Assembly (NCBI GenBank): GCA_902617715.1
Contig: CACMXS010000004.1
Coordinates: 1 to 64,000, forward strand
DNA from: an uncultured Pelagibacteraceae bacterium
Lineage (GTDB): Bacteria; Pseudomonadota; Alphaproteobacteria; Pelagibacterales; Pelagibacteraceae
Reading direction: 5' to 3'
Length of the DNA: 64,000 nucleotides
Both the position numbers and the translations under genes were made by a program. The notes under the pieces were generated by a model. It was not told where the DNA came from, did no database searches, and saw only the letters and a program-made list of their open reading frames with translations. Numbering within the stretch: position 1 is the first letter of the stretch; the number at the start of each line of letters is the position of its first letter. Shown here one piece after another: positions 1 through 64,000 of this stretch.

Positions 1-1314
1 TTAAGTTTTTGGGATAAGGATTTTAGTCGATCTATTGATGAACATTTGGATTTCTTAAAAGAAAATCTGGAAAATCAAAATGTATATTCTTCGAAATTCT
101 CCGAAATTTTTAATAAAATGGACATATTCCAAACAGAGAATGAAGAGGAAAATAAAGAAGAAAATCAAGAAAATGAGCAAGATAATCCATCAAATGAAGA
201 ACAGGATAGTAATGATGAGGATAAAAGAGATCAAAATCAAGAGGAAGAAACTGAAGCAAGTTTGGACTCTGATTATAATATAGATGAATATAAATTAGAT
301 GAACAGTTGGTTGACACTGATTCTGATAAACAAAGCAATGAAAAAGTAATACAAAAAAGAAAATTGAATGAATTAAATTTAGATTATAGAGTTTATACAA
401 CTAAGTTTGATGAAATTACAAAAGCTGAAAATTTAGAAAATTCTGAGGACTCTATTAAACTTAGAAAAACACTTGATCAACAACTTATTGGTTTTCAAGA
501 TATTATTACAAAACTTGCCAATAAATTACAAAGACAGCTACTAGCAAAACAAAACCGTGCTTGGGAATTTGATTTAGAAGAGGGTTTATTAGATAGCTCA
601 AAGTTACCAAGAATAATAATGGATCCTTACAATTCATTATCTTTTAAAAAAGAAAAAGATTTAGATTTTAAAGACACAATAGTAACTTTGTTAATTGATA
701 ACTCAGGTTCAATGAGAGGAAGACCAATAACAATTGCAGCAATATGTGCAGATATTTTATCACGAACTTTAGAACGTTGTTCTGTTAAGGTTGAAATTTT
801 AGGTTTCACTACAAAAAATTGGAAGGGAGGTCAAAGCAGAGAATTTTGGAATAAAAATGGTAAACCAAAAACCCCTGGCAGACTAAATGATTTAAGACAT
901 ATAATTTATAAAAGTGCAGATACACATTGGAGGCAAGCTAAAAATAATCTTGGTTTAATGTTAAAAGAAGGATTATTAAAAGAAAATATAGATGGCGAAG
1001 CGATATCTTGGTCATTCAGTAGATTAAAAAAAAGAAAAGAGGAAAGAAAAATTTTGATGGTTATTTCAGATGGAGCACCTGTTGATGACTCAACTCTATC
1101 AGTGAATTCTGGAGATTTTTTAGAAAAACATTTAAAAAAGACTGTAAAATTTATTGAAGATAAAAGTGAAATTGAAATCTTAGCTATTGGGATTGGCCAT
1201 GATGTCTCAAGATATTATAACCGTGCAATAAAAATTACAGATGTTAATGAACTTGGAGATGTAATGATATCACAATTAAGCTCGTTATTTGATAGAAAAA
1301 ATAAATTACACTAA
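1..1314 (+). CDS. cobT: Cobaltochelatase CobT-like protein, C-terminal VWA domain (5' partial)
   Basis: Frame is open to the window edge ([25 protein letters not shown]...; the track start at 46 is a TTG). Acidic linker followed by VWA metal-site motif [14 protein letters not shown] and CobT-like C-terminus. Confidence 0.85.
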
Positions 1315-2591
1315 ATATTAAATAAATCTTTATTTTTCCATTTAATTATAACTTCTGCTCCACTCCTCGTCTTTGAGTTCCAGCAACTTACAGACGCGAA
1401 ATTTTTTTCTAATAATGTTTTTCCAATAAATAAGCCTAGGCCTAATCCTATTTTTTCTTTATATTGTGTTTTAATTGATTTTAAATATGGTTCTCCTATT
1501 TTAGATAAAATATCATTAGGATAACCCTCACCATCATCTTCGATTATCACTTCGGTGGAAGTGTTATCTGATTTTAAAGTTATAAAAATTTTATTTTTAC
1601 AAAACTTATTTGCATTTCCTATAAAATTCCTCAAACCATAAATTATTTCAATTGACTTTGTAAATTTTTTTGAATTTGAGTCCTGTTCAAAATTAAATAT
1701 AAAATCATTAGTAGTTGTCTCTTTAAATGAAGAAATAATATCTTTTAAATAAGTTCTCATATTTATGTCCTCATCTATGAAACTATCTTCTTCATTTGGA
1801 TTTAATGATAATCTTTTTAATATCTCATTACACCTTTCAACTTGACTTGATAAAAGTTGAATGTCTTGAACAACTTCTTTTTGATCTTTTAATTGTTTAG
1901 TGAGTTCTTGTGAAATAATTTTTATAGTTGATAAAGGGGTTCCTAAAGAATGAGCTGCGGCTGCAGCTTGGCCACCTAATGATAACATTTCATGTTCTTT
2001 CGCCATTATTTCTTCCATCTTATTTAATGCCTCTTTTCTTAATCTAGATTCTGCACCAAAAATTATTGCAAAATAATTAAAAAAAACTAGAGCAATTACA
2101 AGAGCTACTGGTATAGAAAAATAATAATATGGACTAACGTGAAAATGATCATTCAAAGGGCTGGGAAGATCATATGAATAAAATGTAAGTAAAATTATAA
2201 CAACTAAAGTAAATAATAATAATAATAAATTAGTTCTTAAACCCAAATTCGATGAAGCAAAAACACTTGGAATTAACAAAAATATTGAAAATGGATTTAC
2301 AATTCCTCCTGTTAAATAAATTAAAATACCGAGTTGGATTATGTCTATGATTAAGAAAATTAATGCTGATCTGTCAGATAATTGTGTTTTTTTGTATATA
2401 AAGATTAAAAATAAATTACTTAATGCTCCAAAAAAAATAACTGTATTACAAATTAAAAAATTAAAATCAAAATTAAAATAAAAATATACTAAATTGACCG
2501 AAAATAATTGACCTATAATTCCAATCCATCTTAAGTTAATATACGTTGATTTTTTTAATGAATAAAATTTTGAAGTCTCAAAAAACTTCAT
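1311..2591 (-). CDS. regB: RegB/PrrB-type membrane sensor histidine kinase
   Basis: Six-TM N-terminus, H-box [21 protein letters not shown] typical of the RegB family, HATPase motifs ([21 protein letters not shown]). Confidence 0.8.
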
Positions 2592-2593
2592 TA

Positions 2594-4648
<2,055 letters not shown>

Positions 4649-4759
4649 TTATATTTTCGGAAAAATTTATTATAACATTTTTTTAAAATATTTGTTCACT
4701 TATAATAAATTTATTAGTTAAAATTCGTTAAATTTAGCTTGAAATTATTGATCTTTTAA

Positions 4760-4849
4760 TGGCGGAGAGAATGGGATTCGAACCCATGATAGAGTTTCCC
4801 CTATACACGCTTTCCAAGCGTGCGCCTTAAACCACTCGGCCACCTCTCC
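4760..4849 (-). tRNA. tRNA-Ser (anticodon GGA)
   Basis: Reverse complement GGAGAGGTGGCCGAGTGG...CGCTTGGAAAGCG...GGTTCGAATCCC...TCTCTCCGCCA: cloverleaf with long variable arm and encoded CCA. Confidence 0.95.
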
Positions 4850-4913
4850 ATTTATAATTATCTTATAATCCATTGGTTATTGTAAACAAAATTTAATATA
4901 TTAATAATTATTT

Positions 4914-5342
4914 ATGTATTTGATTTCACATAGAGGTAATCTCAACGGGATTGAAAAAGATAATGAAAATAATCCTGATTATATAAATCGAGCTATTTCT
5001 CATGGGTATGATGTAGAAGTAGATGTTAGATACGAAAGTGGTCAATTTTTTTTAGGACATGATTTTAATCAATTTAAAGTCAAGGAGGAATATTTGTTAA
5101 ATAATAAATTATGGTGTCATGCAAAGACAAATGAGGCCTTAATAGCACTAGATAGAATTAAAGCACATTATTTTTGGCACCAGGAGGATGATTATACAAT
5201 AACAAGCAAAGGTTTTTTTTGGACTTATCCTGGAAAAAAATTATTACAAAAAAGTATTTGTGTTTTACCAGAAAAAACAAATTATGATAAAATTAATTGT
5301 TCAGGAATTTGCTCAGATTTTATTGAAAGATATAATAAATAA
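4914..5342 (+). CDS. Short glycerophosphodiester phosphodiesterase-like protein
   Basis: N-terminal LISHRGNLNG and DVEVDVR...LGHD resemble the GDPD HRG / E-D-V / GHD motifs; only 142 aa. Confidence 0.55.
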   Translation: MYLISHRGNLNGIEKDNENNPDYINRAISHGYDVEVDVRYESGQFFLGHDFNQFKVKEEYLLNNKLWCHAKTNEALIALDRIKAHYFWHQEDDYTITSKGFFWTYPGKKLLQKSICVLPEKTNYDKINCSGICSDFIERYNK

Positions 5343-6706
5343 TGATTAAAGCGATAATTTTTGATTTAGACGGTGTATTAGTTGATACAAAACAAATCCA
5401 TTTTGAGGCTTTAAATGCTGCCTTAAAAAAATTTAAATTCAAAGAAATATCTATGGATGATCATATAAAAGTTTTTGATGGTTTACCTACAAATGAAAAA
5501 CTTAAAATATTGCAAAAAAGAATTGGTCTTCCAAAAAAATATTTTTTAAGAATAAATAATTATAAACAAAAAATAACAACGCAAATACTTAAAAAAAAGA
5601 TAAAGAAGAATTTTAGAATTGTTGAAATAATGAAAAATTTACATGGAAAGTACAAAATTGCAGTTGCAACTAATGCAGTAAATTCAACATTAAAAATTTG
5701 CTTGAATAAACTCGGTATCTCTAAATATATTGATTTTAAACTCTCAAATGAAGATATAGTAAATCCCAAACCAAATCCTGAAATATATCTAAGAATATTT
5801 ATTAAATTTGGTATATATCCATCAGAAGCACTTATTGTCGAAGACTCACATTATGGTAGAGAAGCTGCTATATCATCTGGTGCAAAACTTTTGCCTATTA
5901 AAAAAATTGAAGAATTAGATTTAAAAAAAATAAAGCTTAATTTAATATCAAGAAAAATAACTGATAAAAAAAATATTTCTTGGGAGGATAATAAAATGAA
6001 TGTTCTTATTCCTATGGCTGGAGCTGGAAAAAGATTTTTTGATGCTGGTTATGTTTTCCCAAAACCACTAATAGAAGTTGATAATAAACCTATGATACAA
6101 TGGGTAATCGAAAGTTTGAATTTACAAGCTAACTATATTTTTATTATACAAAAGGAACATCAAGAAAAATACAATATTAAAAGTGTACTAAAAATTCTTC
6201 AACCAGAATGTAAAATAATTGAACTTGATCATTTAACTGAAGGAGCCGCGTGCACAACTTTGCTGGCAAAAAAATATATTAATAATTCTGACCCTTTAAT
6301 AATTGCAAACTCAGACCAATATATAAATTGGAATAGCTCAAAAGCTTTGTACGATTTCAACTCAAAAAATTTAGATGGTGCAATTTTGACCTTTGAGGCC
6401 ATACATCCAAAGTGGTCTTACGCAAAATGTGATGAAGAAGGTTACGTTACAGAGGTCGCAGAAAAAAAAGTAATTTCCAAAAATGCGACTGTTGGAGTGT
6501 ATTATTGGAAACATGGCTCTGACTACGTTGAGTCTGCCGAGGAAATGATTAAAAAAGATATAAGAGTAAATAATGAATTTTATGTTTGTCCAGTTTATAA
6601 TGAATTTTTAGCAAAAAATAAAAAAGTAAAAATTCATAATGTGGATAAAATGTGGGGTTTAGGAACTCCTGAAGATTTAAATAATTTTATCCGAAGTATT
6701 AAATGA
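5342..6706 (+). CDS. Fusion: HAD-superfamily (beta-phosphoglucomutase-like) phosphatase + sugar nucleotidyltransferase
   Basis: HAD motif I IIFDLDGVLVDTKQIH and VEDSHYGREAA in the N-half; NTP-transferase motif NVLIPMAGAGKRFFDAGYVFPKPLIEVDNKPMIQWV in the C-half. Confidence 0.85.
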   Translation: MIKAIIFDLDGVLVDTKQIHFEALNAALKKFKFKEISMDDHIKVFDGLPTNEKLKILQKRIGLPKKYFLRINNYKQKITTQILKKKIKKNFRIVEIMKNLHGKYKIAVATNAVNSTLKICLNKLGISKYIDFKLSNEDIVNPKPNPEIYLRIFIKFGIYPSEALIVEDSHYGREAAISSGAKLLPIKKIEELDLKKIKLNLISRKITDKKNISWEDNKMNVLIPMAGAGKRFFDAGYVFPKPLIEVDNKPMIQWVIESLNLQANYIFIIQKEHQEKYNIKSVLKILQPECKIIELDHLTEGAACTTLLAKKYINNSDPLIIANSDQYINWNSSKALYDFNSKNLDGAILTFEAIHPKWSYAKCDEEGYVTEVAEKKVISKNATVGVYYWKHGSDYVESAEEMIKKDIRVNNEFYVCPVYNEFLAKNKKVKIHNVDKMWGLGTPEDLNNFIRSIK

Positions 6707-7881
6707 ACTTCAAAAAATTTCTGAAAGCAAAACTAGGTGACAATTATCATCGATTTTATCTTAAAAATATTTTAAGATTAATATTTGGGAAATTTTACCC
6801 AATAATTAAAGGTTTTTTGAGAAAAATTTTTCCTAAATTTGATTTTATTAAAAAAAATTTAAGTAAGAAAATTGAGCATCAAAGAATTATTAAAAGTGAA
6901 CCGGGGTTAATTATTGATTTAACAAAAAATAATTTTTTGACCTACCATTTAAGACCAAAATATTCAAAAGATTTTAATCTTGAAAGTACATATGTTTCAA
7001 AGGATAAAATTGCAATAATCATTCAAGGACCCATTAATGAAAAATTTGATTTTCTTAAAAATACGCTGAGTATTTATAAAAAAATATTCAAAAATTGCCT
7101 AATAATTGTTTCTACTTGGAAAAATGAAAATATTGACTTAATTAATTCTTTAAAAGATGAAAATACCTTTATCTTATTTAACGAAGAACCTAAAAAATCT
7201 CAAAAAAATATAAATCATCAAATAATTTCTACAAATAAAGCACTAGAATTTGCTTACGAAAAAGGAGCAAAGTATTCGATTAAAACAAGGGCAGATGTGA
7301 GAATCGGAAAAAACAATTTAGAAAGTTTTTTAATTTCTTTGATAAAAACGTTTCCAGTTAAAAAGAATGATTTAATTAGTTCTAGAATTATTGTGCCTAG
7401 TTTAATCACTTTTAAATATAGAATTTATTCATTAAGCGATATTGTAATGTTTGGTGAAACAACTGATTTATTAAAATATTTTGATAAAGAGACATTTATC
7501 GATGGACTAAAAAAATTTGGGTTAGATGAAAATAATCTTTTAAAAAATGAAACACCTGTAGTAGCTGAAATTTTTTTATGTTCAAGATTTTTGCATAAAC
7601 TGGAAAATAACATATCTTGGACTTTGGATAGTTGGTGGAACTGCTTAAAAAATTATTTTTGTATAATTGATAATTCTTCACTAGATTTATTTTGGAATAA
7701 ATACGATTGGGAGTATGAATATAGATATATCAGAACATATTCAAATAAATTTTCAAGAGCGATAGATTTTCAAGATTGGTTGTCTTTATATAATGGTTTT
7801 GAAAATAATTGGCATATAGCCTCAAAAGAGCATGAAAAATACGACGAATTTTTAAAACTGAAAAACATTTTTAAGGATTAA
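6703..7881 (+). CDS. WavE-family lipopolysaccharide synthesis protein (putative glycosyltransferase)
   Basis: IAIIIQGPINEKFDFLKNTLSIYKKIF...STWKNE, ...AYEKGAKYSIKTRADVRIG pattern of WavE proteins. Confidence 0.7.
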   Translation: MNFKKFLKAKLGDNYHRFYLKNILRLIFGKFYPIIKGFLRKIFPKFDFIKKNLSKKIEHQRIIKSEPGLIIDLTKNNFLTYHLRPKYSKDFNLESTYVSKDKIAIIIQGPINEKFDFLKNTLSIYKKIFKNCLIIVSTWKNENIDLINSLKDENTFILFNEEPKKSQKNINHQIISTNKALEFAYEKGAKYSIKTRADVRIGKNNLESFLISLIKTFPVKKNDLISSRIIVPSLITFKYRIYSLSDIVMFGETTDLLKYFDKETFIDGLKKFGLDENNLLKNETPVVAEIFLCSRFLHKLENNISWTLDSWWNCLKNYFCIIDNSSLDLFWNKYDWEYEYRYIRTYSNKFSRAIDFQDWLSLYNGFENNWHIASKEHEKYDEFLKLKNIFKD

Positions 7882-8579
7882 ATTTTAATCAAATTCATAA
7901 AATCTTTAGCTAAATTATCAGGCATAAAAAAATTTGTAACTCCAATTTTATTTACAAGTGTATAATTGTTTTGTTCAAAAACTTTATAAATGTTACTATT
8001 AACATAATCTTTCAAAAGAAGATCATTGTTTTCAATTGTAATTAAATTAGGTCGATATTTTTCTAAATCAATACTTTTGATTACTTTTAATTCGTTTCCC
8101 TCTACATCAATATTTAAGTAATCAAATTTTTGAATATTGTTTTCACTTAAGATGTGATTAAGAGTAAAACATTTAATTTTAACTTCTTTTTGATTTTCAT
8201 TTACTTTAATTAATGAATTTTGCTGGTTAATAGGTGAATTTTCATAAAAGACTGTATTGCCATTGAAATCAGATATTGCATAATTCAAGTTGATATCTCT
8301 TTTTCTAACAATATTAAATAAGTCAATTGAAGCTTTACTTATATCTATATTAACTCCATTCCAATTTTTATCATATAATTTTGCTGTAAGTGATCCCTTG
8401 AAAGGATGATAACAGCCTACATCGACGTATATTCCTTTTTTAAAATTTTTAAAAATACGATTAATGAATATATCTTCACCAAATTCAGCATAATGGAATG
8501 AGGGTTTTCTATTTCTTAAAATTTTCAAATGTTTATATAAATAATTTAATAAACTTATTTTTAGTAATTTCTTTTTCAC
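7878..8579 (-). CDS. FkbM-family methyltransferase
   Basis: [71 protein letters not shown]. Confidence 0.85.
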
Positions 8580-10384
8580 TTTTCTTTATTTATTTTAAGC
8601 ACACCAATAAAAGCCTCTTGTGGGATTTCAACTCTACCAAATTGTTTAGATCTTGCCTTACCTTTTTTTTGTTTTTCCAAAAGTTTTCTTTTTCTATCAG
8701 TGGCACCACCACCATGAATTTTTGTCAAAACATCCTTCTTAAAACCTTTAATTGTTTCTCTAGCGATAATTTTTCCGCCAATAGCTGCTTGAATAGGTAT
8801 CATGAAATTATGCCTGGGAATTAAATCCTTTAATTTTTCACAGACCTCTCTTCCAGTCTTTTGGGCAAAATCTTTGTGTATCATCATAGCTAATGCATCA
8901 ACAGGTTCACTGTTTACTAAGATACCTAATTTAACTAAATCTCCTTCTCTGTGTTCGATTATTTCATAATCAAAGCTTGCATATCCACTTGTCATTGACT
9001 TTATTCTATCATTAAAATCAAAAACAACCTCATTAAGTGGTAATTCATAAGAAATAACTGCTCTGTTACCTGAATAGCTTAAATTGGTTTGAATACCTCT
9101 TTTATCCTGACATAATTTAATAATTGATCCCAAATAATTATCTGGTGTTATTACCGTAGCTTTTATCCAGGGCTCTTCAATAGATCTAATAAGTGTTGGA
9201 TCTGGCAAGCTTGAAGGATTTTGTAAATCTTTTATGTCTCCATTGTTTAATTTTACTTTATAAACAACCCCTGGTGTAGTTGTTAATAAATTAACGTCAA
9301 ATTCCCGTTCTAATCTTTCTGTAATAATTTCAAGATGTAAAAGCCCTAAAAAACCACATCTAAAACCTAAACCGAGAGCAGATGAAGACTCTGCTTCATA
9401 AGAAAAGCTTGCATCATTAAGTTGTAATTTTGCTAATCCATCTTTCAATTTTTGATATTCAGAACTATCTACTGGAAATAGGCCACAAAAAACAACGGGT
9501 TTACTTGGTTTAAAACCAGGTAAAGCCTCAACTTTTGGTTTTGTCGCATCACAAATTGTGTCCCCAACTTTAGTATCTGATAGAACTTTTATACCTGTTG
9601 TTATAAATCCAATTTCCCCAGAATTAAGTTCATTTACATCTTTTGGTTTCGGTGTAAACAAACCTACTTTTTCAACAACATAATCTTGATTAGTTGAAAG
9701 CATTTTTATTTTCATATTTTTGGTTATTTTACCATTTATAACTCTGACTAATATTACAACTCCAAGGTAAGTGTCGTACCAGCTATCTACTAGCAAACAT
9801 TTTAAATCTTGATTTAAATTACCTTTAGGTCCAGGCAATTGATTAACAATTTGTTCCAATATATCATCTATACCTTCTCCAGTTTTTCCTGAACAAGGAA
9901 TAGCATTTTCAGTATCAATGCCAATAACATCTTCAATTTGTTTTTTTGTTCTATCTAAATCTGATGCTGGTAAATCAACTTTATTTAAAACAGGTATAAT
10001 TTCATGATTTATATCTAAAGCCTGATAAACATTAGCCAATGTTTGAGCTTCAACTCCCTGAGTACTATCTACAATAAGAATAGAACCCTCACATGCATAA
10101 AGAGATCTACTAACTTCATAACTAAAATCAACATGTCCAGGAGTATCTATTATATTTAAAATATACTCTTTACCATTTTTAGATTTATAATTTAGTTTTA
10201 CAGTTTGAGCTTTGATAGTAATACCTCTTTCCCGTTCAATATCCATTGAGTCTAGTACTTGAGCTTTCATTTCTCTTTCACTCAATCCTCCACATCTATG
10301 AATTATCCTGTCAGCTATTGTTGATTTGCCATGATCAATATGTGCGATAATTGCAAAATTTCTAATATGATTAATTGTGCTCAT
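8576..10384 (-). CDS. lepA: Elongation factor 4 (LepA)
   Basis: [39 protein letters not shown], full-length 602 aa LepA pattern. Confidence 0.97.
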
Positions 10385-10389
10385 TTTTC

Positions 10390-12795
10390 TTAAGAACGGA
10401 TCTTAGCACCAGTTTCATTTTCAACAGTTTTGATAATCAAATTATTTATTTTTTCTAAATCATTATCATTTAAAGTTTTTTCAAAAGATTGAATTGTTAC
10501 GCTAATAGCTATTGATTTTTGATTTTCAGGAATATTATCACCCTCATAAACATCAAAAACTTTTACATTACTGATTAAACTTTGATCTACACTTGAAATA
10601 GCATTTATTAAATCTTGCGAATTAATATTTTTATTTACTACAAAAGCAAAATCTCTCTCTGATTTTTGATAATCTGAAACATAAAATTTGGTTTTTCGAT
10701 CATTTAATGTTTTTTTAGGTAATTTTAAATTTTCCAAAAAAATCTCAAATCCAACTAAAGACTCTGTTTTCATATCAATATTTTTTATTATATTAGGATG
10801 AATTTCACCAAAATAAGCAGCCACCTGTTCTTCTCCTTGATTTAAAAATAATCTACCAGATTTACCAGGGTGATAATAATTTGGTGTCTCACTGTCTATA
10901 AAAAATTTTCCTGAATCATATCCTGCTTCAATTAAAGTTTGAGTCACATCTCGTTTGATATCAAACACATCGATATTTCTCTCTTTTTCAATCCAGGACA
11001 ATCTTGATTTTTTTCCTGATGACAAACCACATACTACAGTATTCTGATCTCCTGGGTTTGAACCAGTGAAGGTAGGACCTATTTCAAATATTGATAAATC
11101 TTTAAAACCTCTATCTAGGTTTTTATTCATATACATCATTAAATTTGAGAATATTGAACTTCTTAAAACATTTAATTCAGAACTAATTGGATTTACTATT
11201 TTAATTTCTTTTTTTGATCCTCTAAAATAATCATTATAATTTGAGTCTGTAAACGACCAAGTAATTGCTTCAAGGTAACCCTTTGATGCAACTGATCTTT
11301 GAAGAAAATGGAACAATTTTTGAGATTTATTTAAAGTAGATTTTTTTCTCTCTTTAATTGGATCAATGATCTTAATCTTATTATAGCCACTTATTCTCAC
11401 CAATTCTTCAACAATGTCTACTTCTTGTGAAATATCGGGTCTCCAAGATGGAACGATTAATTCTATATATTTTTTTTTCTTTTTAGATTTAAAACCTAGA
11501 CTTTCTAAAATTTTAATCATTTCTTTGTTAGAAATTTTGAAACTTGATATTTCTTCAAACAAACCAGGATCAAATATAATAGTTTTAGTTTTATATTTTT
11601 TAACTTTTTGAATATCTATTTTGCTTATTTCACCACCACAAATTTCTTTAATTAATATTGCAGCTTTATTTAAGCCATCTTCGATTGATAAAGGATCAAT
11701 ACCTCTTTCAAACCTGAACTTTGCATCGGTATCAAGATTTAATTTTTTCGCAGTAGCTCTTATGGACTCTGGCTTAAAATAAGCTGACTCTAATAATATA
11801 TTTTTCGTATCAAATTCTGTACCTGATCTTGTTCCACCAATAATTCCACCTAATCCTAGAACACCTTTATTATCGCTGATTACACACATTCCATTTTCTA
11901 ATTTATAATTTTTATTATCAAGAGCAGTGAATTCTTCTCCTTTTTTTGAATTCCGAACTATTATACTTTTATCAATTTTATCAGCATCATAAGCGTGTAA
12001 AGGTCGATTTATATCTAGCATTACATAATTTGTAATATCGACTATTGCTGAAATAGGTTTTTGACCTATTGAAATTAGTTTATCTTTAAGCCACTGAGGA
12101 CTTTCAACATTTTTTACATTTTTTATTAAACAGCTTCCGAAAACATCACAACCCTGATTTTTTTCTTTATTAATTTTTATTTTTAAATTTTGTTTAATAT
12201 TTGATTTAATTTTATTTTCTTTTAAGTTTATTAATTTTCCAAAACCTGATGCAGCTAGATCTCTTGCGATACCTCTGATACCAAGACAATCCGGTCTATT
12301 AGGTGTTATGGATAAATCGATAAGATTAGATACTGATTTTGAAAAATAACTCTTACCAATGTTTTTTTTATATTTTGATGATAGTTCTATTATTCCATCA
12401 CTTTCATCAGATAAATTTAATTCCGACTCAGAACAAAGCATTCCGTAAGAAGTAACGCCTCTAATTTTAGCTTCGACTAGTTTTGTTTTTGTTTTAGGAA
12501 TAATAGCTCCTGGAGGGGCATATATTGTAATTAATCCCTCTTTCGCATTAGCTGCACCACATACAACTTTTTTCAATTCTTTTTCTCCGACATCGACATT
12601 ACATACTTTAAGTCGATCTGCGTTTGGATGTTTTTCAGTTTTGATAATTTTAGCTACTTTGAAAATCTCATTGCCAGGAAAAAGATTTTGTACACTCTCT
12701 ACTTCTAATCCAATGTTGGTAAGTTGATCTAAAAGATTTTTTTCTTTTAAATTAGTCTTTATGTGATCTTTAAGCCAGTCAAATGTGATTTTCAT
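10390..12795 (-). CDS. pheT: Phenylalanyl-tRNA synthetase beta subunit
   Basis: [15 protein letters not shown], tRNA-binding domain [32 protein letters not shown]; adjacent to pheS. Confidence 0.96.
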
Positions 12796-13859
12796 CTACT
12801 TAAGCCTCTGTAATTTGTGGGTACATCTAATGGGTCAAATCCAAAGTGATTTAACCATCTATAATCACAGTCAAAAAAAGATCTCAAGTCATTAATTCCA
12901 TATTTTAACATTGCCAATCTATCAATTCCAATACCAAATGCATATCCTTGGAACTTAGTAGGATCAACTTTTACATTTTTTAAAACATTAGGATGAACCA
13001 TTCCACATCCTAAAATTTCAAGCCATTGATCACCTTCTCCTATTATTATTTTTCCATCTTTAATTTCGTATCCTATATCAACTTCTGCAGATGGTTCTGT
13101 AAAGGGAAAGTGACTTGGTCTAAACCTCATTTTAATTTTTTCTACTTCGAAAAATTCTTTGATAAAATAATTTAGACACCCTTTTAAATGACCCATATTT
13201 ATATTTTTATCTATATGAAGACCCTCAACTTGATGAAACATAGGTGAATGTGTTTGATCACTATCAGATCTATAAGTTCTTCCGGGTGCAATAATTTTAA
13301 AAGGAGGTTTATCTTTCAACATTGTTCTAATTTGAACAGGTGAAGTATGCGTACGTAATAGTTTTTCTTTTTTTTCATCAAGATAAAATGTGTCATGCAT
13401 ATCTCTTGCAGGATGGTTGTCTGGTGTATTTAAAGCTGTAAAATTGTTATATTCATTTTCGACATCTGGACCTTCTTCAACACTGAAACCTATTTCAGAA
13501 AAAATAGAAGATATTTCATCAATAGTTTGTGACACTGGATGAATTTTGCCTCTTACAAATGGCCTTTCAGGTAAAGTAATGTCTACGTTTTCCTTTTGAA
13601 GCTTTTCGTTTATTTCGGCATTTTCTATTTCGTTAATTTTTAAATTTATTAAATTTTGAAGCTCATCCTTAATAATATTTAGATCAGAAGCAAATTTTTT
13701 TCTCTCAGACTCAGCTATTGTTCCAATTTTTCTGAATTGCGACGAAACTAATCCATTTTTACCAAACAAATCTGATTTTATTTGATTAATCTCTTTAAGA
13801 TTTAATTTATTATTAAGCTTTGAGAGGAATTCTTCTTTTAATTTTTTAAGATCTGACAT
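12792..13859 (-). CDS. pheS: Phenylalanyl-tRNA synthetase alpha subunit
   Basis: [51 protein letters not shown]-like motif. Confidence 0.96.
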
Positions 13860-13902
13860 TTTTACAGATTATTTCTTCAGTAAAATAAAACAATAGAGAA
13901 GA

Positions 13903-14259
13903 TTAATTTAATGCAGATTGTGCTTTTTGGACAATAGTTTTAAAGGCTTCAGGACTATCGTACGCTATCTCAGCTAGAATTTTTCTATCAATTTTTACGC
14001 CACATTTATTCAATCCATTTATAAATTTTGAATATGTTAGGCCCTCAGCTCTAACTCCAGCGTTAATTCTTTGTATCCATAAGGATTTAAAATCTCTTTT
14101 TTTATTTCTTCTATCTCGGTAAGCATATTGCATAGCTTTTTCCATCGCTTGCTTTGCAACTCTGATAGTATTCTTTCTTCTTCCCCACTGCCCTTTTACA
14201 GCTTTTAATACTTTTTTATGTTTAGCTCGACTTGTTACACCTCTTTTTACTCTTGCCAT
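13903..14259 (-). CDS. rplT: 50S ribosomal protein L20
   Basis: [67 protein letters not shown]. Confidence 0.97.
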
Positions 14260-14260
14260 A

Positions 14261-14467
14261 TTAACCTCTTAAACTGTACGGCATGTATGATTTAACAATT
14301 TTGCCATCTTGCTTGGACATTGTCGTCGTACCTCTTAATTTTCTTATTTGTGAATTTGTTCTTTTAATCATGCCATGTCTTTTACCAGCCTGAGCCGTTA
14401 TAACTTTACCTCTAGCAGAGATCTTAAATCTTTTTTTTGCTGAGCTTTTTGTTTTTAGTTTTGGCAT
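14261..14467 (-). CDS. rpmI: 50S ribosomal protein L35
   Basis: [22 protein letters not shown]. Confidence 0.97.
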
Positions 14468-14520
14468 AATTGTGCGAGGTTATACATAGAAAGAAATACA
14501 TTTACAACCAATATTAAAGC

Positions 14521-15066
14521 CTATAAAGGCTGAATAACCATTATCATTTGTTTTCCGTCAAACTTTGGTTGAAGCTCTATTTTTCCAATATCCTTCATAT
14601 CTTCCTTAATTTTAGCCATAAGTTCATTTCCAAGATGAGAATGTTGAAGTTCACGGCCTTTGAATCTTATTGTAAATTTTACTTTATCGCCCTTTGCAAT
14701 AAATTTTTTTGCATTTTTAACTTTAAACTCATAATCATGAGTCTCGGTTACTGGTCTCATTTTAATTTCTTTTAAAGCAATTATTTTTTGTTTTTTTTTA
14801 GCAAGATTTGCTTTTTTTTGAGCATCATATTTATATTTTCCCATATCCATAATTTTACATACTGGAGGATTGGCATTTGGGGCTATTTCAATTAAATCAA
14901 GTCCTTCATTTTTAGCTTTATTAATTGCTTCATTGGTATTAAGAATACCCAAATTATTTCCATCACTTCCTATTACCTGAACCTCTGGTGATGAAATTCT
15001 ATTATTTGATTTAGGACCACGGTCCTTAGTTCTTTTTTGAAAGTAATTTTGTTTGAAATCTGCCAC
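14521..15066 (-). CDS. infC: Translation initiation factor IF-3 (GTG start)
   Basis: VIGSDGNNLGILNTNEAINKAKNEGLDLIEIAPNANPPVCKIMDMGKYKY; start codon reads GTG directly after the thrS stop. Confidence 0.95.
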   Translation of the reverse strand: MADFKQNYFQKRTKDRGPKSNNRISSPEVQVIGSDGNNLGILNTNEAINKAKNEGLDLIEIAPNANPPVCKIMDMGKYKYDAQKKANLAKKKQKIIALKEIKMRPVTETHDYEFKVKNAKKFIAKGDKVKFTIRFKGRELQHSHLGNELMAKIKEDMKDIGKIELQPKFDGKQMIMVIQPL

Positions 15067-16983
15067 TTAATTCGAAGATACTTTGTTTAAAGCAGAAAAA
15101 GTTTTTAAAAATAAATCTAATTTCATATTCTCTTGTTTATTAGAATCCAATCTTCTAATAGTTACACTGTTAGTGTCAACTTCTTTTTTACCACAAATCA
15201 GTAAAATTGGTATTTTTGCTAAAGAATGTTCTCTAATTTTATAATTTAAATTATGATTTTTTAAATCAACCATTGAACTCATACCTGCTTCTTTAATTTT
15301 TTTTGAAACTTTTTTTGAATAATCCTCAAAATCTTCTGAGATTGGAATAACAACTGTTTGCAAAGGGGAGATCCAAAAAGGAAATTTACCTGCATAGTTT
15401 TCGATTAAAATTCCAATAAATCTTTCAAGTGATCCGAATAATGCTCTATGCAACATTACCGGAACTTTTTTAACTCCATCTTTGTCCACATAAGTAGCAC
15501 CTAATCTACCAGGTAAATTAAAATCAACTTGCAAAGTTCCGCACTGCCAATCTCTTCCAATTGCATCTCTTAAAACAAATTCAATTTTAGGTCCATAAAA
15601 TGCACCCTCACCTTTATTAATACTATATTCTAATTTAGTTGCTTTAACTGCTTCTAGTAAAGCTGACTCTGCTTTATCCCATACACTGTCATCACCTACT
15701 CTTAGTTCTGGTCTATCAGAATATTTTAGAATGACATTTTCAAAACCTAAATCTTTATAAATTTCTAAAATAAGACTAGTAACTACCAAGCATTCTTCTG
15801 TGATTTGATCTTCAGTACAAAATATATGAGCATCATCTTGTGTAAATGCCCTAACTCTTAGAAGACCATGCAATGCACCAGAAGGTTCATAACGGTGCAC
15901 TTTTCCAAATTCAGACATCTTCAAAGGTAAATCTTTATAACTTTTAAGGCCTTGGTTAAAAACTTCTACACACCCTGGGCAATTCATGGGTTTAATTGCA
16001 AATACTTTCTCATCTGGAGTAGTTGATGTATACATGTTTGCTCCAAATTTTTCCCAATGCCCTGATTTTTCCCATAAAGTCCTATCTAAAACCTCAGGTG
16101 TATTTATTTCTTTATATCCAGCTATATTTTGCTTCATTCTCATATAATCAATTAATTTTTGAAATAGTATCCAACCCTTTTCATGCCAAAAAACTGAACC
16201 TGGACTTTCCTCTCTAAAATGAAAAAGATTCATCTCTTTACCTAATTTTCTATGATCTCTTTTCTCAGCTTCCTCAATTCTTTTTAAATGTTCATCTAAA
16301 TCTTTTTGGGATGCCCAACTTGTACCATAAATTCTTTGAAGCATTTCATTTTTTGAGTCACCTCTCCAGTATGCGCCTGAAACTTTAGTTAATTTGAAAT
16401 ATTTTCCAATTTTACCAGTTGATGTTAAATGAGGACCTCTACATAAATCATGCCAATTTCCATGAAAATAAATTGAAACCTCTTCGCCTTTTGGAATATT
16501 TTCTATCAATTCAGCTTTGTAGATTTCCCCTTTTTTTCTAAAATGATTAATAGCTTTATCTCTGTCCCATACTTCTCTTTTTGTAATTTCGTCCCTATCA
16601 ACAATTTCTCTCATTTTGTTTTCAATTTTATTTAAATCCTCTTCAGTAAAAGGTTCTTTTCTAGCAAAATCATAATAAAAACCATTGTCAATTACTGGTC
16701 CTATTGTAACTTGTGTTCCTGGAAAAAGCTCTTGAACAGCCATCGCTAATATATGAGCTGTATCATGTCTTATAGTATCAAGACCTTCTTCGTTTTTTGC
16801 AGTAAAAATTTTTACTTTACAATCTTTTTCAATTAAAAAATTAAGATCTTTTAACTCATTATCTACACTTATAACCATTGCTTGTTTAGCTAATGATTTA
16901 CTAATTTTTTCAGCAACTTCAAAACCTGAAACTGCTTTAGAAAATTTTAAATTTTTTCCATCTGGTAGTGTTATTGTGGGCAT
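15067..16983 (-). CDS. thrS: Threonyl-tRNA synthetase
   Basis: TGS domain, HDTAHILAMAVQELFPGTQVTIGPVIDNGFYYDF, MNCPGCVEVF, RVRAFTQDDAHIFC. Confidence 0.97.
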   Translation of the reverse strand: MPTITLPDGKNLKFSKAVSGFEVAEKISKSLAKQAMVISVDNELKDLNFLIEKDCKVKIFTAKNEEGLDTIRHDTAHILAMAVQELFPGTQVTIGPVIDNGFYYDFARKEPFTEEDLNKIENKMREIVDRDEITKREVWDRDKAINHFRKKGEIYKAELIENIPKGEEVSIYFHGNWHDLCRGPHLTSTGKIGKYFKLTKVSGAYWRGDSKNEMLQRIYGTSWASQKDLDEHLKRIEEAEKRDHRKLGKEMNLFHFREESPGSVFWHEKGWILFQKLIDYMRMKQNIAGYKEINTPEVLDRTLWEKSGHWEKFGANMYTSTTPDEKVFAIKPMNCPGCVEVFNQGLKSYKDLPLKMSEFGKVHRYEPSGALHGLLRVRAFTQDDAHIFCTEDQITEECLVVTSLILEIYKDLGFENVILKYSDRPELRVGDDSVWDKAESALLEAVKATKLEYSINKGEGAFYGPKIEFVLRDAIGRDWQCGTLQVDFNLPGRLGATYVDKDGVKKVPVMLHRALFGSLERFIGILIENYAGKFPFWISPLQTVVIPISEDFEDYSKKVSKKIKEAGMSSMVDLKNHNLNYKIREHSLAKIPILLICGKKEVDTNSVTIRRLDSNKQENMKLDLFLKTFSALNKVSSN

Positions 16984-18138
16984 TTAATTTAACAATCTTT
17001 TATATTCTGAATAAGTAGAAAAACACATTTTTTCAACATTAAATTTTTTTATTATGTTTTTTCTACCTTCAATCCCAATGGTTTTCAATCTACTTTCATC
17101 CATTGTTAAAGCTCTTATAATTTTTTTACAAAGTGATTTTGGGTCTCCAGCTTCAAACAATAGTCCAGTCATTTCATCAATAATTGTCTCATTGGAACCA
17201 CCTATATTACTTGCAATTATTAATTTTTGCATTGATTGAGCCTCCACAGAAACTCTACCAAAAGCTTCTGGCTCTATAGATGCAGAAATAACTATATCTG
17301 AAATTTTATATGCTAAAGCCATATCTTTACAATGATCTACAAACTTTATTTGTTTAGAAATATTATATTTTTCACATAACTTGACTAATTTTTTTTTATA
17401 CAAATCTCTTCCTTGATCGTCACCTAAAATAACCGCATAAAAAGCTTCATAACCAAGTTCAATATTTACTAAATTTACTGCTTCAATAAATAATTCTTGC
17501 CCCTTCCAAGATGTTAGTCTTCCTGGCATTAAAATAATTTTTTTATTTTCAAAAATCTCCCATTTTTCTAAAAGTTTTTTCTCTTCTACTTCAATGGTTG
17601 TGCTTGGATCAAAATAATCAACATTTATACCCCTGAAAATTACCAAAAGTTTTTTTTTTATATCAATTAATGATGCATAATTTTCTTTAATGTGAGAAAA
17701 TATAAAATTTGAACCTGCTATTATTAGGTCTGATCTAACCATAACTGAATTATAAAATTTTTTCAACTTTCCACTAAAATTATAAGTGCCATGGAAAGTT
17801 GTAACGAACTTTCTACCAGTCAATTTAGATGCTACTAAACAAGACCATGCTGGAGCACGGCTACGAGCGTGGACAATCGATATATTGTAAAATAAGATAA
17901 TGCCAATCAAAATAATTGTATTAAAGAGAATTAATATTGGATTTTTACTATGAACTGGTAACCGAATTAATTTTACTTTTTTTTTGTCTATAAATTTTAT
18001 TAAATCTCCTCCACTTGTTACAATAAATGATTCACAATTATTTTCTGGCAAGTAATGAGCAATATCATAACAACCTGTTTCTGCTCCACCATAACCTAAT
18101 TTGGGAATAACTTGTAAGACTTTAAAATTAGAAGACAT
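16984..18138 (-). CDS. Group 1 (GT4-like) glycosyltransferase
   Basis: LQVIPKLGYGGAETG..., ILMPGRLTSWKGQELFIEA, EPEAFGRVSVEAQSM. Confidence 0.85.
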   Translation of the reverse strand: MSSNFKVLQVIPKLGYGGAETGCYDIAHYLPENNCESFIVTSGGDLIKFIDKKKVKLIRLPVHSKNPILILFNTIILIGIILFYNISIVHARSRAPAWSCLVASKLTGRKFVTTFHGTYNFSGKLKKFYNSVMVRSDLIIAGSNFIFSHIKENYASLIDIKKKLLVIFRGINVDYFDPSTTIEVEEKKLLEKWEIFENKKIILMPGRLTSWKGQELFIEAVNLVNIELGYEAFYAVILGDDQGRDLYKKKLVKLCEKYNISKQIKFVDHCKDMALAYKISDIVISASIEPEAFGRVSVEAQSMQKLIIASNIGGSNETIIDEMTGLLFEAGDPKSLCKKIIRALTMDESRLKTIGIEGRKNIIKKFNVEKMCFSTYSEYKRLLN

Positions 18139-18180
18139 TTGATATGATTATATATTAATCAATATTACTTATAAACTTTT

Positions 18181-18927
18181 ATGAATAATTTTAGTTATTA
18201 CAAAATAACAAAAAATAAAAAAATTAGATATCTTAAAATTTCAAAAAAAAAGGGGACTTATGTTGTTTTTCTTCACGGATTTATGTCAGATCTTGAGGGT
18301 AAAAAACCACGATCATTTCTAAATTTTTCAAAAAAGAATAAACTAGGTTTTTTAGCACTTGAATATTCTGGACATGGTAAATCTTCAGGGAAATTCACAG
18401 ATGGAAATATTTCTAAATGGTCTAAAGAATCATCATTTTTGGTTAAGAAGATTGTTAGGAAAAATGATATTATAATTATTGGTTCTAGTATGGGTGCCTG
18501 GATTGCTCTTAATCTAATTTTAAAATTCAAAAAACAAATTAAAGGATTTATGGGTATTGGTTCTGCTCCAGAATTTTTAGAAAATCTTATGTGGAAGAAG
18601 TTTTCAAATAAAATGAAAAAAGAAATTATTAAAAATGGAATAATAAATTTAAAACACGGAGATTATGAATATCCACTTACACTTCAACTTATGAAAGATG
18701 GGCAAAAAAATAAAATTTTGCACAAAAAAATAAATCATGATTTAAAGGTTGTTATGATACATGGAAGTAAAGATACCTCGGTACCAGTAATATACTCAAA
18801 AAAAGTGTTAAAAATTTTTAAATCTAATAAGAAAAAATTAGTTATAATAAAAGATGGTGATCATAGTCTTTCATCACCCGGATCATTGAAAATTTTAAAA
18901 AAAGAACTTAGTTCAATTATTAACTAA
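18181..18927 (+). CDS. Alpha/beta hydrolase
   Basis: VFLHGFMSDLEGKK, IIGSSMGAWIALNLIL (GxSxG), VVMIHGSKDTSVP, GDHSLSSP. Confidence 0.8.
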   Translation: MNNFSYYKITKNKKIRYLKISKKKGTYVVFLHGFMSDLEGKKPRSFLNFSKKNKLGFLALEYSGHGKSSGKFTDGNISKWSKESSFLVKKIVRKNDIIIIGSSMGAWIALNLILKFKKQIKGFMGIGSAPEFLENLMWKKFSNKMKKEIIKNGIINLKHGDYEYPLTLQLMKDGQKNKILHKKINHDLKVVMIHGSKDTSVPVIYSKKVLKIFKSNKKKLVIIKDGDHSLSSPGSLKILKKELSSIIN

Positions 18928-21900
18928 CTTCTTTTATTTTTGGATTTAATGTAATTGGATTATCAAGTTTATTAATCATTTCTTTCGGACAAACTTGAAT
19001 GAAATTTTGAATTTCCTCCTCAAAATTATCTATAATCTTTTTAGATAATTGTGAGTTAGTTTCTTTTGAATGTTCTAAAACTAATTTTTTTAAAAAGTTC
19101 TTCCAATAATCAGTCTCAACATCTTGCCAAACAACAGAATCTAAATTTACTTTTTTTTCAAATTCTTTGGAAATGTCGTATATAAATGCCATCCCTCCAG
19201 TCATACCAGCTGCAAAATTATCTCCAACTGCTCCAAGGATTACAGCAGTTCCTCCAGTCATATATTCACAACCATTAGAATCACATCCCTCAACAACTGT
19301 TATAGCACCAGAATTTCTTACTGCAAATCTATCACCTGCTTGTCCAGCAGCAAAAAGTTTTCCAGATGTAGCTCCGTAAAGAACTGTATTGCCAATAATT
19401 GTATTTTCATTAGATATTAAATTACTTTCATCTGATAATTTAATAACAATTGTTGCTCCTGATAAACCTTTACCAACATAATCATTTGCGTCCCCTTTTA
19501 AATTTAATTTTAATCCCTTAGATGCAAAAGCTCCAAAAGATTGTCCTGCGGAACCTTTAAAATTTAAAGTTAGAAAGTTAACATCCAATTTTTCATAACC
19601 ATACTTTGTATAAAGATTGTGAGAAATTCTCGTACCAACTGCTCTATTTGTGTTCTTAATAAGAAATTCTTTTTCAATTTTTTCAGAATTATCCAATGAT
19701 TTTTTTATCTCAGGCCAAATTTCTTGGTCTAACGTTTTTGGAACTTCATTAATTTCTTGTGACTCACAATACCTTTTGTTGTTGCCTGGGTCTGCTTGAA
19801 CAAATAAAGGATTTAAATCTAAATCATCTAAATTAGGTGAACCTTTATTTACTTGCATTAATAGATCTGTTCTTCCAATAATATCGTTTAATGATTTGAA
19901 ACCCAGTTCAGCTAAAATTTCTCTCACCTCAGATGCAATAAAAGTAAATAAATTTACAACTTTATCTGGTGTGCCAGTGAATTTTTCTCTTAATTTTTCA
20001 TCCTGTGTGCAAACACCAACTGGGCAGGTATTTGAATGGCATTGTCTTACCATAATACATCCCATTGCAACTAAAGCTGTTGTGGCAACCCCGAATTCTT
20101 CAGCTCCCATCATAGCAGCAATAACCACATCCCTACCGGTTTTAATTCCACCATCTGTTCTTAAAGTAACTTTATGTCTTAAATTGTTTAGAGTAAGAAC
20201 TTGATTGGCCTCTGTTAAGCCCATTTCCCAAGGTATACCAACATACTTTACACTTGTTTGTGGAGTAGCTCCAGTTCCACCATTATGTCCTGAGATTAAA
20301 ATTATGTCTGCTTTAGCTTTTGCTACACCTGCAGCAATCGTTCCTACACCTGATGAAGCAACCAATTTTACTCCAATTCTAGCTTTTGGATTTATTTGCT
20401 TTAGGTCATAAATTAATTGAGCCAGATCCTCGATTGAATAAATGTCATGATGTGGTGGAGGAGAAATTAAGGTAACTCCAGGAGTCGAATGTCTTAATCG
20501 AGCTATTTCATCTGTAACTTTAAATCCAGGTAATTGTCCACCTTCACCAGGCTTTGCTCCTTGGGCAATCTTTATTTCTATTTCATTACAATTATTTAGA
20601 TAATTTACTGTCACTCCAAACCTTGCTGAAGCAATCTGTTTTACTCTTGAATTAGCACTATCTCCATCATTCATAACTTTGAATCTTTTTTCATCTTCAC
20701 CACCTTCACCACTACAAGATGCTCCTTTGATCCTATTCATACCTATAGCTAGAGTTTCGTGTGCTTCCTTAGATAATGCCCCGTGAGACATACTTCCACT
20801 ACCAAATCTTTTTAGAATTTTTTCTATAGGTTCGACTTCTGATAGTTCTATTGGTGGGCCCAATTTTTTTTTTCTAAAATTTATTAAATCTCTTAAATTT
20901 ATAGGTGGCAAATTATAAATACCTTCTGCATATTTCTTGTAAGCATCATAAGAGTTTGAGCCTACTGCGCTCTGTAACAAATGTATAAGCTTGCCTTGAT
21001 ATTGATGTGTTTCTCCATTTTTTCTATATCTATAAATACCACCAATAGGTAATACCGTTTCCGTACTTTCAAATGCTTCTTTATGAATTTCTCTTATTTT
21101 CTTCTCAATACCAGTCAAGCCAATTCCTGATATTTTTGAGGTCACGCCTGGAAAATAATCATCAACAATTGTTCTACTGAGGCCAACTGTTTCAAAATTA
21201 CATCCACCTCTGTAAGAACTTAAAACTGAAATTCCCATTTTAGACATTATTTTTAAAAGCCCAGCATTTACACATTTGATATACCTTTGGACACATTCAT
21301 CAAAACTAAATTGACCAAAGAGTTTTTTTGAATGTCTTTGATATAAGCTATCTAAAGCCAGATATGGATTAACTGTAGTAGCACCAACCCCTATTAATGT
21401 TGCAAATGAATGGGTATCTAACGCTTCTCCAGACTGAACATTGATTGAAACGTAACCTCTCAATTTTTTTTTAATCAAAAAAGTATTAATAGCACCCACA
21501 CATAATAACATAGGTATAGGTAGTTTTTTTGAAGAAAGATCTTTATCACTAAGAATAATCTGTGTAATACCTTGTCTTACAGCAATTTCTGCTTCTTTTT
21601 GAATTCTTTTAATAGCCTCAGCCAAATTCTCATCTTCGTCAAATGTGCAATCTATATTTATTGAATCTTTACCAAAAAAATTAATAAATTTATTAAATTG
21701 TGAATTAGATAAAATTGGACTGTTTAGCACATAAATATTTTCTTTTGTTAAGGTATCAAAATCTAAGATATTTCCCAAATTTCCAAATCTTGTTTTTAAA
21801 CTCATTACTTTATTTTCTCTCAATGAGTCTATTGGGGGATTGGTAACTTGACTAAAATTTTGTCTGAAAAAATGATATAATGGTCTGTACCTATCAGATA

Positions 21901-23425
21901 AAACAGCTAAAGGTGTATCATCTCCCATTGATCCAGTCGCTTCTTTTGCGTCCTCAGCCATAGGGTGCAAGATAAGCTCTAGATCCTCTAGACTAATTCC
22001 AAAAGTATATTGTCTTCTTCTTAAATTCTCACCATCAAAATTATTTTGCTCCTTGGAAATAGGTAATTTTTCATCTAAATCAATAATTTGAGAATTAAAA
22101 TGCTTAAACTCCTTCGCTAGATAATCTTTTATCTGATTATTTGGAAAAATTTTTCCTTTTTCAATCCTTACTCCAATAATTTCACCAGGGCCCAATCTAC
22201 CTTTAGATAAAATTTTTTTTTCATTTAATTCTATCATTCCAGTCTCAGATCCTGCAAAAAGCATTTTATCTTTAGTAATAGCATATCTGAGAGGTCTAAG
22301 CCCGTTTCTATCATTAGCAGCAATAACCCATTCATTATCTGTAGCTGCAATAGCGGCAGGTCCATCCCATGGCTCCATTGTGCTATTTAAAAAATTAAAT
22401 AGTTGTTGATGATTTTTTGGGAGTGTTTTGTTTTTTTTTGACCAAGCATCTGGAATCAACATTAATTTAGCTAAAGGTGCAGGCTGACCTGATTTATTTA
22501 GAAGCTCAAATACATTATCCAATGCAGCAGAGTCTGAAACACCTTTTTGAATAACAGGTTTTAAATTTTCTATATTATCAAAAAGTGGACTTCTCATTTC
22601 TTGCTCATGAACTCGCATCCAATTTTTATTTCCTTTGTAGGTGTTAATTTCACCATTATGGGCAATTGCTCTAAAAGGTTGGGCCAAACTCCAACTAGGA
22701 GCTGTATTGGTCGAAAATCTTTGATGAAATATTGCGTATCGAGAAATAAACCTTTTGTCTCTTAAATCCAAATAAAAGTCTGATATTGCCTCAGCTAAAT
22801 ACAGCCCTTTATAAATAATTGATTTTGAGCTGATTGAACAAATGTAAAAATTATTTAATGACAACTCAAAAGCTTTATTTTCAATTTTTTTTCTTGTTTC
22901 GTAAATTTTTCTCTCTAAATTTTTATCTATTAAATTTGGGTCATTAGGTTTAAATAATACCTGGATAATCTCTGGCATTGTTTGAAACGCTTTTTCTCCT
23001 AAAATTTTAGGATTTACAGGAACTTGTCTCCAACCATAAATACTGAAATTATTTTTTGTTAATTCACTTTCTACAATAGTTTTACAACTCTCTTGAGAGG
23101 AATAATCGTTTCTAGGTAAAAAAATCATACCTACACAAATTTCTGAATTATCATAGTCATGACCTGTTACTTCAATTTTTTCTATAAAAAAATCTTTTGG
23201 GATTTCAACATGTATGCCTGCACCATCACCTGTTTTTCCATCTGCATCAACTGCTCCTCTGTGCCAAACTGCTTTTAATGCCTCAATACCATACTCAACA
23301 ATTTTTCGAGATTTTTTTCCTTCAGTAGAGGCAATTACACCTACTCCACAAGCATCATGCTCCATGTCTTTAGAATAAACATTATTTTCAGTCAAAAGTT
23401 TCAAATTTTTTTTATAATTATTCAT
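18920..23425 (-). CDS. gltB: Glutamate synthase large subunit
   Basis: 1501 aa; DACGVGVIAS amidotransferase N-terminus, SGSMSHGALSKEAHETLAIGMN, CHSNTCPVGVCTQ. Confidence 0.97.
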   Translation of the reverse strand: MNNYKKNLKLLTENNVYSKDMEHDACGVGVIASTEGKKSRKIVEYGIEALKAVWHRGAVDADGKTGDGAGIHVEIPKDFFIEKIEVTGHDYDNSEICVGMIFLPRNDYSSQESCKTIVESELTKNNFSIYGWRQVPVNPKILGEKAFQTMPEIIQVLFKPNDPNLIDKNLERKIYETRKKIENKAFELSLNNFYICSISSKSIIYKGLYLAEAISDFYLDLRDKRFISRYAIFHQRFSTNTAPSWSLAQPFRAIAHNGEINTYKGNKNWMRVHEQEMRSPLFDNIENLKPVIQKGVSDSAALDNVFELLNKSGQPAPLAKLMLIPDAWSKKNKTLPKNHQQLFNFLNSTMEPWDGPAAIAATDNEWVIAANDRNGLRPLRYAITKDKMLFAGSETGMIELNEKKILSKGRLGPGEIIGVRIEKGKIFPNNQIKDYLAKEFKHFNSQIIDLDEKLPISKEQNNFDGENLRRRQYTFGISLEDLELILHPMAEDAKEATGSMGDDTPLAVLSDRYRPLYHFFRQNFSQVTNPPIDSLRENKVMSLKTRFGNLGNILDFDTLTKENIYVLNSPILSNSQFNKFINFFGKDSINIDCTFDEDENLAEAIKRIQKEAEIAVRQGITQIILSDKDLSSKKLPIPMLLCVGAINTFLIKKKLRGYVSINVQSGEALDTHSFATLIGVGATTVNPYLALDSLYQRHSKKLFGQFSFDECVQRYIKCVNAGLLKIMSKMGISVLSSYRGGCNFETVGLSRTIVDDYFPGVTSKISGIGLTGIEKKIREIHKEAFESTETVLPIGGIYRYRKNGETHQYQGKLIHLLQSAVGSNSYDAYKKYAEGIYNLPPINLRDLINFRKKKLGPPIELSEVEPIEKILKRFGSGSMSHGALSKEAHETLAIGMNRIKGASCSGEGGEDEKRFKVMNDGDSANSRVKQIASARFGVTVNYLNNCNEIEIKIAQGAKPGEGGQLPGFKVTDEIARLRHSTPGVTLISPPPHHDIYSIEDLAQLIYDLKQINPKARIGVKLVASSGVGTIAAGVAKAKADIILISGHNGGTGATPQTSVKYVGIPWEMGLTEANQVLTLNNLRHKVTLRTDGGIKTGRDVVIAAMMGAEEFGVATTALVAMGCIMVRQCHSNTCPVGVCTQDEKLREKFTGTPDKVVNLFTFIASEVREILAELGFKSLNDIIGRTDLLMQVNKGSPNLDDLDLNPLFVQADPGNNKRYCESQEINEVPKTLDQEIWPEIKKSLDNSEKIEKEFLIKNTNRAVGTRISHNLYTKYGYEKLDVNFLTLNFKGSAGQSFGAFASKGLKLNLKGDANDYVGKGLSGATIVIKLSDESNLISNENTIIGNTVLYGATSGKLFAAGQAGDRFAVRNSGAITVVEGCDSNGCEYMTGGTAVILGAVGDNFAAGMTGGMAFIYDISKEFEKKVNLDSVVWQDVETDYWKNFLKKLVLEHSKETNSQLSKKIIDNFEEEIQNFIQVCPKEMINKLDNPITLNPKIKEVS

Positions 23426-24864
23426 TAGGCTACTTTTGTTTTTCTTTGCTCGTTTCTTTCTAAGTAAGTTTTTATGGCCTCGGCTGCGTCTCTACCATCC
23501 TTTATAGCCCAAACAACCAATGATGCACCTCTAACTATATCTCCAGCAGCAAATACACCCTTTAAATTAGTTTCCATAGTATCAAAATTAGTTTTTAAAG
23601 TTCCCCATTTTGTTACTTGTAATTCTTTTGAATCAAATAAATGTGGTAGATCCTCAGGATCGAAACCAAGAGCCTTGATAACCATATCAGTTTTTATTTC
23701 AAATTCAGAACCTTCCTTTACCTGAGGTCTTCGCCTACCTGTATCATCAGGTTCACCTAATTGGATTTGATTTACAATTAATTTTTCTATTTTATTTGTG
23801 CCTATGAATTCTTTTGGGCTTGATAACCAAACGAATTCTACACCTTCTTCTTCAGCATTTGCAACTTCTCTTGCAGAACCTGGCATATTTTCTTTATCTC
23901 TTCTATAGAGACATTTAACTGATTTGGCTTTTTGTCTTACCGAAGTTCTAACACAATCCATTGCAGTATCTCCACCACCAATAACAACAACATCTTTTCC
24001 TTCAGCATTCAAAATTCCTTTGTCAAATAATTCTACTTTATCTCCTAATCCTTTTTTATTTGAAGCTGTTAAAAATTCCATTGCTGGAAAAATATTTTCT
24101 AAATCATTTCCTGGTAAGTTAATTTCTCTTGGTTTGTATACTCCGGTTGCAATCAAAATTGCATCATGCTTTTTTCTTAATTGTTCTAAATTAGCATCTT
24201 TACCAACTTCAAAGTTTTGTACAAATTCAATGCCTCCATCTTTTAGAAGTTTAGTTCGTCTTTCGACCACATATTTCTCTAGTTTAAAATTTGGAATACC
24301 ATAAATTAATAATCCTCCAGCACGATCATATCGATCATAAACCGTTATTTTATATCCATTCTTTCTTAGTTGTTCAGCTGCTGCTAAACCTGCTGGACCT
24401 GCTCCAATAATACCAACGCTTTGTTCCTTTTCATATTTAATCTCGATCGGTTTAACCCAGCCTTTTTCCCAAGCATTATCAGTTATATATTTTTCCATTG
24501 ATCCAATGGTTACTGTCCCATGCCCTGACTGTTCAATAACACAATTTCCTTCACAAAGACGATCTTGTGGGCATATTCTTCCACAGACTTCGGGCATATT
24601 ATTTGTACTTTGAGATAACTCGTAGGCTTCTTGTAATCTTCCCTCTGCTGTTAATTTTAGCCAATCAGGAATATTATTGCTAAGAGGACAGTGAACTTGG
24701 CAAAATGGAACCCCACATTGTGAACATCTGCTTGACTGTTCTTCTGCCTTTTGTTTAATAAAATCATCATAAATTTCATTAAAATCTTCTCTTCTATTAG
24801 CCACATCTCTTTTAGGTGGAGTTTGTTGACCTATTTTTACAAATTTTAGCATTTTATCAGTCAT
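23425..24864 (-). CDS. gltD: Glutamate synthase small subunit
   Basis: CSQCGVPFCQVHCPLSNNIPDWLKL, VGIIGAGPAGLAAAEQLRKNGYKITVYDR. Confidence 0.95.
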   Translation of the reverse strand: MTDKMLKFVKIGQQTPPKRDVANRREDFNEIYDDFIKQKAEEQSSRCSQCGVPFCQVHCPLSNNIPDWLKLTAEGRLQEAYELSQSTNNMPEVCGRICPQDRLCEGNCVIEQSGHGTVTIGSMEKYITDNAWEKGWVKPIEIKYEKEQSVGIIGAGPAGLAAAEQLRKNGYKITVYDRYDRAGGLLIYGIPNFKLEKYVVERRTKLLKDGGIEFVQNFEVGKDANLEQLRKKHDAILIATGVYKPREINLPGNDLENIFPAMEFLTASNKKGLGDKVELFDKGILNAEGKDVVVIGGGDTAMDCVRTSVRQKAKSVKCLYRRDKENMPGSAREVANAEEEGVEFVWLSSPKEFIGTNKIEKLIVNQIQLGEPDDTGRRRPQVKEGSEFEIKTDMVIKALGFDPEDLPHLFDSKELQVTKWGTLKTNFDTMETNLKGVFAAGDIVRGASLVVWAIKDGRDAAEAIKTYLERNEQRKTKVA

Positions 24865-25046
24865 AATTTTTTAGAATCGGGTTAAATTATACATTGTTTT
24901 TTATAGTAAAAGAAATATTTAGGTCAGTATATATGACCTATATTTAATTAAAATGGGCTTAAAATAAAGATATTTTAATTTTTGCATACCTAATATGATT
25001 AAATCGAATTGTTTTAAAAGGATATTTTTTAAGTTACGAAACACAT

Positions 25047-25814
25047 ATGTTTCAAGATTTTATAGAAATTCTTATTTTATCTGCAATTCAAGGAATATCA
25101 GAATTTTTACCAATAAGTTCTTCAGCTCACTTAATTATAGTTTCTAGCCTATACGATCTAAAAACAAGTTCACTATTAATAGACATAAGCTTACATTTGG
25201 GATCTTTGTTTGCAATAATTTTTTTTTTTAGAAAAGATTTATTTGATCTCAAAAATAATCAAAAATTATTAAAGCTAATCATAATTGGTTCAACGCCACT
25301 CATAGTTTTTGGATACATACTATATTCAACTGAATTAATTCATCTTTTGAGAAACATTGAAGTTATAGCTTGGACAACATTATTATTTGGAATTATTTTA
25401 TATTTTGCTGATCAAAGAAAAATTGATCAAAATATTTCATCAAACCTCAATGTTAGATCTATTATAATTATTGGATTGTTTCAAATTCTTGCATTAATAC
25501 CTGGTGTCAGCAGAGCAGGTATTACTATGACAGCTGCAAGATTTTTAAAGTTTAATAGAGTAGACTCTGGTAAAATTTCATTTTTACTTTCTATCCCTGC
25601 ACTGGCTGGAGCAAGTTTTCTTGGATTAAAAGATATAAACAATGAATCTTTAGAAATAAATATTTTAGTAATCATCGCTGTAGTTTTGTCTTTTCTATTT
25701 TCTTATATGACGGTAAAATTTTTTTTGAATTATATAAATAGATTTTCTTTAAATATTTTTGTAATCTATAGATTAATAATTGCTATTATTTTGTTAATGA
25801 TAATTTATTTATAA
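25047..25814 (+). CDS. uppP: Undecaprenyl-diphosphatase
   Basis: ILSAIQGISEFLPISSSAHLI and LALIPGVSRAGITMTAARFL BacA/UppP signature motifs. Confidence 0.95.
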   Translation: MFQDFIEILILSAIQGISEFLPISSSAHLIIVSSLYDLKTSSLLIDISLHLGSLFAIIFFFRKDLFDLKNNQKLLKLIIIGSTPLIVFGYILYSTELIHLLRNIEVIAWTTLLFGIILYFADQRKIDQNISSNLNVRSIIIIGLFQILALIPGVSRAGITMTAARFLKFNRVDSGKISFLLSIPALAGASFLGLKDINNESLEINILVIIAVVLSFLFSYMTVKFFLNYINRFSLNIFVIYRLIIAIILLMIIYL

Positions 25815-26701
25815 GTTGATCTTTTTATCAAAGGCAGTAATTGAGAAAGTAAAACTCCACATAATATAAAAAAACATCCTAACAAATTATTTATTCCTAA
25901 TACTTGATTTAACAGAAACCAAGCTGCAATAGTTGCAAAAACACCCTCTAATGAAAAAATGATTGCTGCTGGAGCAGGTGTTATATTTTTTTGAGCATAA
26001 ATTTGTAAAACAAAAGCAAACCCGCCTGAAAGAATTCCTGCATATAAAATTGAATCTAATTCATTTAAAATATTTTTAATTATGAATTCTTCGTAAATTA
26101 ATCCTATCACAAAAGAAAATAAAGCTACCAATAAAGTTTGGATTGCACCTAAGGTTAAAGGTAAATTATATTTAGTGATAATCATTCCAGTAAAAATTAT
26201 ATGTGTACTCCAAAACAAAGCACCAAATATTACAAGAGTGTCCCCAAGTCTTACTGTAGCATCGTAAAAATTTGTAAGAAGATAGCCACCAATTAGACAT
26301 AAAACAACAGAAGGCCACACACTCCAATGTATTGATTTTTTTTTAAATATAAAAATTATTATTGGTACCATGGGAACATAGAAAATTGTAAAAAATGCTG
26401 CATTCGCCACATCTGTATAAAGAAGAGCAACCTGTTGTAACGCAGAACCTAAAAAAAGTGACAAACCAATTAGAAAAGATAGAACAATAAATGTTTTCAA
26501 ATCTAATTTAAACTCTGATTTAAACTTTTTTACTTCAAATAAGAAAGCAAGAGGAACAATGGCTAAAAATCCTACGAAAAATCTTACAGCATTAAAAGTA
26601 AACGGACCTATATCATCCATGCCTGTATCTTGTGCAATAAATGTAGTTCCCCAAATGAATGTGCACAATAATGCGCTCAATAGTGAAACGGTTTTTGACA
26701 T
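25805..26701 (-). CDS. EamA/DMT-superfamily transporter
   Basis: About 10 TM segments; CTFIWGTTFIAQDTGMDDIGPFTFNAVRF, paired EamA repeats. Confidence 0.88.
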   Translation of the reverse strand: MSKTVSLLSALLCTFIWGTTFIAQDTGMDDIGPFTFNAVRFFVGFLAIVPLAFLFEVKKFKSEFKLDLKTFIVLSFLIGLSLFLGSALQQVALLYTDVANAAFFTIFYVPMVPIIIFIFKKKSIHWSVWPSVVLCLIGGYLLTNFYDATVRLGDTLVIFGALFWSTHIIFTGMIITKYNLPLTLGAIQTLLVALFSFVIGLIYEEFIIKNILNELDSILYAGILSGGFAFVLQIYAQKNITPAPAAIIFSLEGVFATIAAWFLLNQVLGINNLLGCFFILCGVLLSQLLPLIKRSTYK

Positions 26702-26706
26702 ATGCT

Positions 26707-27966
26707 TTAGACTGCTAGCTTATAAGCAAAATTTTTACCTAAATTTTCTTTTAATTCATTATTAAAACGAGCTGCTTCTGCCCCATCAATAATTCTGTGA
26801 TCGTAAGATAATGATAAAGGGAGCATCGTTCTTGTTACAAATTTACCATCTAAAAAAACTTGTTTTTTTTCAGACCTTCCAACTCCTAAAATTGCAACTT
26901 CAGGATAGTTTATAATTGGTGTGAAAAATGATCCACCAATTCCACCTAAACTTGTTATAGTCATAGATCCACCAAACAACTCTTTTTTATCGATTTTAAG
27001 ATTTCTACATTGATCACTTAGATTTTTTAGCTCGGAACTTATTAAATTTATATTTTTATTATCTGCATTTCTAAGTTTTGGAACCATTAAACCATGCGGA
27101 GTATCCACAGCTATCCCAATATGATAATATTTTTTAACAGTCATTTTTCCTTCATCTATTTCATCAATAGAACTATTAAAATTTGGAAACTTTTTTAATG
27201 ATGCTGTCAAAGCTTTAACTATAAAGGCTAAAGGTGTTATTTTTTTCTTTTCGCCTGTATAAATATCAGTCAATGATTTTCTAAATTCTTCAAGCTCTGT
27301 TATGTCTGCCTCATCATGATTAGTGACATGGGGAATGTTCGTCCACGAATTCATTAGATATTTGGATGATAGTTTTTTTACTCTTGGTATATCTTTGATT
27401 TCTACTTCTCCAAATTCAGAATGGGTGTAATCTTGTTTTATCCTTTCATTATTTTTAGTTTTATCGTTTGATGTATTATTTGACCTTGATGCAACAAACA
27501 ACTTAACATCACTCTCAATAACTCTACCTTTTCTTTCACTCCCAACAATTTGGTTAATATCAACGCCAAGTTCTCTTGCAAATTTTCTTACTTTCGGACT
27601 TGCTGATGAAATATTTGTAACTTTATTTTGATGTGTTGTGATCTCATTAATTTCAGATTTTATTGCCTGAACTTTCTTAAATTCTTTTTCAATTATTGGT
27701 TTTTTATGAACCTTTTCTTGAATAGATGAATTATTTTCTAATGTTAGTATTAAATCACCTTCCGAAACTTTATCTCCAACTTTTAATTTTAATGTTTTAA
27801 TTTTGCCATTTAGATTTGATGGAATTTCTACACTTGATTTGTCACTTTCTATTGTTATCAAAGGATCATTTTTTTTTAATGTTTGGCCTTCTGAAACTAA
27901 AACTTCTATCACTTCGACATCTTTGAAATCTCCAATATTAGGTACTTTTATTTCAGTTTCTGACAT
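26707..27966 (-). CDS. aceF: Pyruvate dehydrogenase complex E2, dihydrolipoamide acetyltransferase
   Basis: Lipoyl domain (ITIESDKSSVEIPS), PSBD (SPKVRKFARELGVDINQIVGS), catalytic LSLSYDHRIIDGAEAARF. Confidence 0.93.
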   Translation of the reverse strand: MSETEIKVPNIGDFKDVEVIEVLVSEGQTLKKNDPLITIESDKSSVEIPSNLNGKIKTLKLKVGDKVSEGDLILTLENNSSIQEKVHKKPIIEKEFKKVQAIKSEINEITTHQNKVTNISSASPKVRKFARELGVDINQIVGSERKGRVIESDVKLFVASRSNNTSNDKTKNNERIKQDYTHSEFGEVEIKDIPRVKKLSSKYLMNSWTNIPHVTNHDEADITELEEFRKSLTDIYTGEKKKITPLAFIVKALTASLKKFPNFNSSIDEIDEGKMTVKKYYHIGIAVDTPHGLMVPKLRNADNKNINLISSELKNLSDQCRNLKIDKKELFGGSMTITSLGGIGGSFFTPIINYPEVAILGVGRSEKKQVFLDGKFVTRTMLPLSLSYDHRIIDGAEAARFNNELKENLGKNFAYKLAV

Positions 27967-30900
27967 TATAATTTGGTTGGCATTGGTTTAGTTGGATCAA
28001 TTTTATATTTTTTGATGGCATCTTTTGCAAATTTAGATGCAATTAGTTGTTCTTTGGCCAGTACACTTAGGCCATAAGAAACAACATGTTCTTTATCAAC
28101 TTCAAAAAAATTTCTTAAATTTTTCCTAGTATCACTTCGCCCGAATCCATCTGTTCCTAGTGAATAAAAACTTTTATTTACATAAGGTCTAATTTGATCA
28201 GAATTCATTCTCATATAATCAGAAGCAGCTAGAATAGGTCCCTCGGTTTTACCTAAACACTTTTCAACGTAAGATTTTTTTGGTTCTTTATCTGGGTTTA
28301 AAAGATTGTATCTTTCCACCTCCAAACCATCTTTTCTTAATTCATTAAAACTTGTCACACTCCATATTTCACTATCTATTTGATAATCTTTTTGTAAAAT
28401 TTCTGCACCCTTAATCATTTCCCTTAAAATTGTGCCAGAACCTAAAAATTGAATTTTAGTTTTTTTGTATTTATTAAATTCCTTAATTTTATACATTCCT
28501 TTTAAAATTCCTTCCTCACAATATTTATCTTTTGGCATCTCAGGATGAGGATAATTTTCATTCATAGTTGTAATGTAGTAAAAAACATTTTCATTTTTTT
28601 CATGCATCCTTTTTAATCCTTCTCTAAAAATAACTGCCAACTCATAGTGAAAAGTAGGATCGTATGATACACAATTTGGAATAGTTGAGGCCATAAGATG
28701 ACTGTGACCATCTTGATGTTGCAAACCTTCTCCTGCTAAAGTCGTTCTTCCAGCTGTGGCACCAATTAAAAATCCTCTAGACTGACTGTCTGCACCTGCC
28801 CAAGCAAAATCTCCAATTCTTTGAAATCCAAACATTGAGTAGAAAAGATAAATAGGTATCATTTCGATATCATGGTTCGTGTATGAGGTTCCAGCTGCAA
28901 TCCAAGACGACATCGCTCCAGCTTCTGTAATACCTTCCTCCAATACTTGTCCACTTTTTTCTTCTCTGTATGAGCTTAATTGTGCAGAGTCCTCAGGTTC
29001 ATATTTTTGACCTTCATGAGCATATATTCCAACTTTTTGGAAAAAACCCTCCATACCAAATGTCCTCGCTTCATCTGGAATAATTGGTACCAATCTCGGC
29101 GCAACATTTTTATCTCGTAAAAGATTTGTTAACATTCTCACTAAAGCCATAGTGGTGGACATCTCTTTCTGACCTGTTGAAGCTTTCATATTGTCAAAAA
29201 TATCTTTTGGAGGAGCTTTGATCGGTTTTGCAAAAGTAGTTCTTTCTGGAATAAAACCACCCAACTGAAGTCTTCTCTCTTTAATATATTTTATTTCGGG
29301 TGAATTTTGATCAGGTTTATAATATTCAATATTTTTAACCTGCTGATCAGTTAAGGGAACGTCAAATCTATCTCTATAATACATTAGATCATCAACATCT
29401 AATTTCTTAGTCTGGTGTGTGGTGTTAACACTTTCTCCACTTTTTCCCATTCCGTATCCTTTAATGGTCTTAGCAATAACAACTGTTGGGCTCCCAATAT
29501 TTTTAGATGCCTTGTCATAAGCAGCAAAAACTTTATGAGGATCATGACCGCCTCTATTTAGTCTCCAAATATCCTTGTCTGAAAGGCTTGAAACTAATTC
29601 TTTAGTTTCTTGATATTTTCCAAAAAATTTTTCTCTTACATAGGATCCATTTCTTGCTTTCATTGCTTGGTATTCACCATCAACTGTTTCATTCATTGTT
29701 TTTACTAAGTGGCCTGTTTTATCATTTGCCAATAATTGATCCCAATAAGAACCCCATATAACTTTAATAACATTCCATCCTGCTCCCCTAAAAATTCCTT
29801 CTAATTCTTGAATTATTTTACCATTACCTCGCACAGGTCCATCCAATCTTTGAAGATTACAATTAACAACAAATATTAAATTATCTAATTTTTCTCTTGC
29901 TGCTAAGCCAATTGCACCTAAAGATTCTGGTTCATCCATTTCTCCGTCACCTAAAAATGCCCAAACTTTTCTACCCTCATCTTTAATCAAGCCTCTGTTT
30001 ATTAAATACTTCATGTATCTAGCTTGATAAATTGCCAACATTGGTCCTAATCCCATTGATACAGTTGGAAACTGCCAAAACTTTGGCATCAACCAAGGAT
30101 GTGGATATGAAGACAGACCACCAGGATTAACTTCTTGTCTAAAACTATCTAATTGTTTTTCATTTAATCTTCCTTCAAGAAAAGCTCTTGCATACATACC
30201 AGGAGCACTGTGACCTTGAAAATAAACTAAATCACCTCCAAATTTATTATTTTTAGCCCTCCAAAAATGATTCATCCCAACATCATAAAGAGTTGCTGCA
30301 GAGGCAAAAGTTCCAATGTGTCCACCAAGTTCAGGAAATTTTTTATTAGCTCTCACCACCATTGCCGCAGCATTCCATCTTATTAAGGATCTTATTCTTC
30401 TTTCTATATTTTGATCACCATTAGATTTTTTTTCCTCACTTACAGGAATTGTATTTATATATGGTGTATTTTGTGTATATGGAATATTCGCTCCTTCCAT
30501 ATAAGCTTTATTAATCAATTCTTTAATAAGATAATGAGCCCTTTGATTTCCATCTTTTTTGATGACATCTGAAAGAGACTCAAGCCACTCATTTGTTTCT
30601 AATGGATCAATATCTCCTTTACTAACAACCTGAATTATTTCCTTTTTTTCTTTTTCAATATTTTGAGTTGATTGTTTTTTTTCCTCATTTTTTTTTAAAG
30701 AATTTTCTGCTTCTTGAATCAAGTTTTCGGTGTTTTTTGGAACGTCCTGATGTAAGGAAGATTTTTGACTAGAACTTGTTAAATTTAATATTATATCACC
30801 TTTTGAAACCTTATCTCCAACTTTTACTTCTATAGACTCTATTTTTCCTGAAAATATTGATGGTACTTCAACACTAGATTTGTCACTTTCTATTGTAATA

Positions 30901-31004
30901 ACTGGATCATCTTTTTTAACTTCTTGTCCCTCTTTGACAAGCAATTCAATTACTTCAACATTTTCAAAATCACCTATGTCAGGAACTAATAATTTTTCAG
31001 TCAT
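27966..31004 (-). CDS. aceE: Pyruvate dehydrogenase E1 (homodimeric AceE) with N-terminal lipoyl domain
   Basis: aa 1-75 lipoyl domain (VITIESDKSSVEVPS); remainder AceE (RRIRSLIRWNAAAMVVRANK, GDGEMDEPESLGAI, LQHQDGHSHL). Confidence 0.93.
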   Translation of the reverse strand: MTEKLLVPDIGDFENVEVIELLVKEGQEVKKDDPVITIESDKSSVEVPSIFSGKIESIEVKVGDKVSKGDIILNLTSSSQKSSLHQDVPKNTENLIQEAENSLKKNEEKKQSTQNIEKEKKEIIQVVSKGDIDPLETNEWLESLSDVIKKDGNQRAHYLIKELINKAYMEGANIPYTQNTPYINTIPVSEEKKSNGDQNIERRIRSLIRWNAAAMVVRANKKFPELGGHIGTFASAATLYDVGMNHFWRAKNNKFGGDLVYFQGHSAPGMYARAFLEGRLNEKQLDSFRQEVNPGGLSSYPHPWLMPKFWQFPTVSMGLGPMLAIYQARYMKYLINRGLIKDEGRKVWAFLGDGEMDEPESLGAIGLAAREKLDNLIFVVNCNLQRLDGPVRGNGKIIQELEGIFRGAGWNVIKVIWGSYWDQLLANDKTGHLVKTMNETVDGEYQAMKARNGSYVREKFFGKYQETKELVSSLSDKDIWRLNRGGHDPHKVFAAYDKASKNIGSPTVVIAKTIKGYGMGKSGESVNTTHQTKKLDVDDLMYYRDRFDVPLTDQQVKNIEYYKPDQNSPEIKYIKERRLQLGGFIPERTTFAKPIKAPPKDIFDNMKASTGQKEMSTTMALVRMLTNLLRDKNVAPRLVPIIPDEARTFGMEGFFQKVGIYAHEGQKYEPEDSAQLSSYREEKSGQVLEEGITEAGAMSSWIAAGTSYTNHDIEMIPIYLFYSMFGFQRIGDFAWAGADSQSRGFLIGATAGRTTLAGEGLQHQDGHSHLMASTIPNCVSYDPTFHYELAVIFREGLKRMHEKNENVFYYITTMNENYPHPEMPKDKYCEEGILKGMYKIKEFNKYKKTKIQFLGSGTILREMIKGAEILQKDYQIDSEIWSVTSFNELRKDGLEVERYNLLNPDKEPKKSYVEKCLGKTEGPILAASDYMRMNSDQIRPYVNKSFYSLGTDGFGRSDTRKNLRNFFEVDKEHVVSYGLSVLAKEQLIASKFAKDAIKKYKIDPTKPMPTKL

Positions 31005-31083
31005 TTTTTATGTCTTATACACTATAAAAAGTTGTTAATTGCAAATCTTAACACATTCTGCTCAATTTTTTGACACTCTTTAC

Positions 31084-31215
31084 ATGTATGCTTCAAAAAT
31101 GATTAAAAAGTTATTAAAATCACTCATTCAGCCAAAAGTGCGCACTTATATAGATGCTAAAATATGGATACAAAAAATTTTATTAGAGGAAAAATATGGA
31201 AAGATTAATTCTTAA
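31084..31215 (+). CDS. Possible 43-aa small protein [43 protein letters not shown]
   Basis: Open frame in the aceE-thiolase intergenic region, overlapping the 3' end of the opposite-strand thiolase gene; internal ATG at 31099. Not in the supplied ORF track. Confidence 0.3.
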
Positions 31216-32386
31216 TTCTCTCAACACATAAAGCGACACCCATCCCCCCGCCTATACATAGTGTTGCGCAACCTTTATCTTTTTTTTGTCTTTTCATTTC
31301 ATGCAACAAAGTTACAAGTATTCTTGCACCAGAAGCACCTATAGGATGTCCAAGAGCAATAGCACCACCATTAACATTAACTTTTTTTTCATCAATACCT
31401 AATTCACGAATTACTGCAATGCTTTGAGCGGCAAAAGCCTCATTAATTTCAAATAAATCAATTTCATCTAAACTCCATTTTGCTTTTTTAATTGCCTTAC
31501 GAACAGCTCCAATGGGTCCCAGACCCATTAAAGATGGATCAACTCCAACTGACGACCATGATACAATTTTAGCTAGTGGTTCAATTTGTTTTTTTTCTGC
31601 CTCTTCTAATGAAGTTAATAATAAAGCTGCAGCTCCATCATTGATACCTGAGGAATTTCCTGGAGTGACAGTTCCATTATTCTGAAAAACAGTTTTTAAT
31701 TTCTCTAAATCAGACATTTTTAAACCTTTTCTTGGATGCTCATCAAGAGCTAAGATATTTCCATTATGATTTACTTTTATCATCTCCTCATTAAATTTAT
31801 TATTAGTTATAGCTAACTCTGTTTTTTTTTGAGAGTTGAATGCAAACTCATCTTGTTCTTTTCTTGATATATTAAATTTTTTAGCAACATTTTCTGCTGT
31901 AACACCCATATGATAATTATTAAATGCGTCCATCAATCCATCATTAACCATTGTATCTAACAATTCATTCTCTGAGATTTTTTTTTTATCTCTATAAAAG
32001 ATTGAATGAGGAGATATAGACATATTTTCTTGACCACCTGAAATTACATTTTTTGCTTCTCCCAACTTGATTGATTGATAACCTAATATCACTGCTCTCA
32101 ATCCTGACCCACACACTTGATTAACTATATAAGCAGGTTTTGAAATTGGTATTCCGGCATTTAATGAAGCTTGTCTTGCTGGATTCTGGCCTGTGCCTGC
32201 GGTTAATACCTGACCCATTATTACTTCATCGATGTCCTCTTTATCAAAATTCTGTATTTTTAAAACTTCTTTTATTACTATAGATCCAAGTTGATCAGAT
32301 CTTATTTCTTTTAATGAACCCTTGTAAGTACCTATAGGTGTTCTAATTGCACTTACAATTACTACATCTTTTGATTTATCATCCAT
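31205..32386 (-). CDS. Acetyl-CoA C-acetyltransferase (thiolase)
   Basis: [54 protein letters not shown]. Confidence 0.93.
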
Positions 32387-32459
32387 AAAATTTTCAGTTT
32401 GTCTTATAGCTAAAATACACTAAAAGTTGATATACTGTAATTAAATAAAAATTAATATT

Positions 32460-32536
32460 GCGCCTGTAGCTCAACTGGATAGAGCGCTTGGCTACGGACC
32501 AGGAGGTTCTGGGTTCGACTCCTAGCAGGCGCACCA
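32460..32536 (+). tRNA. tRNA-Arg (anticodon ACG)
   Basis: GCGCCTGTAGCTCAACTGGATAGAGCGCTTGGCTACGGACCAGGAGGTTCTGGGTTCGACTCCTAGCAGGCGCACCA cloverleaf with encoded CCA. Confidence 0.96.
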
Positions 32537-32551
32537 TAATTAGGATTTAAT

Positions 32552-32650
32552 ATGTTAAAATGGTTAATTAATTCATCTCTTCAAATGTCAGTAATATATT
32601 TCTTTATTATAATTTTTATTATTTTAATATTTTTAACTGTTGTACTATAA
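32552..32650 (+). CDS. Possible 32-aa single-TM microprotein MLKWLINSSLQMSVIYFFIIIFIILIFLTVVL
   Basis: Complete ATG-TAA frame in the gap between tRNA-Arg and the thioesterase gene; AGGA upstream. Below the ORF-track size cut-off. Confidence 0.45.
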   Translation: MLKWLINSSLQMSVIYFFIIIFIILIFLTVVL

Positions 32651-32656
32651 AAAATA

Positions 32657-33082
32657 ATGTCTGAAAAATTTGAGCAAATTAGTTTAAAGCCTGGCTTCAT
32701 GAAACACAATGGTGGAGTTTTATTTAGAAATATATCTGACACAGAGTACGAATTTAAATCCACAATAAATGAAAATCACTTGAATGCTGCTGGTATTACA
32801 CATGGAGGCTATTTATCAGCTTTAGTTGATGCTGGTGCTGGAACAGCTGCTCACAGATCAGCAGATAATGCCCCATGTGTTACTATTTCATTAGATTTAA
32901 AGTTTATTGGAGCATCTAAAGTAGGTAATGAAATTATTGGTCATGTTAAAATATTAAAAAAAACTAAAACTTTAGTATTTTTATTTTGTGAGTTAAGATG
33001 TGAAAATAAGATAATTACTTCAGCGTCAGGTGTTTGGAAAATATTAAAAGTAAAGCCTTCAGAATTAGGTCCTGGTGGTTAA
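32657..33082 (+). CDS. PaaI-family hotdog thioesterase
   Basis: NHLNAAGITHGGYLSALVDAGAGTAAHR...TISLDLKFIGASKVGNEIIG hotdog core. Confidence 0.85.
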   Translation: MSEKFEQISLKPGFMKHNGGVLFRNISDTEYEFKSTINENHLNAAGITHGGYLSALVDAGAGTAAHRSADNAPCVTISLDLKFIGASKVGNEIIGHVKILKKTKTLVFLFCELRCENKIITSASGVWKILKVKPSELGPGG

Positions 33083-33225
33083 ATCTTGTTTTTGTGCTAA
33101 ACTAAATTAAAAAATTTAAAAATGAGAACTTTTTATTTAACGATTCGGTCATGTTTTAGTCTATTTTTGTTCTTTAACAACAACTAGATCTAGTAGGCTC
33201 TAAATAACACATACCAAAGATTGAA

Positions 33226-35706
33226 ATGACTAAAAATAAAATTACTGCTGTTCTTGGTCCCACTAATACGGGAAAAACCCATCTTGCAATTGATACTATG
33301 TTGTCTTTTGACAGTGGAATGATTGGCTTTCCCTTGAGGTTATTAGCACGAGAGGTCTACGACAAAGTAGTTTTAAAAACTGGGATGAATAAAGTTGCAC
33401 TAATTACTGGTGAAGAAAAAATTATTCCCTCAAATGCAAAATATTTTCTTTGCACAGTAGAATCTATGCCTATCGATAAAGAATTAGACTTTGTAGCAAT
33501 CGATGAAATACAAATGTGCTCTGATCATGAAAGAGGTCATATTTTTACTGATAGGTTACTAAATATTAGAGGAAACAAATTAACAATGTTCATGGGCTCT
33601 AACACAATTAAAAATATAGTTTCAAAATTAGATGATGATATAGAATTTATAAATAGAGATAGATTATCTAAATTATCTTATTCTGGTCATAAAAAAATCT
33701 CAAGAATAGACAGAAAAACTGCAATAATTGCTTTTTCAGCTGAAGAAGTTTATGCAATAGCAGAATTAATTCGTAGACAAAAAGGTGGTGCTGCAATTGT
33801 AATGGGATCTTTAAGTCCTAAAACAAGAAATGCACAAGTTGAATTATACCAATCTGGAGATGTTGATTTTCTTGTGGCCACAGATGCAATTGGTATGGGT
33901 ATTAATATGGACTTAAATCATGTTTATTTCTCTAATCTAAAAAAATTTGATGGAAAAAAATCGAGGCGATTGAATTTATCAGAAATTGGACAAATTGCAG
34001 GAAGAGCAGGGAGATATTTAAATGATGGTAGTTTTGGCATTACTGGACAGTGTAAAGAGATAAATGCTGAAGAAGTTGATTTACTTGAAAATCATAAATT
34101 TGAAGACTTACAATCATTGTATTGGAGAAATTCAAATCTCAATTTTACTAACTCTTTAATGCTGATTAAATCTTTAGATGAAAAACCTAATAAAAATTGG
34201 CTTAGAAAAATAAATGAATGTGAAGATGAAAAAGCGCTTAAATTTTTTTTAAGGGACAAAAATTTTGAAAATATAGAATTTAATGAGAAAAAATTAAAAC
34301 TTTTATGGGAATGTTGTCAAATACCTGATTTTGTAAAAAAAACTTATGGAAATCATTATGAGGTTATAAGTAATGTCTTTAAATTCTTAAATAGCAAAAA
34401 AGGTAAAATAACGGATGATTTCATGCGACTTCAATTAATTAAATTAGACAAATTGGAGGGAAATGTAGATTCTTTATCAAATAGAATTGCAAATGTCAGA
34501 ACTTGGTCATATGTTTCAAATAAAAATAATTGGATAGAAAACCAAAACTATTGGATTGAAAAAACAAAATTATTAGAAGATAAACTCTCAGATAGACTTC
34601 ATGAAGAACTTACTAAAACATTTATTGATAAACGAGCTAGTGTACTTGCAAGAGGTCTAAAACAAGATATGGAATTTGATACAAAAATTTTAGATAACAA
34701 CGACGTGATGATAGATAATCAATTTATAGGCAAAATAAATGGATTAAAATTAGAATTAGATCTAAAAAAAGGAGCTCTTGAAACAGACATTAAATCTCTT
34801 AAGAAAGCTGCTAGACAAACAGTTGGGCCAGAGTTAGAAAAAAGGATTCAAATGATCATTGATACAAGTTTAATTGAATTAAATGATGATTTCAAAATTT
34901 ACTGGAATAGATTTGTTATTGGTAAATTAATACCTGGTAAAGATTATTTGAATCCTAACATCGATTTAATTGTAGATGATATTTTAGAACAAAATCAAAA
35001 ACAGAAATTAATTAATTTTTTAGAAAAATGGATTAAAAATAAAATTAATACAGTTCTGAAAAGTTTAGTTGATTTAAAAAATATCAAAGAAAAGAATTCT
35101 TCCATTAAAGCTTTGGCTTTTCAACTATATGAAAATAACGGAGTTCTCAAAAGGGAAAAAGTTAATGAGTACTTAAAAAATCTAGAACAAAATGAAAGAA
35201 AAATTTTAAGGGACCTCGGAGTGAAGTTTGGAAGATATCATATTTTTCTCCATAAACTGATCAAACCTGAAGCTGTTTCTTTAAGAACATTGTTATGGAA
35301 AAATTATCATCAAAAAAACTTTAATTTAAAACCTCCAACATTTGGATTAAATTTTATAGAAGATGAGAAATTAGAAAATAAAAATTTCATGCTTTTATGT
35401 GGATTTGAAAAGTTTAATAATTATTTTATAAGAATTGATATTTTAGAAAGATTATTTGTACAAATAATCAATTCTGATACAGATAAAAAAAAAGAGATAA
35501 AATTAGTTCCAGAGATGGTAAATTTATTAGGTTGTAGTAAAGAAAATTTTAAAAAACTAATAAAAAACATGGGATATAAAATAATAGAAAAAAATAATGA
35601 AGTTTTTTTTAAATATTTGCCGGATAAAAAAGTAAAGAAGGATCTAAATAAGAAAAATACAAAAGAAAACCCATTTATAATTTTAAAAAATCTTAATTTT
35701 AATTGA
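33226..35706 (+). CDS. Suv3-like superfamily II DEAD-box-type RNA helicase
   Basis: Walker A AVLGPTNTGKTHLAI, DFVAIDEIQMCSDHERGHIFTDRLL, ATDAIGMGINMDLNHVYFSNLKKFDG, QIAGRAGRY. Confidence 0.88.
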   Translation: MTKNKITAVLGPTNTGKTHLAIDTMLSFDSGMIGFPLRLLAREVYDKVVLKTGMNKVALITGEEKIIPSNAKYFLCTVESMPIDKELDFVAIDEIQMCSDHERGHIFTDRLLNIRGNKLTMFMGSNTIKNIVSKLDDDIEFINRDRLSKLSYSGHKKISRIDRKTAIIAFSAEEVYAIAELIRRQKGGAAIVMGSLSPKTRNAQVELYQSGDVDFLVATDAIGMGINMDLNHVYFSNLKKFDGKKSRRLNLSEIGQIAGRAGRYLNDGSFGITGQCKEINAEEVDLLENHKFEDLQSLYWRNSNLNFTNSLMLIKSLDEKPNKNWLRKINECEDEKALKFFLRDKNFENIEFNEKKLKLLWECCQIPDFVKKTYGNHYEVISNVFKFLNSKKGKITDDFMRLQLIKLDKLEGNVDSLSNRIANVRTWSYVSNKNNWIENQNYWIEKTKLLEDKLSDRLHEELTKTFIDKRASVLARGLKQDMEFDTKILDNNDVMIDNQFIGKINGLKLELDLKKGALETDIKSLKKAARQTVGPELEKRIQMIIDTSLIELNDDFKIYWNRFVIGKLIPGKDYLNPNIDLIVDDILEQNQKQKLINFLEKWIKNKINTVLKSLVDLKNIKEKNSSIKALAFQLYENNGVLKREKVNEYLKNLEQNERKILRDLGVKFGRYHIFLHKLIKPEAVSLRTLLWKNYHQKNFNLKPPTFGLNFIEDEKLENKNFMLLCGFEKFNNYFIRIDILERLFVQIINSDTDKKKEIKLVPEMVNLLGCSKENFKKLIKNMGYKIIEKNNEVFFKYLPDKKVKKDLNKKNTKENPFIILKNLNFN

Positions 35707-35712
35707 GGAAAA

Positions 35713-36114
35713 ATGTTTTTTAAAAAAGATGATAAAAATGATTTAATTGATGTTTGTGCACTTTTAATACATGCTGCCAAGATTGACGAAAATTATTCAC
35801 TAAAGGAAGAAGAAATTATAAAACAAACACTGCACTTAATTGGCGCAGAAAAAGAAAAACTCGATGAAATAATTAAAAATGCGAAGTTAATTGAAAATGA
35901 CTCAAATCAGATTCTTTCCTTCACAAAAAAAGTAAAGAATATGGATAATGAAAATAAAATTCAAATTATTGAGGCATTATGGAAAATTATTTATTCAAAT
36001 AATAACGCAGATATATATGAAACAAACTTGATGAGAAGACTTGCTGGACTATTGTATATTGACAATAAAATTATGGGAGATATTAAGGAAAGAGTTCGCA
36101 AGGAAAACTCATAA
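35713..36114 (+). CDS. TerB-like tellurite-resistance-domain protein
   Basis: [28 protein letters not shown]...; [32 protein letters not shown]. Confidence 0.7.
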
Positions 36115-36440
36115 TGACCTACATAGTAAATGATAAATGTATCAAATGTAAACATACGACCTGTGTTGATGTTTGCCCTGTTGATTGCTTTTATGAGGGG
36201 AAAAATATGCTTGTAATTAAACCGGATGAGTGTATAGATTGTGGCGTTTGCGAACCAGAATGTCCTGTTGATGCAATCAAACCTGATACAGAACCTGGTG
36301 CTGAAAATTGGTTAGAACTTAATAAAAAATATTCTGAGATTTGGCCAAATATAACTGAAAAAAAAGATCCACCATCGGATCATGAAAAATATAAAGATGA
36401 AGAAAATAAGTTTGAAAAATATTTTAAAGAAAACCTTTAA
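36114..36440 (+). CDS. fdxA: 7Fe ferredoxin
   Basis: [55 protein letters not shown]. Confidence 0.95.
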
Positions 36441-37269
36441 AAAAAAATCAAAAAAAAAAGAAAAAAAAATAGTTAAAAAAAAAGCAATAAAATCCAAATC
36501 AAATATCATAAAAAAAATAAAAAAAAGTACAAAAACTAAAATAAAAAAAACTTCCTTAAAAAAAACTCAAAAGTCTGAAAGATCAAATGTCGATCAAAAA
36601 GGAGAAAATTTAAGAATTTCAAAAAGTAATGAAATAAAGCCTGAAATAAAAAAAGTTAAGAAACAGGAAACTGCTAAAAGAGAATATAAAATTAAAGATT
36701 TTATAGTTTATCCAAAACATGGAGTTGGTCAAATTACTGAATTTAAAAAAATCAATATAGGCGGAATTGATGTGGAAACTTATATTATCAAATTTGAAAA
36801 AGATAAAGCAAATGGAATGGTGCCTGTAAATAAACAATTACATTTACGTCCTTTAGCTACCATTAACCAAGTTAATAAATGTATCTCTATTTTAAAAAGC
36901 AAACCAAAAATTAAAAGGTCAATGTGGAGTAGGCGAGCTCAAGAATATGAAGCTAAAATATCTTCTGGAAAAATCTATGAATTAGCAGAAGTCGTAAGAG
37001 ATCTTAACAAGGGAGATGATCTAATGGTCGACCAATCATACAGTGAAAGACAGTTATTTGAAAAAGCATATGAAAGAATTTTGTCTGAATTTAAAATTAT
37101 ATTAAATCTTTCCTTGGAGGATACACAAAAAAAATTAGATAAGGCATTAAGAAGAAATTTAGAAGGTCAAAATAAAACTCCCACACAAGTTATAAAAAAC
37201 CCTTCATCTGAATTATCTGAAGAAGAACCTATTTCTGAAAATGATGCTGAGGAGTCTTTAGAAAACTAA
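36382..37269 (+). CDS. CarD/CdnL-family RNA polymerase-binding regulator with Lys-rich N-terminal extension
   Basis: [23 protein letters not shown]...[18 protein letters not shown] (CarD RID), C-terminal helical [17 protein letters not shown]; first ~95 aa Lys-rich low complexity. Start overlaps the 3' end of fdxA. Confidence 0.88.
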
Positions 37270-37271
37270 AA

Positions 37272-37313
37272 AAAAACGCCTCTCACACAGAAAGCGTTAT
37301 GAGAAGCGTTTTT
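37272..37313. terminator. Bidirectional intrinsic terminator between carD and the mini basic protein gene
   Basis: aaaacgcCtctca / tgagaAgcgtttt stem (13 pairs, one C-A mismatch) with 14-nt loop; T5 on + side, T9 on - side. Confidence 0.8.
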
Positions 37314-37332
37314 AATAAAGAATACTAAGCTA

Positions 37333-37410
37333 CTATCTTCTTCTTCTTTTTTTAGCTTTTTTCTTAGCTTTTTTCTTAGCCTTCTTTGCTTTTTTTCTTC
37401 TTTTAGCCAT
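37333..37410 (-). CDS. 25-aa Lys/Arg/Ala-only microprotein MAKRRKKAKKAKKKAKKKAKKRRRR
   Basis: Codon-by-codon reverse translation: ATG GCT AAA AGA AGA AAA AAA GCA AAG AAG GCT AAG AAA AAA GCT AAG AAA AAA GCT AAA AAA AGA AGA AGA AGA TAG; SD AAAGGGAG upstream; promoter and terminator flank it. Missed by the ORF track. Confidence 0.75.
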   Translation of the reverse strand: MAKRRKKAKKAKKKAKKKAKKRRRR

Positions 37411-37432
37411 CTTTAGCTCCCTTTAAGTTAAA

Positions 37433-37449
37433 CGAATCAAATTGATTCG
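37433..37449. promoter_or_regulatory. Perfect inverted repeat cgaatcaa-a-ttgattcg in the predicted 5' UTR
   Basis: 8-bp arms separated by 1 nt, between predicted TSS and SD of the microprotein gene. Confidence 0.6.
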
Positions 37450-37460
37450 CGATTACCTTA

Positions 37461-37489
37461 TTTTTATTTTTTTATACACGTTATGTCAA
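37461..37489 (-). promoter_or_regulatory. Sigma70-like promoter for the microprotein gene
   Basis: Reverse strand TTGACA (37484-37489) - 17 nt - TAAAAA (37461-37466), about 50 nt upstream of the ATG. Confidence 0.55.
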
Positions 37490-37607
37490 TTCTTAAATTA
37501 AATTAAAATTTTTCGAAAAACTAAAAAAAAAATTATTTTTAATAAAATTTAGAAATGTTTGAAAAAGTTAATGTTTATGCGCTTTATAATCAAATATTTA
37601 AATTCAA

Positions 37608-39314
37608 TTAATAAAGTTTTTCTAAGTCATGTTTATATTTTTCCAAAATTTTTTTTCTTTTTAGTTTTAATGTTGGTGTCAACATTCCATTTTCAATTGT
37701 AAATTCTTCTTTAATTAATTTAAATTTTTTAACTTTTTCTACTAAAGATAAACTTTTATTCAAATTTTCTAAATAAAACTCAATTTCATTTTCATTTTCT
37801 TCACTTTCACTTACAATTAAAGCAACTAAATAATTTTTTTTATCTCCATAAACAAAACTTTGTTTAATTTTTTCACTCAAGCATAACAAATTTTCAATTT
37901 TTGATGGAGAAATGTTATCGCCACCTAAATTTACAATAATTTCTTTTTTTCGATCAGTTATTTTTAAATTTCCACCTTTTGTTATTTCTCCTATATCTCC
38001 AGTATGCAACCATCCATCTTTGATAATTTCATTTGTCTCCTTTTTCATATTCCAATATCCAAGCATAACATTTTCTCCTTTAACTAAAATTTCACCATCA
38101 TCACCAATTTTTACACTGTTGGTTTTGAAAGGTGGACCAACGGTCTCTATTTCGATATTTCCAGGAATATTACAGCTCACAACAGGAGAGGCCTCCGTTA
38201 ATCCATAACCTTGAAGAGTTGGTAAGCCTATAGAATTCAAAAATTCACCTATTTTTTGGTCTAAAGCTCCACCTCCAGAAACAAAAGCTTTCAGCTTACC
38301 TCCAAACTGTTTTTTAATTTTTCTTCTTACTAATTTTTCACAGAAAAGATTGATAATTTTTTCTCTAAAATTTAGTCTTTCTTTTTTTAAAATTTTAGTT
38401 CCAAGTAAAATAGTATTTTCTATCAATTTCTTTTTTAAACCTTTTTGTTTTGAAAAATTAAGAGAAATTTTACTATATAAATTTTGATAAAATCTTGGAA
38501 CTGCTGTCATAATAGTAGGTTTTGCTAATGCCATGTTAGGTAATAATTTTTCTAAACTTTCAGCATAAAAAACTTTTGCCCCAAGAGATATTTGTACGTA
38601 TTGAACAGTGTGTTCATATGAGTGAGACAAAGGAAGCCAGGTTAAAAAGACAGGTTCAACTTTTTTAAATAATGAATTTAAAATTTCTTGTGCACCTTCA
38701 CAGTTAGATAAAATACCTCCATGGCTAAGCATTACACCCTTGGGGTTGCCTGTTGTTCCTGAGGTATAAATAATGCAAGCAACATCTTTTCTTTTAATCT
38801 TTGTATTATATTCAAGTGGTACTGGAAATAATTTGGACTCTTTTTTAAAATAATCTTCTAAAATTTTTTCAATACTTTCAATTTCTTTATTAAAATTTTC
38901 AATAGATAGTATTTTTGTATTATTTGATACAAACTTTTCAATTTTTTTTAATTGAAAGTTATTTGACACAATACATATCTTTGGTTGGCAATCATTAAAG
39001 ATATATTCATAATCCTTTTCTGAATACGTCGTAAATAAAGGAACAGTTACTCCACCAGCATTCATTATAGATATATCTGCTATTAGCCATTCAGGACGAT
39101 TTTCAGATAAAAGCACACATCTGTCTCCAGAAGATATATTCCTTCTTAAGTATTCAGATAAAATTCTAATATTCAATTCTACTTGACCCCATTTTAGAAA
39201 ATCTTGTTTACCAGCTTTTAACCATTTTAAAAATGGGGAGTCATTCGTAGCAATTTTTTGTTTATACTTTTCGAAAAAAAGTTCTACAAGACTATTAATT
39301 TTATATATTTCCAT
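37608..39314 (-). CDS. AMP-dependent long-chain acyl-CoA synthetase
   Basis: ACIIYTSGTTGNPKGVMLSHGG, LQGYGLTEASPVVS, GWLHTGDIGEITKGGNLKITDRKKEIIV. Confidence 0.92.
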   Translation of the reverse strand: MEIYKINSLVELFFEKYKQKIATNDSPFLKWLKAGKQDFLKWGQVELNIRILSEYLRRNISSGDRCVLLSENRPEWLIADISIMNAGGVTVPLFTTYSEKDYEYIFNDCQPKICIVSNNFQLKKIEKFVSNNTKILSIENFNKEIESIEKILEDYFKKESKLFPVPLEYNTKIKRKDVACIIYTSGTTGNPKGVMLSHGGILSNCEGAQEILNSLFKKVEPVFLTWLPLSHSYEHTVQYVQISLGAKVFYAESLEKLLPNMALAKPTIMTAVPRFYQNLYSKISLNFSKQKGLKKKLIENTILLGTKILKKERLNFREKIINLFCEKLVRRKIKKQFGGKLKAFVSGGGALDQKIGEFLNSIGLPTLQGYGLTEASPVVSCNIPGNIEIETVGPPFKTNSVKIGDDGEILVKGENVMLGYWNMKKETNEIIKDGWLHTGDIGEITKGGNLKITDRKKEIIVNLGGDNISPSKIENLLCLSEKIKQSFVYGDKKNYLVALIVSESEENENEIEFYLENLNKSLSLVEKVKKFKLIKEEFTIENGMLTPTLKLKRKKILEKYKHDLEKLY

Positions 39315-39318
39315 ATTA

Positions 39319-39403
39319 TGGTGGGCGAAGAGAGAATCGAACTCTCACTTCTTACGAAACACGATTTTGAGTCGTGCGCGTCTACCAGTTCCGCCATTCG
39401 CCC
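39319..39403 (-). tRNA. tRNA-Leu (anticodon CAA)
   Basis: Reverse complement GGGCGAATGGCGGAACTGGTAGACGCGCACGACTCAAAATCGTG...GAGTTCGATTCTC...TTCGCCCACCA. Confidence 0.95.
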
Positions 39404-39463
39404 CTTAATTATTTAATAATTAATTAAATAGTATAAGAACTAAAATTATATTAAAACCAAAAA

Positions 39464-40069
39464 ATGTTTAATTCTCTTTATAAAAAATGTTTAAATTTAG
39501 CCACTCATAAAAGTTCTAAATATTATTTAGCAATCATTTCATTTGTAGAAAGTTCTTTTTTTCCAATACCGCCAGACGTAATGGTAATTCCAATGGTAAT
39601 TTCAAAAAAAAATGATTTTATTAAAATTTTTCTCATAGCAACAATATTTTCAGTATTAGGAGGAATTCTAGGCTATATAATTGGAGCGTTATTTTTTGAT
39701 ATTGGAATGCAAATTATGAGCTTATATAACTATGAAGATAAACTTGTTAATTTAAAAAACAGCCTCTTAATTAGTGATGGTTTTTATGCTTGGCTTGGAA
39801 TTCTTTTTTTAGCTGGTTTTACCCCATTGCCATATAAAGTTTTTACAATTGCCAGTGGTTTGATTGGTTTCAATATTTTAATTTTTATCTTAATTAGTAT
39901 AATTTCAAGAGGACTGCGCTTTTTTATAGTTTCATATTTTTCATATAAATTTGGAGATTTCTTTACACTATTTATGGACAAACATGGATCCAAATGGTTT
40001 ACAATTCTTGGAGTATTGATTTTAATAATTGGAGTATTAATTTATTTTATAGTTAAAATGAATGTATAA
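39464..40069 (+). CDS. YqaA/DedA-family membrane protein
   Basis: FVESSFFPIPPDVMVIPMVI, LGILFLAGFTPLPYKVFTIASGLI. Confidence 0.85.
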   Translation: MFNSLYKKCLNLATHKSSKYYLAIISFVESSFFPIPPDVMVIPMVISKKNDFIKIFLIATIFSVLGGILGYIIGALFFDIGMQIMSLYNYEDKLVNLKNSLLISDGFYAWLGILFLAGFTPLPYKVFTIASGLIGFNILIFILISIISRGLRFFIVSYFSYKFGDFFTLFMDKHGSKWFTILGVLILIIGVLIYFIVKMNV

Positions 40070-40550
40070 TTTAAAACTAGAAACTTATCTAAAAATAATT
40101 TTTCTTATAAGTGCATTTTCTCTTATTTCTGCATATTTTATAGAATTTATACTTGGACACCAGCCCTGCAATCTTTGCCTAATACAGAGGATTCCATATG
40201 GATTAAGTATTGCACTATTAATTTATAATTATTTTTTTAAAAACCATACAAAATTTATTTTTTTACTGTTAATTTTAGTATTTGCTTTTTCATTTATAGT
40301 ATCATTTTATCATTTTGGGATTGAACAAGGTTTTTTTCAGGAATCAAATCTCTGTAAGGTAAAGAATACAACTGAAATCATTTCTAAAGAAGAGTTATTG
40401 AAACAATTACAAGAAAAAGTTGTAAGCTGCAAAGATGTGACATTTAGAATTTTGGGATTATCTCTTACTACATTTAATATAATTATAAGTATAATTTTAA
40501 TTATCTTATTAACAACAATTTTTAAAAATTATGAAAAATTCAAAAACTAA
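40062..40550 (+). CDS. dsbB: Disulfide bond formation protein DsbB
   Basis: Four TM; HQPCNLCLIQRIPY redox motif and second Cys pair (NLCKV...VVSCKD). Confidence 0.85.
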   Translation: MYNLKLETYLKIIFLISAFSLISAYFIEFILGHQPCNLCLIQRIPYGLSIALLIYNYFFKNHTKFIFLLLILVFAFSFIVSFYHFGIEQGFFQESNLCKVKNTTEIISKEELLKQLQEKVVSCKDVTFRILGLSLTTFNIIISIILIILLTTIFKNYEKFKN

Positions 40551-41061
40551 AGTTGAAGAGTTTATTCGAGTAGATCATGCTGGTGAAAGGGGTGCAGTAA
40601 AAATTTATGAAGGCCAATTATTAGCATTAAACACTCTAGTAAAAGATGAAAATTTAAAAAAAATAATAGAGGAAATGAAAGTTCACGAAAAACAACATTG
40701 TGATTTTTTTGAAAAAGAAATTAAAAAAAGAAATATAAAGCCTACAAAATTTCTGCCTTTATGGGATTTGCTGGGTGTTGCTTTGGGTTTTGGTTCAACG
40801 ATACTTGGAAAAAAAGCTGCTATGTTATGTACCGCTTCTGTAGAAGAAGTTATCGATGAACATTATCAAAATCAGATAAATCATCTAGGTTCTGAAGAAA
40901 AAGTATTAAAGAAAAATATAATTAAATTTAGAGAAGATGAATTACATCACAAAGATATAGCTTATGAAAAAGGAGCTACCAAAAAAGGACTATATTCTGT
41001 TATGGATAAAATTATTAAAACAGGCTCAAAACTAGCAATTAATATTTCTGAGAAGATTTAA
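40531..41061 (+). CDS. coq7: Demethoxyubiquinone hydroxylase (COQ7)
   Basis: FIRVDHAGERGAVKIYEGQL, EMKVHEKQHCDFF, ASVEEVIDEHYQNQ, REDELHHKDIA diiron ligands. Confidence 0.92.
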   Translation: MKNSKTKVEEFIRVDHAGERGAVKIYEGQLLALNTLVKDENLKKIIEEMKVHEKQHCDFFEKEIKKRNIKPTKFLPLWDLLGVALGFGSTILGKKAAMLCTASVEEVIDEHYQNQINHLGSEEKVLKKNIIKFREDELHHKDIAYEKGATKKGLYSVMDKIIKTGSKLAINISEKI

Positions 41062-41064
41062 AAT

Positions 41065-41634
41065 TTAAGCCTCTAACTCAACATCCCAATATAAGTAATC
41101 CATCCAACTTTTGTGCAAATAATTTGGTGGAAAGTTTTTTCCGTTTCTGTGAAGATCTTCTGTAGATGGTTGATAAGGATATTGAGAAAGTTTCATTCCA
41201 GATAATTTTAATAATTTACCACCTTTTTTAACATTGCACGCTGAGCAAGCTGTCACGACATTATCCCAATTAGTTTCTCCTCCCTTAGATCTTGGTAATA
41301 GATGGTCAAATGTTAATTCCTCATTACTTCCACAATATTGGCAAGAAAATTTGTCTCTTAAAAAAACATTAAATCTTGTAAAACTTGGTTTAGATTGCGG
41401 GACAATATAATCTTTTAACGCTATAACACTTGGTAACTGCATTGTAAATGATGGACTTCTAACTACTCTTTCATAATTACTTACAATTATAACCCGATCC
41501 AAAAAAACTGATTTAACAGTATCCTGCCATGACCATAGTGAAAGTGGATAATAACTCAAAGGTCTATAATCTGCATTCAAAACTAATGCTGGGCATTTTT
41601 CTAATGATATATCTTGTTCAATAAAATTATTCAT
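41065..41634 (-). CDS. HNH endonuclease family protein
   Basis: FSCQYCGSNEELTFDHLLPRSKGGETNWDNVVTACSACNVKKG. Confidence 0.92.
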   Translation of the reverse strand: MNNFIEQDISLEKCPALVLNADYRPLSYYPLSLWSWQDTVKSVFLDRVIIVSNYERVVRSPSFTMQLPSVIALKDYIVPQSKPSFTRFNVFLRDKFSCQYCGSNEELTFDHLLPRSKGGETNWDNVVTACSACNVKKGGKLLKLSGMKLSQYPYQPSTEDLHRNGKNFPPNYLHKSWMDYLYWDVELEA

Positions 41635-41679
41635 AAATAAATCTTAACTTAAATAAAAAATTATTTCAATATTTAGAAA

Positions 41680-42333
41680 TTATATAAATTTTTTTCGAAT
41701 ATAATTTAAAGCTATACTTGAAGCTTCAATTGGAATATTATGTCCACAATTTTTTACTAAATATGTTTCAATATTAACATTGTTTCTTAAGAAAAAATCT
41801 TTGGCTTCTAATAAATGATTTGATGAAACAACTTCATCTGAGTCTCCATGAATTAATAATATATCAGTCGAATTTTTTTTTCTAACTTTCAAGTCTTCTT
41901 GATGTATAATTTTGCCAGAAAAACCAACTACACAATTGAATCTATCACTTGATGTTAAACCTAAATTAATTGACATCATGCAACCTTGGCTAAAACCTGA
42001 TAGGCATATTTTTCTATTATCTAGATTATACTCCTTTTTAACTTCCTCAATAAATTGTTTTAATTTAATTTCAGCTTTTTTTGACTCTTCAAGAATATAT
42101 AAAGGATCATCTTTTGTTAAATCAAACCATTGATAACCAGAGGGATTTATTAAGCATTTTTCGTGACCATTTGGACATAAAAAAATAGTGTTAGGTAAAA
42201 ATCTTCTCCAATTTAATGTTAACATGCTAATATCATTTCCGTCACCACCATAACCGTGGAGCAAAATTACTGCATTCTTAATGGTAATATCATTTTCTGG
42301 TTTTATAATTTTAGTATCTAGACAAAATGTCAT
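41680..42333 (-). CDS. Phospholipase/carboxylesterase family alpha/beta hydrolase
   Basis: AVILLHGYGGDGNDISML, ICLSGFSQGCMMSINLGL, DILLIHGDSDEVV. Confidence 0.88.
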   Translation of the reverse strand: MTFCLDTKIIKPENDITIKNAVILLHGYGGDGNDISMLTLNWRRFLPNTIFLCPNGHEKCLINPSGYQWFDLTKDDPLYILEESKKAEIKLKQFIEEVKKEYNLDNRKICLSGFSQGCMMSINLGLTSSDRFNCVVGFSGKIIHQEDLKVRKKNSTDILLIHGDSDEVVSSNHLLEAKDFFLRNNVNIETYLVKNCGHNIPIEASSIALNYIRKKFI

Positions 42334-42382
42334 AGTCTCTTATTTATGTTTTTTTATTTTAAAAACACCCTACAATATAATT

Positions 42383-42586
42383 ATGATTTCAGGAATGTTA
42401 CTTAAATTTTTATCTATATTTTTATTATTAGCAGTAGGAATTGTTTTAATTTTAGGTATTGGAACATTATTCAAAGGTGGAAAAGATAGTAAGAAATATT
42501 CTAACAAATTAATGCAACTAAGAGTTCTTCTTCAATTTATCGCGATTATAGCTTTAGTTGGTTTTGCTTACTTTTTTAAAAACTAA
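42383..42586 (+). CDS. Twin-transmembrane (HIG1-like) small protein
   Basis: 67 aa MISGMLLKFLSIFLLLAVGIVLILGIGTLFKGGKDSKKYSNKLMQLRVLLQFIAIIALVGFAYFFKN (start re-assigned from the track). Confidence 0.75.
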   Translation: MISGMLLKFLSIFLLLAVGIVLILGIGTLFKGGKDSKKYSNKLMQLRVLLQFIAIIALVGFAYFFKN

Positions 42587-43092
42587 TTATAAAAACTTAA
42601 CCATTCAATAAATTTTTTATTCTCAAAATCTATTGACCCTAATATTCTTGCGAATTCCTTACCATCCTTGTTAAATAAAATAGAAGTCGGGATACCTCGT
42701 AAAGACAATTTTTTTGCTAAAGTTTTTGGATTATCATAATAAAAGTTAAGGTTTTTTATTTTTAAATCATCAAAAAATTTTTGTGATTTTTCTATAGAGT
42801 CGTTACCTACATTAATAGGAAAAATTTTTAGATTATCAAGATTTTTATTTGTCAGTAGTTTGTCTAAAGATGGCATCTCTTCTTTGCAAGGTGCACACCA
42901 TGTTGCCCAGAAATTTAATAAAACCAACTCTCCTTTAAAATTTTTTAAGTCTAATTCATTTTTTTTTTGATCCAAAAACACCAAATCATTATATCTTTTT
43001 AAATTCTTATGAATTTTAATATTTTTAATTTCTGGAACTTCATTGGCAAAGGTATTAGATATAAAAAAAAAGAATATTATTAAAAATCTCAT
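42583..43092 (-). CDS. TlpA/ResA-like thioredoxin-fold protein
   Basis: Signal peptide; LVLLNFWATWCAPCKEEMPSLDKL. Confidence 0.9.
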   Translation of the reverse strand: MRFLIIFFFFISNTFANEVPEIKNIKIHKNLKRYNDLVFLDQKKNELDLKNFKGELVLLNFWATWCAPCKEEMPSLDKLLTNKNLDNLKIFPINVGNDSIEKSQKFFDDLKIKNLNFYYDNPKTLAKKLSLRGIPTSILFNKDGKEFARILGSIDFENKKFIEWLSFYN

Positions 43093-43116
43093 GTTAAAAA
43101 GGTATAAATAATTACC

Positions 43117-44508
43117 ATGTCAAAAAATAAAAACAACCATGCAATATGGAATACTAGAATAAAAAAAAAAACCTCAGGTATTTTTTTAAAAGTTGGTAGC
43201 TCAATAGTTGTTGATAAAAAACTATATAGAGAAGACATCCGTGGCTCTATTGCTCATGTTGAAATGTTATTCAGACAAAAAATTATCTCCTTTCAAATCA
43301 AAAATAAAATTATTTATGGACTTAAAAAAATTGAAAAAGAAATTTCTAAAAACAAATTTGAATTTGATACTAAGTATGAAGATATTCATATGAACATTGA
43401 AAAAAGACTTTTTAAAATTATTGGAGATGAAGCAGGATACATGCACACCGCAAGATCAAGAAATGACCAAGTTATTACAGATTTTAAAATATGGATTAAA
43501 TCAGCAACAAAAGAGATTAACAGTAATTTGATTAAGATCATTAAAACAACTCTTAAAATTGCAGAAAAAAATATAGAAACCGTTATGCCTGGTCTCACTC
43601 ACCTTAAAAATGCTCAACCAGTTTCACTTGGTCATTATTTGATGGCTTACGTAGAAATGTTTTTAAGAGATAAAAAAAGATTTACTAACAACATGGAAAG
43701 TTTAAATGAAAATCCATTAGGTGTCTCAGCTTTAACTGGTACTTCATTTAACATAGACAGAAATTATACAACAAAAAAACTTGGTTTTAAAAGACCTACT
43801 AATAATTCTATAGACACTGTTTCTGATAGAGATTTTGTTTTAGATTATTTATACTGTTGTTCTGTTTGTTCTATGCACATCTCAAGAATTGCTGAAGAAC
43901 TAATTATTTGGTGTTCAGATGGTTTTGGTTTAATAAAACTTTCTGACAAAGTTGTTACTGGTTCTTCAATAATGCCCCAAAAAAAAAATCCTGACTTAAT
44001 GGAATATTTAAGAGGTAAAACAGGTTCTGTTTATGGAAATTTATTTTCAATGCTCACAATTTTGAAGGGTTTACCTTTATCTTATTTTAAAGACCTTCAA
44101 GATGATAAGGAAATTGTTTTTAAGACGCATGAAACTCTAATTAATAATATAAAAATTTTGGATGAAATTCTTAATAACATGACTCCCAACAAAAAAAAAA
44201 TGTTAGATTTAGCTAATACAGGTTTTATTACTGCTACTGATCTTGCAGATTATTTGGTAAAAAATCATGCCATGTCTTTTAGAAATGCATATCAAAAAAC
44301 TGCTGCTATAGTAAATTACGCTGAAAAAAATAAAAAAAAACTTCACGATCTTAATTTAGAGGAGTTAAAAAAAATTGAGCCAAAATTGACTCAAAATGTT
44401 TTAAAAGTATTTGATCTTAAATACTCTATAAATTCAAAAAAATCTTATGGAGGAACATCTTTTGATAACATCAAAAAAATGATATTGAAATATAAAAAAC
44501 AATTATGA
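43117..44508 (+). CDS. argH: Argininosuccinate lyase
   Basis: HTARSRNDQVITDFKIW, GLTHLKNAQPVSLGHYLMAY, TGSSIMPQKKNPDLMEYLRGK. Confidence 0.97.
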   Translation: MSKNKNNHAIWNTRIKKKTSGIFLKVGSSIVVDKKLYREDIRGSIAHVEMLFRQKIISFQIKNKIIYGLKKIEKEISKNKFEFDTKYEDIHMNIEKRLFKIIGDEAGYMHTARSRNDQVITDFKIWIKSATKEINSNLIKIIKTTLKIAEKNIETVMPGLTHLKNAQPVSLGHYLMAYVEMFLRDKKRFTNNMESLNENPLGVSALTGTSFNIDRNYTTKKLGFKRPTNNSIDTVSDRDFVLDYLYCCSVCSMHISRIAEELIIWCSDGFGLIKLSDKVVTGSSIMPQKKNPDLMEYLRGKTGSVYGNLFSMLTILKGLPLSYFKDLQDDKEIVFKTHETLINNIKILDEILNNMTPNKKKMLDLANTGFITATDLADYLVKNHAMSFRNAYQKTAAIVNYAEKNKKKLHDLNLEELKKIEPKLTQNVLKVFDLKYSINSKKSYGGTSFDNIKKMILKYKKQL

Positions 44509-44633
44509 TTAAAAAAATAATTTTGATACTTTTTTTACTTGCTTCAATTATAGCTTGTGGAAAAAAAGGTGATCCCGAATATAAGGCAAAAAAATCAAAT
44601 TTTATTAACACCAAAATATATCTGGTGTCATGA
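44505..44633 (+). CDS. LptM/YifL-like small lipoprotein MIKKIILILFLLASIIACGKKGDPEYKAKKSNFINTKIYLVS
   Basis: 42 aa; lipobox IIAC followed by GKKGDPEY; ATGA overlaps with both argH stop and lysA start. Missing from the ORF track. Confidence 0.8.
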   Translation: MIKKIILILFLLASIIACGKKGDPEYKAKKSNFINTKIYLVS

Positions 44634-45844
44634 GATATAAAAAAGAAAATTTTTTCATTGAAAAAGTTAAAGCAAGTATACTGGCTAAAAAATATTCTAC
44701 TCCACTTTACTGTTATTCGTATAGAAAATTGAATGAAAATATCAATTCCTTTAAAAGGTCATTTAAATCAGTAAATCCATTAATTTGTTTTTCTGTAAAA
44801 TCGAATGCCAATAAATTATTATTAAACGAAATTCGTAAACTTGGATTGGGCGCAGATGTAGTTTCAATAGGTGAATTGGTTCGAGCTTTGAAAGCAGGAA
44901 TAAAACCTAATAAGATTGTTTTTTCTGGTGTAGGTAAGACCTCTAAAGAAATAAATTATGCGATACAAAAAAAAATATTATTAATAAATGCAGAGTCAAA
45001 AAGTGAAGTTTTAGAAATTGAACGATTAGCAAAAATTAAAAAAAGAAAAGTAAATATTGGTATTAGACTAAATCCAAATACTGATGCAAAAACTTTAAGT
45101 CAAATTTCAACTGGTAAAAAAGAAAATAAATTTGGTGTTTCTGAAAAAGCATTTTTAGATTTAATAATTTACTCCAAAAAATCGAATTTTATAAATTTGA
45201 AATGTCTAAGCGTCCATATAGGAAGTCAAATTTTGAATAACAAACCATATGAAAAAATGCTTAAAGTTCTTGAAAAAATAATACATAAATCAAAGTTTAA
45301 TTTCGAATATATTGATTTAGGTGGTGGAATGGGTATTGATTACGATAACAACAAAAAATACCTAAATTTACAAAAATATTCTCATCAAATTAATGAATTT
45401 TTAAAGAAATATAAAACGAAGATTATTTTTGAACCAGGAAGAGCGATCATTGGAAATACAGGAATTTTAATTTCTCAGATTATTTATATTAAGGAAGGGG
45501 ATAATAAAAATTTTATCATATTAGATGCGGCAATGAATGATTTAATGAGACCGGCATTATATAATGCAAAACATCGTATTATCCCCTTAAAAAAAACAAA
45601 CACAAAATCAAACAAAATATATGAATTTGTTGGTCCAATCTGTGAAAGCACAGATAAATTTTTAACACAAAAAAAATTCCAAAAATTAAAAGAAAAAGAT
45701 TTTGTTGCAATCTGTGATGTAGGTGCCTATGGAATGTCACTCAGTTCAAATTACAATTTACGGCCAAAAGCGACTGAAATACTAATTAAAAATTCTAAAA
45801 TACAAATTATTTATAAAAGACAAAATCTTAAAGACTTAATATAA
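44630..45844 (+). CDS. lysA: Diaminopimelate decarboxylase
   Basis: PLYCYSYRKLNENINSFKRSF, CFSVKSNANKLLL, IDLGGGMGIDYD, FEPGRAIIGNTG. Confidence 0.96.
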   Translation: MRYKKENFFIEKVKASILAKKYSTPLYCYSYRKLNENINSFKRSFKSVNPLICFSVKSNANKLLLNEIRKLGLGADVVSIGELVRALKAGIKPNKIVFSGVGKTSKEINYAIQKKILLINAESKSEVLEIERLAKIKKRKVNIGIRLNPNTDAKTLSQISTGKKENKFGVSEKAFLDLIIYSKKSNFINLKCLSVHIGSQILNNKPYEKMLKVLEKIIHKSKFNFEYIDLGGGMGIDYDNNKKYLNLQKYSHQINEFLKKYKTKIIFEPGRAIIGNTGILISQIIYIKEGDNKNFIILDAAMNDLMRPALYNAKHRIIPLKKTNTKSNKIYEFVGPICESTDKFLTQKKFQKLKEKDFVAICDVGAYGMSLSSNYNLRPKATEILIKNSKIQIIYKRQNLKDLI

Positions 45845-45854
45845 TTTTTTTTAA

Positions 45855-46556
45855 ATGATTAGGAGTGTCCTTTTTACCTTTTTTTTCTTTTTAGGAATTA
45901 TATTTATTTCAATAATATTTCTTCCAAGCCTACTTTTGCCTCAAAAATTTGTTCTATTTGGGGGAAAACTAATGGGCTACTGGTCTACAATATGTTTGAA
46001 ATTATTTCTTTCAGTTGATGTAAAAATAAAAGGAATCGAAAATATCTTAAAGGATAAAAAATTTTTTATCGCAGCTTCACATCAATCAATGTTTGAAACA
46101 TTCTTCCTTCAAACGATTTTTAACTCACCAGTTTTTATTCTTAAAAAAGAATTACTTTTAATACCTATTTTTGGATGGTATTTAAAAAAAATTGGTTCAA
46201 TTTCAATAAATAGAAACAAAATAACGCGAGAAAATCTTAATTTTTTTGAAGATATTTCTAAAGTTGTCAAAAATTCTAATAGACCTTTGATAATTTTTCC
46301 TCAAGCTACAAGAGTTTTACCCAATGAAAGAATACCATTTAAAAAGGGTGTTGGAAAAATTTATGATAATCTTAAAATATATTGTCAACCAATTGCAATT
46401 AACTCTGGCAGTGTGTGGCCAAAGAAAGGAAAGAAGTCTCCTAATAAAGAGATTATTGTTTCTATTCTCAAGCCAATTGCACCTGGTTTGACTAAAGAAA
46501 ATTTTCTTTCAAATTTAGAAAATAAAATTTATTTAGAACTTGATTTAATTGATTAA
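45855..46556 (+). CDS. plsC: 1-acyl-sn-glycerol-3-phosphate acyltransferase
   Basis: IAASHQSMFETFFLQTIF (HX4D-like: HQSMFE), IIFPQATRVLPNE. Confidence 0.85.
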   Translation: MIRSVLFTFFFFLGIIFISIIFLPSLLLPQKFVLFGGKLMGYWSTICLKLFLSVDVKIKGIENILKDKKFFIAASHQSMFETFFLQTIFNSPVFILKKELLLIPIFGWYLKKIGSISINRNKITRENLNFFEDISKVVKNSNRPLIIFPQATRVLPNERIPFKKGVGKIYDNLKIYCQPIAINSGSVWPKKGKKSPNKEIIVSILKPIAPGLTKENFLSNLENKIYLELDLID

Positions 46557-47665
46557 CCTTTCATTGGCATAACAACGAAAATACTATCAAAATCAGCAGG
46601 ATCTTTAATCAATGCAGGAGAGCCAGTATCATTTAAAAATAATTCGATTTTTTCACCATCTAATTGCGAAGCTACATCAATCAAGTATCTTGAGTTAAAA
46701 CTAATTTCCAAATCATGTTCAAAGTTTACAGCAAGCGTTTCTTTACCATCTCCGCTATTGGTATTATTTACAGATAAATTTAAATTATCTTTAGTTAAAT
46801 TAAATTTAACACCATCTTTTTTATCAAGAGACACTGATGCAACCCTATCAACAGAATTTAGAAAAGATTTTAAATTAACTTCAAGTTTTTTTTGATTATT
46901 TTTTGGTATTACTTGAATATAATTAGGAAATTTACCGTCTATTAATTTAGAAATCAAAATGCTATGACTTAATTCAAATTTTATTTTAGATTTCATGTTT
47001 GAAATTTTAACTTCCCCGTCATAATTGTCTAATAAAGCACATAATTGAAAAATTGTTTTTTTAGGTAATATTATTGGCTCAAAGTTAATTTTTTGGTCTA
47101 ATCTAATTTTTGAAATTGACATTCTATGACTATCTGTAGCAACAGCCGTCAAATAATTTTTATCTTCTACTTCAGTCTGATGTAAATAAATTCCACTCAA
47201 ATAATGTCTTGTCTCATCATTAGAAATTGAGAATTTACATTTATTAAGCAACTTTAGTAATTGCTTTGATTTCAATAAAAATTCATTTTGATCAAAACTA
47301 TCATCTGTGAAAGGAAATTCTGAAGGATCAATACAATTCAAATTAAAAATAGATTTTTCAGATTCTAAATGAAGTTTATTTTTATCATTAAGTGTTAAAT
47401 TTATTTTCTTTCCCGAGGAAAGTTTTCTCACAATATCATAAATTGTTGAGGATGTTGTTGTTGTTCTTCCTTCGTTTAAAATTTCTACATTTTTTAATTG
47501 ATGTATGAAAATTAAATCTAAATCTGTTGCAGTGATAGTTAAACTAGATTTTTTAGCATTTAGTAAAATATTTGACAAAATTGGCAGCGTGCTTCTTTTT
47601 TCTATAACACCTTGACAATAATTTAATGCTTGTTGTAAATCTTGTTGATTAACGTTAAATTTCAT
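46553..47665 (-). CDS. dnaN: DNA polymerase III beta sliding clamp
   Basis: MKFNVNQQDLQQALNYCQGVIEKRSTLPILSNILLNA ... DFDSIFVVMPMKG C-terminus. Confidence 0.95.
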   Translation of the reverse strand: MKFNVNQQDLQQALNYCQGVIEKRSTLPILSNILLNAKKSSLTITATDLDLIFIHQLKNVEILNEGRTTTTSSTIYDIVRKLSSGKKINLTLNDKNKLHLESEKSIFNLNCIDPSEFPFTDDSFDQNEFLLKSKQLLKLLNKCKFSISNDETRHYLSGIYLHQTEVEDKNYLTAVATDSHRMSISKIRLDQKINFEPIILPKKTIFQLCALLDNYDGEVKISNMKSKIKFELSHSILISKLIDGKFPNYIQVIPKNNQKKLEVNLKSFLNSVDRVASVSLDKKDGVKFNLTKDNLNLSVNNTNSGDGKETLAVNFEHDLEISFNSRYLIDVASQLDGEKIELFLNDTGSPALIKDPADFDSIFVVMPMKG

Positions 47666-49070
47666 CTTCTTTATTGTATAATATTTGATTTTTTAATTTA
47701 TTTATATTTTCAACCATTTCTGGATCATTTTCTTTCAATTTTTCGATAGTTTTTACTGAATGAATAATGGTTGTATGATCACGGTTTGAAAACTCACGTC
47801 CTATTTCAGGTAACGATTTTGACGTGAGAATTTTTGTTAAGTAAATTGCTGTTTGTCTTGGTCTAACTAAATATCTAGATCTTCTAGAGGATAGCATTTC
47901 ATTTTTACTTATTTTAAAAAATTTACATACCAAAGTTTGGATTAGATCAATTGTAACTTTATTTTCAGATAAGTTTAATAAATCCTTCAACACAACTTTG
48001 GTTTCCGCTAAATTTGGGATTTTTTTATAAATTCTTGAAAATGATACCAATCTGTTTAGCGCTCCAACTAGCTCTCTTATACTTGTTGAAATTTCAGTGC
48101 TAATAAAATCTCTAATTTCCTTAGAAATATTAATTTGATCTGGGTAAAGTTTATGCAATTCATCTATTTTATTTTGTACAATTTTTTTTCTAAGTTCTAA
48201 ATCGGGCTTTTGTATATCAACTACTAGACCCCCAGAAAATCTTGATTTAATCCTTTCTTGAATTCTTGATAACTTATTAGGTGCTCTATCTGCTGATACA
48301 ATAATCCTAGAACCTTTATCTAATAATGCATTAAATGTATGAAAGAACTCCTCTTGCATCGCTTCTTTACCATTCATAAATTGAATATCATCTATTAATA
48401 AAATGTCAGTGTTTCTAAAATATTCCTTAAATTTAACCATATCATTAGATTTTATAGATTTTACGAACTGATACATAAACCTCTCTGCAGAGATAAACAT
48501 TACTTTATAGTCATTTTTTAGTTCAAAACCTATTGCATTTAAAAGATGAGTTTTTCCCATACCAACACCTCCATAAATATACAGTGGATTATACTGTGCA
48601 GCGTTTTCAGAAACTTTTAAAGAAGCCTCGTATGCCAATTTGTTACTCGAGCTAATTATAAAATTCTCAAATCTTTTATTTGGGTCTATACGATTATATT
48701 GAAGATAAGTATCTTTTATGAATGAGATATTTTCTTTGATTTCTATTTTTTCATGAGAATTATACCTTGTGCTTTTTTGAGCACTTTGCTCAATAATTTT
48801 AAACTCAATTCTTATCAAATCTTTTTTATAACTTTTTAATATTTGCAAAATTTGATCTAAATATCTTGAAGTAATCCAATCACGAATGAATCTTGTTGGA
48901 ACCGATAATAATATGTAATTATTAAATTCCTCAATAAAGTTTATTTTCTTTAACCAGCTTTCATAAATTTCAGAACCTAATTTATTTTTCATTTCTGTTT
49001 GTAATAACGGCCAATCTAAATTTTCAGATTTAAGATTTGCAAGATTTTTATTAATAAACGTATTTTTCAT
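47655..49070 (-). CDS. dnaA: Chromosomal replication initiator DnaA
   Basis: NPLYIYGGVGMGKTHLLNAIG, DILLIDDIQFMNGKEAMQEEFFHTFN, SNRDHTTIIHSVKTIE. Confidence 0.97.
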   Translation of the reverse strand: MKNTFINKNLANLKSENLDWPLLQTEMKNKLGSEIYESWLKKINFIEEFNNYILLSVPTRFIRDWITSRYLDQILQILKSYKKDLIRIEFKIIEQSAQKSTRYNSHEKIEIKENISFIKDTYLQYNRIDPNKRFENFIISSSNKLAYEASLKVSENAAQYNPLYIYGGVGMGKTHLLNAIGFELKNDYKVMFISAERFMYQFVKSIKSNDMVKFKEYFRNTDILLIDDIQFMNGKEAMQEEFFHTFNALLDKGSRIIVSADRAPNKLSRIQERIKSRFSGGLVVDIQKPDLELRKKIVQNKIDELHKLYPDQINISKEIRDFISTEISTSIRELVGALNRLVSFSRIYKKIPNLAETKVVLKDLLNLSENKVTIDLIQTLVCKFFKISKNEMLSSRRSRYLVRPRQTAIYLTKILTSKSLPEIGREFSNRDHTTIIHSVKTIEKLKENDPEMVENINKLKNQILYNKEDEI

Positions 49071-49351
49071 ATATTTAGGAGAAGTTTTCAGTTAGAACTA
49101 TAATAAAATTTATTTCAACAAATAATTTTTAATTATAAAAAAAAAATAAAATCTAGGATTGTGCAATCAAGTGTAGTAGAAAAAAATTATTTAAATAATT
49201 TTTAGTTTTAAAATAAATAAATAAAATTTATAATTGAAAAATATTAGATATAAATATTTACCATGTCTAAATATTGTACTCCAAAAATTTTAAAAGACAG
49301 ATTTTGTAGCTCAAAAAGTTGTATACTTATAACAACCTGAAGTGTAAATCT

Positions 49352-49612
49352 TTAAAGTGATACTATTTTTCTTGTAATTCGAGAAATATTTCTTGAGGCA
49401 TTCTGTTTTTTAATTATTCCCGTTTTTGCTATCTTCATAAGTTCAGAATTCAACTTAGGTAAGAATTTGAGTGCTTCCGCTTTTTTTTTCTTTTCAATTA
49501 AAAGATTCATTTTCTTAAGAGCATTTTTATATCTGCTTTTTCTTGCCCTATTAACGACTGTCTGTCTTGATATTCTTCTAATTCTTTTGATTGCCGATTT
49601 AGTGTTAGCCAT
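49352..49612 (-). CDS. rpsT: 30S ribosomal protein S20
   Basis: MANTKSAIKRIRRISRQTVVNRARKSRYKNALKKMN. Confidence 0.95.
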   Translation of the reverse strand: MANTKSAIKRIRRISRQTVVNRARKSRYKNALKKMNLLIEKKKKAEALKFLPKLNSELMKIAKTGIIKKQNASRNISRITRKIVSL

Positions 49613-49663
49613 ATTTGCTGGGTATATAGCTTGTGAATTTCAGTCGGTCAATCAAATAATTGA

Positions 49664-50527
49664 TTATTTTTGGCATAAATTACAAAAGAAAGAAGATCTG
49701 TTTGAAATAGTTTTTCTGTAAATAATTCCATTACATTTTTTTCTTTTACAATTCGAACCCTCTCTTTGGTATACTTTAAATTCATTTTGAAAGCTGCCCC
49801 TCTTTCCACTGGTATTTTTAAAATTTTTTATACTAGATCCGCCTTTTCTAATTGCACGTAATAATACTTTTTTTGAATTAATTGATATTTTTTGGCAGTC
49901 TTTTTTACTTAAATATTTTGCCATTTTTTCTGGTTTGATTTTACACAAATATAAAATTTCACTTGCATATATATTTCCAATGCCAGAAACAAAATTTTGA
50001 TCTAGCAAAAAATTTTTTATATTTTTTTGCTTTCCATTTAAAAAAGAATAAATGTAAATTGTACTAAACTTAGAACTCAATGGTTCTGGGCCTAATTTAT
50101 AGAATTTTTTTTTCAAATATTGACGATTTTTGATAATTTCGAAAAAACCAAATCTTCTTGGATCATTATAAATAATCTTAAAATTTTCAAAAATAATTTC
50201 AATGTGATTATGCTTTTTAGGTAAAATTAAAGAATGATAAAAACTAGTGTTAGTAATTAAATTTTTATTTTTATTCTCAAGTATATGTATTGTTCCTGAC
50301 ATGCCTAGGTGAACAATACATATTGTCTTATTAGATATATATAAAATCAAATATTTAGAAAATCTATCTACTTTTACTATTTTCTGATTTTTAAAATTTT
50401 TTTCAAAATTTCTAGGAACCTTAAGTCTTAAATTTCTGTTTTTTACTATTACTTTTTTGATAATTTGGCCCCTAATTTTTTTATCAAGTGACTGTCTTAC
50501 AATTTCTACTTCTGGTAATTCTGGCAT
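49664..50527 (-). CDS. mutM: Formamidopyrimidine-DNA glycosylase
   Basis: MPELPEVEIVRQSLDKKI, GIGNIYASEILYLCKIKP, C-terminal zinc finger C...C...FFCNLCQK. Confidence 0.95.
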   Translation of the reverse strand: MPELPEVEIVRQSLDKKIRGQIIKKVIVKNRNLRLKVPRNFEKNFKNQKIVKVDRFSKYLILYISNKTICIVHLGMSGTIHILENKNKNLITNTSFYHSLILPKKHNHIEIIFENFKIIYNDPRRFGFFEIIKNRQYLKKKFYKLGPEPLSSKFSTIYIYSFLNGKQKNIKNFLLDQNFVSGIGNIYASEILYLCKIKPEKMAKYLSKKDCQKISINSKKVLLRAIRKGGSSIKNFKNTSGKRGSFQNEFKVYQREGSNCKRKKCNGIIYRKTISNRSSFFCNLCQK

Positions 50528-50558
50528 TTAATATTATATTGAACGTATTAAATATTTT

Positions 50559-51263
50559 ATGCAACAATATCTTCAAAATAAAAAGGGTCTGGTTCAAAGT
50601 GTATTTAATAAAGTATATAACCAATATGACCTGATGAATGACATTATGTCATTAGGTGTTCACCGAAAATGGAAAAAAAATCTCATTAATATGATGAATC
50701 CTTCTGTTAATAATACTTTAATTGATGTCGCTTGTGGCACGGGAGATATTGCTAAAATTTTTTTAGAAACTGTCAGTAAAAATTCAGAGATTACTTGTGT
50801 TGACCCAAATTTGGGTATGGTAGAAAAAGGTAAAGAAAAATTGAAGAACTTTAAAAATTTAAGATGGCTAATATCTTCTGCTGAGGCTTTACCAATTAGT
50901 GATAATAAATTCGATTTTTATACTATTAGTTTTGGTTTACGAAATACTAAAGATTTTAATAAAACTTTAAAAGAAGCGTATAGAGTTTTAAAACCGGGTG
51001 GTCGATTTTTATGTTTGGAATTTTCAAAAATACAAAATTCAAACTTAAATTTTATATATAAAAATTATTCAAAATTTATTCCTGTTATTGGAAAAATTGT
51101 GGTTGGGGAAAAAGAACCGTATGAGTATCTAATAAAAAGTATAGAGAATTTTGTAAATCAAGAAGAATTGATTGATCTTATGGAAAAAAATAATTTTAAA
51201 AAATGTAAATATAGAAATTTATCTGGTGGAATAGTCTCTATACATAGTGGTTGGAAGATTTAA
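50559..51263 (+). CDS. ubiE: UbiE-type C-methyltransferase
   Basis: VFNKVYNQYDLMNDIMSLGVHRKWKK, LIDVACGTGDIAKIF, SFGLRNTKDFNKTLKEAYRVLKPGG. Confidence 0.95.
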   Translation: MQQYLQNKKGLVQSVFNKVYNQYDLMNDIMSLGVHRKWKKNLINMMNPSVNNTLIDVACGTGDIAKIFLETVSKNSEITCVDPNLGMVEKGKEKLKNFKNLRWLISSAEALPISDNKFDFYTISFGLRNTKDFNKTLKEAYRVLKPGGRFLCLEFSKIQNSNLNFIYKNYSKFIPVIGKIVVGEKEPYEYLIKSIENFVNQEELIDLMEKNNFKKCKYRNLSGGIVSIHSGWKI

Positions 51264-52831
51264 TGATAAAAAAATTAATCACATTATTTAAACTTGGAAG
51301 AAAAGTGGCAAAATCTGATATTTTAAATATTGTCTCTAAATTCCAAGAGCCTCCTTTGGCAATAAAAATTTTATTTAAAGTCTTATCATTTTCTTTTTCC
51401 ACAAAGAAACAAAATGATTTTAATAAAGATGAAGGTGAAAGATTGTCTAACTCACTTGAGTCAATGGGAACAACATTTATAAAACTTGGTCAATTTTTAG
51501 CTACCAGACCAGATATTATTGGGGAAGAACTTTCAAAAAAACTTGAAACACTTCAAGATAAGTTGCCTCCATTTTCTCTAGTAAATGCAAAAGAAATAAT
51601 TAAGAAAGATTTAGGTAAAGATAGTTATAATTCCATAATCAACTTAAGTGAACCTGTGGCTGCAGCTTCTATAGCTCAAGTACATAAAGCCCAAATTAAT
51701 GACAATGGAACAATTAAAGACGTGGCAATCAAAATACTTAGACCTAATATTAAAAAAATATTTAATGAAGAAATAGATGCAATGATGCTTTTTGCTTTCT
51801 TGATTGAGTCTTTCATAAAAAAAACTAGAAGACTAAAATTGGTAGAGGTAGTTTTTTTATTGAAAGAAATCACCAACCTTGAAATGGACTTAAGATTTGA
51901 AGCGGCAGCAGCAAATGAGTACGCTGAGAACACTAAAAATGATGTTGGATTTAGAGTTCCTCAGATCTATTGGAATTTTACAAGTGAAAGTGTCATGACT
52001 CTAGATTGGGTTGATGGAATTTCAATAAGAGAAACTGATGAACTTAAAAACAAAAAATTTAATACAGAAAAAATTGCAGAGGACATAATTCAAAACTTTT
52101 TAAGACATGCTGTTAGAGACGGTTTTTTTCATGCAGATATGCATCAAGGAAATATATTTATTGATAATAACGGGCATATTGTTCCCATAGATTTTGGTAT
52201 AATGGGTAGACTTGATAAAATGAGTAAGAGATTTTTAGCTGAAATATTATTTGGATTTATTCAAAGAGATTATCGTAAAGTTGCTGAAGTTCATTTAATT
52301 GCAGGTTTGGTTCCAAAAAATGTACCAATTGATGATCTGGCACAAGCTTTGAGATCTATAGGTGAGCCAATTTTTGGGCAAGCGGTAAAAGATATTTCTG
52401 GTGGAAAATTATTAAAACAATTATTTGACGTTACCGAAAAATTTAACATGCAAACTCAACCCCAGCTTTTAATGTTACAAAAAACAATGGTAGTAGTCGA
52501 GGGTGTTGCTAGAAAACTTAATCCAAATACGAATATTTGGACAACATCAAAACCTGTTCTTGAAAATTGGCTTAAAGAAACAAAAAATCCAATGACTACA
52601 ATAAATGAAACTATCCAAAGCACTTCAGAAGTAATTAAAAGATTGCCAGAATTTCCAGAAATAATGGATAAGGCTAATCAAGCACTAACTTATTTAGCTA
52701 GTGGTCAAATACCTCAAAATTCAAATTCTTATAATGCTTTAAATACGAAAAAATTAGAGATGATTGCATTTAGAAATCAATCTATTATTGGTTTATTAGT
52801 CCTTGTAATTTTTGGTCTATTGGTATTTTAA
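51251..52831 (+). CDS. ubiB: Ubiquinone biosynthesis regulatory ABC1/UbiB kinase-like protein
   Basis: GTTFIKLGQFLATRPDIIG, AASIAQVHKAQI, FFHADMHQGNIFIDNNGHIVPIDFGIMGRL. The true start is probably the ATG at about 51263. Confidence 0.93.
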   Translation: MEDLMIKKLITLFKLGRKVAKSDILNIVSKFQEPPLAIKILFKVLSFSFSTKKQNDFNKDEGERLSNSLESMGTTFIKLGQFLATRPDIIGEELSKKLETLQDKLPPFSLVNAKEIIKKDLGKDSYNSIINLSEPVAAASIAQVHKAQINDNGTIKDVAIKILRPNIKKIFNEEIDAMMLFAFLIESFIKKTRRLKLVEVVFLLKEITNLEMDLRFEAAAANEYAENTKNDVGFRVPQIYWNFTSESVMTLDWVDGISIRETDELKNKKFNTEKIAEDIIQNFLRHAVRDGFFHADMHQGNIFIDNNGHIVPIDFGIMGRLDKMSKRFLAEILFGFIQRDYRKVAEVHLIAGLVPKNVPIDDLAQALRSIGEPIFGQAVKDISGGKLLKQLFDVTEKFNMQTQPQLLMLQKTMVVVEGVARKLNPNTNIWTTSKPVLENWLKETKNPMTTINETIQSTSEVIKRLPEFPEIMDKANQALTYLASGQIPQNSNSYNALNTKKLEMIAFRNQSIIGLLVLVIFGLLVF

Positions 52832-52839
52832 TTCACACG

Positions 52840-54039
52840 ATGAATCATTTAAGTAAAAAAAAAATCTTATTAATAATTTGTGGTGGTATATCTGCCTATA
52901 AAAGTCTTGAAATAATAAGGTTATTAAAAAAAAATGATGTAACTATAAAAACAATTCTTACCAAAAGTGGTGCTGAATTTGTAACACCTCTATCCATTGC
53001 TTCATTATCTCAATCAAAAGTTTATCAAAATCTTTTTAGTTTAGAAAATGAAGTAGAAATGGATCATATCAGTCTTTCAAGATGGGCAGATCTAATTTTA
53101 ATTGCCCCTGCAACAGCAAATACTATATCGAAGCTTGCTAGTGGAAGTTCTGATGATTTGGCATCCACAGTTGCTCTTGCTTCAGACAAAAAAATTTTCA
53201 TTGCTCCTGCAATGAATGTGAGGATGTGGTCTCATGAATCTACTAAACAAAATATAGCAAAACTAAAAACTTATAACTATGAATTAATTGGCCCCGAGAT
53301 AGGGGATATGGCATGTGGTGAATTTGGTGAAGGAAAGATGTCAGAACCAAAAGATATAGTCAGTGAGATATCAAATTATTTTAAAAATTTAAAAAAAAGA
53401 CATAAATTAAAAGCTATAGTGACTGCGGGACCTACCAATGAATATATTGATCCTGTAAGATTTATTACCAATAAATCAAGTGGCAAACAAGGATATGAAA
53501 TTGCAAAATCATTATCAAAAAATGGTTTTGATACAACCTTAATTTCTGGTCCAACTAATTTAGAAATTAGTAATGATATTAATTTGATAAAAGTTGAAAC
53601 TGCTGAGGAGATGTTTCAGGCAACACTTAAGAGTTTACCAGCTGAAGTTGCAATATTTTCAGCAGCAGTAAGTGATTATAAATTAAAAAAAAGCTCAGAA
53701 ACAAAAATAAAATATCAAGATCACCTTAGTTTAGAATTAGAAAAAAATGTTGATATTCTTAGCTATGTATCTAATCATAATTCTTTAAGACCAAAACTGG
53801 TTATTGGTTTTGCGGCTGAAACAAATAATCTGAAAGATTACGCAAATAAAAAACTAAATAAAAAAAATTGTGACTGGATAATTGCTAACGATGTATCAAA
53901 TAAAGAAATTGGATTTAATTCAGATTTTAATGAAGTAACAATTATTTATAAAAATAAAAAAGCAGACAAAATAAAATATAGATCTAAATCTGAGATTTCA
54001 GATGAAGTAGTAGAAAAAATTGTTAATCATTTAAACTAA
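52840..54039 (+). CDS. coaBC: Bifunctional phosphopantothenoylcysteine decarboxylase/phosphopantothenate-cysteine ligase
   Basis: KKILLIICGGISAYKSLEIIR, APAMNVRMW, AIVTAGPTNEYIDPVRFITNKSSGKQGYEIA. Confidence 0.96.
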   Translation: MNHLSKKKILLIICGGISAYKSLEIIRLLKKNDVTIKTILTKSGAEFVTPLSIASLSQSKVYQNLFSLENEVEMDHISLSRWADLILIAPATANTISKLASGSSDDLASTVALASDKKIFIAPAMNVRMWSHESTKQNIAKLKTYNYELIGPEIGDMACGEFGEGKMSEPKDIVSEISNYFKNLKKRHKLKAIVTAGPTNEYIDPVRFITNKSSGKQGYEIAKSLSKNGFDTTLISGPTNLEISNDINLIKVETAEEMFQATLKSLPAEVAIFSAAVSDYKLKKSSETKIKYQDHLSLELEKNVDILSYVSNHNSLRPKLVIGFAAETNNLKDYANKKLNKKNCDWIIANDVSNKEIGFNSDFNEVTIIYKNKKADKIKYRSKSEISDEVVEKIVNHLN

Positions 54040-54476
54040 TGGTTAAAGTTTTAATCAAAAAATTGAATCCTTCAGTTCAATTACCTTCTTATAAAACAAG
54101 TGGTGCGTCTGGTATGGATTTAATGGCTTATATAGAAAAACCAATAAATTTAAAACCAGGCAAAGCTTGTCTTGTTCCAACTGGATTATCAGTTGCATTT
54201 CCTGCAGAATACGAAATTCAAATAAGACCAAGATCCGGATTAGCGGCAAAAAATAATATTAGTATTTTGAATACACCTGGTACTATAGATAGTGATTATA
54301 GAGGAGAAATTAAAATTATTTTATTTAATCACAGTAATGAAAATTTTATAATTAAAAATAATGATAGAGTTGCTCAAATGGTTTTAACCCCAATCATAAA
54401 GATGGAGCTAGAAGAAACAAATGAACTGCCAGAGTCAACAAGAGGTAAGGGAGGTTTTGGTTCAACTGGTAAATGA
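54039..54476 (+). CDS. dut: dUTP diphosphatase
   Basis: SGASGMDLMAY, IRPRSGLAAKN, GTIDSDYRGEIKI, RGKGGFGSTGK. Confidence 0.97.
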   Translation: MVKVLIKKLNPSVQLPSYKTSGASGMDLMAYIEKPINLKPGKACLVPTGLSVAFPAEYEIQIRPRSGLAAKNNISILNTPGTIDSDYRGEIKIILFNHSNENFIIKNNDRVAQMVLTPIIKMELEETNELPESTRGKGGFGSTGK

Positions 54477-55210
54477 AAAACAGTTTAAATAAATCTCAAG
54501 TTGAAAGATTTTCAAGACAATTAGTTTTAAAAAATATAGGCCCTAAGGGACAAAAAAAAATTTTATCTTCTAAAGTTTTGATTGTAGGTATTGGAGGTCT
54601 AGGCTGTCCAGCAGCAGAAAATCTTGTAAGAGCTGGTGTTGGTACTATAGGTCTAATAGATAATGATACTGTAAATCTTTCAAATATTCATAGACAGAGT
54701 TTATTTAATTCTAAGGATATAAAAAAACCAAAGGTTAATGTTGCAGCAAAAAAACTTAAAGAGATTAATCCACTTACAATAATTAAAACTTATAAATCAA
54801 GACTCAATCAGAATAATATTAATCAAATAATAAAGAACTATGAAATTATTATTGATGGTACTGATAACTTTAAAACCAAATTTTTGATAAATGATTATTG
54901 TTTAAAATATAAAAAGAAATTAGTTACAGGGGCTATAAGTAAATTTGATGGCCATATATTTACGTTCAATTTTAAAGACAATAAAACAGCTTCTTTAAAA
55001 AGTTTCTATCAAGAAAAAGAAATTTCTGATGATATTTTAAATTGTGAATTCGAAGGAGTTATTGGAACAACTGCATCAATAGTTGGTGCTACACAAGCAA
55101 ATGAAGCATTGAAGTTAATATTGGAAATCGGACATAGCTTGAAAAATCAAATATTAATTATAGATCTTTTAAATCTTAATTTCAGAAAAGTTAAATTTCA
55201 AAAAAAATAG
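54473..55210 (+). CDS. HesA/MoeB/ThiF-family adenylyltransferase
   Basis: RFSRQLVLKNIGPKGQKKILSSKVLIVGIGGLGCPAAENLVRAGVGTIGLIDNDTVNLSNIHRQ. Confidence 0.92.
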   Translation: MKNSLNKSQVERFSRQLVLKNIGPKGQKKILSSKVLIVGIGGLGCPAAENLVRAGVGTIGLIDNDTVNLSNIHRQSLFNSKDIKKPKVNVAAKKLKEINPLTIIKTYKSRLNQNNINQIIKNYEIIIDGTDNFKTKFLINDYCLKYKKKLVTGAISKFDGHIFTFNFKDNKTASLKSFYQEKEISDDILNCEFEGVIGTTASIVGATQANEALKLILEIGHSLKNQILIIDLLNLNFRKVKFQKK

Positions 55211-55222
55211 AAATAGTTAATA

Positions 55223-55666
55223 ATGAAAAAATTTTACTTACTAATATTAATTTTTTTTATTTCTCCGTTTAATTTATTTTCTGAAGAAACATTTCTTTCA
55301 TTAAAAAAAAATAAAGTTAATGTAAGATATGGCCCAAGTTTTGAATCTCCAATCAAATATATATATAAAAAAATTCACTTACCAATTAAACAAATTGATA
55401 AAAAAGAAAATTGGAGAAGAATAATCGATTTAAAAAATAATAGTGGATGGATACATGTTTCGCAATTAAAAAAAGTAAATTCTCTAATACCTCTTGAAGA
55501 TAAAATTTTATTTAAAAAGCCCTCAAATTTTTCAAGACCTATAGCGATGATAAAAGAAGGAAGAGTTTTAATAATTAAAAAATGTGAAGTAAATTGGTGT
55601 AATGTAAAAACAAAAAAAATCAGTGGTTGGATTAAATCAAAAAATATATGGGGAATTATTAAATAA
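55223..55666 (+). CDS. Secreted bacterial SH3-domain protein
   Basis: Signal peptide; VNVRYGPSFESPIKYIYKK...NWRRIIDLKNNSGWIHVSQL SH3b repeats. Confidence 0.85.
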   Translation: MKKFYLLILIFFISPFNLFSEETFLSLKKNKVNVRYGPSFESPIKYIYKKIHLPIKQIDKKENWRRIIDLKNNSGWIHVSQLKKVNSLIPLEDKILFKKPSNFSRPIAMIKEGRVLIIKKCEVNWCNVKTKKISGWIKSKNIWGIIK

Positions 55667-56258
55667 AATCTGCCGACAAAGATTTTATGGTTACATCATT
55701 TAGTTTTGTAGAATGAGAATATTCACCATGATCAATTCCAATTTCAACTTTAGAATTATTAGATTTGAAATTTTTTATCTGCTCATCACTAAATTTAAAA
55801 TGAATAAATTGAACTGATGAAGCTTTACCTTCAGCTGAAGTTCTATCAACATCTTGTTCTGGAACTGCTTTAATTGAGTCATTATCTACTTTTAAATATA
55901 CTTTTTCCTCAATTCCTCCAACTTTTCCAAGAAAAGCAGCTCTTGATATTGGGTTATCTATTTCAAACATTAAAGTGGCTGTTAATTCTTTTCCATTTGG
56001 CACTAGCGGATTGTAAGCAGTCAATTCATCTTTTAACTGTTCATCACCTCCTTTTTCAATGTAAAGCATTTCTTGAACTTGGGCTAACATTGTTTCAAAA
56101 CTCTCAAAATAAAATGTAGCGTAAGGACCGACCGGGATCCGTCGATGTTTTTTAAATTCAACAATTTTTTTTCTTAATTCTTTTCTTTGTTGAGTGTAGA
56201 CATCTAAAGGCATAATGTCTTCTTTTTGAATTACTCTTTTCTCTCTTGGCATAATCAT
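55659..56258 (-). CDS. DUF3501-family protein
   Basis: YTQQRKELRKKIVEFKKHRRIPVGPYATFYFESFETMLAQVQEMLYIEKGG; adjacent to Fe-S oxidoreductase and rubrerythrin as expected for this family. Confidence 0.7.
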   Translation of the reverse strand: MIMPREKRVIQKEDIMPLDVYTQQRKELRKKIVEFKKHRRIPVGPYATFYFESFETMLAQVQEMLYIEKGGDEQLKDELTAYNPLVPNGKELTATLMFEIDNPISRAAFLGKVGGIEEKVYLKVDNDSIKAVPEQDVDRTSAEGKASSVQFIHFKFSDEQIKNFKSNNSKVEIGIDHGEYSHSTKLNDVTIKSLSADFI

Positions 56259-57586
56259 AACTTATAACTTTTCGCTACAAGTTCGATAGGATGTAGTGCC
56301 TCATCATTTGAGATATTTGTGTCAGCCTCTAATTGTTTTAAATGTTTGCCTGCTAGTGGACAATCCGATGCCATGTATTTATTGCTTTTAGTTTTGATTT
56401 GACGAGCTGTCGGTCTTCCAACTTTAGTAGCTAAGTTGTATGTATCTTTCATAACACCAAATGTTCCTCCATGACCTGCACATCTCTCAACAACATCAAT
56501 TTTAATATTAGGAATTAGTTTTAACATATCTCTAGCTTTAATTCCCATATTTTGAGCGCGAGCATGACATGCATGATGAACTGTGACACCACCATCTATT
56601 TCTTGTAATCCTTCAACCAATCCTTCATTGTTTGATATATCAACTACATATTCATCAATATCCATTACATTTGTTGATAATCTTTTTATATTTTCATCAT
56701 CTGGAAGTAATAAAGGCCATTCAAATTTCAACATTAAGCCACAGCTGGCTGTTAATGTTACTACTTTGTAGCCTTTATCAATCCAATCTAATAAGTCTTT
56801 TGAGACTTTTTTTGCTTGTTGAACTACCTTTGGCAAATCAGCTTGTTCTAAAAATGGCATACCACAACATCCTGGATAGGCCTCCTGAACTTCAACTCCA
56901 TTTTTTTTTAATACTTTCAGAGCAGCAACACCTGTGTTTTTTTTATTAAAATTTACAAAACAAGTTGAGTAAATAACGACTTTTCTGTCACTTTTGTTAG
57001 TTTCATAATTAATTTTTTTATTATTTTTTCTAAAAAAATTAGAGAAAGTTTCTGAATTATATTTTGGTAATTGAACTCTTTTATCTATACCAGCTACTAT
57101 TTCTAATATTTTTCTAAAAAATTTATTTTTTATATTCGATATCCAGTTAATTATACCTGAAAACATAACACCAATTTTTGAATTTCTATCTATTTCTGCT
57201 AACTGTCTTGGTACTGTGGGCAATTTACCTTGTTTTTTTTGTGCTGTTCTGTATCTCAACATTAAGTGAGGAAAATCTAAATCGAAATCATGAGGCGGCA
57301 CATAGGGACACTTAGTCATAAAACACATGTCGCATAACGTACATGCATCAACTACTGGAGCAAATTGATCACTTGATAAACTTTCTACATCTTCATTTTT
57401 CGATTCATCGATCATGTCAAAAAGTTTTGGAAATGAATCACATAAATTAAAACACCTTCTGCAACCATGACAAATATCAAATACTCTTCTCATCTCAGCA
57501 TCTAATTTGTCAGTATCTAAAAAATCAGGATGTTCAAAATTTAGTGGATGACGAATAGGTGCTTCAGTGCTTCCTTCTTTGCTCAT
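56255..57586 (-). CDS. GlpC/HdrD-like Fe-S oxidoreductase (two 4Fe-4S sites, CCG domains)
   Basis: CHGCRRCFNLC, CTLCDMCFMTKCPYVPPH, YPGCCGMPFLEQ, ERCAGHGGTFG. Confidence 0.85.
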   Translation of the reverse strand: MSKEGSTEAPIRHPLNFEHPDFLDTDKLDAEMRRVFDICHGCRRCFNLCDSFPKLFDMIDESKNEDVESLSSDQFAPVVDACTLCDMCFMTKCPYVPPHDFDLDFPHLMLRYRTAQKKQGKLPTVPRQLAEIDRNSKIGVMFSGIINWISNIKNKFFRKILEIVAGIDKRVQLPKYNSETFSNFFRKNNKKINYETNKSDRKVVIYSTCFVNFNKKNTGVAALKVLKKNGVEVQEAYPGCCGMPFLEQADLPKVVQQAKKVSKDLLDWIDKGYKVVTLTASCGLMLKFEWPLLLPDDENIKRLSTNVMDIDEYVVDISNNEGLVEGLQEIDGGVTVHHACHARAQNMGIKARDMLKLIPNIKIDVVERCAGHGGTFGVMKDTYNLATKVGRPTARQIKTKSNKYMASDCPLAGKHLKQLEADTNISNDEALHPIELVAKSYKL

Positions 57587-57608
57587 TTTCGATTTTGATT
57601 TAAATTAT

Positions 57609-57635
57609 TTTAGTGGGTGTTTTACACCCACTAAA
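57609..57635 (-). terminator. Intrinsic terminator-like hairpin downstream of the rubrerythrin gene
   Basis: tttagtgggtgt-ttt-acacccactaaa: perfect 12-bp stem, 3-nt loop, immediately after the rubrerythrin stop; only a weak T-run. Confidence 0.65.
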
Positions 57636-57643
57636 GACTTTGA

Positions 57644-58081
57644 TTAACTAATTGACTCTAAAGTTTTTTGGAATTTACCAGCATGAGATTTTTCAGCTTT
57701 TGCTAATGTTTCAAACCAATCAGCAATTTCTTCAAAACCTTCTTCTCTTGCAGTTTTTGCCATACCTGGGTACATGTCTGTATACTCATGTGTCTCACCT
57801 GCTACAGCTGACTCTAGATTTGCTTTTGTTTCACCAATTGGTTTACCAGTTGCTGGATCCCCAACTTGTTCCAAATACTCAAGGTGCCCATGTGCATGGC
57901 CAGTTTCACCTTCAGCAGTTGATCTAAAAACCGTAGCTACATCATTGTAACCTTCAATGTCAGCTTTTTGTGCAAAATAAAGATATCTTCTGTTAGCTTG
58001 ACTTTCTCCCGCAAACGCTTCTTTTAAGTTTTCTTCAGTTTTTGTTCCTTTTAATGACATAATAATCTCCTTGTTGGACAA
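57644..58081 (-). CDS. Rubrerythrin-family protein
   Basis: NLKEAFAGESQANRRYLYFAQKADIEGY...FRSTAEGETGHAHGHLEYL...; diiron EEGFEEIADWFETLAKAEKSHAGKF. Start may be the internal ATG (MSLKGT). Confidence 0.92.
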   Translation of the reverse strand: MSNKEIIMSLKGTKTEENLKEAFAGESQANRRYLYFAQKADIEGYNDVATVFRSTAEGETGHAHGHLEYLEQVGDPATGKPIGETKANLESAVAGETHEYTDMYPGMAKTAREEGFEEIADWFETLAKAEKSHAGKFQKTLESIS

Positions 58082-58091
58082 ATATATAATG

Positions 58092-58129
58092 ATTCTAAAC
58101 TTTATGTCAATACTTTAGAATTATTATAA
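58092..58129. promoter_or_regulatory. Fur/Irr-like operator upstream of the rubrerythrin gene
   Basis: attctaaactttatgt (58092-58107) and inverted tttagaattattataa (58114-58129); both motifs recur at 58595-58618. Confidence 0.6.
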
Positions 58130-58159
58130 TATGGAATTTAAACTATTGAAATTATTACA

Positions 58160-58588
58160 TTAATTTTGATTTTGATTATCACTCGCAACTTTAATCAAAA
58201 CTTCAACTGAATTAATTTTTTTTCCAGTAATATTTTTTTTTATATTTACTTTTTCAATAACTTCGTTGTCACAATCAATTAATTCATTTGTATCTTCATC
58301 AAAAAAATGATGGTGATTTGTAACGTTAGTATCGAAATAACTTTTATCACTATTAATTGATATTTCTTTCAAATATCCTTTATTTTTAAAAGCATGAACA
58401 GTATTGTAAACTGTAGCTAAAGATATCTTTTCATTTAATTGCTCTGAAATATTTTTTGCTAAATCATTAATTGTAAAATGAAAAGTTTTTTCTCTCTTAA
58501 AGAGTACCTCACATATTTTTAATCTTTGTTTAGTTGGTCTTAAACCAGAAGATCTTAATTTATCAATAAATTCGCTGTTTTTATGCAT
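58160..58588 (-). CDS. Fur-superfamily regulator (Irr/PerR-like)
   Basis: LRSSGLRPTKQRLKICEVLF, ISLATVYNTVHAFKNKGYLKEI, NHHHFFDEDTNELIDCDN; no C-terminal CxxC zinc site. Confidence 0.88.
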   Translation of the reverse strand: MHKNSEFIDKLRSSGLRPTKQRLKICEVLFKREKTFHFTINDLAKNISEQLNEKISLATVYNTVHAFKNKGYLKEISINSDKSYFDTNVTNHHHFFDEDTNELIDCDNEVIEKVNIKKNITGKKINSVEVLIKVASDNQNQN

Positions 58589-58594
58589 TCTTTT

Positions 58595-58618
58595 TTATAA
58601 TAATTCTAAACTTTATGT
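58595..58618. promoter_or_regulatory. Fur/Irr-like operator upstream of the Fur-family gene
   Basis: ttataataattctaaactttatgt; the halves match both elements in front of rubrerythrin. Confidence 0.6.
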
Positions 58619-58662
58619 ATATTATATTTCAATAAAATCAAGTAGAACGGAGTTCAAAATTT

Positions 58663-59163
58663 ATGAAAAAAAGCTCCTACACATATGATGAACTAATAAA
58701 CTGCGGAAATGGTGGTCTTTTTGGCCCAGGGAATGCTAAATTACCTCTTCCACCGATGCTAATGTTTGATAGAATTACTGAAATTGACGACAATAGCGGG
58801 ACCTTTAAAAAAGGATCGATAAAAGCAGAATTAGACATTAAAAAGGATTTATGGTTCTTCGATTGTCATTTTAAAGAAGACCCTGTTATGCCAGGTTGTC
58901 TTGGGCTTGATGCCATGTGGCAGTTAGTTGGATTTTATTTGGGTTGGATCGGGAACCCTGGGAAAGGAAGAGCTTTAGGAGTTGGTACTGTAAAATTTAC
59001 TGGTGAAGTTTTAAGAAATATTAAACTTGTAAAATACGAAATTGATATGAAAAAAATTATGTCTCCAGGTGGTACTACGGTTGGACTAGCTAATGGGGTA
59101 CTTTTTGCAGATGATAAGAAAATTTATTCAGCTGATAATTTAAAAGTGGGATTATTTAAATAA
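58663..59163 (+). CDS. fabA: 3-hydroxydecanoyl-ACP dehydratase/isomerase
   Basis: [54 protein letters not shown]. Confidence 0.96.
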
Positions 59164-60374
59164 TGAAAAGAGTTGTAATTACAGGAATAGGAATAGTTTC
59201 TTGTTTAGGAAATAACCAAGAAGAAGTTTATCAATCTTTATTAAATTCAAAATCAGGTATTTCTTTTTCTGAGGAGTATAAAGAGCATAATCTAAAAAGT
59301 CATGTTCATGGTAAACCTAATATTAAACTTGAAGATCATATAGATAGAAAAACAATTAGGTTTATGGGTTCTGGTTCAGCATATAATTATATTGCCATGA
59401 AAGAGGCAATTAAAGACTCGGGATTAGAGGAAAAAGAAGTTAGTAATTTTAAAACTGGGATTGTTATGGGTTCTGGTGGTCCATCGATTGAAAATGTAAT
59501 TTTAGCAGCAGATAAGACTAGGGCTAAAACACCAAAATTGATGGGACCTTTTATTGTTCCAAGAACTATGGCGAGTACTGCATCTGCAACACTTGCTGTT
59601 CCTTTTAAGATAAAGGGAACAAATTATACTATGAGTTCTGCGTGTGCAACAAGTGGGCACTGCATTGGAAATTCTATGGAATTAATTCAAATGGGCAAAC
59701 AGGATGTTGTTTTTGCTGGTGGAAGTGAAGAAATTCATTGGGCCATGACTGCAATGTTTGATGCAATGACAGCCCTTTCATCAAAGTATAATGATACTCC
59801 TGAAACAGCTTCACGAGCTTATGACAAAACTAGAGATGGTTTCGTAATTGCTGGTGGTGGTGGGGTTTTGGTGCTTGAGGAATACGAACATGCAAAAGCA
59901 AGAGGTGCCAAAATATATGCCGAATTGACTGGTTACGGAGCAACCTCAGATGGTTACGATATGGTGGCACCTTCGGGTGAGGGAGCTGTAAGATGTATGA
60001 AAATGGCGATGGCAACTGCTAAAAATAAAATTGATTATATTAATACTCATGGAACTTCTACGCCAGTTGGAGATATTACAGAATTAAATGCAGTAAAAGA
60101 AACTTTCGGTGACAATATTCCAAAAATCAGTTCAACAAAATCTTTATCAGGTCATCCTTTGGGAGCTGCATCAGTACACGAAGCAATCTACTGTTTGATT
60201 ATGATGAAAAATAATTTTATCGCTGGATCGGCAAACATCAATGAAATGGACGATGAAGCTAAAAAATTCCCAATAATTGACAAAACGGAAAAAGGAGTAA
60301 CTTTAAATACAGTCATGTCGAATAGTTTTGGTTTTGGTGGAACTAATGCTGCATTAATATTTGAAAAGGTTTAA
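59163..60374 (+). CDS. fabB: Beta-ketoacyl-ACP synthase I
   Basis: [59 protein letters not shown]. Confidence 0.95.
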
Positions 60375-60376
60375 TT

Positions 60377-61162
60377 ATGAGTTTGATGAAGGGTAAAAAA
60401 GGATTAATCATGGGTGTTGCTAATGAAAGGTCTATCGCTTGGGGTATTTCACAGAAACTCGCCGAAGCTGGAGCTGAACTTGCATTTACTTATTTAGGTG
60501 ATGCATTAAAGAAAAGAGTAATTCCTTTAGCAGAAAAATTAAATTCAAAAACTACGTTTAGCTGTGATGTTGAAAAAAAAGAAGAAGTGGTCAAATTATT
60601 TGAGGATATTAAATCTCAATGGGGTGAAATTGATTTTGTAGTTCATGCAGTTGCTTTTTCAGATAAATCAGAGTTATCAGGCGAATATTTAAATACGACA
60701 AGAGAAAATTTTTTAAGAAGTATGTTAATCTCTTGTTTTTCATTTACAGAGGTTGCTAAAGAGGCCACAAAAGTAATGAAACAAGGTGGTAGTCTTCTTA
60801 CATTAACTTACGAGTCTACTAAAGCTATTCCAAATTATAATGTAATGGGTGTTTGTAAATCAGCATTAGAAGCTAGCGTCAAATACTTGGCTAGAGATTT
60901 GGGGTCTAAAGGTATAAGAGTAAATGCAATTAGTGCTGGACCTATTAAAACCTTAGCAGCTTCTGCTATTGGAGATGCAAAATTTTTATATAAATGGAAT
61001 GAAGACCATTCGTTTCTAAAAAGAAATGTTGATATTCATGATGTTGGAAATTCAGCCTTATATCTTCTAAGTGATCTTGCAAATGGTGTTACTGGTGAAA
61101 TTCACTATGTTGACGCCGGGTACAATAAAGTTGGAATGCCAGATCCGAAGAATATAACTTAA
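60377..61162 (+). CDS. fabI: Enoyl-ACP reductase (NADH)
   Basis: GKKGLIMGVANERSIAWGISQKLAEAGAELAFTY, YNVMGVCKSALEASVKYLARDLGSKGIRVNAISAGPIKTLAAS. Confidence 0.96.
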   Translation: MSLMKGKKGLIMGVANERSIAWGISQKLAEAGAELAFTYLGDALKKRVIPLAEKLNSKTTFSCDVEKKEEVVKLFEDIKSQWGEIDFVVHAVAFSDKSELSGEYLNTTRENFLRSMLISCFSFTEVAKEATKVMKQGGSLLTLTYESTKAIPNYNVMGVCKSALEASVKYLARDLGSKGIRVNAISAGPIKTLAASAIGDAKFLYKWNEDHSFLKRNVDIHDVGNSALYLLSDLANGVTGEIHYVDAGYNKVGMPDPKNIT

Positions 61163-61164
61163 TT

Positions 61165-63399
61165 TTAATATAAGTTTTGTCTCGATTTAACAGCTCTTAG
61201 CTCTAATATGTTTTCATGTCCTACGCCATCTTTATCAATTCTACTAATTACAGATTTAATATTCCACCCATTATCTAAAAACCAATCAAATCCAGTTTCT
61301 AAAATAATCATTGAGTTATATTTTTTTTCAATAGTAGTATTATATTTGGTTGTTTCTCCAACAAAGTTAACTTGTATATCTGATCCATCTGTAAGATCCT
61401 TATTAAAATCTATCTTAAAATAAGGAATAAATAATGAGTCGGTAAGGTAAATTTCTTTCTCAACGGCAGATCCTAAAGAGATTGATGATGTTTCAAGTTC
61501 TCTTTTATCAAATTTTAGCTTTGAACTACTGCTACCTGTTTCGGAATATCCATCAAAATTTACAAAACCGAAATCAAATTTGGAATAATTGTGAAATTTA
61601 TAATTTTTACGGACATTCTTAAAATTATATTTAACCGAACCAAAAATTTGATTTGCTTTAAATTTACCTTTTACAACATTAGAAGGATTTGAGGTATCAA
61701 TAATACGTGTTGTAGCATAAGTAGTTTTTCCAAATCCTAAAAAAGAATCGATATAATTTTTTTCTGATCCTTGCCAGGTATTATATAAAGAAAAATTATT
61801 TGATCTTGCTAAAAATCTAGTGCTATCCTTAGTACCAATATTAGATTGATCATCTTCGTGCCTAAAAACAAGTCCAAATAAAGAACCTTGATTATAATTA
61901 ACATCCGCACCTACTAAAAAACTTTCAGTTCTATTTATTATTCCTAAATCGCCACCTGAGCTGAGATTAAGTCTACCTTTATTAATTGAGCCAGCTGACC
62001 AAAATGCCCAGTCTTTTGGTGTCATATTATAATTTTCTTTTAAATATTTTGTTAATGGAAGTTCATTAATTAGATCATTAATATTTTCTGTAGATAAATC
62101 TTTATATTTATCAATGTAATTATTAAAAAATTCTGGCGGTATTAGTTCACTGTAATTATTTTGATTATTAGCAAGAGTTAATCTCATGTCTTTAATTTGA
62201 GTTGATTTATTAATTCCAACTCTTCTAAACTGTTCCATTCTACGCATGACTTGATTAGTAGTATTATACATAAATCTCTTAGCATGTTCTGTTTGTGCAT
62301 TTGCCATTCCGCTTACTTGTTTGTCATCGAACGCATTAAAGCCGCTTGCTTCTGTTGATTTAATTGTTAATGTAGTTTGACCACTTACGGTTGCGCTTTC
62401 ACCAGCTGTTCCACCATATTCAATTACATATGCTCCAGTTGTATCAAGTGTACAATGTAAATCATTCCATTGGCCGCCTGATCCGTACATATGAGCACAA
62501 TTTTCTTCCCCATCTTCTGCAGTGCCGTGATCGTTAGGTTCATTATTTTTCCAATTTTGATACGAGTAACCTGATGCTACTGTACAATCCTCATGCGCAG
62601 GATCTGCCTTATTAACTCCTGCTGTTTTCTCAATTGCTACTTGACAAAAAAAAGTCTTTCCATTTTCAGGCCCTGAAACCCATTCCCATGTACCTTCTCC
62701 TGCTAAAGCGGTACCTTGTCCTAAAGCAAGACTTATAGCTGGATGGGTATTAGATGTATGTGTTGCATCATCAGATCCACCGATCCAAGTGTTAGTAGAA
62801 ATTTTATTTTTGATAAAATTGTTTTCAGCTGCACTTGTAATTGTTACAAGATAACCTGTTAGACCTAGGTAAGTTGAAGCTTCTGCAGCAGTTTTTGCAT
62901 CTTCCCAATTAATAGTTCCAGTTACAACTTGATAATAATGACCATTTTCTGAAAAATAATTTGTACCAGCTGGAGTTACAGCAACAGTAATAGTAGGAGA
63001 TCCAGCAACACCATCGCCTTTAAATGATAATGTTGCAAGTGCATTATTAATGTCATCTTGGGTTCCTCTAAAACCTATTTCTGTGAGAGAATTACCTGTA
63101 CAAGCAAGAGGTGCACTTGAATTGTCACTTTCATAAGTACAATAGCCTGCCGCCCGCATTAAATTAGTAACAGATGTTACCTTTATATTTCCATCCGATG
63201 CTACTGCTGAAACGAGAAGGGTTCCTGAGTAGCCACTAATACTAGGTGTTGTTCCTGAACTTGATAATAAAACGAAATCAGTTGTATCAGTCGTTAAAGT
63301 TGAAGGCATAGTAAGTGTGCCTGAATAAGCTTTATTACTATTAAAAATAAAAACAAGAATTATTAAATTTATAATTACTGCTCTCATAAAATAATTCAA
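61165..63399 (-). CDS. Autotransporter-like outer-membrane protein with C-type lectin domain
   Basis: Signal peptide; C-type lectin fold markers TWIGGSDD, WEWVSG, WKNNEPND, ENCAHMYGSGGQWNDLHC; C-terminal beta-barrel-like alternating segment ending in aromatic Tyr. Confidence 0.8.
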   Translation of the reverse strand: MNYFMRAVIINLIILVFIFNSNKAYSGTLTMPSTLTTDTTDFVLLSSSGTTPSISGYSGTLLVSAVASDGNIKVTSVTNLMRAAGYCTYESDNSSAPLACTGNSLTEIGFRGTQDDINNALATLSFKGDGVAGSPTITVAVTPAGTNYFSENGHYYQVVTGTINWEDAKTAAEASTYLGLTGYLVTITSAAENNFIKNKISTNTWIGGSDDATHTSNTHPAISLALGQGTALAGEGTWEWVSGPENGKTFFCQVAIEKTAGVNKADPAHEDCTVASGYSYQNWKNNEPNDHGTAEDGEENCAHMYGSGGQWNDLHCTLDTTGAYVIEYGGTAGESATVSGQTTLTIKSTEASGFNAFDDKQVSGMANAQTEHAKRFMYNTTNQVMRRMEQFRRVGINKSTQIKDMRLTLANNQNNYSELIPPEFFNNYIDKYKDLSTENINDLINELPLTKYLKENYNMTPKDWAFWSAGSINKGRLNLSSGGDLGIINRTESFLVGADVNYNQGSLFGLVFRHEDDQSNIGTKDSTRFLARSNNFSLYNTWQGSEKNYIDSFLGFGKTTYATTRIIDTSNPSNVVKGKFKANQIFGSVKYNFKNVRKNYKFHNYSKFDFGFVNFDGYSETGSSSSKLKFDKRELETSSISLGSAVEKEIYLTDSLFIPYFKIDFNKDLTDGSDIQVNFVGETTKYNTTIEKKYNSMIILETGFDWFLDNGWNIKSVISRIDKDGVGHENILELRAVKSRQNLY

Positions 63400-63427
63400 T
63401 TATTTTAATCATTTCTTGTTTTGCATA

Positions 63428-64000
63428 TCAAGCTAAAGCTTGTTTAATAGAAAGTTTCACCTTTCCTCTATCAAATCCAATTACTTTAACTTTTACTTCA
63501 TCACCTTCTTTGACAACATCAGTAACTTTAGCTACTCTTTTATCCGCAAGTTCAGAAATATGGACAAGTCCATCTTGTTTACCTAAAAAGTTTACAAATG
63601 CACCAAATTCCATAATCTTCATAACTTTTCCAAAATAAATTTTATTTAATTCAGCTTTAGCGGTGATGTCTTTAATCATTTGCATAGCAATGTTTCTTGA
63701 CTCTTCATCTGGAGCAGCAACTGTAACTACACCTTCATCATTTACGTCAACTTTAGCACCTGATTTTTCAACAATCTCTCTAATAGTTGCACCACCTTTT
63801 CCGATTACCGCAGCAATGTCTTTTTTATCAACATTAATTTTTTCCATTTTTGGGGTATGTTTTCCAACATCCGCTCTTGAAGCTGACAATGCTTTATTCA
63901 TTTCTCCTAAGATATGAATTCTTCCATCTTTAGCTTGGCTTAATGCTTGCTCCATGATTTCAAATGTAATACCTGTAATTTTGATATCCATTTGAAGAGA
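63428..64000 (-). CDS. pnp: Polyribonucleotide nucleotidyltransferase, C-terminal part (KH and S1 domains); continues past the window end
   Basis: [80 protein letters not shown]; frame open to the edge. Confidence 0.95.

Follow-up and report, generated by a model that had tools for sequence, protein, structure and literature searches.

The window analysed here (64,000 nucleotides of a contig from an uncultured Pelagibacteraceae bacterium) contains a real, single-copy, protein-coding gene of 25 codons next to carD. We consider it probable that this gene is independently transcribed and encodes a minimal histone-H1-tail-like (protamine-like) polycation of the SAR11 order. If H1-tail-like, it would be, to our knowledge, the smallest free-standing protein of this kind. 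What is new, as judged from the compared sequences, is an apparently H1-tail-like protein at protamine size that is order-wide and has its own conserved leader. No description of such a micro-gene or of an H1-like small protein was found in the SAR11 and Pelagibacter papers searched, and a study of structured RNAs in SAR11 (PMC2704228) does not mention carD. The peptide may have entries in large automatic catalogues of small proteins or antimicrobial peptides (AMPs), where Pelagibacter candidates are many (PMC10491242).

A basic micro-gene convergent with carD

An earlier note on this DNA had described a self-contained gene for a 25-residue protein with only Lys, Arg and Ala after its Met. The ORF is real. 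It lies on the minus strand, reads from 37410 to 37333 including the stop codon and encodes MAKRRKKAKKAKKKAKKKAKKRRRR, a peptide of ~3 kDa with 19 K/R residues and no acidic residue. No other ATG ORF of 18-60 aa in the 64-kb window reaches 70% K/R/A, and none turned up in 100 Markov-simulated windows with matching dinucleotide composition, which rules out a chance origin of such an ORF. A Pfam search finds no HU/IHF domain (Bac_DNA_binding, PF00216) in the peptide, and it has neither a signal sequence nor a hydrophobic face.

The unit described around the ORF is also present on the minus strand. The −35 element TTGACA is found at 37484-37489 and extends to TTGACAT in all 148 distinct leaders of the genus; TTGAC also occurs in the leaders of the sister genera and the sister family. 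A putative −10 element, TAAAAAT (37460-37466), is located 17-18 nt from it, and the A/T-rich block is kept in relatives. An inverted repeat, CGAATCAATTTGATTCG, follows. Immediately 5' of the ATG is AAAGGGAG. The stretch of Shine-Dalgarno (SD) site and spacer, GGGAGCTAAAG (37411-37421), is almost invariant in the genus: it ends 184 of 185 genus-type copies, the remaining one having GGGAGTTAAAG. In sister genera this region reads GGGAGAAAAG, GGGAGATAAG or similar, and no second exact copy of GGGAGCTAAAG exists within the window. Downstream of the ORF, the intrinsic terminator AACGCTTCTCATAAC...GTGTGAGAGGCG with its T9 run (37272-37313) is kept in the genus; in 200 shuffles, the 66-nt piece never folds equally well. 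The genus-level conservation of the terminator hairpin sequence AACGCTTCTCATAAC goes beyond what a terminator needs.

The claim of a self-contained micro-gene holds for its coding nature and for its own promoter-like elements, leader and SD site. It is not an isolated island, however, since it is convergent with carD and the terminator is common to both, its other strand serving carD. carD (36382-37269, plus strand; domains CarD_TRCF_RID and CarD_C) has a lysine-rich N-terminal tail and is the neighbour that fixes synteny. In the genus this tail of CarD is ~100 aa long (36382-36680 in the window). Upstream on the same strand as the micro-gene, across an intergenic gap of 197 nt, lies an AMP-binding, FadD-like acyl-CoA ligase (37608-39314, minus strand).

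Conservation across Pelagibacterales

Orthologues were sought from CarD matches and not from the peptide, so that the ORF itself had no part in selecting the loci. At 56 of 58 carD loci of the genus the micro-gene is present, as it is at all 18 in the family's other genera and at all 10 in the sister family. At the two remaining genus loci the contig starts inside the gene, and its 3' end and the terminator are still visible. Thus the proposed synteny search across Pelagibacterales yields an orthologue or a contig-end remnant at 86 of 86 carD loci examined. The earlier note had named loss of the ATG, SD and reading frame in close relatives, or tolerated frameshifts, as evidence against a gene; all three are kept across the order. 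A direct protein search in the genus matched 14 of 61 genomes, with a 25-aa low-complexity query of low sensitivity. This low number is an artefact of sensitivity, as carD synteny reveals the gene at every locus.

A pattern running from the SD site to codon 8 was searched in GTDB species genomes, and the matches listed include Pelagibacteraceae and Pelagibacterales contigs and one from Elusimicrobia. The latter is a chance match to the first part of an unrelated ORF that is longer. No copies of the micro-gene were found in phage or viral contigs. At six loci (L042, L046, L050, L087, L117 and L118) an ATG or TTG lies further upstream in frame, close to the hairpin; a start there would put ~9-11 extra residues (e.g. 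MIRTNRELK) ahead of MAKRRKK or MPKKRKK. Given the conserved SD site, this upstream start is probably unused.

SAR11 is commonly the most numerous bacterial group of surface seawater, and its small genome retains little that is dispensable. A gene that is single-copy, order-wide and shorter than gene callers usually accept makes a strong core-function candidate and is easily missed by annotation pipelines.

Purifying selection on charge and its spacing

In the genus sample, 151 distinct units give 78 distinct ORFs and 42 distinct proteins. These proteins are 21-35 aa long, consist after the Met exclusively of K, R, A, T and P, and are ~75% K/R. The selection check on the codons that the earlier note had proposed points to strong purifying selection: pS is 0.078, pN 0.005 and pN/pS 0.063, an estimate from overlapping nearest-neighbour pairs of the 151 units and not a phylogenetic dN/dS. 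The differences counted in this comparison are 76 synonymous and 21 single-base nonsynonymous ones. Of the latter, 20 are Lys/Arg swaps and one is A to P; there is no K to E and no change to an acidic residue. A/G changes fall 60 times on the third codon position, 23 times on the second (mainly the K/R swap) and twice on the first. The ORF changes its length by whole codons only, and the spacer between hairpin and SD site ranges over 6-12 nt in any phase. The ORF is therefore a coding sequence under purifying selection that retains its high K/R content.

Ala and Thr residues are spaced by 3-4 positions in 74% of cases versus 27% in shuffled cores. With this spacing a stripe of small residues would fall on one helix face. 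On the sequences compared, it is the charge and the charge spacing that are conserved rather than specific residues, and the number of modules is free.

A conserved inverted repeat and predicted hairpin in the leader

The inverted repeat forms a predicted hairpin near the mRNA 5' end (37433-37449, minus strand), with arms CGAATC and GATTCG around the loop AATTT. It would stand at the extreme 5' end if transcription starts at the usual distance. Exactly these arms are present in 146 of 148 distinct genus leaders, at a distance of 39-42 nt from TTGACAT, and enclose a loop of 4 nt (22 leaders), 5 nt (118) or 6 nt (8). The pattern CGAATC-n3-7-GATTCG has one site in 29 of 31 genomes and adjoins carD wherever coordinates were compared. 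Of the two genomes without it, one has the locus cut by a contig end (G004) and the other has no carD match either (G117).

The order as a whole retains the 5' arm CGAATCA, with altered pairings. G-C becomes G-U in two genera, and A-U becomes C-G, among other changes, further in. In three sister genera the stem is shifted inward, and CGA is mostly unpaired there. These changed pairings and the inward shift fit an RNA hairpin better than a symmetric DNA operator. Covariation, counted formally in the genus and the two nearest genera, is not above shuffles, most pairs being invariant. This absence of covariation in the genus, together with the nearly invariant arms (146/148), would suit a palindrome that is the DNA operator of a dedicated repressor, a reading which is compatible with other readings of the ORF. 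We regard such an operator as unlikely, as the arm spacing varies between 4, 5 and 6 nt, the paired region moves inward in the three sister genera, and the palindrome lies downstream of the predicted start site, inside the leader.

In some sister genera an upstream CUCC is able to pair with the GGAG of the SD site, as seen by eye and by folding. This pairing is suggestive and would allow translational control in these genera. An Rfam search of the 64-kb window at gathering thresholds returned three tRNAs alone, with no match to a known structured RNA leader. The SAR11 leader is a ready-made candidate regulatory RNA.

Longer relatives and the link to H1 tails

The earlier note had likened the composition to that of histone H1 and HctB tails. 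The longer relatives lend support to this. Sister genera have forms of 21-58 aa, among which intermediates of 31-58 aa are rich in AKKP/KPAA. The sister family has AAPKKK proteins of 40-91 aa, such as MEELKVIFAKARKKAKKKAAPKKKRKAAKRKPAKKKAAPKKK..., with a short MEELK-type start. Their genes occupy the identical locus in the same orientation and carry a leader with TTGAC and a CGAATCA hairpin; by this common position, orientation and leader they are orthologues of the SAR11 gene. The SAR11 25-mer may be a reduced form, or the longer forms may be expanded ones. The reading we favour is that it is the reduced extreme of an H1-tail-like family and would be controlled via its 5' leader. The family has a Lys/Ala(/Pro)-rich, low-complexity composition almost without acidic residues. 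It also varies in repeat number, always in frame: the genus has 21-35 aa, the sister genera reach 58 and the sister family spans 40-91. In Pfam and NCBIfam, neither the window peptide nor 4-6 longer orthologues gave a match at E<=1, with tools that discount biased composition. As no curated model matches, we describe the gene as working like H1-like proteins and not as a member of them.

A comparison with known H1-like proteins shows common features and clear differences. Hc2/HctB of Chlamydia and BpH1 of Bordetella have the same Lys/Ala-rich repeats, in-frame size variation by whole modules and evenly spread positive charge (PMC2848022). Hc2 has 165-237 aa, with repeat elements of ~36 aa and pentamers that each hold two basic residues, whereas the SAR11 protein has 21-35 aa, ~75% K/R and a conserved leader. 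The C-terminal KPAA domains of AlgP and PhaF in Pseudomonas are like the longer forms of the SAR11 order in H1-tail composition and in KPAA/AAPK-type repeats. However, AlgP and PhaF have a folded N-terminal domain while the SAR11 gene is the tail alone, and the 25-aa peptide is without the dimerising or folded domain found in Hc1 and AlgP. The N-terminal tails of CarD in some other alphaproteobacteria are also H1-like, of the AKKPAAKK type. These are part of CarD itself, in contrast to the separate SAR11 gene convergent to carD, where CarD keeps its own K-rich tail. Protamines are ~25-35 aa long and consist mostly of basic residues, like the SAR11 peptide. They are Arg-based and specific to eukaryotic sperm, and no homology with them is claimed. 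The graded size series from 21 to 91 aa can be used to test the minimum sufficient polycation.

Possible function and alternative explanations

Our best guess, by analogy with the proteins above, is a nucleoid protein whose binding and expression level we infer. The peptide alone would be disordered and would become helical on a polyanion, with the Ala/Thr stripe on one face. It would bind DNA, and probably RNA, without sequence specificity and neutralise the charge. In the cell it might compact or coat the nucleoid alongside HU-type proteins. HU-family genes are present in 24 of 24 genomes, with 2-3 per genome, so the peptide would add to the normal set and not replace HU. The conserved charge and spacing, the free module number and the H1-tail-like homologues lead us to favour a polyanion binder that lacks specificity and acts mainly on the nucleoid, as does the fact that studied proteins of this type bind DNA, RNA or polyphosphate granules. 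One point against the nucleoid reading is the near-invariant GGGAGCTAAAG, a conservation that exceeds what simple expression of a nucleoid protein needs.

The 5' hairpin could set the output after initiation, either by stabilising the mRNA or by being bound. If it were bound, for example, by the peptide itself, the polycation level would be self-limited. This leads to a more far-reaching proposal, which we put forward as a tentative one and think doubtful: a core self-regulated polycation system in SAR11 and its relatives, in which translation of the protamine-sized H1-tail protein is set by its mRNA leader, acting as a sensor of free polycation (or of free nucleic acid). If true, it would be a minimal way for a streamlined cell to tune the compaction of its nucleoid or RNA.

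The main rival to a nucleoid polycation is a lineage-specific small ribosomal protein which threads into rRNA, its leader exerting autogenous control of the ribosomal-protein type. The small ribosomal proteins bTHX, bS22/Sra, bL37 and bL38 resemble the SAR11 peptide in size, basicity and MAK-type start, and its single copy, promoter-like strength and conserved leader are also reminiscent of such genes. Other ribosomal-protein genes of SAR11 have cis leaders as well, namely the rpsB and rpsL motifs (PMC2704228). The constrained length and sequence-specific conserved residues of a ribosomal protein are, however, not seen here. Within a single order the length runs from 21 to 91 aa, modules being gained and lost like repeats, the genus has no conserved aromatic, Gly, His or Asn position, and the AAPKKK H1-like repeats of the sister family are unlike a ribosomal protein. 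No chain was matched in a PDB sequence search, a test that composition bias weakens. Given that length and number of repeats are free to vary and that no residue other than K, R, A, T or P is conserved, a ribosomal role is the less likely one, and we rate it as rather improbable. We give slightly less credence still to a polycation with another main polyanion, either RNA, as a chaperone or condensate former, or polyphosphate granules in the manner of AlgP. H1-tail-like AlgP, which binds DNA, is found at polyphosphate granules and sets their spacing (PMC9239181), and Hc2, which binds both DNA and RNA, is a repressor of translation (PMC2848022). The neighbours of the SAR11 gene, carD and the acyl-CoA ligase, have nothing of polyphosphate or RNA metabolism, though.

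A secreted cationic antimicrobial or membrane-active peptide would have a similar composition, and a machine-learning catalogue lists 6,675 candidate AMPs from Pelagibacter (PMC10491242). Conservation at every locus of a streamlined order ill suits a gene for antagonism. With carD and the acyl-CoA ligase as neighbours, no export or immunity genes, no signal sequence and no hydrophobic face, we reject this reading as highly improbable. We give the least credence of all to a regulatory leader peptide which reads the charging of Lys/Arg-tRNA. Its layout of a short K/R-rich ORF followed by a terminator hairpin is that of an attenuator, but the sister-family versions reach 40-91 aa, and gene order largely rules it out: there is no downstream gene on the same strand, carD being convergent.

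Similar genes and tails beyond the order

A scan of other alphaproteobacterial carD loci found no comparable micro-gene adjoining carD. One apparent match at such a locus is the N-terminal tail of CarD itself. The 85-aa form gave no match in a protein search of the class that was run without a positive control. When the class outside the order was searched by DNA pattern, five matches came up: one is a real AAPKKK gene and four are chance matches (unrelated, very short or read out of frame).

In a second alphaproteobacterial family (f122), a DNA pattern for the KKKAAPKKK-type coding repeat is found in 22 of 30 genomes. The nine loci that were read encode an AAPKKK protein of 56-74 aa and have a leader with TTGAC, an ATCAC..GTGAT-type hairpin, GGAGG..CCTCC and an SD site. 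The likeness to the SAR11 leader may be due to homology or to convergence. If the polycation system proposed above is true, the design of a leader plus an H1 tail recurs in this family. At one of its loci (L316) the AAPKKK gene is flanked by an ORF for an ABC-type ATPase and not by carD.

The genome of the window itself encodes another H1-like tail. On contig C3 at ~18,700-19,950 (~1290-2543 of locus L002) lies a gene for a 413-aa protein with an exported FecR-type start, as judged by eye. This FecR-like protein ends in a K/A/T-rich H1-like tail of ~150-200 aa, which is the source of weak DNA self-matches.
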